Made by a program: the position numbers and the translations under genes
Source: an uncultured Bacilli bacterium
GTDB lineage: Bacteria > Bacillota_I > Bacilli_A > RF39 > UBA660
Direction of reading: 5' to 3'
Assembly: GCA_947588765.1 (NCBI GenBank)
Contig: CANPZG010000010.1
Span: 1 to 38,172, forward strand
Length of the DNA: 38,172 nt
In this document: in pieces, positions 1-38,172 of the stretch
Layout: every line of letters starts with the position of its first letter
Numbering within the stretch: the first letter of the stretch is position 1
Notes under the pieces: model-generated
Seen by the model: the letters and a program-made list of their open reading frames with translations, nothing else
Told to the model about the DNA's origin: nothing
Database searches by the model: none

Positions 1-909
1 AGTTTCAAGTAATTTATTTTTATTATAATCAGTAAAATGTAGATAATATTCAGTTTCTGTAATAGTTTTATGTCCCAAATATTTATAAAGATAAACTATA
101 ACAACATTTTCATCATATCCTTTTTCTAACATTTGATTAAAAGCTTCATTGCAGAAAACATGACGAAGGTCATGGATATGGGCATTTTCATTTAAATTAC
201 TTTTAATAAGTATTTTTTTATAGTAAGATCGTAAACAACTTTTATCAATTTCCTTATCTTTTGAATTTTTAAATAATAAACCATCATTTATTTCAAAGAA
301 ATTTATATAATCTAATAAACATTTTTTCATAGAATTAGAAAACACAACTACTCTAGAAATATGTCTTTTAGAATCAATAATATTAATGGTATTTTCATTA
401 AAATTGATATCATCAATATTTATTTTTATTGCTTCAGAAATCCTTAAACCACAAGAATATAATAATCTAAAGATAATTGAATAACTATAATACACTTTGT
501 AATATTTATTATTAATATGATTATTTTTTTCTTTATCTATTGTTTGAAATAATAAGTTAATTTCTTCGTCAGTAAATATAACTGGTTTGTAATTATTCAC
601 AATATTAAATTTCTTTTCCTCATAATAAATATTTTTATATTCATTAAATATTAAAAACTTACAGAAATCTTTTGTTACTCCATATTGTCTAGCATAGTTT
701 TCACCTTGCTTATTATTTCTTTTGGTTAACTCATAAAACGTTTCTTTAGTTATTATTTTATTTTTAAGTTTTAGTTTATATAAAATATTATCAATATAAT
801 GCAGTCTTGAAATTTCTTTCTCATATTTTAGTCCCAAACTTCTTTTGTATTTTATAAAGTATCGTAATTCATTTTTTAAAATACTTTTGAAATTATAATT
901 ATTTAACAT
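1..909 (-). CDS. Tyrosine recombinase (phage integrase family), cut by the left edge
   Basis: Read from ATG at 909 down to base 1 with no stop, giving at least 303 residues; the C-terminus is outside the window. The catalytic landmarks of the family are visible in order: Arg in CGLRISEA, the HDLRH box, then LGHKTITETEYYLH carrying the last His and the likely Tyr nucleophile, so the catalytic core is nearly complete. It is expected to perform site-specific strand exchange. The start overlaps the end of the upstream recombinase gene by 11 nt, so the two are translationally coupled. Tandem recombinases of this kind occur in Tn554-type transposons and in recombinase-trio elements; which one applies cannot be decided without the sequence to the left. 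Confidence 0.85.
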   Translation of the reverse strand, partial: MLNNYNFKSILKNELRYFIKYKRSLGLKYEKEISRLHYIDNILYKLKLKNKIITKETFYELTKRNNKQGENYARQYGVTKDFCKFLIFNEYKNIYYEEKKFNIVNNYKPVIFTDEEINLLFQTIDKEKNNHINNKYYKVYYSYSIIFRLLYSCGLRISEAIKINIDDINFNENTINIIDSKRHISRVVVFSNSMKKCLLDYINFFEINDGLLFKNSKDKEIDKSCLRSYYKKILIKSNLNENAHIHDLRHVFCNEAFNQMLEKGYDENVVIVYLYKYLGHKTITETEYYLHFTDYNKNKLLET

Positions 910-1877
910 TTGGTACCTCCAAAGCTAGTTCTTTAAGTTTTGAAGTATCTATATCTAAATAAGTCATAGTTGTTTTAATATCTTGATGACCTAATATTGT
1001 TGAAATAGAATATAAAGATATTTTCTTTTAAAAGTAATGTACTAAAACTATGTCTTAAACTATGGAATCCATGTTTTCTTCCATTAATATCTACACCTGC
1101 TTTAATTAAATAGTTTTTAACTTTATGATTATATGTTTTTAATTCAATATGTTGTCTATATGGCTTTTTTAAAGTTATAAAAATATAATCTAAATCACAT
1201 TTAGGTCTTACATTTTTTAAATAATCAAGTAATGGATATCTAACTTTATCTATAAGAGGTAAAGTTAATAAATTATCTGTTTTATATTGAATTATTGCTA
1301 TTGTGTTTTCATTAAAATCAATATTACTTAATTTTAAATTAATGATATCACTTATTCTCAATCCTAAATAACATATTAAACTTAATATTAAATAATCTTC
1401 TTTACCTTGTTTAGTTCTTATATCTATTGCATTTAACATTTTAGTTATTTCTTCCTTTGTATAATAAGTTCTTATATTGGTATTTCTATGCCATGCTATT
1501 TTAGGCAAAATCATATCTCCAGATATCTTAACTAAATTATTTTGATATGCCCAATTTAAAAAGGTTTTAATATCAAACTTATTTCTATCTTGCCTAGTTA
1601 AACACCAAGACAAATTAGTACAAATATTAAAATAATTATAAATGTCTTCCTTATCAAAATTTTTAAGATTTTTTTCTTTAGAAATAAGATATTGTTCTAA
1701 TAAATATATAAATCTTAATTTTTCACATATTGTATTTTCTTTATTATTTAATAATTTTAAATAACAATAATAAGATTTAACTATTTTGTTATCAATTTTA
1801 TTTTCTAATAATGGTCCTCCTTCCTTTAAAAATTGATTTACTCTTTTAAAAGAGCCTTTAATTTGTATTGTATCCAT
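899..1877 (-). pseudogene. Tyrosine recombinase, frameshifted near its C-terminus
   Basis: An ORF of 300 codons starts at ATG 1877 and shows a SAM-like N-terminal core-binding region, then GLRISD (catalytic Arg), YKT and HSLRHSFS (His/Arg). After KEN the frame runs into an unrelated tail and stops at 975. In another frame the expected ending is intact: SISTILGHQDIKTTMTYL, carrying the last catalytic His and the Tyr, and it continues to a stop at 899-901. The break lies around 1013-1022 and equals a net +1, or a loss of two bases from a short AT run. As assembled, the product lacks its nucleophile and would be inactive. A sequencing error or programmed frameshift cannot be excluded. Length if repaired is about 325 residues, normal for XerC/D-like enzymes. 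Confidence 0.85.
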
Positions 1878-1926
1878 CTTTTATCACACTCCTTATTTTT
1901 ATGAATACAATACAATTTTAACAAAA

Positions 1927-2036
1927 AGTTATGTTAAGAAAAATTTGAAGATATCCCTATTTATATGGGGTTCTTTTTAATTTCTTAACATAACTAAATC
2001 CTTAACATAAAAAAGATTATGTTAAATTTAACATAA
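1927..2036. repeat. Cluster of inverted repeats upstream of the recombinase pair
   Basis: AGTTATGTTAAGAAA (1927-1941) is matched exactly by its reverse complement TTTCTTAACATAACT (1981-1995). A further CTTAACATAA lies at 2001-2010, and a 20-bp palindrome at 2017-2036 is built from the same TTATGTTAA core. The core therefore occurs five times in both orientations within 110 bp, just upstream of the recombinase genes and before surface-protein copy 1. Position and arrangement fit recombinase arm/core binding sites or an element end. The rest of the 330-bp gap between 1878 and 2207 holds only the copy 1 promoter. Confidence 0.6.
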
Positions 2037-2132
2037 TTTAATGTCAAAAAAAATAACAAGAATAAATCAAATTGTATTGAAAAAGATAAAAGTAAAATAG
2101 AGTAAACTAGACAACAAAATATCTAAAATTAC

Positions 2133-2159
2133 TTGACAGAATATATATATATATATAAT
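2133..2159 (+). promoter_or_regulatory. Copy 1 promoter with (AT)8 spacer tract
   Basis: TTGACA at 2133-2138 and TATAAT at 2154-2159 are both perfect consensus but only 15 bp apart. The spacer is filled by an (AT)8 run (2141-2156) that also enters the -10 box. One added AT unit would give the optimal 17 bp. An AAAGGAGAG ribosome site precedes ATG 2208. Confidence 0.75.
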
Positions 2160-2207
2160 GATATCAGGAAAAATAAGGGTATTTGATAATAAAAGGAGAG
2201 TTGTATC

Positions 2208-4088
2208 ATGGATGATAAAAATAAAATGAAAGGAATAGTATATTTATCAATAGGAATAGTAACATTAATAGCTTTAATAGCCGGAGCAACATATGCTTAC
2301 TTTAAAGCAGTAACAGGGAATGAAGCAAATGCAAATATAAATGTTGGAGCAGGTACAACAGATAATCTAACTTTTACTAAAGGTAGTGATTTAACTTTAA
2401 ATGTATCAGCGGATAATTTAAGTAAGGGTAATGGAGTAGGTGTATCAGAACAAACTAATGTAACAGCAACATTAGTAGCCAATAATACAACAAATGAAGC
2501 AACAAAAACGTATAATGTTTATTTAGAAATCTTAGAAAATGATTTAGAATACTCATCATATGAAACAGATGAAGACCCATTAGTATTCAAAACAGAATAT
2601 GCTAAAACCTTAGGAAATAATAGAGATTATAATGGGTTAACCAAAGGATATGAACCAAGACCAGAGTTATATTTGACTATAGAAGGACCTACAAACTTTA
2701 ATAAAAAAATAGAAGGATTAAAAAAAGCAAAATTACAAACTGAAGATGATAGTTATGATATAACAGAATTAAGAGAAGGAATATATGCCTTAGCGGAAGA
2801 TTTCCAAATAAATGTATCAAAAGGAGATGCAAATCATCAAAAGACAGATACATGGAACATAAAAGTAACATTTAAAAACTTGGATAGTGACCAACAATTA
2901 AATACCAACAAAAAATTTAGTGCCAGAATAATAATTCAAGCAGAAAAATTAGCCAATGATTTATCAGATGTATGTAAGAGTGGAGATAATTTAGCAAATT
3001 GTATTCAACAATTACATAAGAATTCAGTATATGGAGCAAGTAATTTAATATATCATGATGGATTAGATGATACATCAAGAGGAGAAACATCAGGAGCATT
3101 AGAAGCCGGAGACAATTCATATAGATATACAGGAAGTTATGAAAAAGTAAATAACTACATATGCCTAGGAACTGATTGTAGTAATAAAGATAATCTATTT
3201 AGAATAATAGGAACCTTTGGAGATGATGGAATAAAAGTAGTAAAAGCTGACTATGCAAATAAAGAATTGCTAGGTACTGGAAATACAAAACCAGCTGGAG
3301 ATACTGTAAATCCAGCAACAAATGGTTCATATACAGGACTTGTAAATAAAGTAGGTTCTGGAAATAACGAAGACAAAGATGCAGTATCCCATCGTTATAA
3401 AGGAAATGAAACAGAAGTAGATAGATACTATTGGCAAGAAAACGGAAGTGAATCAACACTGGCTGAATGGAAAACAGCATTATTAAACACGATTCATTTA
3501 AATACAAATTATTATAATAATATAGAAGAATCATATCGAAGTTTAATAAAAAAACATACATGGATATATGGAAATGACAATGCAACATGGAACAATATAG
3601 TCATAGGAACAAATGCCAAAACAGTATATGACTATGAAATTGGTAAAAATTCAAACCCAAATCAAAAAACTGATAATGAAAAAATAGGATTATTATATGT
3701 AAGTGATTACTTATATGGAGCAACGCCAAAAAATTGGAATAAACAATCATATACAGGAACATGGGGTTATAATATGGACTCAGGTAAAGCTGATAAGGAA
3801 GGTAATCCAGCGGGAAGTTTTCCAGAAACACAAGTAAATAATGATTACCGCTCAGTTACAGATAGTAACTGGTTATATATGGGCTTATGGGAATGGTTAA
3901 TAACCATAAATAATGACCGTGTCACTCCTGTCGGTGCGTTCACTGTGCTTGCAGCCGGTCATGTCAACGGCCACTGCGTCGGCACGATTGCGTATGCGGT
4001 CCGTCCGTCCTTTTATCTCGAATCTAACACGACAAAATATAAAAGTGGAACTGGTACAGCTAGTGACCCATACATTCTTGATGTATAA
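2208..4088 (+). CDS. Surface protein family, copy 1, with lectin-like variable C-terminus
   Basis: 626 residues. Residues about 8-34 form a hydrophobic signal segment ending in AGATYAYFKA, resembling the GxTxAxF pattern of SipW-dependent (TasA/camelysin-type) signals. A beta-rich N-terminal domain follows (about 40-250), then a Cys pair (256, 265), the YHDG motif (about 282-285) and the shared core: a second Cys pair in ICLGTDC, NLFRIIGTF, KIGLLYVSDYLYGA, and NWLYMGLWEWLI. Residues about 570-598 are the GC-rich variable stretch, closed by VRPSFYLESN and SGTGTASDPYIL. There is no LPxTG or C-terminal membrane segment, so anchoring or secretion is through the N-terminus. The role is unknown; surface display and ligand binding are inference. 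The first 294 bp from the promoter inward are identical to copy 2. Confidence 0.85.
   Translation: MDDKNKMKGIVYLSIGIVTLIALIAGATYAYFKAVTGNEANANINVGAGTTDNLTFTKGSDLTLNVSADNLSKGNGVGVSEQTNVTATLVANNTTNEATKTYNVYLEILENDLEYSSYETDEDPLVFKTEYAKTLGNNRDYNGLTKGYEPRPELYLTIEGPTNFNKKIEGLKKAKLQTEDDSYDITELREGIYALAEDFQINVSKGDANHQKTDTWNIKVTFKNLDSDQQLNTNKKFSARIIIQAEKLANDLSDVCKSGDNLANCIQQLHKNSVYGASNLIYHDGLDDTSRGETSGALEAGDNSYRYTGSYEKVNNYICLGTDCSNKDNLFRIIGTFGDDGIKVVKADYANKELLGTGNTKPAGDTVNPATNGSYTGLVNKVGSGNNEDKDAVSHRYKGNETEVDRYYWQENGSESTLAEWKTALLNTIHLNTNYYNNIEESYRSLIKKHTWIYGNDNATWNNIVIGTNAKTVYDYEIGKNSNPNQKTDNEKIGLLYVSDYLYGATPKNWNKQSYTGTWGYNMDSGKADKEGNPAGSFPETQVNNDYRSVTDSNWLYMGLWEWLITINNDRVTPVGAFTVLAAGHVNGHCVGTIAYAVRPSFYLESNTTKYKSGTGTASDPYILDV
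3915..4028 (+). other. Candidate DGR-type variable region of copy 1
   Basis: This 114-bp stretch has 66 G/C (58%) inside a strongly AT-rich gene and uses codons rare elsewhere here (GTC, GGC, GCG, CTC, CGT). Aligned with copies 2 and 4, invariant codons (ttc, ggt, gtc, gcg, gtc) alternate with codons that differ in their first two bases but keep a T or C at the third. The 3' anchor from about 4000 on is shared almost base for base with copies 2 and 4. No template repeat is visible in the window. Confidence 0.55.
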
Positions 4089-4138
4089 AAATTTAAAGAA
4101 AAAATTTGAATAAATAATAAAAGACTAAAATTTGTTAG

Positions 4139-4162
4139 AAACACATCATTAGATGTGTTTTT
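4139..4162 (+). terminator. Intrinsic terminator after copy 1
   Basis: Perfect stem AAACACATC/GATGTGTTT with a 4-nt ATTA loop, running into five T's. It separates the surface gene from rnc. Confidence 0.85.
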
Positions 4163-4247
4163 GCCCATTTTAGCTTTCTATAAAAGAATATTCAATCTAG
4201 ACTTTTTGTCTTAAATTTAGTAAAATAAGATGAGAATGGTGAAAAGT

Positions 4248-4898
4248 ATGAAAGCATTAGAAAAGTTTAATATCAAAATGAAAAATTCTAAATTAATTGA
4301 AACAGCATTAACTCATAGTAGTTATACTAATGAACATCATGAAAAAGAAAACTATGAACGTTTAGAATTTCTAGGTGATGCAGTCTTAGAATTAGTAATG
4401 AGTGATTATTTTTATAAACATACTAATTATAAAGAAGGCGAAATGACTAAACATCGAGCTAATTATGTTTGTGAAAATGCTTTAGCAACCTATGCTCATG
4501 ATTTAGGTTTTCTCGATGAAATTAAAGTTGGTGTTGGTCAAAAAGATAATGTTAATAATACAATTATGGCTGATGTTTTTGAAGCTGTAATTGGCGCCAT
4601 TTATTTAGACCAAGGTTTTAATGTGGTTAAAAAATATATTGAAGGTATTATTATTCCTTATATCAAAAAGGATTTAGATTTTAATACGGATTATAAAACT
4701 CGCTTGCAAGAATTAGTGCAAGGGGGTAAAAGAGTAGTTGATTATGAACTAATTAAAGAATATGGTTTAGCTCATAATAAAACTTTTGAAGTAGCAGTCA
4801 AAATAGATAATATAGTATATGGTCGGGGTATTGGTAAAAGTAAAAGAGAAGCCGAACAACAAGCGGCGAAAGATGCGTATTTTAAGTGTGCAAAATAG
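4248..4898 (+). CDS. rnc: Ribonuclease III
   Basis: Processes double-stranded RNA, including rRNA precursors and antisense duplexes. The RNase III signature ERLEFLGDA lies at residues 37-45, with the second acidic cluster in DVFEAVIGAIYLD, and a double-stranded RNA-binding domain fills roughly the last 65 residues (RLQELVQG ... REAEQQAAKDAY). I start at ATG 4248 because GGTGA sits 5 nt upstream; in-frame ATGs at 4230 and 4236 lack a good ribosome site. The resulting 216 residues are typical. It forms an operon with smc (9-nt gap), a conserved Firmicute order, although the usual upstream plsX/acpP genes are absent here. Confidence 0.95.
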   Translation: MKALEKFNIKMKNSKLIETALTHSSYTNEHHEKENYERLEFLGDAVLELVMSDYFYKHTNYKEGEMTKHRANYVCENALATYAHDLGFLDEIKVGVGQKDNVNNTIMADVFEAVIGAIYLDQGFNVVKKYIEGIIIPYIKKDLDFNTDYKTRLQELVQGGKRVVDYELIKEYGLAHNKTFEVAVKIDNIVYGRGIGKSKREAEQQAAKDAYFKCAK

Positions 4899-4907
4899 AG
4901 GTTAAAA

Positions 4908-7838
4908 ATGTATTTAAAGTGTATTAGAGCTCAAGGGTTTAAGTCTTTTGCCGATAAACTAAATTTAGAAATAAATTCAGGAATAACCGGCATAGTTGGC
5001 CCAAATGGGAGTGGAAAAAGTAATATTGTTGATGCGGTAAGATGGGTTTTAGGAGAACAATCCATCAAGTCTTTGCGTTCTAGTACGATGAGTGATATTA
5101 TCTTTAATGGTTCCCAAACTAGAGAACCATTAAAAAGAGCAATGGTTGCTTTAGTATTTGATAATACCGACCATTATTTAAATAGTGAATTTAATGAAAT
5201 TGAAGTTAAAAGAGTAGTTTATAATACTGGCGAAAATGAATATTACTTAAATAATAGTCGGGTTCGTCTAAAAGATATCACGGATTTATTTATGGAATCT
5301 GGTGCTGGTAATGGTGCTTTTAATATAATTAGTCAAGGGAATGTCACGGATATTGTTAATAGTAAAAGTACGGATAGAAGAATATATTTTGAATCTAGTG
5401 CTAAAGTTTTAAAATACAAAAAACGGAAAGAAGAAAGTTTAAGAAAATTAGAAAAAACGGAAGAAAATCTTTTAAGAATTAATTTAATAATTAAAGAACT
5501 AGAAGAAACCGTTAAACCTTTAGAAAAAGAAAGTATCTTAGCCAAAAAGTATTTAGAAATTAAAAATGACTTGGAGGCTATTGATATTGCTTTAATATGT
5601 CATGATATTACTGAATTAAATGAAACTTATAAAAATAGTCAAACCAAAATTGAAATTTTAAAAAAGAGTGTCGAAAAAAATGATTCTTCCGTGGAAGATG
5701 CAAAGTTAGAAAAACTAAAAGCAACTAGTATGAACATTGATGATAAAATTAATGGGGCTCAAGAAAAATTATTAAATATCACGAAAGAATTAGCTAATTT
5801 AAATAAAGATAAACAACTAACTATGGAACGTCAAAAATATAATGCTGATGCTAAAAGTATTGATGAAAACTTAATTAAGTTAAAAGAAGAAGAATTAAAT
5901 ATTACCAAAAATAAAGAAATATTAGATAAAGATATTGCTTCTTTAAAAGATAACTTAAAGAAAGTAATGACGGATAATGAAGAAGTAAGTAATGATATTA
6001 TTAAATTAAAAGTAGAAAGAACTAATTATCAAAATGATTTAGCTACAAAAAATAAAAATTTATTTGTTTTAGAAAATAATAAAGAAATAATTGAAAATAA
6101 TATCCTAAATGATTCTTCAAGTCCTTTATCCGTAAGAAATATTTTAAATAATCCTCGACTTAAAGGAATCCATAATACGATTGGAAAACTTATAACTGTT
6201 GATGATAAATACTTAATTGCTTTAGATACAGCCTTAGGCTTTAATAAAAACTTTATTGTTGTTGATGATGAAGATGCTGCCCTAATGGCTATAGATTACT
6301 TAAAAACTAATAAATTAGGTCGAGCAACTTTTTATCCAATGAATGTTATAAAGGGTAGATACTTAAATGATGAAGATGTAACTAAAGCTTCTAAAATAAC
6401 GGGATTTATTGGCTTATTTAAAGATTTAGTTAAATATGAAGAAAAGTATCAAAATATTATTGATCGCGAACTTGGTAGTGTAATTGTAGTTAAAGATGCT
6501 GAAGCATTAAAAAGAATCGCTACTTTACTAAATCATAAAGTAAAAATAGTTTCTTTAGATGGCGAAATTCATAACATTGGTGGTTCTATTACAGGTGGTA
6601 CTAGTAAATCAAGTAATATAATTTATCAAAAAAATGAATTAAATAAAATTAAAGAAAATATTAATACTTTAAATATTGAAATTAAATCATTAAATGAAGA
6701 AATTAACTTAATAAATAAAAAAATAATTTCTTTAGAGGAAAAAAATAATGAATTAACTAAAGAAAGTATTAATATAAACTCTTTGTTAGCTACTAAAGAA
6801 TCATCACTACATGATTTAGAAGAAAAACTAACAGTAGTAAGTAGTGAAAAAGAAGGAATTAACGCAATAAAAACTAATGAAACCGAAAATGTTTTATTAA
6901 CTATTATTGAAGAAATAAATGTGGCTAGTAAAAATAAAGAATTATTAGAAAAAGAAATAAATACATTAACTGAAGAAAAACATAACATAATGGAAGAAAT
7001 AACAATTAAAGAAAAAGAAATAAAAGAAAATAATGCTTTAGTTAATAGTAAATTAAATGAATTAAAAAATAAAGAAGTATTACTTGGTAAAACTGAAGTT
7101 AAGTTAGATACTTTATTACGTAATTTAAATGAAGAATATAATATTACTTATGAATATGCTATAACTAATTATGCTTTAGATATTGAAGAAAAAATAGCGA
7201 GAGAAAAAGTAATGAGTTTAAAGAAAGAATTAAATAAATTAGGTAATGTTAATGTTGGAGCCATAGATGAATATGAAAGGTTAAATACGAGATACACATT
7301 CTTAACTAATCAAAAAGAAGATTTAGAAAAAGCTAGTAGTGAATTAAAAGATATCATTAAAGAAATGGATGAAATAATGGTTGATAAATTTAAAACAACC
7401 TTTGATAAAATTAAAAAAGAATTTGCGCGTATTTATACTTTAATGTTTAAAGGCGGTCATGGCGAATTAAAACTAAGTGATCCTGATGATTTACTTAATA
7501 CGGGAATTGATATTATTTCAACTCCTCCTGGTAAAAAAATATCTTCACCAGTATCCTTAAGTGGGGGAGAAAAAGCTCTAACGGCAATTTGTTTATTATT
7601 TGCAATGCTTGAAGTAAATCCGGCACCATTTATTATCTTAGATGAAGCTGAAGCAGCTTTAGATGAAGCTAATGTTGATATGTTTGGTAAATATTTAAAT
7701 GAAGAAAAGAATAAAAGTCAATTTATTGTCATAACTCATAAAAAGAGAATGATGGAATATGTTGATACATTATATGGTATTACAATGCAAGAATCGGGAG
7801 TTTCTAAAATTGTTAGTACCAAATTAGAAAATAATTAA
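4908..7838 (+). CDS. smc: Chromosome partition protein SMC, shortened
   Basis: ATPase of the SMC-ScpAB condensin that compacts and segregates the chromosome. Walker A GPNGSGKSN is at 31-39. The first coiled-coil arm runs about 165-400, the hinge about 402-570 (ending in GGSITGGTSKSS), and the second arm to about 820, followed by the signature LSGGEKALTA and Walker B FIILDEAEAALDEAN. At 976 residues it is some 200 shorter than usual (about 1,150-1,190), with the loss shared by both arms, as a working rod requires. The segment normally close to FEEAAGVLKYK reads FESSAKVLKYK. A GAGG ribosome site precedes ATG 4908. ftsY, often the next gene, is not here; a terminator and surface-protein copy 2 follow. 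Confidence 0.95.
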   Translation: MYLKCIRAQGFKSFADKLNLEINSGITGIVGPNGSGKSNIVDAVRWVLGEQSIKSLRSSTMSDIIFNGSQTREPLKRAMVALVFDNTDHYLNSEFNEIEVKRVVYNTGENEYYLNNSRVRLKDITDLFMESGAGNGAFNIISQGNVTDIVNSKSTDRRIYFESSAKVLKYKKRKEESLRKLEKTEENLLRINLIIKELEETVKPLEKESILAKKYLEIKNDLEAIDIALICHDITELNETYKNSQTKIEILKKSVEKNDSSVEDAKLEKLKATSMNIDDKINGAQEKLLNITKELANLNKDKQLTMERQKYNADAKSIDENLIKLKEEELNITKNKEILDKDIASLKDNLKKVMTDNEEVSNDIIKLKVERTNYQNDLATKNKNLFVLENNKEIIENNILNDSSSPLSVRNILNNPRLKGIHNTIGKLITVDDKYLIALDTALGFNKNFIVVDDEDAALMAIDYLKTNKLGRATFYPMNVIKGRYLNDEDVTKASKITGFIGLFKDLVKYEEKYQNIIDRELGSVIVVKDAEALKRIATLLNHKVKIVSLDGEIHNIGGSITGGTSKSSNIIYQKNELNKIKENINTLNIEIKSLNEEINLINKKIISLEEKNNELTKESININSLLATKESSLHDLEEKLTVVSSEKEGINAIKTNETENVLLTIIEEINVASKNKELLEKEINTLTEEKHNIMEEITIKEKEIKENNALVNSKLNELKNKEVLLGKTEVKLDTLLRNLNEEYNITYEYAITNYALDIEEKIAREKVMSLKKELNKLGNVNVGAIDEYERLNTRYTFLTNQKEDLEKASSELKDIIKEMDEIMVDKFKTTFDKIKKEFARIYTLMFKGGHGELKLSDPDDLLNTGIDIISTPPGKKISSPVSLSGGEKALTAICLLFAMLEVNPAPFIILDEAEAALDEANVDMFGKYLNEEKNKSQFIVITHKKRMMEYVDTLYGITMQESGVSKIVSTKLENN

Positions 7839-7840
7839 GT

Positions 7841-7866
7841 CTTGTAATTTTACAAGATTTTTTCTT
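7841..7866 (+). terminator. Intrinsic terminator of rnc-smc
   Basis: Stem CTTGTAA/TTACAAG with a very short loop, followed by a T-rich tract, starting 2 bp after the smc stop. Confidence 0.8.
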
Positions 7867-7899
7867 TTGTCAAGAAATTGTTAAATTGAACCATATCTC

Positions 7900-7926
7900 T
7901 TGACAGAATATATATATATATATAAT
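7900..7926 (+). promoter_or_regulatory. Copy 2 promoter with (AT)8 spacer tract
   Basis: Identical to the copy 1 promoter: TTGACA, 15-bp spacer with (AT)8 at 7908-7923, then TATAAT. The identity with copy 1 starts at the base before the -35 and runs on into the gene. Confidence 0.75.
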
Positions 7927-7974
7927 GATATCAGGAAAAATAAGGGTATTTGATAATAAAAGGAGAGTTGTATC

Positions 7975-9891
7975 ATGGATGATAAAAATAAAATGAAAGG
8001 AATAGTATATTTATCAATAGGAATAGTAACATTAATAGCTTTAATAGCCGGAGCAACATATGCTTACTTTAAAGCAGTAACAGGGAATGAAGCAAATGCA
8101 AATATAAATGTTGGAGCAGGTACAACAGATAATCTAACTTTTACTAAAGGTAGTGATTTAACTTTAAATGTATCAGCGGATAATTTAAGTAAAGGTGATG
8201 GACTAGGAGTATCACAAAATACAAATGTAACAGCAACATTAGTAGCAAATAATACAACAAATGAAGCAACAAAAACATATAATGTATATCTAGAAATAAT
8301 AGAAAATGATTTAGAATATTCATCATTTACTGACCCAGATAATACATTACCAAATTTAGTATTTAAAAATGAATATGAAAAAACCTTAGGAAATAATAGA
8401 GATTATAATGGCTTAACCAAAGGATATGATCCAAGACCAGAGTTACTTTTAACAATAGAAGGGCCTACAAATTTTGATAAAGAAATAGAAGGATTAAAAA
8501 AGGCAACATTACAAAATGAAGATGATAGTTATGATATAACAGAATTAAGGGAAGGTATATATGCTTTAGCAGAAGATTTCCAAATAAATGTATCAAAAGG
8601 AGATGTAGATCATCAAAAGACAGATACATGGAACATAAAAGTAACATTTAAGAACTTGAATAGTGACCAACAATTAAATACCAATAAAAAATTTAGTGCA
8701 AGAATAATAATTCAAGCAGAAAAATTAGCAAATGATATATCAGATGTATGTAAAAGTGGAGATAACATAGCAAATTGTATTCAACAATTACATGACAAAT
8801 CAGTATATGGAGCAAGTAATTTAATCTTCCATGATGGAAAAGATGATCCAACAAGAGGAGAAACATTAGGAGCATTAGAAGCGGGAGATAATTCATATAG
8901 ATATACAGGAAGTTATGAAAAAGTAAATAACTACATATGTTTAGGAACAGATTGTAGTAGTAATAAAGATAACCTATTTAGAATAGTAGGAACTTTTGGA
9001 GAAGATGGAATAAAAGTAGTGAAAGCCGATTATGCCAATAAAGAATTATTAGGGGCTGGAACAACAAAACCAAGTGGAGATTTATCTCAAGCAGACCCAG
9101 AAACAAATGGTGCTTATGCAAATGTTACATATAGCGCTGCAGTAACCGAAGAAGAAAAAGATGCGTTTACCCATAGATATAAAGGAAATCTAACAGAAGT
9201 AGATAGATATAAATGGCAGGAAAATGGAGATGATAAAACAGCAGCCAATTGGACTACTTCACTTCTAAACAGAATTCATTTAAATAACAAATACATAAGT
9301 ACATTTAATGTAACATATCAAAATTTAATTAAAGAACACATATGGATATGGGGAAATAAAAATGCTACTTGGGATAATATCGCAGGGGGAGCAAATGCTA
9401 AAATAGTATATGATAATGAATTAGGAGATTTAATAGATAAGGAAACACTAAAAACAACAGAACCAGAAAAAATAGGATTATTATATGTAAGTGATTATTT
9501 ATATGGAGCCTCACTAAATAATTGGAGTAAGCAACCAAAAATAGAAACATGGGATTATACAAGTGATGGAACAAAAAAGGATAAATTTAACAATCCAGTA
9601 GGAAGTTTTCCAGAACATGAAATAGATAATGATTATCGTTCAGCAACAGATAGTAATTGGTTATACATGGGCTTATGGGAATGGTTAATAACACAAAGAT
9701 ATGATTATACCAATGGAACCATGTCCCCTGTTCGAACATTCGGTGTGTATGCCACTGGTTATGTCGGCACTGCTCTCGCTGTCGGCACAAGTGCGAGTGT
9801 GGTCCGTCCGTCCTTTTATCTCGAATCTAACATGACAAAATATAAAGGGGGAACTGGTACAGTTAGTGACCCATATATTCTTGATGTATAA
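7975..9891 (+). CDS. Surface protein family, copy 2, with lectin-like variable C-terminus
   Basis: 638 residues with the same order as copy 1: SipW-like hydrophobic signal (about 8-34), beta-rich domain, VCKSGDN...NC Cys pair, then the core with RYTGSYEKVNNYICLG, NLFRIVGTF, KIGLLYVSDYLYGA and NWLYMGLWEWLIT, a GC-rich variable segment, VRPSFYLESN and DPYILDV. The 5' end is identical to copy 1 for 294 bp (7899-8192 against 2132-2425), after which divergence is scattered, pointing to recent duplication or gene conversion. The middle loops (residues about 360-400 and 470-520) differ most from copy 1 outside the variable tail. AAAGGAGAG precedes ATG 7975. It lies between smc and the convergent prsA gene. 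Confidence 0.85.
   Translation: MDDKNKMKGIVYLSIGIVTLIALIAGATYAYFKAVTGNEANANINVGAGTTDNLTFTKGSDLTLNVSADNLSKGDGLGVSQNTNVTATLVANNTTNEATKTYNVYLEIIENDLEYSSFTDPDNTLPNLVFKNEYEKTLGNNRDYNGLTKGYDPRPELLLTIEGPTNFDKEIEGLKKATLQNEDDSYDITELREGIYALAEDFQINVSKGDVDHQKTDTWNIKVTFKNLNSDQQLNTNKKFSARIIIQAEKLANDISDVCKSGDNIANCIQQLHDKSVYGASNLIFHDGKDDPTRGETLGALEAGDNSYRYTGSYEKVNNYICLGTDCSSNKDNLFRIVGTFGEDGIKVVKADYANKELLGAGTTKPSGDLSQADPETNGAYANVTYSAAVTEEEKDAFTHRYKGNLTEVDRYKWQENGDDKTAANWTTSLLNRIHLNNKYISTFNVTYQNLIKEHIWIWGNKNATWDNIAGGANAKIVYDNELGDLIDKETLKTTEPEKIGLLYVSDYLYGASLNNWSKQPKIETWDYTSDGTKKDKFNNPVGSFPEHEIDNDYRSATDSNWLYMGLWEWLITQRYDYTNGTMSPVRTFGVYATGYVGTALAVGTSASVVRPSFYLESNMTKYKGGTGTVSDPYILDV
9718..9831 (+). other. Candidate DGR-type variable region of copy 2
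   Basis: GC-rich stretch equivalent to 3915-4028. Relative to copies 1 and 4 it has one extra codon (ggc) in the middle. Invariant codons are shared with the other two, variable codons are different (for example tat, ctc, act where copy 1 has cat, cac, aac), and the 3' anchor through ctc gaa tct aac is the same. Confidence 0.55.
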
Positions 9892-9922
9892 TAAATAAAA
9901 TTTAAAATAACGCATTAAAAAA

Positions 9923-9950
9923 GATTCATAAATCACTATGAACCTTTTTT
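9923..9950. terminator. Terminator between convergent copy 2 and prsA
   Basis: GATTCATA/TATGAACC hairpin flanked by A's and T's on both sides. The stem is complete with a G-U pair when read on the minus strand (prsA direction) and has one mismatch on the plus strand; it probably serves both genes. Confidence 0.65.
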
Positions 9951-9959
9951 ATTTACTTA

Positions 9960-10976
9960 TTAATTAGCAGTAGTATTACTACTAGTACTTGCTAAAACTC
10001 TTTTAATGTAATTATCGTATTGTCTTTTTAATTCTGAATCTTTAATATCTAATTCATAATTTTTACGATAATATTGTAAAGCATTGATACTAATATCAGC
10101 AGTATTTGCTAATAAATCTTCAGAAAGAATATCAATAATTTCTTCTTTTAAATCATCAATTGATTCTTTTTCATAAGTTTTAGTTTTTAGAACGATGTGA
10201 TATCCTAATTCAGTTGTAACAACTTTACCATAAACTTCATTATCATTAATACTATAAGCAGCATCTAATAATTCATCATATGAACTTGATAAATCACCAT
10301 AAGTTAATCTCTTACCAAAAGCACCTTCAGCATCTTTAGTCGCATCATCATCAGAATTATCTTTAACTAATTCTTTAAATTTAGCAACTTTATCTTCAGC
10401 TTCATTAATTTGCTTTAATAAATCTTCAGCTTTTTTCTTAGCTTCATCTTTAGCTTTATCTTTTTCATCAGTAGTCATATCTGAATTAGTTTTAGGACTA
10501 ATTAAAATATGAGATAATTCAATATCGCCTTTAGCCTTATCATTATAATATTTTTCAATATCTTTATCAGTTACTAAAGTCTTAGCATATTCTTCGATAG
10601 CATGATTTTCCATATATGATGTATAAATAGTATCTTGATATGCTTCTTTAGAAGATATACCAGCAGCTTGTAGAGCTTGTAAAAAAGCATCTTCACTTTC
10701 ATAGTTTTGAGCCATACCATCTACATAACTTTTCGCATAATCTTTCGCGGTATCAATATAATCTTTAAATTCTGTTTCAAGAATATAACTATCAACCATA
10801 TTAACTAAAGTTTGTAAAGCATAAGTATCTTTCATTTCTTCATATAAATCATCAATACTTATTTTTACATCATCTTTAAATGTAACAACTGCTTCCTTTC
10901 CATTTTCTAATTTTACTTTTCCACATCCCGCTAAAAGTAAAATTCCTAAACTTAAAATTCCAATTTTTCTTTTCAT
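9960..10976 (-). CDS. prsA: PrsA-type foldase lipoprotein (parvulin peptidyl-prolyl isomerase)
   Basis: Extracytoplasmic, membrane-tethered chaperone/isomerase that helps exported proteins fold after Sec translocation. From ATG 10976 (338 residues) the N-terminus is a lipoprotein signal, with lipobox LLAGC and Cys 18 as the lipidated residue. A SurA-like helical region follows, then a parvulin domain starting at DIELSHILIS (about 151) and ending near TELGYHIVLKTK (about 268), with a long Lys/Asp-rich helical insert between. I chose 10976 over the upstream in-frame ATG at 11006 because AAGGAGGA lies just ahead and the lipobox then sits at normal spacing. It is monocistronic and may serve the exported surface proteins here (inference). 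Confidence 0.93.
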   Translation of the reverse strand: MKRKIGILSLGILLLAGCGKVKLENGKEAVVTFKDDVKISIDDLYEEMKDTYALQTLVNMVDSYILETEFKDYIDTAKDYAKSYVDGMAQNYESEDAFLQALQAAGISSKEAYQDTIYTSYMENHAIEEYAKTLVTDKDIEKYYNDKAKGDIELSHILISPKTNSDMTTDEKDKAKDEAKKKAEDLLKQINEAEDKVAKFKELVKDNSDDDATKDAEGAFGKRLTYGDLSSSYDELLDAAYSINDNEVYGKVVTTELGYHIVLKTKTYEKESIDDLKEEIIDILSEDLLANTADISINALQYYRKNYELDIKDSELKRQYDNYIKRVLASTSSNTTAN

Positions 10977-10994
10977 TTTTTCCTCCTTGTTACC

Positions 10995-11022
10995 ATTATA
11001 ACACAAACTTTTAGAAATACAA
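10995..11022 (-). promoter_or_regulatory. prsA promoter
   Basis: On the minus strand TTGTAT, 16 bp, TATAAT, placed just upstream of the AAGGAGGA ribosome site. Confidence 0.75.
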
Positions 11023-11102
11023 ATAACCTAAATAAAAGCACTCACACATATTTAGAAGAACCATATTATACTAGTGAAAAGAAAATAAAGGAGGTTTAAT
11101 AT

Positions 11103-11189
11103 ATGAATAATTGTGGAAATGGCTTAGGTGCAGCAATAATTTTAGTTTTATTTATTCTTCTAGTAATCATAGTAGGAGCATTTATTTAA
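11103..11189 (+). CDS. YjcZ-like 28-residue membrane mini-protein
   Basis: Short ORF with a strong AAAGGAGG ribosome site upstream of ATG 11103. The product begins with Asn/Gly/Cys (MNNCGNGLG) and then is one hydrophobic helix, ILVLFILLVIIVGAFI. This Gly-rich head plus ALIVVLFILLVIVG-type tail is the pattern of the YjcZ family of tiny Bacillus proteins, several of which are tied to sporulation; the function here is unknown. A TATACT box at 11067-11072 may be its -10. Confidence 0.7.
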   Translation: MNNCGNGLGAAIILVLFILLVIIVGAFI

Positions 11190-11215
11190 ATAAATTTTAA
11201 AAAGGAGGTATATTT

Positions 11216-11335
11216 ATGAGTTGTAGTAAAAATTCATCCCAAGGTAATAATGGATGGAATGGAAATTACTTCTTTATCGTATTAATTCTATTCATCTTAC
11301 TTGCTATTATCTGGGGTGGAGCATTTATTTATTAA
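11216..11335 (+). CDS. YjcZ-like 39-residue membrane mini-protein
   Basis: Second mini-gene 26 bp downstream of the first, preceded by AAAGGAGG. The head is polar (MSCSKNSSQGNNGWNGN) and the tail is a membrane helix ending in WGGAFIY, paralogous to the 28-residue protein. Both probably share one transcript ended by the terminator at 11363. A third family member is encoded at 29969-30169. Confidence 0.7.
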   Translation: MSCSKNSSQGNNGWNGNYFFIVLILFILLAIIWGGAFIY

Positions 11336-11362
11336 GGTTTTTCCTTATTTTTCATAAAAATG

Positions 11363-11405
11363 CCATAATTACGTATAATAATACTTGTAATTATGGTTTT
11401 TTTTT
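11363..11405 (+). terminator. Strong intrinsic terminator after the mini-protein pair
   Basis: Ten-bp perfect stem CCATAATTAC/GTAATTATGG with a 14-nt loop, followed by nine T's. It isolates the mini-genes from the rpsB operon. Confidence 0.9.
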
Positions 11406-11453
11406 GGTAAAATTAAAAATGCTATAAAAAGAAAAAAGCATTGGTATGGATTG

Positions 11454-11485
11454 CATTTTCTAGTGCCTAGGAATAGGTGAAAATG
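11454..11485 (+). promoter_or_regulatory. Structured leader hairpin of the rpsB operon
   Basis: In the ~120-nt untranslated region before rpsB, CATTTTC (11454-11460) pairs with GAAAATG (11479-11485) around an asymmetric internal loop, capped by CCTA/TAGG with a GGAA tetraloop (11466-11477). A purine-rich asymmetric loop under a tetraloop is plausible for a ribosomal-protein binding site, so autoregulation by S2 is possible. I cannot match it to a named leader family. Confidence 0.45.
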
Positions 11486-11526
11486 TTTAGAAATATCAAG
11501 AAGTTAAAACGAAGGAGGAGATATTT

Positions 11527-12447
11527 ATGGCAGAAATAGTTTCTATGAGTAATCTTTTAGAAGCTGGAGTTCATTTTGGTCATCAAACAAAAAGATGGAA
11601 TCCTAAAATGAAAGAGTATATTTATACTTCAAGAGATGATATTTATATCATTGATCTTGAAAAAACTAAGGCATGTTTAGAAAGTGCTTATGAAGCCGTT
11701 AAAACAATTGCCGAAAATGGAGGAAAGTTCTTATTTGTTGGAACTCGTAAACAAGCTGGTGAAGTTTGTTTAGAAGAAGCAACAAGAAGTAATTCTTACT
11801 ATGTTGTAGAAAGATGGTTAGGTGGTACTTTAACTAACTTTAGAACTATTCGTAAAAGAGTTAAAAGACTTGAAGAAATTGAAGAAATGGAAAAGAATGG
11901 TACTTTTGAAGTATTACCTAAAAAAGAAGTTATAGGTTTAAAGAAAGAATACGAAAAACTAAATAAGGTTTTATGTGGTATTAGAGAAATGACTAAACTT
12001 CCTCAAGCATTAATTATTGTTGACCCTAAAAAGGAATATAATGCCATTAAGGAAGCAAGAAAATTAAAAATACCAGTATTTGGTGTTGTTGATACAAATT
12101 GTGATCCTGATGATGTAGATTATGTTATCCCTGGTAATGATGATGCTGTTCGTTCTATCAAAGTTATGCTTGGGGTATTAACAAATGCTATATGTGAAGC
12201 CAATAATTTAGAAATTGTTGATTATGTAACGGAAGAAGAAAAGAAACCAGCTGAAGATGCTACAGCAACTAAAGATGAAAAAGAAAAAGTAGCACCTGAA
12301 GTTATTGAAGAAGTTAAAGAAATGGCTGAAAAAGATGAATTAAGTAGCAAAACTTTATCAGAACTAAAAGCCATGGCAAAAGATGCTGGTATCAAAGGTT
12401 ATTCAACAATGAAAAAAGATGAATTAGTTGAAAATTTAAGTAAATAA
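11527..12447 (+). CDS. rpsB: 30S ribosomal protein S2 with a C-terminal Rho_N-like tail
   Basis: Structural protein of the small subunit that also helps S1 bind where present. The S2 fold is clear: [19 protein letters not shown] near the start, [13 protein letters not shown], and [24 protein letters not shown]. The conserved protein ends at about residue 235; a charged linker (about 236-265) follows, then a 35-residue module, [20 protein letters not shown]..., of the Rho N-terminal/SAP type found in nucleic-acid-binding proteins. Total 306 residues against about 230-260 for most S2. GGAGGAG lies 7-8 nt before ATG. tsf follows after 12 nt. Confidence 0.97.
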
Positions 12448-12459
12448 GGAGGAATAAAA

Positions 12460-13338
12460 ATGGAAGTTACTGCAAATATGGTTAAGGAACTTCGGGAAGT
12501 TTCTGGAGCCGGAATGATGGATTGTAAAAAAGCCTTAAGTGAAACTAATGGTAATATGGAAGAAGCCATCAATTATTTAAGAGAAAAAGGTATTGCTAAA
12601 TCAGTTAAAAAAGAATCAAGAATTGCGGCGGAAGGATTAGCTAATATCTATGTTAAAGATAATAAAGCTGTTATTCTAGAAGTAAATAGTGAAACAGACT
12701 TTGTTAGTAAAAATGAAGAATTTAGACAAATGATAGATACCATTGGTAATACTATTTTAAATAGTGATGCTAAAACTTTAGATGAAGCTAATGAATTAGC
12801 TTGTGAAGAAGGAACTATCAAAGATTTAATCGTTAGTAAAGTAGCTAAGATTGGCGAAAAATTATCTTTTAGAAGATTCGTGGCTGTTGAAAAAAGTGAT
12901 GATGAATCATTTGGGGCATACATTCACATGGGTGGTAAAATTGCTGTTTTAACAGTTGTTAAAGGAGCCAATAGTGATGTTGCTAAAGAAGTAGCAATGC
13001 AAGCTGCTGCCATGAAGCCTTTATATGTTTTCCCTAGTGAAGTTCCAGCTGATGTTTTAGATAATGAAAAATCAGTATTAAAAGAACAAGCTATGAATGA
13101 AGGAAAACCTGCCGAAATCGCTGAAAAAATGGTTGAAGGAAGAATTAAGAAATTCTATAAAGAAATTTGTCTTGCTGAACAACCATTCATTAAAGATAGT
13201 GATATGTCAGTTGAAACCTATGTTAAAAATAATCATGGGGAAATCGTAAGTATGGTTCGTTATGAAGTTGGCGAAGGTATGGAAAAAAGAAATGATAACT
13301 TTGCTGAAGAAGTAATGAGTCAAGTTAAAGGTGAATAA
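12460..13338 (+). CDS. tsf: Translation elongation factor Ts
   Basis: Guanine-nucleotide exchange factor for EF-Tu. The N-terminal UBA-like domain with VKELREVSGAGMMDCKKAL (residues about 8-26), the TDFV motif (NSETDFVSKNEEF) that contacts EF-Tu, and the core repeats are all present; 292 residues is normal. GGAGG precedes ATG 12460. The usual next genes in this operon are pyrH then frr; here a terminator follows and pyrH is absent. Confidence 0.97.
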   Translation: MEVTANMVKELREVSGAGMMDCKKALSETNGNMEEAINYLREKGIAKSVKKESRIAAEGLANIYVKDNKAVILEVNSETDFVSKNEEFRQMIDTIGNTILNSDAKTLDEANELACEEGTIKDLIVSKVAKIGEKLSFRRFVAVEKSDDESFGAYIHMGGKIAVLTVVKGANSDVAKEVAMQAAAMKPLYVFPSEVPADVLDNEKSVLKEQAMNEGKPAEIAEKMVEGRIKKFYKEICLAEQPFIKDSDMSVETYVKNNHGEIVSMVRYEVGEGMEKRNDNFAEEVMSQVKGE

Positions 13339-13339
13339 G

Positions 13340-13364
13340 GAAGAAAGAAATTTCTTCTTTTTTT
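13340..13364 (+). terminator. Intrinsic terminator of rpsB-tsf
   Basis: GAAGAAA/TTTCTTC stem with a GAAA loop followed by seven T's, right after the tsf stop. Confidence 0.85.
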
Positions 13365-13439
13365 ATTACTTGACAGATACTTTTATTTTATCTTAAAACT
13401 TTAGCTAAATAATGATATAATATTGTTAATGGTGAGGAA

Positions 13440-14051
13440 ATGGAAAAAATAAAAGTTAAAAATAAATATTTATTTAAAAATAAAATCCAAATGGTAATAT
13501 ATTTAGCCATCTTTATTATCTTAATATCTTTATTTATTTATCTTGGTGATTTGGAATATCATCCTGAAATTAGTGATAATGTCCGTTTTCATGAAGATTT
13601 TCCTTTAGTGGATGTAGATAATGTTTATTCTTATGTTAATAGTCAAGATGCTTACAATGATTTATATAATTCCAAAGCCATAATTTTATTTGGTTTTAAG
13701 AATAATGAATGGGTAAATTATTATGCTAATATTGTTAATGAAGTAGCTAAAGCTGAGGGAATAGAAGAAATTGATTATTATGATTTTTTAGATGATCGTA
13801 ATGGTAATTTTGGGACTTATGAAGCAATTGTTGATTTATTAGGTAATTATGCTACTTTTGATGATTTAGGTAATAGTAATATTTATGCTCCCACTTTAGT
13901 GGTTATGGATAATCATCGGATTGTTTATTTTGATAATGGTACGGCTTTTCGTAAAGGCCAAATGAATCCTGATGAATATTGGACGGAATATCGTATTCAA
14001 GAAAAAAAATCCGAACTAGAAGTCGTATTTAAAAATTATTTAGGAAGTTGA
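13440..14051 (+). CDS. Membrane-anchored thioredoxin-fold protein without CxxC
   Basis: 203 residues. A single membrane helix (about 19-36) puts the rest outside the cell. The C-terminal domain reads like a thioredoxin fold: a strand KAIILFGF, a helix where CxxC would sit but which has NNEWVNYY instead, and YAPTLVVMDNHRIVYF, with the cis-Pro loop and following strands. It resembles the non-redox thioredoxin-like accessory proteins sometimes annotated with bacteriocin export; I would not assign a function. GGTGAGGA precedes ATG 13440 and TATAAT lies at 13416-13421. First gene of a four-gene run ending in frr. Confidence 0.7.
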   Translation: MEKIKVKNKYLFKNKIQMVIYLAIFIILISLFIYLGDLEYHPEISDNVRFHEDFPLVDVDNVYSYVNSQDAYNDLYNSKAIILFGFKNNEWVNYYANIVNEVAKAEGIEEIDYYDFLDDRNGNFGTYEAIVDLLGNYATFDDLGNSNIYAPTLVVMDNHRIVYFDNGTAFRKGQMNPDEYWTEYRIQEKKSELEVVFKNYLGS

Positions 14052-14058
14052 GGTAATT

Positions 14059-14811
14059 ATGGAAAAAATTAAAAATACCGTAGGAATTGTTTCTTTAGTA
14101 CTTATTTTACTTATCTTTATTGTTGGTGGTTTTGTCGCCATGAAAGTACTTACTAAAGAAAAGAAAAATGAAGATATCACGGAAAGTAATATCGAAGATA
14201 GAATAGATATAAGAGAAGATAAGAGTAAAGATTATATTTACTATGAAAATGGTGAAGAAATAATCGAAAGTGAAGAAATAGAAAGTTATGATGTTTATTT
14301 TAATTTTAAAGAATTACATGATGTTAATACTAAATTAAAATCCGAAATGGATACTATTCGTAAAACTATTAAGTATACTAAAGATATGGGCGAAATACCT
14401 GAAGGAGCTAATGTTAATGATGAAGGTATCTATAGTCTAGAATATCGTGATTATCAAGATTTTAATTATGGTGATTATGTTAGTTTATTAGTCTTAGATT
14501 ATGAATATGATATCATTAAGGGAAGTAATCCAATTAATATTGAAAGTTATGTTGTCGAAAAAGAAACGGGTAAAAGAGTAACTGGTGATGTCTTATTAGA
14601 AAAATACAATACTAATATGGATGCTATTAAAGAAAAAGTAAAAACTAGATTGCAAGATTTAAAATTATTAAATGATGCTATATTAGTTGATGAAACTATG
14701 AATAATTTTAATACTTTTGCTTTATATATTAATAAAAAAGGGGAATTAGCCATAACTTTTGTTGTAAAAACTAGCGAAAACAATTATAATGATAGTATAG
14801 TATTAAGTTAA
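14059..14811 (+). CDS. Hypothetical membrane-anchored protein
   Basis: 250 residues. Residues about 8-30 are a membrane helix (VGIVSLVLILLIFIVGGFVAM), followed by an acidic linker (about 36-80) and an extracytoplasmic alpha/beta domain with IKGSNPINIESYVVEKETGK and FALYINKKGELAITFVV. The general pattern resembles secreted DUF3298/RsiV-like domains, but I cannot confirm this. It starts 8 nt after the previous gene, with a weak GAGG ribosome site, and is likely co-translated with it. No Cys, no catalytic motif recognised. Confidence 0.65.
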   Translation: MEKIKNTVGIVSLVLILLIFIVGGFVAMKVLTKEKKNEDITESNIEDRIDIREDKSKDYIYYENGEEIIESEEIESYDVYFNFKELHDVNTKLKSEMDTIRKTIKYTKDMGEIPEGANVNDEGIYSLEYRDYQDFNYGDYVSLLVLDYEYDIIKGSNPINIESYVVEKETGKRVTGDVLLEKYNTNMDAIKEKVKTRLQDLKLLNDAILVDETMNNFNTFALYINKKGELAITFVVKTSENNYNDSIVLS

Positions 14812-14823
14812 GTGGGTGAAATT

Positions 14824-15288
14824 ATGGGAAACAAAATAATTGAAATTTTACAAATGCCAAAGAGTGAAGAAAGTATTAGTCTATTATGTAATTTATGCCA
14901 TATTGAAAGTTATCAAGCATCGAAGATAATTGATGAATTTCAAAAAATTGAAAAGATGGAAAATAAAGATACAGCTTATTTATTAAAAGAAAAATGGCAA
15001 ATAATTGATAGATTAAGAGATGGCTACTATGCAACTGATGAAGCTAAGAAAAATGATTTAGAAAATCAAATATTAGAAATATTAAAACTAGATAATATTG
15101 AAAAGGCGACGAGTTACTTATGTGAGTTATGTGAAATTGAAGCAGTTGATGCAATAGATATTATTAGTAGGTATCAACAATTAGAACAAGAAGAAAAAGG
15201 ACTTCTTGGAGCCGAACAAGAAAAGCATGAAGAGTTAAAGATACAAATAGTTCATGATCTAATGATGCGAAAAGGTATTAAATTATAG
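14824..15288 (+). CDS. Hypothetical small helical protein with two LCxLC repeats
   Basis: 154 residues from ATG 14824; a GTG at 14812 is in frame, but the GGGTGA sequence ahead of 14824 fits a ribosome site better. The protein is an internal duplication: SISLLCNLCHIESYQASKIIDEF in the N-terminal half and ATSYLCELCEIEAVDAIDIISRY in the C-terminal half, each followed by a Glu/Lys-rich helix. The four Cys could bind a metal as a CxxC pair per repeat, or the unit may be a UBA-like three-helix bundle. Soluble and not recognised. It lies 10 nt before frr where pyrH is usually found, so a translation-linked role is possible but unproven. Confidence 0.65.
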   Translation: MGNKIIEILQMPKSEESISLLCNLCHIESYQASKIIDEFQKIEKMENKDTAYLLKEKWQIIDRLRDGYYATDEAKKNDLENQILEILKLDNIEKATSYLCELCEIEAVDAIDIISRYQQLEQEEKGLLGAEQEKHEELKIQIVHDLMMRKGIKL

Positions 15289-15298
15289 GAGAAAAAAT

Positions 15299-15832
15299 AT
15301 GAATAATAATGTTGAATTAAAAATGATGCAAACTATTGAAAATTTACAAAATAGATTATTAAATATTAGAGCTGGTAGAGCTAATCCTTCCATGCTTAAT
15401 GGCATTATGGTTAGTTATTATGGAAATATGACACCACTTCAAAGCCTAGCCAATATTACAGTTCCAGAAGCTCGTAAATTATTTATTAAACCATTTGATA
15501 GAGGAGTTTTAAAAGATATTGAAAGAGCTATTAATGAAGCTAATTTAGGTATTGCTCCCACTAATAATGGGGAAATGATAATCTTAACTATTCCAGAATT
15601 AAATGAAGAAAGAAGAAAAGATTATGTTAAACAAGCTAAAAATATTGGGGAAGAAGCTAAAGTTGCTTTAAGAAATATTCGTCAAGAAGCAAATAATGAT
15701 ATCAAAAAAGAAGAATTACCAGAAGATGAAGAAAAAAGAAATCTTGATGATATTCAAGAATTAATAACTAAATATAATAAATTAGTAGATGATGAAGTTA
15801 AACAAAAAGAAAATGAATTAATGCAAATATAA
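15299..15832 (+). CDS. frr: Ribosome recycling factor
   Basis: Splits post-termination ribosomes together with EF-G. The sequence shows the typical LLNIRAGRANPSMLNGI near residues 20-36, VPEARKLFIKPFD, and the C-terminal RRKDYVKQAKNIGEEAKVALRNIRQ helix bundle; 177 residues is slightly shorter than the usual ~185. A TAGGAGA ribosome site precedes the ATG. It is the last gene of the run from 13440. No terminator of its own is seen: the first one downstream is that of the antisense RNA at 15904-15935. Confidence 0.96.
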   Translation: MNNNVELKMMQTIENLQNRLLNIRAGRANPSMLNGIMVSYYGNMTPLQSLANITVPEARKLFIKPFDRGVLKDIERAINEANLGIAPTNNGEMIILTIPELNEERRKDYVKQAKNIGEEAKVALRNIRQEANNDIKKEELPEDEEKRNLDDIQELITKYNKLVDDEVKQKENELMQI

Positions 15833-15834
15833 AG

Positions 15835-15863
15835 TTGTAATTTATTAAAAATAAGTGTATACT
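15835..15863 (+). promoter_or_regulatory. Promoter of the candidate antitoxin RNA
   Basis: TTGTAA, exactly 17 bp, TATACT, beginning 3 bp after the frr stop. No ORF follows on this strand, only a short structured stretch and a terminator. Confidence 0.75.
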
Positions 15864-15869
15864 ATAGAT

Positions 15870-15935
15870 ATGTTACCCAGTTAGGTAACACCTACGAACG
15901 ATAGATGCTACGCCATTTGGCTAGCATCTTTTTTT
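15870..15935 (+). ncRNA. Candidate type I antitoxin RNA (about 66 nt)
   Basis: From the predicted start near 15870 the RNA would fold a 5' hairpin (GTTACC/GGTAAC, 15872-15889), a short linker, then the terminator stem GATGCTA/TAGCATC (15904-15928) with inner GCC/GGC, and seven T's. The 3' T-tract reaches the last codons of the small ORF on the other strand. Size and order (5' stem-loop, linker, shared terminator) match antitoxins of Fst/par-type systems. Read-through from frr would also supply it. Confidence 0.6.
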
Positions 15936-16002
15936 AAATCAAACGTAGAATAACTACGATTAATAAAATTATTATGATAAAAAAGAAAATTTCTTTTTTC
16001 AT
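15934..16002 (-). CDS. Candidate type I toxin: 22-residue hydrophobic peptide
   Basis: ATG 16002 is preceded by a near-perfect AGGAGGTG (16009-16016) at 6-nt spacing. The peptide begins MKKE and then is almost entirely Ile/Leu/Val/Phe, with a single late Arg, i.e. one membrane-spanning helix. Its leader can form CTGAGT/ACTCAG just upstream of the ribosome site, a plausible translation block. A good promoter lies at 16105-16132 and a convergent small RNA overlaps the 3' end. Fst, TxpA and similar toxins are short membrane peptides with this layout, but the Fst sequence motif itself is not evident. A longer overlapping ORF (15908-16090) is out of frame with this ribosome site. Confidence 0.6.
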   Translation of the reverse strand: MKKEIFFFIIIILLIVVILRLI

Positions 16003-16104
16003 AACCTTCACCTCCTTTTCGAAATTTAAGCTGAGTCCAAAACCCTCTCAAAAAACTACTCAGTAAATAAAGGCAGGTGCTACTAACCAAGTAACAAATA
16101 CTCT

Positions 16105-16132
16105 ATTATAGAGTATAAATTTAATAAATCAA
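16105..16132 (-). promoter_or_regulatory. Promoter of the candidate toxin mRNA
   Basis: On the minus strand TTGATT, 16 bp, TATAAT, giving a leader of about 95 nt. The leader begins with a sequence (16095 down to 16072) very like the 5' hairpin of the antisense RNA, so the two transcripts start alike. Confidence 0.7.
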
Positions 16133-16156
16133 GCGTTTCGACAAAACTAGAAAATA
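16131..16156 (+). repeat. Imperfect direct repeat, left of the ATPase gene
   Basis: AAGCGTTTCGACAAAACTAG and following bases match AAGCAATTCGACGAAACTAG at 17577, about 23 of 26 positions. The two copies bracket the ATPase gene and its promoter. The stretch from 16141 to 16250 between this repeat and the operator is AT-rich and shows no gene. Confidence 0.6.
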
Positions 16157-16254
16157 TTCGACATAAATTTTTAGCTTTTCCTTTTGTAAATCTATAATTT
16201 AAGAAAAATTATAATGAGAGAAATTAAAAATGAAATAAGACTAAAAACTAGTTA

Positions 16255-16333
16255 TTTCCAAAACTTATTGAAATTCGAAAGTTTTGGAAATATTTTTCCA
16301 AAACTTGACTTTATGCTAAATTTAATATATACT
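16255..16333 (+). promoter_or_regulatory. ATPase promoter with three operator-like repeats
   Basis: TTGACT (16305-16310), 17 bp, TATACT (16328-16333). The 12-mer TTTCCAAAACTT occurs at 16255-16266 and 16295-16306 and inverted at 16279-16290; the last copy overlaps the -35. The arrangement suggests cooperative binding of a repressor. Confidence 0.65.
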
Positions 16334-16353
16334 TGTAGTAGAGGTGATAACTT

Positions 16354-17559
16354 GTGATAGAAAGACCAGAATATCTTGAACAATTAAAAAGGTTTAAAGA
16401 TAAAGATTTAATAAAAGTTGTAACTGGAATAAGACGATGTGGTAAATCAACATTATTTGAATTATTTATAAATTACTTAAAAGAAATTGGCATAAAAGAT
16501 GATCAAATAATAAAAATAAATCTTGAAGATGCTGATTATAATTTTGAAAGTTATAAGGAATTATATGATTATGTGAATAAACAATTGGATTCTAAAAAAC
16601 AATTTTATGTATTTTTAGATGAAGTCCAAAATGTTCCTATGTTCCAAAAAGCAGTGGATAGTTTATATATAAAGAAAAATGTTGATGTGTATATAACAGG
16701 CTCAAATGCTTATTTATTATCTGGAGAGCTAGCAACATTATTATCAGGAAGATACGTAGAAATAAAAATGTTACCATTATCATTTAAAGAATATTTAAGT
16801 GCTTTTAATAGTTTAGATAAAAGTCGTTATGAATATTTTTTAGATTATATGAAATATGGCGGTATGCCGGGAAATATATCTATTCTTCAAGATGATCCAA
16901 ATGGTTTAGATACATATTTAGAAGGAATATTTAGTACTATAGTTTATAAAGATATAATAACAAGAAATAACATAACAGATAAAATGCTTTTAGAAAATGT
17001 ATTAAAATTTATATTTGATAGCATAGGGAGCCCAATATCTACCAAAAAAATAAGTGATACTTTAACAAGTAAAGGAATGGCGACAAGTAATCATACCGTT
17101 GAAAATTATATATATGCTTTTGTCGAAAGTTTCTTAATATATAAAGCTGAAAGATTTGATGTTAAAGGTAAGAATTTACTTGCTAGAGATTATAAATATT
17201 ACGTAGTAGATCAAGGATTAAGAAGTTATTTATTAGGTAAAAAAGCTGATAGTGATATGGGACATGTATTAGAAAATATAGTTTATCTGGAATTACTCCG
17301 AAGAGGATATAAAGTATATGTTGGAAAAGTAGATGATTTAGGAATAGATTTTGTCGCGGAAAATAGAGATGGATTGAAATATTTTCAAGTTGCATTAACT
17401 GTCAGGGATGATAAAGTATTAGAAAGAGAATTAAAATCTTTACAAAAAACAGGAGATTATTATCCAAAATATTTAATAACTTATGATATGGATATGGAAG
17501 CAGATTATGAGGGAATAACAAAAATCAATATAGTAGATTGGTTATTAAATAAAGAATAA
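16354..17559 (+). CDS. AAA+ ATPase with DUF4143 C-terminal domain
   Basis: 401 residues from GTG 16354, behind GAGGTGATAA. Walker A GIRRCGKST is at 25-33 and Walker B YVFLDEVQNV at about 87-96, followed by sensor TGSNAYLLSG. The C-terminal part contains the DUF4143 pattern, NYIYAFVESFLIYKAERFD and KYYVVDQGLRSYLLG, and a terminal alpha/beta domain (LENIVYLELLRRGYKVYVGK, IDFVAE, YFQVALTV) resembling a degenerate PD-(D/E)XK nuclease fold. Such orphan ATPases are widespread and often multi-copy in gut bacteria; their substrate is unknown. It has its own promoter and is flanked by direct repeats, so it looks like a recently inserted single-gene cassette. Confidence 0.85.
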   Translation: MIERPEYLEQLKRFKDKDLIKVVTGIRRCGKSTLFELFINYLKEIGIKDDQIIKINLEDADYNFESYKELYDYVNKQLDSKKQFYVFLDEVQNVPMFQKAVDSLYIKKNVDVYITGSNAYLLSGELATLLSGRYVEIKMLPLSFKEYLSAFNSLDKSRYEYFLDYMKYGGMPGNISILQDDPNGLDTYLEGIFSTIVYKDIITRNNITDKMLLENVLKFIFDSIGSPISTKKISDTLTSKGMATSNHTVENYIYAFVESFLIYKAERFDVKGKNLLARDYKYYVVDQGLRSYLLGKKADSDMGHVLENIVYLELLRRGYKVYVGKVDDLGIDFVAENRDGLKYFQVALTVRDDKVLERELKSLQKTGDYYPKYLITYDMDMEADYEGITKINIVDWLLNKE

Positions 17560-17576
17560 AAAAATTATTTTTTATT

Positions 17577-17602
17577 AAGCAATTCGACGAAACTAGAAAT
17601 AT
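17577..17602 (+). repeat. Imperfect direct repeat, right of the ATPase gene
   Basis: Partner of 16131-16156. It lies in the upstream region of surface copy 3; the following block, TGTAAACTTTAGTAAAATTT then AAACACCAC (from about 17620), recurs before copy 5 (from about 31510). Confidence 0.6.
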
Positions 17603-17649
17603 TTCTATTTTTTCATATTGTAAACTTTAGTAAAATTTAAACACCACGC

Positions 17650-17678
17650 TTGATATATATATATATATATAGTAAAAT
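17650..17678 (+). promoter_or_regulatory. Copy 3 promoter with (AT)9 tract, 17-bp spacer
   Basis: TTGATA (17650-17655), 17 bp, TAAAAT (17673-17678). The AT tract has nine units (17653-17670), one more than in the other five family promoters, and gives the only optimal spacer. AAACACC just upstream and GGTGTTT downstream form a flanking inverted repeat. Confidence 0.7.
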
Positions 17679-17702
17679 AAGGAAAAATGAGGTGTTTGAT
17701 AA

Positions 17703-19316
17703 ATGAATAAAAAGAAAACAATAATACTTTTAGTAATAGGAATACTTGTAGTAACAACAATGTCAATAGGTGTAACATATTCATACATGAAACCAAAAGC
17801 TACAAAAGATAGTAATGAAACAGAAATAGGAATAAATAACTGTGCTAGGATAACATTAAAAGATAATAATAGCACAATTAGTTTAACAAATATGTATCCT
17901 ATGGAAGAAGAAATGGGATTACAAACAACTCCATATGAATTTACTATAAGTAGTACATGTGAAGAATATACGGGATTTAATTTATATTTAACAACATTAA
18001 ATGATAATGAAATAAAAGATAAAGATATAAGATATGCAGTAACAGATGTAGATGATAATGTTTTAATAACAGATTTATTAACAAATACAGAAGAAGTAAA
18101 TGATCTAACTGAAGAAGAAATAAGGGAATTAGAACAAGGATTAGATAATAGAAGAAATAAAACATACAAAGTATACAATGGAGTAATACCATTAAATAAA
18201 GATAAGGTATATAAGTTACATTTATGGCTAGATGAAAATACAACTAATGAAACAATGAATGAAAGTTTTAAAATAAAAGTATCCATAAAAGGGTATAAAT
18301 ATGAAGGAACACTAGCAGAATACTTAATCAAAACTAAAGATAGAACATTAATATATCATGATGGAAAACCTGATTATAAAGATATGGAAAATTATGAATT
18401 AGAAGCTGGCGATTTATCATATCGATTTACTGGTGGAAATGATGTAGTTAATAATTATGTATGTTTAGATGGTACTACTGAAAAAGATACTTGTGCCAGT
18501 GAAAATGATTTATATCGAATAATAGGATTATTTCAAAATGAAGAAGGTAATTATGAAATAAAACTAATTAAAGCTGATGCAACTGGTGAAGAACAGACGG
18601 GAACGGATGGAGCCTATATGACAGGAGGTTTTCAACCCAATAGTGAAAATACTTATAAAGGTAATAATTATCAAAATCTAAAATCTTATTATTGGAATTC
18701 GAGTAAAGGAAATACTTCCACTGAAATTTTACATACTAATAATAATATATGGTCAACTAGTAATTTAAATTTAATTAATTTAAATCAAAATTTTTATGAA
18801 TATCTTTTAAAGAAAGAGCCTAATTTAAAAATTCAAAAACATAGTTGGCAAATTGGCCCTGTTACTCATTTGCTAAATAATAATTCCCCAGAAAGTTATG
18901 CTTATGAATTAGGTAGTTCTAGGACTAAAGTTGGTGAAGAAAAATGTTTAAATGAAGGTAATCTAACTAAAATTTGTCAGTTGGAAGATGTAGAATATGA
19001 AAATTATATTGGACTTATGTATGTTTCCGATTATGCTTACGCTGCTAAACCTCAATTATGGGGCGATAATTTGCATAGAGAGAATAAAGATATGGAAAAT
19101 ATTGAAAATTGGATTTATATAGGTTTATATGAATGGACTATATCCTCAGCAACAGATTTAAATACCTCATATATTTTAGGGTATACAAATGGAATTGAAC
19201 GTTATAATGTTTGGTCGGGAATGGTTGGTATTCGACCTTGTTTCTATATTTCATCTGATTCTAAAATAAAAGAAGGAAAAGGTACTAAAGAAAACCCCTA
19301 TCAACTTACAATTTAA
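17703..19316 (+). CDS. Surface protein family, copy 3
   Basis: 537 residues. The membrane signal IILLVIGILVVTTMSIGVTYSYMK (about 7-30) is followed by an N-terminal beta-rich domain (about 40-200) unlike that of copies 1, 2 and 4 but shared with copy 5, then the family core: LIYHDGKPDY, LEAGDLSYRF, NNYVCLDG, NDLYRIIGLF, NYIGLMYVSDYAYAA, NWIYIGLYEWTI, IRPCFYI and GTKENPYQLTI. Codon style changes within the core: before about 18420 codons mostly end in A, after it T-ended codons like those of the housekeeping genes dominate. No GC-rich variable segment. GAGGTG lies 8 nt before ATG. Function unknown. Confidence 0.82.
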   Translation: MNKKKTIILLVIGILVVTTMSIGVTYSYMKPKATKDSNETEIGINNCARITLKDNNSTISLTNMYPMEEEMGLQTTPYEFTISSTCEEYTGFNLYLTTLNDNEIKDKDIRYAVTDVDDNVLITDLLTNTEEVNDLTEEEIRELEQGLDNRRNKTYKVYNGVIPLNKDKVYKLHLWLDENTTNETMNESFKIKVSIKGYKYEGTLAEYLIKTKDRTLIYHDGKPDYKDMENYELEAGDLSYRFTGGNDVVNNYVCLDGTTEKDTCASENDLYRIIGLFQNEEGNYEIKLIKADATGEEQTGTDGAYMTGGFQPNSENTYKGNNYQNLKSYYWNSSKGNTSTEILHTNNNIWSTSNLNLINLNQNFYEYLLKKEPNLKIQKHSWQIGPVTHLLNNNSPESYAYELGSSRTKVGEEKCLNEGNLTKICQLEDVEYENYIGLMYVSDYAYAAKPQLWGDNLHRENKDMENIENWIYIGLYEWTISSATDLNTSYILGYTNGIERYNVWSGMVGIRPCFYISSDSKIKEGKGTKENPYQLTI

Positions 19317-19323
19317 AAAATAG

Positions 19324-19361
19324 AAGAAATACTTAAATAAATAAGTCATTTCTTTTATTTT
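19324..19361 (+). terminator. Terminator after copy 3
   Basis: AAGAAATACTTA pairs with TAAGT-C-ATTTCTT (one bulge) followed by a T-rich tract. Confidence 0.75.
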
Positions 19362-19398
19362 TAGTTAATTTATTATATAATGTTATTAGTGATTGATT

Positions 19399-20301
19399 AT
19401 GAATAAGAATATAAAAGTTGTTTTTATGGGTACGCCTGATTTTGCTGTCCCTTCTTTAGAGGCATTAATTGATAATACTAATGTTGTTTTAGTTGTGTGT
19501 CAACCAGATAAAGAGGTAGGAAGAAAAAAAGAATTAACAATGTGTTTGGTTAAAAGAAAAGCTATAGAAAATAATATTGAAGTATTTCAACCAAAGAAGA
19601 TAAGAGATGATTTTAAAATAATTAAAGAATTACGTCCTGATTTAATTGTTACTTGTGCTTATGGGCAAATCTTACCTCAAGAATTATTAGATATTCCGAC
19701 TATTGCTTCCATTAATATTCATGCTTCTTTATTACCCAAATATCGTGGTTCAGCCCCAATTCAATGGGTATTACTTAATGGTGAAGAAAAAACAGGAATT
19801 ACTTTAATGTATATGGATGCCGGAATGGATACAGGAGATACTTTTGCTAAATGTGAATACCTTATAAAGCCAGAAGATAACTATGGAACATTACATGATA
19901 CTTTAGCTTATATGGGGGCAAATTTATTAAAAGAAAATTTAGATAATATCATTAATAATAAAACTAAAAGAGTAAAACAAAATGATAGTGAAGCAACTAT
20001 TGCCCCAAGAATAAATAGAGAAGATGAATTAATTGATGTAAGTGATACTGGATCAAACATAATCAATAAAATAAGAGCATTTAATCCTTATCCTTTAGCT
20101 TATTTAAAATGCGATAATTTAGAATTTAAAGTTATTGATGCTGTATTTAAACCTATGAATAATACAATTGTTGGTAAAATAACCAGAGAAAAAGATAAAT
20201 TAGGAATTGAAGTAAAAGACGGAATTATATATTTTAATAAAATAAAACCAATTGGAAAGAAAGAAATGGATATAAAAAGTTTTCTAAATGGTTTAAAGTG
20301 A
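19399..20301 (+). CDS. fmt: Methionyl-tRNA formyltransferase
   Basis: Formylates initiator Met-tRNA using 10-formyl-THF. Motifs: MGTPDFAVPSLEALI near the start, the catalytic block SINIHASLLPKYRGSAPIQW (Asn, His) and MDAGMDTGD (Asp), then a C-terminal OB-like tRNA-binding domain. 300 residues from ATG 19399; an in-frame TTG at 19393 is less likely. TATAAT at 19376-19381 would place the transcript start only about 10 nt from the ATG, and no strong ribosome site is seen. Peptide deformylase, its partner in the formylation cycle, is at 29293. Confidence 0.95.
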   Translation: MNKNIKVVFMGTPDFAVPSLEALIDNTNVVLVVCQPDKEVGRKKELTMCLVKRKAIENNIEVFQPKKIRDDFKIIKELRPDLIVTCAYGQILPQELLDIPTIASINIHASLLPKYRGSAPIQWVLLNGEEKTGITLMYMDAGMDTGDTFAKCEYLIKPEDNYGTLHDTLAYMGANLLKENLDNIINNKTKRVKQNDSEATIAPRINREDELIDVSDTGSNIINKIRAFNPYPLAYLKCDNLEFKVIDAVFKPMNNTIVGKITREKDKLGIEVKDGIIYFNKIKPIGKKEMDIKSFLNGLK

Positions 20302-20308
20302 GGTTAAA

Positions 20309-20863
20309 ATGAAAGATTTTTTTAATACAACAAAAGGAAAATCATTATTTAAATTATGGTTATGGGTAGTATTTATCTTAGTAGTTTATATTGTCTTAAC
20401 TTTAATGCCTAATGCCTCAAAAGAAAATGATGAAGCTATAACTCATACCGATAAACAAACAACTGGTATTGATTTAACTAATAAAGACTATAGTTATAGT
20501 TATAAAATAACTATTAATGAAGAAAATATTCTTTTGAACGGGGAAGTTATAAATAATATTGATTCTGGTTATAAAGAAACAAAAGATGGAATCATTAAAT
20601 ATGAAAAAATAGATGGAACTTATTATCAAGTTAATATTGATGAAAGAGAAGAAATATCTGACCTTTATAATAATTTAGAACCAAATTTTATTGATTACGC
20701 TTTATTATATCCAATTATAAATAATCTTAATTGTAGTGAAAATGTCTGTCAAAATACATATAATGAGTATGAAGTAACCATTGATAAATCTTTAACTAAT
20801 AGTTTTAAAGTAACTATAGAAAAATTAAATGAAATATATGAATTAACTTATACTTATAAATGA
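20309..20863 (+). CDS. Hypothetical single-pass membrane protein
   Basis: 184 residues with one membrane helix (about 14-34, LWLWVVFILVVYIVLTLMP) and an extracytoplasmic domain rich in Asn, Tyr and Glu; Cys in NCSENVCQNTY could form a disulfide. No known domain recognised. A GAGG ribosome site overlaps the fmt stop and the gap is 7 nt, so it is coupled to fmt; the next gene begins 7 nt after its stop. In Bacillus the equivalent position after fmt holds rsmB, which is not present here. Confidence 0.65.
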   Translation: MKDFFNTTKGKSLFKLWLWVVFILVVYIVLTLMPNASKENDEAITHTDKQTTGIDLTNKDYSYSYKITINEENILLNGEVINNIDSGYKETKDGIIKYEKIDGTYYQVNIDEREEISDLYNNLEPNFIDYALLYPIINNLNCSENVCQNTYNEYEVTIDKSLTNSFKVTIEKLNEIYELTYTYK

Positions 20864-20870
20864 GGATAAT

Positions 20871-21530
20871 ATGTTTAAATTAAAATTTTTAATTGTCAAT
20901 TTTTTAACAATGATTAGATTAATTGTTGCTTTAATAATTATACCTATTTATTTTAAATTTGGTGGTTTTGTGACATCTATCATTGTCGCTATTTCCTATT
21001 TAACTGATTGTCTGGATGGCTTTTTGGCAAGACACTTTAATTGTTCTACATTTTTTGGTAGTATTTTAGATGGCGTAAGTGATAAAATTTTTAATATTGC
21101 CAATTTAATTATCTTTTTAAGTATTACTCCTTTAGCCATTATTCCTATTATTTTAGAGGTAATTATTATCATTATTCAAATTTATAAATATAAGAATAAT
21201 TATGTAGTTAAAACATCATTAATTGGTAAAGCTAAAATGTGGGTAATGGGGTTAACTGTTGTTTTAACTTTTTTGACTGTAGATGAAGCTACTAACATAT
21301 TTAAAAATTTATTATTAGTTCCTTTAATAATATTTGAAATATTAACCGTACTAGATTACTTAAAAGGTATTTTTAAAGTTGAAAATAAAAGAATTAAGAA
21401 AATAAAACCCAAGGGTAAATTTAATATGACTTTAAATGAAATGTTATTTAGTCATAGTTTTTATGATAAAAATAAAAATGATATTAATATTAAAATGGTA
21501 TGTTCTTATTTAAATAAAAATAGTAAATAA
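20871..21530 (+). CDS. CDP-alcohol phosphatidyltransferase, PgsA-like
   Basis: Membrane enzyme of phospholipid synthesis; the family transfers a phosphatidyl group from CDP-diacylglycerol to an alcohol such as glycerol-3-phosphate. The full metal-binding signature is intact: Asp46, Asp49-Gly50, Ala53-Arg54, Gly63, Asp67 and Asp71, with the exact family spacing. About five to six membrane helices are visible. At 219 residues it has a basic C-terminal tail of about 40 residues (KIKPKGKFNMTLNEML) beyond a typical PgsA. Which alcohol it uses cannot be told from sequence. GAGG precedes ATG 20871. Confidence 0.8.
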   Translation: MFKLKFLIVNFLTMIRLIVALIIIPIYFKFGGFVTSIIVAISYLTDCLDGFLARHFNCSTFFGSILDGVSDKIFNIANLIIFLSITPLAIIPIILEVIIIIIQIYKYKNNYVVKTSLIGKAKMWVMGLTVVLTFLTVDEATNIFKNLLLVPLIIFEILTVLDYLKGIFKVENKRIKKIKPKGKFNMTLNEMLFSHSFYDKNKNDINIKMVCSYLNKNSK

Positions 21531-21543
21531 TGGATTTTAGTGA

Positions 21544-21549
21544 TATAAT
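21544..21549 (+). promoter_or_regulatory. -10 box of rlmN, predicting a leaderless mRNA
   Basis: TATAAT ends 6 bp before ATG 21556, so transcription would begin at or next to the A of the start codon. No ribosome site precedes the ATG. Confidence 0.55.
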
Positions 21550-21555
21550 TTAAGT

Positions 21556-22572
21556 ATGGAAAATTTAATGAATTATACTCCCGAGATGTTAGAAGAATAT
21601 CTAACAAGTAAGGGTGAAAAAAAGTTTAAACAAGTTCAAATATATGAATGGCTTTATCAAAAACAAGAATATGATTTTGATAATTTTTCGAATGTGGGAA
21701 AAATTTTAATTAATTCATTAAAGGAAGATTTTAATCTTGAATTTATTAAAATGGAGCAAGTTTTAGAAGGCCCATTAGTTAAAAAGTTTTTATTTCGCCT
21801 TATAGATAATGAAAAAATAGAAGCTGTTTTGATGGAACATGATTATGGTTTAAGTGTTTGTGTTTCGAGTGAAGTTGGCTGTAATATGGGCTGCAAGTTT
21901 TGCGAAAGTGGCCGGTTGAAAAAGGTTCGAAATCTAGAAACTTATGAAATGGTCGAACAAATAATTTTAATTGAAAAATACATAAATAAAAAAATTACGC
22001 ATGTAGTTGTAATGGGGATTGGCGAACCTTTTGATAACTATGATAATGTTATTAATTTTATTAAAATAATTAATAATCCTAAGGCCTTGGCGATTGGTTC
22101 AAGACATATTACTGTTTCCACTTGTGGTTTAGTACCTAAAATCAAAGATTTTATGGATTTAGATTGGCAAGTTAATTTAGCAATTAGTTTGCATGGAGCG
22201 ACCAATGAGATAAGAAATCAAATTATGCCTGTCAACAAAGTGTATAGTATTGAACAACTTATTGACGCTTTAAAGGAATATATTGCTAAAACTAATAGAC
22301 GAGTTACTATTGAATATGTTATGCTTAATATGGTAAATGATAAAGAAGAAGATGCCTTAGCTTTAGTTAATCTATTAAAAGGTATGAATGTTTATGTTAA
22401 TTTAATTCCATATAATGAAACAAATCATATTGAATTTAAAAGAAGTACTAAAGAGAGAATGGATAAATTCTTTAACATTTTAAAGAAAAATAAAATTAAT
22501 GTTACAATTCGCAAAGAATTTGGTGGTAATATTAAGGCTGCATGTGGGCAGTTAAGAAGTGAGAGTGATTAA
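21556..22572 (+). CDS. rlmN: Dual-specificity 23S rRNA/tRNA adenine-C2 methyltransferase
   Basis: Radical SAM enzyme that methylates C2 of A2503 in 23S rRNA and A37 in some tRNAs. The cluster-binding motif is CNMGCKFC (Cys 109, 113, 116). The two cysteines used in the methyl-transfer mechanism correspond to Cys 102 (VCVSS) and Cys 330 (AACGQLRSE), so the enzyme should be active. GIGEPFDNYDN and SLHGATNEIRNQIMP are typical. 338 residues, normal. It opens the rlmN-prpC-prkC-rsgA-rpe block also found in Bacillus. Confidence 0.94.
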   Translation: MENLMNYTPEMLEEYLTSKGEKKFKQVQIYEWLYQKQEYDFDNFSNVGKILINSLKEDFNLEFIKMEQVLEGPLVKKFLFRLIDNEKIEAVLMEHDYGLSVCVSSEVGCNMGCKFCESGRLKKVRNLETYEMVEQIILIEKYINKKITHVVVMGIGEPFDNYDNVINFIKIINNPKALAIGSRHITVSTCGLVPKIKDFMDLDWQVNLAISLHGATNEIRNQIMPVNKVYSIEQLIDALKEYIAKTNRRVTIEYVMLNMVNDKEEDALALVNLLKGMNVYVNLIPYNETNHIEFKRSTKERMDKFFNILKKNKINVTIRKEFGGNIKAACGQLRSESD

Positions 22573-23320
22573 TACGAAAACTTTTTATTTAACCGATACG
22601 GGACAAGTTAGAAGTCATAATGAAGATAGTGTAACTATTTTAAAAAATAGTAATGATGAGTATCTAATGATTGTAGCAGATGGAATGGGCGGACATCGCA
22701 AGGGCGAAGTTGCTAGTTCCTTAACTGTAACTCATTTAGGTAAAAGATTTACGGAATCATCTTCTGTAGGTACAAAACTAGATGCTATTAATTGGCTTAA
22801 AGATAATATTAATGAAATAAATAGTGAAATTATTGATTATGGGGAAAAGAATGAAAATTCGAAAGGCTTAGGTACTACTTTAGTAGCAGCCATTATTACC
22901 AAAGAATTTATTATTATGAGTAATATTGGGGATTCTTCAGGATATGCGATGAAAAATAATAAGTTACATAAAGTAACTAAACCTCATACATTGGTAAATT
23001 TACTCGTGGATGCGGGTAATATAACGGAAGAAGAAGCAAAAAATCATCCGAAGAAAAACGTTTTAATGCGCGCTTTAGGAGCTACGGAAAAATGCGAAGT
23101 TGATATGTTTGATGTCGATAATGATAGTGAGGCAATCTTACTTTGTAGTGATGGGTTAACTAATATGTTAACTGATGATCAAATTGAAAAAGTTTTATTA
23201 ACGGATGAATTAACGATTGATGAAAAAGTAATAAAATTAATTAAAAAGTGTAATGCTAGGGGAGGAAATGATAATATCTCGATAGCTTATTTAGTTCGAG
23301 AAAGTGGTGATGAAGCATGA
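22559..23320 (+). CDS. prpC: PP2C-family Ser/Thr protein phosphatase
   Basis: Metal-dependent phosphatase that reverses phosphorylation by the neighbouring PASTA kinase. Motifs: RSHNEDS, ADGMGGHRKGEVAS (metal Asp), LGTTLVAA, IGDSSGY, LCSDGLTNML and GGNDNISIAYLV. The start is GTG 22559, overlapping rlmN by 14 nt; GTG 22565 is an alternative and neither has a strong ribosome site, which suggests coupling. 253 residues, normal for PrpC/Stp. The stop overlaps the kinase start in an ATGA. Confidence 0.93.
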   Translation: MRVINTKTFYLTDTGQVRSHNEDSVTILKNSNDEYLMIVADGMGGHRKGEVASSLTVTHLGKRFTESSSVGTKLDAINWLKDNINEINSEIIDYGEKNENSKGLGTTLVAAIITKEFIIMSNIGDSSGYAMKNNKLHKVTKPHTLVNLLVDAGNITEEEAKNHPKKNVLMRALGATEKCEVDMFDVDNDSEAILLCSDGLTNMLTDDQIEKVLLTDELTIDEKVIKLIKKCNARGGNDNISIAYLVRESGDEA

Positions 23321-25074
23321 TAATGAAAGGGCAAAAGATTAGTGATAGATATCAAATAATTAAAAGTATTGGCGAAGGTGGCATGGCTAATGTTTATTTA
23401 GCGTATGACACTATTTTAGATCGCAATGTAGCAGTAAAAGTTTTACGTGGTGATTTAGCTAATGATGAAAAGTTTGTAAGACGTTTTCAAAGAGAAGCTT
23501 TAAGTGCCTCTAGTTTAAGTAACCCTAACATTGTGGAAGTTTATGATGTTGGGGAAGATAATGGCGAATACTATATTGTCATGGAATATGTGGAAGGCAA
23601 ACACTTAAAAAATTTACTTAAAAAACGGGGAAAATTAACTGTTCCCGAAGTAGTAGATATTGTTTTACAAATTACTAATGGCTTATCAGTAGCTCATGAT
23701 TCATACATAATCCATAGGGATATTAAACCGCAAAATATCTTGATATTAGAAAATGGATTAATAAAAATTACGGATTTTGGTATAGCTATGGCTATAAATT
23801 CGACTCAACTTACACAAACTAATAGTGTAATGGGTTCAGTTCATTACTTACCACCCGAACAAGCCAGTGGTAAAGGAGCCACTTTACAAAGTGATATTTA
23901 TTCCATTGGGATATTAATGTATGAACTTTTATGTGGTAAGCTTCCCTTTAAGGGTGATAATGCCGTAGAAATAGCGCTTAAACACTTGAAGGAACCAATG
24001 CCAAGTATTAGAGATGAAATCCCAGAAATACCTCAAAGTGTGGAAAATATCATTTTAAAAGCGACAGCGAAAAATCCCAAAAATAGATATGCTGATGCGA
24101 GAGAAATGCATGAAGATTTAAGTACATGTCTAGATGAATCTCGGAAAAATGAAATGAAAATAACTTTCCGCTATCCAGAAAATGATTATGATGATACGAA
24201 ATTATTAAAAACAGTTAAGAAAGAAGCAAAAAAAGAAGTAGGTGATGAAGCTATAGCAAAGAAAATTGATACGGAAGAAGTAAATAAGCAAAATAAAATG
24301 ATTATTATTTTAGGTAGTATTTTTGTCGGTTTAGTTTTAATTATAACGACTATCTTTGTCTTAGTTCCTTATATGACTAAAGCTCGCCAAATTGAAATTC
24401 CAGATGTTACTGGTTTTAAAGTAACTGATGCCATAAAAGAACTTCAAGATGCTGGTTTTGTTATTGCTGATGATCAAATCGAACAACCAAGTGGGGATGT
24501 AGAAGCTGGAGAAATTATTAAAACTAATCCAGCTGCTGGTAGTGTTCGAAAAGAAGGTTTTGAAATAACTTTATATGTATCAACGGGTGATAGTCAAATT
24601 GAAATTGAAGACTATACTGGTAAAAACTATAATGAAATAAAAGGTAAATTAGAAGCTTTAGGTTTAAAAGTTTTAATTGAAAGAGAAGATGTTCCTACTG
24701 AAGAATTAGATAAATATGAAGAAGGTATTATCTTTAAACAAGACATTGAAGCTGGAAAAAAACTTTCTCAAGGTGATTATATAACTTTATATATTCCAAA
24801 ACTTGATAATAAATATCCAGACTTTCTTGCCGATGCTTATACTATTGATGACGTTCATGATTTCGCTGAAGAAATGGGCTTAAAATTAAGTGTTGAAGAA
24901 GTTGAAACTTCTGATTATACCCCAGGAATGGTTTTCTATCAAAGTAGAGAAGCGGGCATGACTGTTAAAGAAGGAGCAACTTTAAAAGTAAAAGTAGCTA
25001 TTGCTCCATCAAGTACAACACCAGATGACCAAATTGGAAATCCTGATGTTGATCAAGAATCAGGTTTACAATAA
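23317..25074 (+). CDS. prkC: PASTA-domain Ser/Thr protein kinase
   Basis: Membrane kinase sensing muropeptides or lipid II. The kinase domain (about 12-270) has IGEGGMANVYLAYD, Lys41 in VAVK, HRDIKPQNIL and DFG, with activation segment GSVHYLPPEQASG. One membrane helix lies at about 329-351, followed by three PASTA repeats (from IPDVTGFKVTDAIKEL, then IEDYTGKNYNEIKGKL, then YPDFLADAYTIDDVHDFA) to about 570. 585 residues is slightly short because one PASTA unit fewer than in some homologues is present. It overlaps prpC and touches rsgA, so all are co-expressed. Confidence 0.95.
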   Translation: MIMKGQKISDRYQIIKSIGEGGMANVYLAYDTILDRNVAVKVLRGDLANDEKFVRRFQREALSASSLSNPNIVEVYDVGEDNGEYYIVMEYVEGKHLKNLLKKRGKLTVPEVVDIVLQITNGLSVAHDSYIIHRDIKPQNILILENGLIKITDFGIAMAINSTQLTQTNSVMGSVHYLPPEQASGKGATLQSDIYSIGILMYELLCGKLPFKGDNAVEIALKHLKEPMPSIRDEIPEIPQSVENIILKATAKNPKNRYADAREMHEDLSTCLDESRKNEMKITFRYPENDYDDTKLLKTVKKEAKKEVGDEAIAKKIDTEEVNKQNKMIIILGSIFVGLVLIITTIFVLVPYMTKARQIEIPDVTGFKVTDAIKELQDAGFVIADDQIEQPSGDVEAGEIIKTNPAAGSVRKEGFEITLYVSTGDSQIEIEDYTGKNYNEIKGKLEALGLKVLIEREDVPTEELDKYEEGIIFKQDIEAGKKLSQGDYITLYIPKLDNKYPDFLADAYTIDDVHDFAEEMGLKLSVEEVETSDYTPGMVFYQSREAGMTVKEGATLKVKVAIAPSSTTPDDQIGNPDVDQESGLQ

Positions 25075-25940
25075 TGCAAGGAATAATAATTAAAAACATA
25101 AGTAATAAATATACTGTTATTGCTGAAGAAAATAAATATATATGTGAAGCTCGGGGTAAATTTCGCCATACGAAAGATACCCCTTTAGTTGGTGATAAAG
25201 TAGAATTTGATGAAAAAACAAATATCATAAAAGAAATATACCCACGTATAAATAAATTTGATCGACCACCGGTAGCTAATATATATGCCACAATTATTGT
25301 AGCTAGTTTGAAAAAACCAGATTTAGATTTATATCTTTTAGATAAAATGCTTACTACTATTAATAATAAATGTTTAAAAGTAATTATCATGTTTACCAAA
25401 ATTGATTTATGTAATGAGGATGAAATAAAACAAGCTAAAAATTTAAAAAAATATTATGAAAGTTTAAATTATTCAGTTTATTTTAATAATGATGCTAAAG
25501 CTATATCTACTATAAAAAAAGAATTAAGAAACAAAGTTGTAACTTTAGTAGGTCAATCGGGTGCTGGTAAAAGTACATTCTTAAATAAATTAAGTCCGAG
25601 TTTAAATATTGATACTCATCCAATTAGTGATGCTTTAAATAGGGGAGTTCATACAACTAGACACACCGAAATATATGATATCGAAGGTATTTACTTTGTA
25701 GATACTCCAGGCTTTTCAGCATTAGAATTAAATATGAATCAAGAAGAATTAAAAGCATCATTTCCCGAATTTAATAACTATTTAAATAAATGTAAATACA
25801 AAGATTGTAATCATGATAAAGAAGAAGATTGTATAATTAAACAAATGGTTAAAGAGAAAAAAATATTAGAAAGTAGATATAATAATTATTTAAGTTTTAA
25901 AAAGGAGATTTATGAAAGTAGCCGTAAGTTATTTAGATAG
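25074..25940 (+). CDS. rsgA: Ribosome small-subunit-dependent GTPase A
   Basis: Late 30S assembly GTPase. After an N-terminal OB fold the circularly permuted order is visible: G4 (TKIDLC) precedes G1 (GQSGAGKSTFLN) and G3 (DTPGFSALEL). The C-terminal zinc site is CKYKDCNH followed by Cys. 288 residues, normal. The ATG shares a base with the prkC stop (TAATG). The 3' end overlaps rpe by 29 nt. Confidence 0.95.
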   Translation: MQGIIIKNISNKYTVIAEENKYICEARGKFRHTKDTPLVGDKVEFDEKTNIIKEIYPRINKFDRPPVANIYATIIVASLKKPDLDLYLLDKMLTTINNKCLKVIIMFTKIDLCNEDEIKQAKNLKKYYESLNYSVYFNNDAKAISTIKKELRNKVVTLVGQSGAGKSTFLNKLSPSLNIDTHPISDALNRGVHTTRHTEIYDIEGIYFVDTPGFSALELNMNQEELKASFPEFNNYLNKCKYKDCNHDKEEDCIIKQMVKEKKILESRYNNYLSFKKEIYESSRKLFR

Positions 25941-26526
25941 TCCAGATATATCAAAAACTTTAGATTTAATTGATAAATCTAAAGCTGATTATATTCACGT
26001 TGATTTGATGGATGGTATTTATGTTCCTCGTAAGAATTTTGATTCATCGATAACTAATTTTTTAATAAACCGCAAAAAGCCATTAGATATTCATCTTATG
26101 GTAAATAATCCAATTCAATATTTAAATTATTTAAAAAATCTAAATGTTGATAGTATTATTGTTCATCCCAAAGAAGTGCCTAATATGAATTTATTGATTA
26201 AAGAATTAAAAGAAAACAAAATTAATTTTGGCATAGCAATAAATCCAGATGAAAATGTTAATGAATTTAAAAATTTACTTTTAGTGGTTGCTAAAGTGTT
26301 AATCTTAAGCGTTCATCCGGGAAAGGGAGGACAAGAATTTATGCCGGAAGTATTAACTAAAATATCAGCAATAAGAAATATTAATCCAAATATTATTATT
26401 GGAGTTGATGGTGGCATAAATGAGAAAACCATTAAACTATTAAAAGATGTTGATTATGTAGTAAGTGGTTCATACATATGGCGTAGTGATAACTATGACG
26501 AACAGATAGATAATTTAAAAAAATGA
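25912..26526 (+). CDS. rpe: Ribulose-phosphate 3-epimerase
   Basis: Pentose-phosphate pathway TIM barrel interconverting ribulose-5-P and xylulose-5-P. Seen: HVDLMDGIYVP (metal/catalytic Asp), DIHLMVNNP, SVHPGKGGQEF and VDGGINEKT. 204 residues, a little shorter than the usual ~215-220. A good AAAGGAGA site lies inside the rsgA coding sequence, confirming ATG 25912 and the long overlap. Last gene of the block. Confidence 0.94.
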   Translation: MKVAVSYLDSPDISKTLDLIDKSKADYIHVDLMDGIYVPRKNFDSSITNFLINRKKPLDIHLMVNNPIQYLNYLKNLNVDSIIVHPKEVPNMNLLIKELKENKINFGIAINPDENVNEFKNLLLVVAKVLILSVHPGKGGQEFMPEVLTKISAIRNINPNIIIGVDGGINEKTIKLLKDVDYVVSGSYIWRSDNYDEQIDNLKK

Positions 26527-26552
26527 CTTATCAAAAAATGATAAGTTTTTTT
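26526..26552 (+). terminator. Terminator of the rlmN-rpe block
   Basis: ACTTATC/GATAAGT stem, A-rich loop, seven T's. The same stem follows ftsW (31477). Confidence 0.9.
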
Positions 26553-26587
26553 ATGAAGTAAATTTTTGTCAAATTAAAACCTCTACC

Positions 26588-26614
26588 TTGATATATATAT
26601 ATATATAGTATAAT
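26588..26614 (+). promoter_or_regulatory. Copy 4 promoter with (AT)8 spacer tract
   Basis: TTGATA (26588-26593), 15 bp containing most of (AT)8 (26591-26606), TATAAT (26609-26614). Confidence 0.7.
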
Positions 26615-26639
26615 GGGCTAAAAAGAGGTGTTTGATAAA

Positions 26640-28547
26640 GTGAAAGATAGAAAAAAAGAAATAACACTACTAATAATAGGAATATTAACTTTAGTATCTT
26701 TACTAGTAGGAGCAACTTACGCTTTCTTTAAAGCCCAAACTGGACCAGCTGCAAATTTTGATGTTAATGCAACAACTGGTACAACAGATAATCTAACATT
26801 TACTACTGTTGGTAATATCTTAATAAATGCTAGTGCCAATAATTTTGCAAAAGGTAGTGAAGATTTAAATGGTACGATAACAGCTACAGCTAATTTAATC
26901 GCCAATAATAGTACTAATACAACAGACCCCTACTATTACAATGTCTATTTAGAAGTAATAGAAAATGAATTAGAATATTCTTCATTCAAAGACCCAGATG
27001 GAAAGCTACCAAATTTAGAGTTTAAGACAGAATATGATAAAACCTTAGGAAATAATAGAGATTATAATGGACTAACAAAAGGTTATGACCCAATACCGGA
27101 GCTATATTTGACAATATCTGGACCAAAAGATTATGAATATAATATAGACTTACCAGTAGCAACATTAAAAGAAAATGATGATAGTTATGATATAACAGAA
27201 TTAAGAGAAGGAATATATCCATTGGTATTAAATAAAGCAATCCAAGTAGAAGGAAAAGATAACGGAACAAAAAAAGAAGACTGGCAAGTAAAAGTAACAT
27301 TAAAGAATTTAGATAGTAATCAACAATTGAATACCGGAAAGACATTTAATGCGAAAGTAATAATTCAAGCCGAAAAAATACCAATGAATTTAATGGATGT
27401 ATGTAAAAGTGGAGACAAATTATCGGATTGTATAAAGTTATTACATGATAAATCAACATATGGAGCAAGTAATCTAATCTATCATGATGGAGAAAAAGAT
27501 TATGAAGGAGAAGAAAACTATGAATTAGAAGCAGAAGACAATTCATACCGATATACAGGCTCATATGAAAAAGTAAATAATTATGTTTGCTTTGGTGAAA
27601 AATGCTCAACAGATCCAAGTGATCCAGATTATAATAATTTATATCGAATAATAGGAACATTTCAAAATGAAGAAGGAGAATATGAAACAAAGTTAATAAA
27701 AGCCGATTATGCTAATAAAGAATTATTAGGCGAAGGAACAAAAACACCTAGTGATTTATCTCAAGCAAATACAGAAACTGATGGTTCTTATGCAATTAAT
27801 ACATATAGTGCAAAATCAACTAGTAATGAATTAAAAGATACATTTGCCCATAGATACAAAGGAAATTTAACAGAAGTAGATAGATATAGATGGCAAGAAA
27901 ATGGGGATACAAGTACAGCAGCAAAATGGCCAACATCGTTATTAAATAAAATCCATTTAAATACAAACTATTATAATTCAATAGACCCAACATATCAAAA
28001 ATTAATAAAAAGCCATACGTGGATATTGGAAAATGATAATGCAACATGGGATAATATAGCCTTAGGAACAAATACCAAATCAGTATATGACTATGAAATT
28101 GGTGCAAATTCAAAAGCAAATCAAAAAACAACAGATCCAGAAAATATAGGATTATTGTATGTAAGTGATTACTTATATGGAGCATCACCAAAAAATTGGA
28201 ATAAAAAACCATTTAATAATAAATTAAATTATACAAGTGATGGAACAAAAACTGATAAATTTAATAATCCAGCAGGAAGTTGGCCTATAGGACAAGAAAA
28301 TAATGATTATCGTTCAGCAACGGATAGTAATTGGTTATATATGGGATTATGGGAATGGTTAATGACTCAAAGATACAATTCTTTTGTCTTTGCGTTCATT
28401 GTTCGTGCCCATGGTTTTGTCAACCACGACTCCGTCGGTACCGGCGCGTATCCGGTCCGTCCTTCCTTTTATCTCGAATCTAACGTGAAATATAAAAGTG
28501 GAACTGGTACTTTTGAAGACCCATATACAATTGATATATCTAATTAA
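26640..28547 (+). CDS. Surface protein family, copy 4, with lectin-like variable C-terminus
   Basis: 635 residues from GTG 26640, the position matching the ATG of copies 3 and 5 relative to the GAGGTG ribosome site; the in-frame GTG at 26628 is part of that site. The signal (LLIIGILTLVSLLVGATYAFFKA) and N-terminal domain resemble copies 1 and 2 but are diverged; the core has DVCKSGDKLSDC, RYTGSYEKVNNYVCFGEKC, NLYRIIGTF, NIGLLYVSDYLYGA and NWLYMGLWEWLMT. The variable GC-rich segment and the VRPSFYLESN anchor are of the copy 1/2 type, and the protein ends SGTGTFEDPYTIDISN. The promoter region, by contrast, is of the copy 3/5/6 type, so this gene is a mosaic. Confidence 0.83.
   Translation: MKDRKKEITLLIIGILTLVSLLVGATYAFFKAQTGPAANFDVNATTGTTDNLTFTTVGNILINASANNFAKGSEDLNGTITATANLIANNSTNTTDPYYYNVYLEVIENELEYSSFKDPDGKLPNLEFKTEYDKTLGNNRDYNGLTKGYDPIPELYLTISGPKDYEYNIDLPVATLKENDDSYDITELREGIYPLVLNKAIQVEGKDNGTKKEDWQVKVTLKNLDSNQQLNTGKTFNAKVIIQAEKIPMNLMDVCKSGDKLSDCIKLLHDKSTYGASNLIYHDGEKDYEGEENYELEAEDNSYRYTGSYEKVNNYVCFGEKCSTDPSDPDYNNLYRIIGTFQNEEGEYETKLIKADYANKELLGEGTKTPSDLSQANTETDGSYAINTYSAKSTSNELKDTFAHRYKGNLTEVDRYRWQENGDTSTAAKWPTSLLNKIHLNTNYYNSIDPTYQKLIKSHTWILENDNATWDNIALGTNTKSVYDYEIGANSKANQKTTDPENIGLLYVSDYLYGASPKNWNKKPFNNKLNYTSDGTKTDKFNNPAGSWPIGQENNDYRSATDSNWLYMGLWEWLMTQRYNSFVFAFIVRAHGFVNHDSVGTGAYPVRPSFYLESNVKYKSGTGTFEDPYTIDISN
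28377..28484 (+). other. Candidate DGR-type variable region of copy 4
   Basis: GC-rich tail equivalent to those of copies 1 and 2. Against copy 1 it aligns without gaps over 28 codons: gtc, ggt, ttc, gcg and gtc columns are unchanged, whereas columns such as cat/ttt, ctt/cgt, act/att and cac/gac change at base 1 and/or 2 only. Confidence 0.55.
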
Positions 28548-28550
28548 AAA

Positions 28551-28585
28551 AAGAACTTTGAATTATTTTTTCAAAGTTCTTTTCA
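28551..28585. terminator. Bidirectional terminator between copy 4 and the convergent hypothetical
   Basis: Ten-bp perfect stem AAGAACTTTG/CAAAGTTCTT with A's before and T's after. It overlaps the 3' end of the minus-strand gene, whose stop lies in the loop. Confidence 0.85.
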
Positions 28586-29234
28586 TATCTTGACAGTATG
28601 TATAAGTTTTAGTTTCTAATTCATCACTAGTTAAGTCGTAATAATCTTCTTCTAAAGTTTTTGTTTCGCCATTTTTAATTCTTTCATCAGTTAAGTAATC
28701 TAAATAATTTCTAACATATTCCCATTTATCACCAATTATGTCATCAGATGAAATTAATCCTTTTTTATTACTTATAATGGCTAAAATTTTATAATTATTA
28801 TCTTCATTAACAATATTTTCTATTTCAGTATTAGAATATGCTTTAGAATTATTAGCAAATCTATTTTTAACATTGATAATATCTTCTTTGCAACTAAATA
28901 AATAGATTATAGATTGTTTTTCAGTATAAATAATACCAACATTATATGTTTTACCTTCAATAGTACTTACTAAATAAGCAATACATTTTATAATTTCATG
29001 AATACTAAATAATTCGGTATTAGCAACTCTTGAAAATCTTAAAGCATTATTTCTTACAACTTGATCCATTCTTCTAATAGATTCTTCATAACGATCAATT
29101 TCTTCAAAATTACTATTTTTAGCACATTCTAAACGATATTTGGCATTATTATCTTTAGCGTTATTTCTAATTTTAGCACTAGCAATTAAAGCATCACAAA
29201 TAACTTGTTTACTTTTCATAAGCAATTCAGTCAT
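28563..29234 (-). CDS. Hypothetical cytosolic protein
   Basis: 223 residues from ATG 29234, chosen because GGAGGGATAATC directly precedes it; the reading frame extends upstream to 29342, but that part crosses the promoter. The N-terminal half is helical and Asn/Arg-rich (KSKQVICDALIASAKIRNNAK, YEESIRRMDQVVRNNALRF); the rest is alpha/beta (YNVGIIYTEKQSIIYLF, KILAIISNKKGLISSDDIIG). No signal or membrane segment, no recognised domain. It stands alone with its own promoter between the def terminator and copy 4. Confidence 0.7.
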   Translation of the reverse strand: MTELLMKSKQVICDALIASAKIRNNAKDNNAKYRLECAKNSNFEEIDRYEESIRRMDQVVRNNALRFSRVANTELFSIHEIIKCIAYLVSTIEGKTYNVGIIYTEKQSIIYLFSCKEDIINVKNRFANNSKAYSNTEIENIVNEDNNYKILAIISNKKGLISSDDIIGDKWEYVRNYLDYLTDERIKNGETKTLEEDYYDLTSDELETKTYTYCQDMKRTLKK

Positions 29235-29258
29235 GATTATCCCTCCATTCGAGACGAT

Positions 29259-29287
29259 ATTGTAGCAAATTCCAATAAAAAATGCAA
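29259..29287 (-). promoter_or_regulatory. Promoter of the 223-residue hypothetical
   Basis: Minus strand TTGCAT, 17 bp, TACAAT. The -35 is embedded in the 3' arm of the def terminator. Confidence 0.7.
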
Positions 29288-29310
29288 GTTTTTTATAATT
29301 CTCGCATTTT
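29275..29310 (-). terminator. Terminator of def
   Basis: Minus strand AAAATGC-AG pairs with CT-GCATTTT around the def stop codon, followed by T's. Confidence 0.6.
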
Positions 29311-29844
29311 ATCTTGATCTTTATAAGGATTTTTCTTATCAATTCTATCTACAAAGAGGATACCATTTAAGTGATCTATTTCGTGTTGAAAGGCAACTGA
29401 CAAATCTTCACGAGCTCTAATAGTTTTTTTATTACCTTCAAAGTCGTAATATTCGAGATTAATTCTCGCATTTCTCGGAACTATACCTTCAACTTCTCGG
29501 TTAACACTAAGACACCCTTCGCCTTCCCCAACATAAATCATTTCTTCACTTTGACTAACTATTTTGGGATTGATGATAATATGTTCATCAAAGGTTCCAT
29601 CATCCATTTCATTAGCAATAACAAATATTCTTTTGGGTATTCCTAGTTGAATAAAAGCTAAACCCATTCCGGCTCTTAAGTTATATTTTTCGGCGATTTT
29701 TTCATCTTGACTCATTTCTAAGTATTTAATCATATCATAACATAACTTTTGCGTATCTTTATCCACAGGAAAAGTTACTTCTTTACTTGTCGTATGAAGT
29801 ATTTTATGTTTTTCATCTAATATTTTTAATTTAGGTAATTCCAT
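29293..29844 (-). CDS. def: Peptide deformylase
   Basis: Fe/Zn metalloenzyme removing the N-formyl group from nascent proteins, the counterpart of fmt at 19399. All three motifs are present: GMGLAFIQLG (motif 1, GxGLAxxQ type), EGCLS (metal Cys) and QHEIDHLNG (metal His pair and catalytic Glu). From ATG 29844, with GGCGGTGA upstream, it is 183 residues, typical of the type 2 enzymes of Firmicutes. The frame is open to 29871, but the earlier start has no ribosome site. Confidence 0.95.
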   Translation of the reverse strand: MELPKLKILDEKHKILHTTSKEVTFPVDKDTQKLCYDMIKYLEMSQDEKIAEKYNLRAGMGLAFIQLGIPKRIFVIANEMDDGTFDEHIIINPKIVSQSEEMIYVGEGEGCLSVNREVEGIVPRNARINLEYYDFEGNKKTIRAREDLSVAFQHEIDHLNGILFVDRIDKKNPYKDQDKMREL

Positions 29845-29902
29845 ATTTATCACCGCCTTAAATTTTAACATAAAAGCCTAATAAATGCAAAATTTCTTTT
29901 CT

Positions 29903-29930
29903 ATTATAATAAAAATAACTATTTTGTCAA
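29903..29930 (-). promoter_or_regulatory. def promoter
   Basis: Minus strand TTGACA, 16 bp, TATAAT: close to consensus. Confidence 0.75.
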
Positions 29931-29932
29931 AT

Positions 29933-29957
29933 AAAAAAGAGAAAGAATGTCTTTCTC
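29933..29957 (-). terminator. Terminator of the Gly/Tyr-rich mini-protein
   Basis: Minus strand GAGAAAGA/TCTTTCTC with a 3-nt loop, then six T's; only a few bp separate it from the def -35. Confidence 0.85.
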
Positions 29958-29968
29958 AAAATTTATAA

Positions 29969-30169
29969 CTAGTTGTTGAAGTTGTTATTATTGCCGAAGC
30001 TCCATCCAGCTCCAAGTATTATTACTAAAAGAATAAATAATACTATCCATAAAGCGGCACCTGCGCCATATCCACTTGTATAGCCAGCATAACTTCCACC
30101 ACAACAAGGAGTTGTTTGATAGCCACCATAGCCTCCGCCATAGTAACCATTATTTCCATAATAATACAT
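29969..30169 (-). CDS. Gly/Tyr-rich YjcZ-like membrane mini-protein
   Basis: 66 residues: a head of Gly, Tyr and Asn (MYYYGNNGYYGGGYGGYQ) with CC, then a membrane helix ALWIVLFILLVIILGAGW and an Asn-rich end. The helix matches the two mini-proteins at 11103 and 11216, so this is a longer family member with a coat-protein-like head. AAGGAGG precedes ATG 30169 and a TATAAT lies just upstream. Function unknown. Confidence 0.75.
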   Translation of the reverse strand: MYYYGNNGYYGGGYGGYQTTPCCGGSYAGYTSGYGAGAALWIVLFILLVIILGAGWSFGNNNNFNN

Positions 30170-30306
30170 ATATTATACCTCCTTCATGTATCTATTATAA
30201 TTTACTCCAAATAGTCACTTTTTGACATTAAAAAAGTCCAATTTTTGAAAAAAGTTTAGTTTTTATAGGTAGTTATGTTAAAATTAGGTTACAAGGAGAT
30301 ATACAT

Positions 30307-31476
30307 ATGAAACAAATAATAAGGCGAATTTATTCTAATATGGATTTTCCTTTATTAATTTTAACGATTATTTATAGTGTGTTGGGATTAATTATGGTTT
30401 ATTCTTCTTCCGCTGTTTCATCAGTTATTAGATATGATGTTCCAACTTATTATTTTTTTATTAGACAAGCTGCCTTTGTAATTGTCTCATTTTTGGTAGG
30501 GTTATTATTAATAGTTTTGTTTCCTACGCGTGATTATAAAAAGTTTGTTTATTTAGCCACAGTTATTATTATTGTAATGTTGCCTTTATTGTTTGTTAAA
30601 GGAAAAATGACTAATAGTGCTATAAGTTGGTTTGAAATAGGCCCATTTAAATTACAACCTAGTGAATTTGCCAAAACTATACTTATAGCATTCTCAGCTG
30701 TATATTATTTTGATTTATCCAAAAAGAAAGTAAAAAATATTTATGCTTATTTTGTTCCTTTAGCGGTTGGTGCTCTAGTGGTAGGCCTTGTTTTGATGCA
30801 ACCCGATTTAGGAAGTGCGGTTATTATTACAGCCATAGTCTTTTTAATTTTTATAAGTATTCCAATGGTACAGAAAAATATCATGCGAGTCATTAAAGTT
30901 ATTGCCATTGCCGGTATTATTGGCGTACTTGCCTTACTTTATACTGGTCAAAGTATTTTAAATAGTATGCAATTAAGTCGTTTTAATTTTCAAAAACCTT
31001 GTACTAGATATACCGAACCCACCGGTTATCAAGTTTGTAATGGTTTTATTGCCATCAATAATGGCGGTATTTTCGGTGTTGGTTTAGGTAATTCCACGCA
31101 AAAATATATGTATGTACCCGAAAGCCATACCGATTTTATCTTCCCAATTATTGTGGAAGAATTAGGTTTAGTTGGAGGAGTATTAGTCATATTAGGTTAT
31201 GTTTATATGTTATATCGAATTTTAAAAATAGCCAAACAAAGTGAAAACTTAAGGTGCTCGATTTTAGCCTATGGAGCATTTTGGTATTTAACTCTCCATA
31301 TATTAATTAATCTACTTGGTATATTAGCTTTAATTCCTTTAACGGGAGTACCACTTCCATTACTTAGTTATGGTGGTAGCTTTACCGTGAATGCCATATG
31401 TATGTTATTTGTAGTCCAAAGAGTAAACATTGAAAATAAAATAAATAAACAAAATAGAGAAATAAAAGCTTTATAG
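30307..31476 (+). CDS. ftsW: SEDS-family peptidoglycan glycosyltransferase, FtsW-like
   Basis: Polytopic membrane polymerase of lipid II that works with a class B penicillin-binding protein. About ten membrane helices; family landmarks YSSSAV, FKLQPSEFAKT, the acidic site in LMQPDLGS (equivalent to the catalytic Asp region), ESHTDFIFPIIVEELGLVGG and GVPLPLLSYGGSFT. 389 residues. FtsW is preferred over RodA because of the overall pattern, but sequence alone leaves room for RodA. A strong AAGGAGATATACAT site precedes the ATG. Its presence shows the organism builds a wall. Confidence 0.85.
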   Translation: MKQIIRRIYSNMDFPLLILTIIYSVLGLIMVYSSSAVSSVIRYDVPTYYFFIRQAAFVIVSFLVGLLLIVLFPTRDYKKFVYLATVIIIVMLPLLFVKGKMTNSAISWFEIGPFKLQPSEFAKTILIAFSAVYYFDLSKKKVKNIYAYFVPLAVGALVVGLVLMQPDLGSAVIITAIVFLIFISIPMVQKNIMRVIKVIAIAGIIGVLALLYTGQSILNSMQLSRFNFQKPCTRYTEPTGYQVCNGFIAINNGGIFGVGLGNSTQKYMYVPESHTDFIFPIIVEELGLVGGVLVILGYVYMLYRILKIAKQSENLRCSILAYGAFWYLTLHILINLLGILALIPLTGVPLPLLSYGGSFTVNAICMLFVVQRVNIENKINKQNREIKAL

Positions 31477-31503
31477 AAACTTATCAAAAAAGATAAGTTT
31501 TTT
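31477..31503 (+). terminator. Terminator after ftsW
   Basis: AAACTTATC/GATAAGTTT stem with an A-rich loop and T's, directly after the stop. Confidence 0.9.
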
Positions 31504-31539
31504 CATGCTGTAAACTTTAGTAAAATTTAAACACCACCC

Positions 31540-31566
31540 TTGATATATATATATATATAGTAAAAT
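31540..31566 (+). promoter_or_regulatory. Copy 5 promoter with (AT)8 spacer tract
   Basis: TTGATA (31540-31545), 15 bp, TAAAAT (31561-31566); (AT)8 at 31543-31558. Otherwise nearly identical to the copy 3 promoter, differing by one AT unit. Confidence 0.7.
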
Positions 31567-31590
31567 AAGGAAAAATGAGGTGTTTGATAA

Positions 31591-33204
31591 ATGAATAAAA
31601 AGAAAACAATAATACTTTTAGTAATAGGAATACTTATAGTAACAAAAATGTCAATAGGTGTAACATATTCATACATGAAACCAAAAGTTACAAAAGATAG
31701 TAATGAAACCGAAATAGGAATAAATAATTGTGCTAAAATAACATTAAAAGATAATAATAGTACTCTAAATTTAACAAATATGTATCCCATGGAAGAAGAA
31801 ATGGGCTTACAAACAGAAGCTTATGAATTTACCATAAGTAGTACATGTGAAGACTATACCGGATTTAATTTATATTTGTTAACTTATAGTGATAATGGGA
31901 TAGCAGATAATTTGATAAGATATGCAATAACAGGTAAAAATAATACGATATTAGAAACAGATTTATTAACAAATAAGAAAGAGGAAACAAGTTTAACTGA
32001 AAAAGAACAAGAAGAAATAAATCAAGGAATAAATAAAGGATATAGTAAGATATATAAAATATATAGTAATAATATCCCTTTAAAAGGAGAAAGTGAATAT
32101 AAATTACATATATGGCTAGATGAAAATGATGATAATACTACAATGGGTAAAAATATCAAACTTGGAGTAATAGTAAAAGGCTATAGTAGAGAAGAAACAA
32201 TGGCAGAATATCTAATTGCTCATAAAGATAATAACTTAATCTATCATGATGGAAAACCAGATTATGAAGGAGAAGAAAATTATAATTTAGAAGCCGGTGA
32301 TTTATCATATCGCTATAGTGGAGCAAGTGAAGAGGTAAATAATTTTGTATGCTTAGATGGGATAAATATAGAAAATAAATGTGCAAGCGATACAGATTTG
32401 TATCGTATAATTGGATTATTTAAAAATGATGAAAATAATTATGAAATGAAACTAATTAAATATGATTATGCTACTAAAACAGAATTAGGTGATAGTTCAA
32501 TTCCAAATAGTGCATATCAGGGTGAATATGTAAATAAAATAGCCGATGATTACTATACTTATGCTTATTATAAAGGAACTAATTTCCAAAATGTTGCATT
32601 ATATTCATGGAATAATAAAGATAATTATAATTCTACAAATGATTGGAGCCAAAGTAATTTAAATACAGAAAATTTAAATAAATTTTACTATAACTATATT
32701 ACTAAAAAAGCACCTAACATAAAAATAACTTATCATGAATGGAGTATAGGTGCAGCAGGTGATATGAAAAATATTCATGAAGCTAATGCTTTAATTGCAT
32801 ATAGTTATGACGTTGGAGAAAATAGTGAAAAAGTATTCTATCAAAATTATATTGGTCTGATTTACATAAGTGATTATTATTATTCAGCAAATAATAAATA
32901 TTGGAGTTACGTAGGTAGCAATACCAAATATTCGACACCTCCAAAATATGATGGACCATTTGATGATTATCGAGATGCAAAAGGTGAAAACTGGATATAT
33001 ATGGGTTTAATAGATAACACAATTTCTCGAAATAATGCATATAATTCTTCTAATTATCGATGGAGTATTTGTTTTTTTGGACATTTTTGTGGAAATCTTG
33101 TATATGATGGTAGAGGTGTTCGCCCGTCTTTTTATCTTTCTGCAAATACCGAATTATCTACGGGTGATGGTTCATATAATAACCCATTTCGGCTTTCATT
33201 ATAA
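31591..33204 (+). CDS. Surface protein family, copy 5
   Basis: 537 residues, closest to copy 3: the first ~40 residues are nearly identical (MNKKKTIILLVIGIL), and the N-terminal domain is of the same type. The core follows: LIYHDGKPDYEGEENYNLEAG, RYSGASEEVNNFVCLDG, DLYRIIGLF, NYIGLIYISDYYYSA, NWIYMGLIDNTIS, then a tail rich in T-ended codons and VRPSFYLSANTELSTGDGSYNNPF. The anchor here (cgc ccg tct ttt tat ctt) uses codons unlike the rest of the gene and resembles the GC-rich anchor of copies 1, 2 and 4. GAGGTG precedes the ATG by 8 nt. Function unknown. Confidence 0.82.
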   Translation: MNKKKTIILLVIGILIVTKMSIGVTYSYMKPKVTKDSNETEIGINNCAKITLKDNNSTLNLTNMYPMEEEMGLQTEAYEFTISSTCEDYTGFNLYLLTYSDNGIADNLIRYAITGKNNTILETDLLTNKKEETSLTEKEQEEINQGINKGYSKIYKIYSNNIPLKGESEYKLHIWLDENDDNTTMGKNIKLGVIVKGYSREETMAEYLIAHKDNNLIYHDGKPDYEGEENYNLEAGDLSYRYSGASEEVNNFVCLDGINIENKCASDTDLYRIIGLFKNDENNYEMKLIKYDYATKTELGDSSIPNSAYQGEYVNKIADDYYTYAYYKGTNFQNVALYSWNNKDNYNSTNDWSQSNLNTENLNKFYYNYITKKAPNIKITYHEWSIGAAGDMKNIHEANALIAYSYDVGENSEKVFYQNYIGLIYISDYYYSANNKYWSYVGSNTKYSTPPKYDGPFDDYRDAKGENWIYMGLIDNTISRNNAYNSSNYRWSICFFGHFCGNLVYDGRGVRPSFYLSANTELSTGDGSYNNPFRLSL

Positions 33205-33225
33205 ATTTATACTACAAGAAATATA

Positions 33226-33264
33226 AAACCAGTTACATTATTTAATAACTGGTTTGTTTTTTAT
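33226..33264. terminator. Terminator between convergent copy 5 and tmcAL
   Basis: AAACCAGTTA/TAACTGGTTT ten-bp stem with a 10-nt loop and T's on the plus side. The loop contains the stop codon of the minus-strand gene. Confidence 0.85.
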
Positions 33265-34350
33265 TTCAAAATCAAATGTATTGGTATTATTAATTAAGTC
33301 ATATATTAAACTTGCTTTTATTTCATAAGTGTTTATTAAAGATTCATTATTCTTTACCAAAGGAATATTTACTTCTTTTTTAATCTTTTTTAAATAATTT
33401 TTCCCTTTATTATTAAAACCTAATACTTTAATATAATCTAATGTAGAATTAATATTATCTTCTTTAGTTAAACCTATTAGGATATGGATAAATAATCTAT
33501 TTAATTTATTATAAGTATATCTTTTAGTTTTAACTTTTTTAATTAATTCTTCTAAAGAATTAGATTCATTAATATATTTTTTTAAACGATATTCTATTCC
33601 TTCATCAACATCAACATAATCTTTTAAATTATTATCAGTAATAATTTTATATTTTAATAAATTAAAGTATTTATCATTATTAATATTAATTATTTTGTCT
33701 TTACTTATTTTAGGTAAATAATTAGTTATATCAGTATTTTCTTTAATTTTATTTCTTATGTTGGTAGCACTAATAATTGTATCATTACTCATAGTATCAT
33801 GATAATCATTAGTTCTTTTAATCGTTTTAAGTTTAATTTTATATTTATTTTTAATAATAGCTTTTTGGTAAGAAATGGCTAGTAAATCATTTGGTAAAAA
33901 AGTAAATTTTAAGTTTAAGGCTTTAGCTAGAGCAGTTGGGTAATTAACACCGCTTTTTAAATGACTTTTGACCTCTAAATCATAAGTAGGATTATCAATA
34001 ACATATTTAGCAATTTTGGCTATTTTAACTAAATCATTTGATTCACTACCACATATTAAATAGTCACATTGTAAGTTTTCTAAAATTTTTAAAGCTGTAG
34101 AGGCAAAAATATCGGCACTTTGAGTACCATAGATAAATGGTAGTTCCGCCACTAAATCAACTTTTTCTTTTAAGGCAATAGTTGTTTTATCTTTTTTTGT
34201 TAATATACTTATTTCTCCTCTTTGTAAAAAATAGCCATTTAAAACTAAAACAATTAAACTATCCGGATATAAATCTTTAATTGTATCTATATGATATAAA
34301 TGACCATTATGAAAAGGATTATATTCAGCAATTATACCTATTACTTTCAT
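33238..34350 (-). CDS. tmcAL: tRNA(Met) cytidine acetate ligase
   Basis: Forms N4-acetylcytidine at the wobble position of elongator tRNA(Met) from acetate and ATP in Bacilli (formerly YlbM). The nucleotidyltransferase motif GIIAEYNPFHNGHLYHI is at the very start, followed by VLNGYFLQRGEISILTKKDK, LPFIYGTQSADIFA and CDYLICGSESND; the remainder is helical. I start at ATG 34350 (370 residues), which puts the motif at the normal distance; an ATG at 34365 is in frame. Slightly shorter than the ~415 residues of the Bacillus enzyme. Confidence 0.88.
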   Translation of the reverse strand: MKVIGIIAEYNPFHNGHLYHIDTIKDLYPDSLIVLVLNGYFLQRGEISILTKKDKTTIALKEKVDLVAELPFIYGTQSADIFASTALKILENLQCDYLICGSESNDLVKIAKIAKYVIDNPTYDLEVKSHLKSGVNYPTALAKALNLKFTFLPNDLLAISYQKAIIKNKYKIKLKTIKRTNDYHDTMSNDTIISATNIRNKIKENTDITNYLPKISKDKIININNDKYFNLLKYKIITDNNLKDYVDVDEGIEYRLKKYINESNSLEELIKKVKTKRYTYNKLNRLFIHILIGLTKEDNINSTLDYIKVLGFNNKGKNYLKKIKKEVNIPLVKNNESLINTYEIKASLIYDLINNTNTFDFEIKNKPVIK

Positions 34351-34425
34351 TTCCAACACCATCATTAATATAACAATGATTTATTTCTTTGTCAAATTAT
34401 GATAAAATATATCTCGGTGGTTGAA

Positions 34426-35286
34426 ATGTTAATTGCAATTGTAGGACCTACAGGTGTCGGAAAAACTAAATTAAGTATTGAACTTGCTAAAAAATACAAT
34501 GCTAGTATTATAAATTGTGATGCCGTTCAAATATATCAAGAATTAAATATTGGTAGTGCTAAAGTAACCGAAGCAGAAAAAGAAGGTATCAAGCATTATT
34601 TATTAGATATAAAGAAACCTAATGAAGAATATACTGTAAGAGATTATCAAAAAGATTTTCGTAATATTGTGGATAATAATGAAGGTAATTTTATTATTGT
34701 GGGTGGCACTGGTTTATATTTAACTGCAGCTATAATGGATTATGATTTTGCTGATGGAATAAAAACAATTGATGAAGAATTAGATAATAATACATTATAT
34801 AAAATGGCTTTGAAAAAGAATAGTAATTGTAATATTGATAAAAATAATCGCTCTAGATTAATTAATTTTTTAAAGAAAGATAAACTAGAAGAAAAAGCCT
34901 CTAAAGTATTATATGATGTTAAAATTATTGGCTTAACTGCCCCTAGAGAAGTTATTTATGAAAAAATAAATAATCGGGTCGATGTTATGTTTAATTTAGG
35001 TTTAGTTGATGAAGTAAAAGAATTAATTAATAAATATCCTAATAGTAAAGTTTTAACTAGAGCTATTGGGTATAAAGAAACTATTAAATATTTAAATAAA
35101 GAGGTATCTTTAGAAGAATGTAAGGAAGAAATAAAGAAAAATAGTCGTCATTATGCCAAGAGACAATATACTTGGTTTAATAATAAAAATAATGTCAAGT
35201 GGTTTAATGTCGATTATGATAATTTTTCCAATACGATTAATGATGTGATAAAATATATAGAAGGTGATATAAGTGAAAAAAATTAA
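34426..35286 (+). CDS. miaA: tRNA dimethylallyltransferase
   Basis: Transfers dimethylallyl to A37 of tRNAs that read UNN codons. P-loop GPTGVGKTKLS begins within a few residues of ATG 34426; NCDAVQIYQELNIGSAKV, VGGTGLYLTAAIMDYDF and RAIGYKET follow. The frame is open to 34399, but the region there looks like a -10 box (GATAAAATAT), so 34426 with GGTGG upstream is the better start. 286 residues is shorter than the usual ~310. It overlaps the next gene by 14 nt. Confidence 0.92.
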   Translation: MLIAIVGPTGVGKTKLSIELAKKYNASIINCDAVQIYQELNIGSAKVTEAEKEGIKHYLLDIKKPNEEYTVRDYQKDFRNIVDNNEGNFIIVGGTGLYLTAAIMDYDFADGIKTIDEELDNNTLYKMALKKNSNCNIDKNNRSRLINFLKKDKLEEKASKVLYDVKIIGLTAPREVIYEKINNRVDVMFNLGLVDEVKELINKYPNSKVLTRAIGYKETIKYLNKEVSLEECKEEIKKNSRHYAKRQYTWFNNKNNVKWFNVDYDNFSNTINDVIKYIEGDISEKN

Positions 35287-36493
35287 TCAGAAGAAATTAG
35301 GATTAATACTATTATGGAGTAGTGTTTTTGCTTTAAGTAGTTTAATTGTCTTTTTAGTTATTAGTTTTTATAGTACAACATTAGTAACTAAAACATGGAG
35401 ATATATTGTAATTGCTTTAATAGTGTTAGTTTCTATTATTTTTGGTTATGCCATATATTTATTAAATAATAATCGTCATGTTTTACAATTTAAAAGATGG
35501 ATTATGATATTATTTACCAGTGGAATTAGTTTATATGTAGTTGGTTGTTCAAGTTTTTTATTTATTTTATATGGACCATATACTGGTTTTAAAGAATGGT
35601 TAATAACTACAGCTATGGCTACAATGCATCATCAACATTATTGCAAGTGGTTCTATAGCGATGAAATGATTAGTTCGGTTATGGATAATAACTATATTAA
35701 GGAATTTGATGAAGATACTGATTCATCTTTAGTTGATTTTAATACTACTGATCATGGCGATAGTATTTTTGATAAAGATATTATTAATCATAATGAAGGA
35801 GATTTATATAAAGTTATTAAATTCCAAGTTAATGGCTGTAATGCTTATTTAGCAGCTGTATATGATGCTAAGAAAATATCTTTAGCGGTTACTAAATGGT
35901 TAGGTAAAAGTGGTCAATATATTTATGATATGGCTAAGGAAAATAATGCTCCTTTAGCCATAAATGGAGGAGGATTTATTGATCCAAATCATAATAGTAA
36001 AGGTGCTATGCCAAGAGGAGTAACTATTCAAAATAAAAAGATAATTACAGATAGTTCATCAGGAGGTCCAATTATTGGCTTTAATGATGATGGGGTATTA
36101 ATGTTATCTCAAAATAGAGGAGCCCAAGCTGCTTTAGATGCGGGTTATAAAGATGCTGTATCAATGGGACCATTATTAATAGTTAATGGTAAAGCTGCTT
36201 TCATTAAAGGAAATGGTGGCTGGGGTTATGCTGCTAGAACGGCGATTGGTCAAAGAGCTGATGGTATAGTTTTATTCTTAGTTGTTGATAGTAACGAATT
36301 TAGATTAAAAGGTGCTACCATGGTTGATTTAACTGAAATAATGCAACAATATGGGGCTATTAATGCTGCTAACTTAGACGGAGGAACATCTTCCGTTATG
36401 GTTGTAAATGGTGAAATGATAAATGACCCAATTGATTCAGCAGGTCGTCATCAAACTAGAGGTATACCAACAGCTTGGATTATTAAAGAATAA
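35273..36493 (+). CDS. Membrane protein with NagPA-type phosphodiester glycosidase domain
   Basis: 406 residues from GTG 35273, with AAGGTGATATAA upstream inside miaA. Three membrane helices (about 10-33, 42-63, 75-103) are followed by an extracytoplasmic region whose second half is the phosphodiester glycosidase domain: INGGGFIDP (about 234), GVTIQNKKIITD, SMGPLLIVNGK, RTAIGQRADGIVLFLVVD and ANLDGGTSSVMVVNGE. This family hydrolyses GlcNAc-1-phosphodiester bonds and is often annotated with exopolysaccharide or wall-polymer metabolism; the substrate here is unknown. Confidence 0.85.
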   Translation: MKKINQKKLGLILLWSSVFALSSLIVFLVISFYSTTLVTKTWRYIVIALIVLVSIIFGYAIYLLNNNRHVLQFKRWIMILFTSGISLYVVGCSSFLFILYGPYTGFKEWLITTAMATMHHQHYCKWFYSDEMISSVMDNNYIKEFDEDTDSSLVDFNTTDHGDSIFDKDIINHNEGDLYKVIKFQVNGCNAYLAAVYDAKKISLAVTKWLGKSGQYIYDMAKENNAPLAINGGGFIDPNHNSKGAMPRGVTIQNKKIITDSSSGGPIIGFNDDGVLMLSQNRGAQAALDAGYKDAVSMGPLLIVNGKAAFIKGNGGWGYAARTAIGQRADGIVLFLVVDSNEFRLKGATMVDLTEIMQQYGAINAANLDGGTSSVMVVNGEMINDPIDSAGRHQTRGIPTAWIIKE

Positions 36494-36511
36494 TAAATAA
36501 TAATATTAAAG

Positions 36512-36538
36512 AGATGATTGAGATCATCTTTTTATTTG
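36512..36538 (+). terminator. Terminator of miaA-nagPA-like operon
   Basis: AGATGAT/ATCATCT stem with a TGAG loop followed by TTTTTATTT. Confidence 0.85.
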
Positions 36539-36569
36539 TCAACAAATTGTAAAAATTAAAACACCACCC

Positions 36570-36596
36570 TTGATATATATATATATATAGTAAAAT
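36570..36596 (+). promoter_or_regulatory. Copy 6 family promoter with (AT)8, separated from its gene
   Basis: TTGATA, 15 bp, TAAAAT, with (AT)8 at 36573-36588 and the CACCACC block upstream as in copy 5. After AAAAATGAGG (36601-36610) the similarity stops abruptly and about 65 bp of different sequence with its own TATAAT (about 36655) leads to the gene. Confidence 0.6.
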
Positions 36597-36676
36597 AAGG
36601 AAAAATGAGGGTAATAAAATAATGATACATCAAAATGTTTTATGCTAAGTATATATAATAGAAGGGAAGAATTTTA

Positions 36677-37993
36677 ATGAAACGAAACAAAAAAATAATA
36701 TTAATTCTTATAGTTGGAATAATATTGAGTATTACAATCATTACTCAATATGATAAAAGTAGTAATTTACAAACTGATACTAAAAACTATTTAAGTATAA
36801 TGGTAAAAAGTGATGAAGGAACATATAAAGTAATGAATACAATTCCAACTGAAGGATATGTTTTAAATAAAACAAAAAGTAAATGTGAAAATGGAAGTAC
36901 ATTATCTTGGAAAGAAGGAAAAATTTCTATAACTGGCAATAAACAAGATAAATGCCATATATATTTAGAAAAAGAAGCATGTAAAGAAAATGAAACAATA
37001 GAAAAATGTTTAAAAAGAAAAGATGTAAATTCTACGTTATTATTTCATAATGGAACAATAGAAATAGATGGAAAAGTAATGGATGCAGGAGATTATTCAT
37101 ACCGGTATAGTGGGGCAAGTGAAAAAGTAAATAATTATGTCTGTTTTGGAGGAGAATGCTCTAACGACCCAACAAATGAAAATTATGCCAATTTATATAG
37201 AATAATAGGATTATTTCCAACCGAAGAAACAAAGAATTCAGAACAAAAAACATATCAAATGAAAATAATCAAAGCTGATTATGCAACAGAAACAGAACTA
37301 GGTGGAACAGGAGTAGGAGCATATGCTGGAACTTTTCTTTCTAAAGAGTTGTATGAACAAAATGAGACAATAAGTATGTATAAAGGAAATCAAATATATT
37401 TAAATAAGGTAACGTTGTATCATTGGAATAACAAATCTGAAACAAATAGTGATAATGATTGGAAAAATAGCAATCTAAATATAGAAAATTTAAATGAATA
37501 TTATTTGAATTATATAAAAAATAAAGAAGAAGAGAAATGGGAAAAAATGATGGAAAACCACACATGGACAACAGCAGGAAATTTAGATGCAAGTATAAGA
37601 ACTCAAAACGCCAAAAATGCATATAACAATGAAATAAAAGAACCAAATAAAGGAACAGCATTATCAAGTGCAGCAACAGAAGTAACAGCCAGAGTAGGAT
37701 TAATGTACATAAGTGATTATATGTACGCAGCAACAAAGGAAAGTTGGACAACAGTAGGTTCAGTAAAAGATAATAATTGGTTATATATGGGATTATCAGA
37801 GTGGTTAATTACCCGTGGTTCTAATTATAATAATCGTTCTTATTATATATGGGGTAATGGCTCATTGGGTGTTGGACATAGTACGGTATATTCTTTCGAT
37901 TTAGCTACTCGTCCTGTTATGTATCTAAACTCTAATGTAAAAATATCATCAGGATCTGGCACAAGTGAAGATCCATATATACTTTCCGTATAA
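36677..37993 (+). CDS. Surface protein family, copy 6, with different N-terminus
   Basis: 438 residues. The signal/anchor (IILILIVGIILSITII, about 6-21) is not of the SipW-like type of the other copies, and the N-terminal domain (about 28-103, two Cys) is short and unrelated to them. From residue about 120 it is the family core: LLFHNGTIEIDG, DYSYRYSGASEKVNNYVCFGGEC, NLYRIIGLF, VGLMYISDYMYAA, NWLYMGLSEWLIT, a tail of T-ended codons, RPVMYLNSN and SGSGTSEDPYILSV. GAAGGGA precedes the ATG. This looks like a shared C-terminal module attached to another N-terminal module behind a displaced family promoter. Confidence 0.8.
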   Translation: MKRNKKIILILIVGIILSITIITQYDKSSNLQTDTKNYLSIMVKSDEGTYKVMNTIPTEGYVLNKTKSKCENGSTLSWKEGKISITGNKQDKCHIYLEKEACKENETIEKCLKRKDVNSTLLFHNGTIEIDGKVMDAGDYSYRYSGASEKVNNYVCFGGECSNDPTNENYANLYRIIGLFPTEETKNSEQKTYQMKIIKADYATETELGGTGVGAYAGTFLSKELYEQNETISMYKGNQIYLNKVTLYHWNNKSETNSDNDWKNSNLNIENLNEYYLNYIKNKEEEKWEKMMENHTWTTAGNLDASIRTQNAKNAYNNEIKEPNKGTALSSAATEVTARVGLMYISDYMYAATKESWTTVGSVKDNNWLYMGLSEWLITRGSNYNNRSYYIWGNGSLGVGHSTVYSFDLATRPVMYLNSNVKISSGSGTSEDPYILSV

Positions 37994-38011
37994 TAAATAA
38001 AATTAAAAAAT

Positions 38012-38030
38012 ACTGCAAATATTGTGCAGT
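38012..38030 (+). other. Stem-loop of copy 6, apparently a terminator lacking its T-tract
   Basis: ACTGCA/TGCAGT with a 7-nt loop and an A-run before it, but GAGTCTGT follows directly instead of T's. The stem ends exactly where the putative insertion sequence begins. Confidence 0.45.
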
Positions 38031-38172
38031 GAGTCTGTAAATAAATTTGTGTAAAGTATAAATCCTTTCTATGGTAATATAGAAATATATAAATTAGGAA
38101 GGATTTTTGTATGAAAGAAAGTAAAAATAATGAAGTTGTAAAATATATATTAGAAAATTATGATATAAAAAA
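38031..38172 (+). mobile_element. Left end of a putative insertion sequence
   Basis: From GAGTCTGTAAATAAATTTGT onward the sequence looks like an IS terminal repeat followed by a short leader and a transposase start; an IS256/mutator-type element is my guess from the end sequence. AAATCCTT (38060-38067) pairs with AAGGATTT (38099-38106), burying the ribosome site, a known way for IS elements to block translation of read-through transcripts. The other end lies beyond the window, so this is unproven. Confidence 0.45.
38111..38172 (+). CDS. Start of a probable transposase, cut by the right edge
   Basis: ATG 38111 follows AGGAAGGA and opens a frame that runs off the window after 20 codons (MKESKNNEVVKYILENYDIK). 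Too short for assignment; the context (IS-like end, hairpin over the ribosome site) suggests a transposase. Confidence 0.4.
   Translation, partial: MKESKNNEVVKYILENYDIK

Follow-up and report, generated by a model that had tools for sequence, protein, structure and literature searches.

Three GC-rich tracts in the window (the whole stretch of 38,172 nucleotides analyzed here, part of contig C10) are almost certainly variable repeats (VRs) of a bacterial diversity-generating retroelement (DGR), one that would serve at least nine targets in trans. The genome, from an uncultured Bacilli bacterium, comprises 1,270,290 bases in 58 contigs and is ~92% complete. Four defining features of a DGR are present: a DGR-type reverse transcriptase (RT), a template repeat (TR) near it, TR/VR differences concentrated at adenines and an accessory gene. 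Sequence comparison supports the assignment of the tracts in copies 1, 2, and 4 to a DGR whose cassette sits on another contig, C26. In the proposed mechanism this one cassette would make the TR RNA, with a conserved folded RNA just after the TR. The RT, together with Avd, would copy the TR RNA and misincorporate opposite adenines. In retrohoming, the mutated cDNA would then take the place of the homologous VR of a target gene, with at least nine such genes available and the common 3' anchor serving as the homing region.

The target paralogues of 626, 638, and 639 aa show 61-78% identity to copy 1 (Table 1). The G+C content of the window is 26.9%. Copy 1 moves from 29.8% ahead of its tract to 57.9% at 3915-4028, copy 2 from 29.4 to 53.5% and copy 4 from 29.1 to 49.1%. 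This bears out the earlier note, which had described GC-rich tracts in these AT-rich genes (58% in copy 1). The alternation of invariant with hypervariable codons that it reported also has a simple basis, in that the invariant codons are TR codons without A. Five columns had been singled out as products of AAT or AAC template codons (CAT/TAT/TTT, CTT/TAT/CGT, ACT/GGT/ATT, CAC/CTC/GAC, and TAT/AGT/TAT), and all five are AAT or AAC in the actual TR on C26. Other details need adjustment. The variable tract is real, but TR/VR homology covers just 78-81 bp (with ~7 bp added upstream where the copy is cleanest) and not ~110 bp. It lies near the C-terminus but does not form the last codons of the gene, since ~26 codons come after the VR. 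A 3' anchor running through ctc gaa tct aac had been proposed as the site of an IMH. Its first part is common to TR and VRs, but the TCCTTTTATCTCGAATCTAAC block, which lies 3' of the TR/VR homology and is common to the targets, is missing from the TR. The GC-rich 3' end common to TR and VR is the candidate IMH.

Table 1. Positions of the target genes, VRs, anchors, paralogues, putative promoter tracts and TR (window coordinates unless a contig is named).
Feature	Position	Strand	Basis
(AT)n tract, putative -35/-10 spacer of copy 1	2141..2157	+	
Target gene copy 1, 626 aa	2208..4088	+	ORF; paralogue alignment
VR of copy 1, 78 bp core	3930..4007	+	blastn match to TR begins at 3926
3' anchor of copy 1: GTCCGTCCG (in TR too, IMH candidate), then TCCTTTTATCTCGAATCTAAC	3999..4028	+	
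(AT)n tract, putative promoter of copy 2	7908..7924	+	
Target gene copy 2, 638 aa	7975..9891	+	ORF; paralogue alignment
VR of copy 2, 81 bp, with an extra codon in the AAC-rich stretch	9730..9810	+	
3' anchor of copy 2	9802..9831	+	
Paralogue (copy 3 of the earlier note), AT-rich C-terminus, without TR-like VR	17703..19316	+	
(AT)n tract, putative promoter of copy 4	26591..26607	+	
Target gene copy 4, 639 aa from GTG	26628..28547	+	ORF; paralogue alignment
VR of copy 4	28386..28463	+	
3' anchor of copy 4	28455..28484	+	
Paralogue without TR-like VR	31591..33204	+	
Paralogue without TR-like VR	36677..37993	+	
TR	C26 ~14423-14339	minus	85 bp matched to adjacent VR

The RT and the template that the earlier note proposed to look for across the genome were both found, on C26 and outside the window. 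An RVT_1 search of the genome identified three RTs. Those on C2 and C22 were rejected as the DGR RT, being of the group II intron type and retron-like, respectively. The RT on C26 (RVT_1, 58 bits) carries GNMTSQ and YMDD motifs, and TSQ and YMDD occur also in BPP-1, ANMV-1, FP_Lagaffe, and VP58.5. Its closest solved structure is 8ub7 chain A (E 2e-16 with the single sequence, 1.7e-26 with a profile), an RT solved together with Avd as chain B. The RT tree does not separate its deep branches or place the enzyme among DGR clades 1-6. Going upstream from the RT gene, a 125-aa Avd-like gene, a 124-aa gene and the TR are followed by the terminal part of one more paralogue of the window family. The order of the cassette is target/VR, TR, MutS-I-like gene, Avd, RT, and an 84-aa ORF. 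The Avd-like gene matches NF033474 (E 1.3e-6) and phrog_3206, the PHROG Avd family (E 8e-10), and bAvd is found in 8 of 10 relatives. The 124-aa gene has MutS domain I (MutS_I) in 10 of 12 relatives and fits the MSL accessory genes listed for DGRs (PMC10053308). The scores of the C26 Avd and MutS-like proteins themselves fall under the curated Pfam/NCBIfam cut-offs.

Directly 3' of the RT there is a conserved ORF of 75-100 aa (L004:12146-12400, minus strand, and relatives), matched in 16 of 21 cassettes including this one. A family search with it (84 aa on C26) returned no known family, and it is possibly a new DGR accessory gene. A separate observation is that in two relatives the DGR RT gene is interrupted at the same place by ~1.8 kb of other sequence (G019:C1:108116-111059 and G012:C3:63753-66693).

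The central evidence comes from comparing the TR, GTCAATGCGTTCAATGTGAATGCAACCGGTAATGTCAACAACAACTACGTCGGCACGAACACGAATGTGGTCCGCCCG, with its VRs. Against the adjacent VR on C26, over 85 bp, mismatches fall at 13 of 23 A positions and at 0 of 62 elsewhere. The anchor GGTCCGYCCNTCCTTTTATCTCGAA, allowing at most 3 mismatches, occurs at nine sites in the genome: one each on C1, C2, C6, C7, C26, and C55 and three on C10, the last being those of the window. The TR core compared contains 23 A and 55 other positions per VR. Pooled over the nine VRs, differences are found at 128 of 207 A positions vs. 33 of 495 non-A positions (p=2e-53). The VRs on C26, C6, C7, and C55 are the cleanest: 13-16 of their 23 A positions differ from the TR, and all 55 other positions agree with it. 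The C1 VR has 12 A and 2 non-A changes and the C2 VR 14 and 8. In the window, copy 1 differs at 14/23 A and 3/55 non-A positions (Fisher p 3.5e-7), copy 2, with its one extra codon removed, at 16/23 and 11/55 (Fisher p 4.8e-5), and copy 4 at 16/23 and 9/55 (Fisher p 9.9e-6). In two more paralogues, C37 and C2:9620, the C-terminus is AT-rich and scarcely resembles the TR.

Could the GC-rich tracts instead be foreign insertions, or fragments of mobile elements carried along with the genes? The jump in G+C at the tracts is sharp and a tyrosine recombinase gene lies upstream of copy 1. However, each tract is in frame and stands in place of the homologous AT-rich stretch of the VR-less paralogues. 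It also equals the TR at non-A positions, and the jump arises because the TR itself is GC-rich. An origin by insertion is hardly credible.

The earlier note had also remarked that some third-base differences do not fit a single template. They are real: the three window copies have 23 non-A changes, of which 15 are C>T or G>A, an excess in the direction expected of drift at this genome's composition. The window copies and the C2 copy have CGT in place of the CGC of the TR. This common CGT may lie outside the part replaced by homing, or it may come from an older TR. Judged by their sequences, the window copies have probably either not been rewritten recently or been written from an older TR, which would account for the third-base misfits. 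Rewriting of the copies on C26, C6, C7, and C55 looks more recent. With 11 and 9 non-A differences, copies 2 and 4 are incompletely explained by one present-day template. A second TR as their source was rejected, as blastn of the genome with the TR and its flanks matched the VRs and a single TR. With 58 contigs and ~92% completeness, however, the assembly may lack a second TR.

What if the window copies are targets no more? In this scenario they would be retired VRs of this DGR, or of an older TR, that are now drifting. Their non-A changes number 3, 11, and 9, vs. 0-2 in five other VRs, and the bias toward C>T and G>A is the direction of an AT-rich genome. The common CGT and the additional codon of copy 2 could be read the same way, and the C37 and C2:9620 paralogues, at 44 and 40% G+C, resemble later stages of such decay. 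Against this, the reading frames, G+C content and 3' anchors of the window copies are all intact, and copy 1 has just 3 non-A changes. Moreover, a sister genome (G025) also contains a graded series, from 1 to 11 or more non-A changes. Retirement deserves to be taken seriously, but the odds are somewhat against it. Whole-codon length differences within the AAC-repeat part also occur among VRs of one TR (G018 loci L183-L199; window 9730-9810). Length differences like that of copy 2 occur in both G025 and G018, and perhaps they reflect slippage on AAC repeats during template copying.

The same arrangement recurs in relatives, which are MAGs, mostly of uncultured Bacilli; a gut origin is presumed for them and for this bacterium. 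A match to the RT at 1e-20 is found in 60 of 196 related genomes, not necessarily all of them DGR RTs. The usual cassette order is target, TR, MutS-like gene, Avd, RT, and 75-100-aa ORF. TR/VR pairs were found automatically in 13 cassettes, this one included, and have mismatches at 235 of 403 A and 14 of 783 non-A positions. A sister species (G025), whose RT is 92% identical, carries a VR or VR-like end in eleven genes, and G018 has 17 anchors, ~15 of them recognizably TR-derived. The most direct comparison is between G011 and G027, whose loci are near-identical around the RT and whose TRs are identical. All 24 of 24 VR differences between them fall at TR adenines, as anticipated by the earlier note, which had expected variation confined to template A. 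A 260-bp block upstream of the VR also differs and has probably arisen by recombination.

This block raises the question of whether a DGR is needed at all. Gene conversion and diversifying selection among the paralogues might have made the pattern in a large family (65 matches) that recombines, and copies 1 and 2 are identical across their first 200 bp, promoter included. However, neither process limits changes to the A positions of an intergenic repeat beside an RT gene, and four VRs have 0/55 non-A changes. An origin without a DGR is very improbable. The identical part of copies 1 and 2 (2150-2350 and 7917-8120) gives way to a remainder diverged to 66-96%, which can be read as recent duplication or gene conversion.

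The ~140 nt 3' of the TR are a conserved structured RNA with covariation (L004:14217-14334, minus strand). In the alignment 96% of cells are paired and 14 of 23 pairs are changed on both sides; 0 of 500 shuffles attain either value. The spacer resembles Rfam RT-14 (RF02921) at a sub-threshold level, scoring 32 bits vs. a gathering cut-off of 48.1, which 0 relatives attain. In BPP-1 the structured spacer adjoining the TR recruits RT-Avd and primes cDNA synthesis (PMC12875486). By analogy, the spacer RNA here is likely to play the same role. On inspection of the flanks by eye, a hairpin 3' of the VR did not show up consistently.

The three target proteins have an N-terminal membrane helix (4-35 in the model of copy 1); copy 1 further comprises a beta-sandwich and a C-terminal domain that bears the VR. 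A Pfam search with the target protein gave no significant match. Structure prediction was poor at full length (pLDDT 61) and better for the C-terminal domain alone (pLDDT 71, pTM 0.78). The predicted domain strongly matches an IgA peptidase structure (9qa6, E 1.9e-7), a match that carries no information on protease activity. There are also many weak C-type lectin matches, including Legionella Lcl (Lcl_C), at E>1, and matches to DUF6273/DUF1566 phage proteins (DUF6273, E 4e-3). A fold distantly like that of C-type lectins is likely, though weakly supported, for the modeled domain. The VR ends ~26 residues from the C-terminus. Adenines in the TR are confined to AAT/AAC, ACC/ACG, TAC, and GCA codons. 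Rewriting therefore cannot create a stop, and a single VR has a coding capacity of ~1e13 proteins. The target proteins are membrane-anchored and probably surface-exposed, and the system likely serves to change binding or display at the cell surface.

Another feature of the family is the (TA)n tract in its putative promoter spacers, present also at 17653-17671, 31543-31559, and 36573-36589. Among paralogues, and also in G025, tract lengths run from 13 to 19 in increments of 2. Most tracts of at least 14 nt in the genome precede either target-family genes or genes for other putative surface proteins. Of the TTGATA-type sites listed for three genomes, the majority measure 17 nt and a few measure 15 or 19. 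The placement is like that in H. influenzae hif, in which a dinucleotide tract between -35 and -10 switches expression by its length. Phase variation by these tracts is put forward here as a hypothesis from their position and lengths. Perhaps there are two layers, one trans-acting DGR rewriting the tips of 9-15 surface proteins and (TA)n slippage switching copies on and off. This is an unlikely combination; if true, each cell would display a different subset of a hypermutated repertoire. Upstream of copy 1 (window 975-1995), the tyrosine recombinase gene occupies 975-1877 on the minus strand, and the gap ahead of copy 1 holds a 15-bp perfect inverted repeat, AGTTATGTTAAGAAA.

Several known systems are similar. 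Treponema denticola ATCC 35405 (TvpA family) has one TR and seven dispersed targets (PMC4891356). As here, one RT and one TR serve dispersed VR-bearing surface-protein genes whose VRs differ mainly at A. However, T. denticola is a spirochaete with fewer targets, which are C-type-lectin (FGE-sulfatase-like) proteins and many of them predicted lipoproteins, whereas the targets here number 9 (~15 in one relative) and differ in their N-terminal domain. The Bordetella phage BPP-1 DGR (mtd, avd, TR, brt) shares an RT with TSQ and YMDD, Avd and A-specific VR changes. It is phage-borne, with its target beside the cassette and its TR between avd and brt, whereas the C26 TR precedes the MutS-like gene, Avd and RT and phage genes were not noticed nearby. 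In Thiohalocapsa PB-PSB1 the VRs of DGR 4 and 5 match the DGR 2 TR at all non-A sites (PMC10907252), so that remote targets are accounted for by trans action, as proposed here. There, a 7.95 Mb genome holds nine loci that fall into four classes and have defence-like targets; here a single cassette is found in 1.27 Mb. There are also reports of a single TR accompanied by at least a dozen VR copies (PMC6642488). The present DGR therefore belongs to a known kind. It is less usual in having so many remote targets for a genome this small, and in the structured RNA after the TR, the conserved ORF and the promoter (TA)n tracts.

A global survey found DGRs enriched in Firmicutes and the human gut, with remote targets undetectable by its approach (PMC8144416); compared with the gut Firmicutes DGRs listed there, the repertoire here is dispersed and outside that survey's reach. 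DGR surveys normally search only beside the RT and so miss scattered targets. In the present case, inspection of the sequence was enough to reveal the targets, although the window contains no RT. One TR with 9-15 VRs amounts to parallel natural replicates of the same template. The choice among remote targets, the frequency with which each is rewritten and the drift rate of VRs left unrewritten thereby become testable. It also means that bacteria with genomes of ~1.2 Mb maintain large hypermutable families of probable surface proteins.
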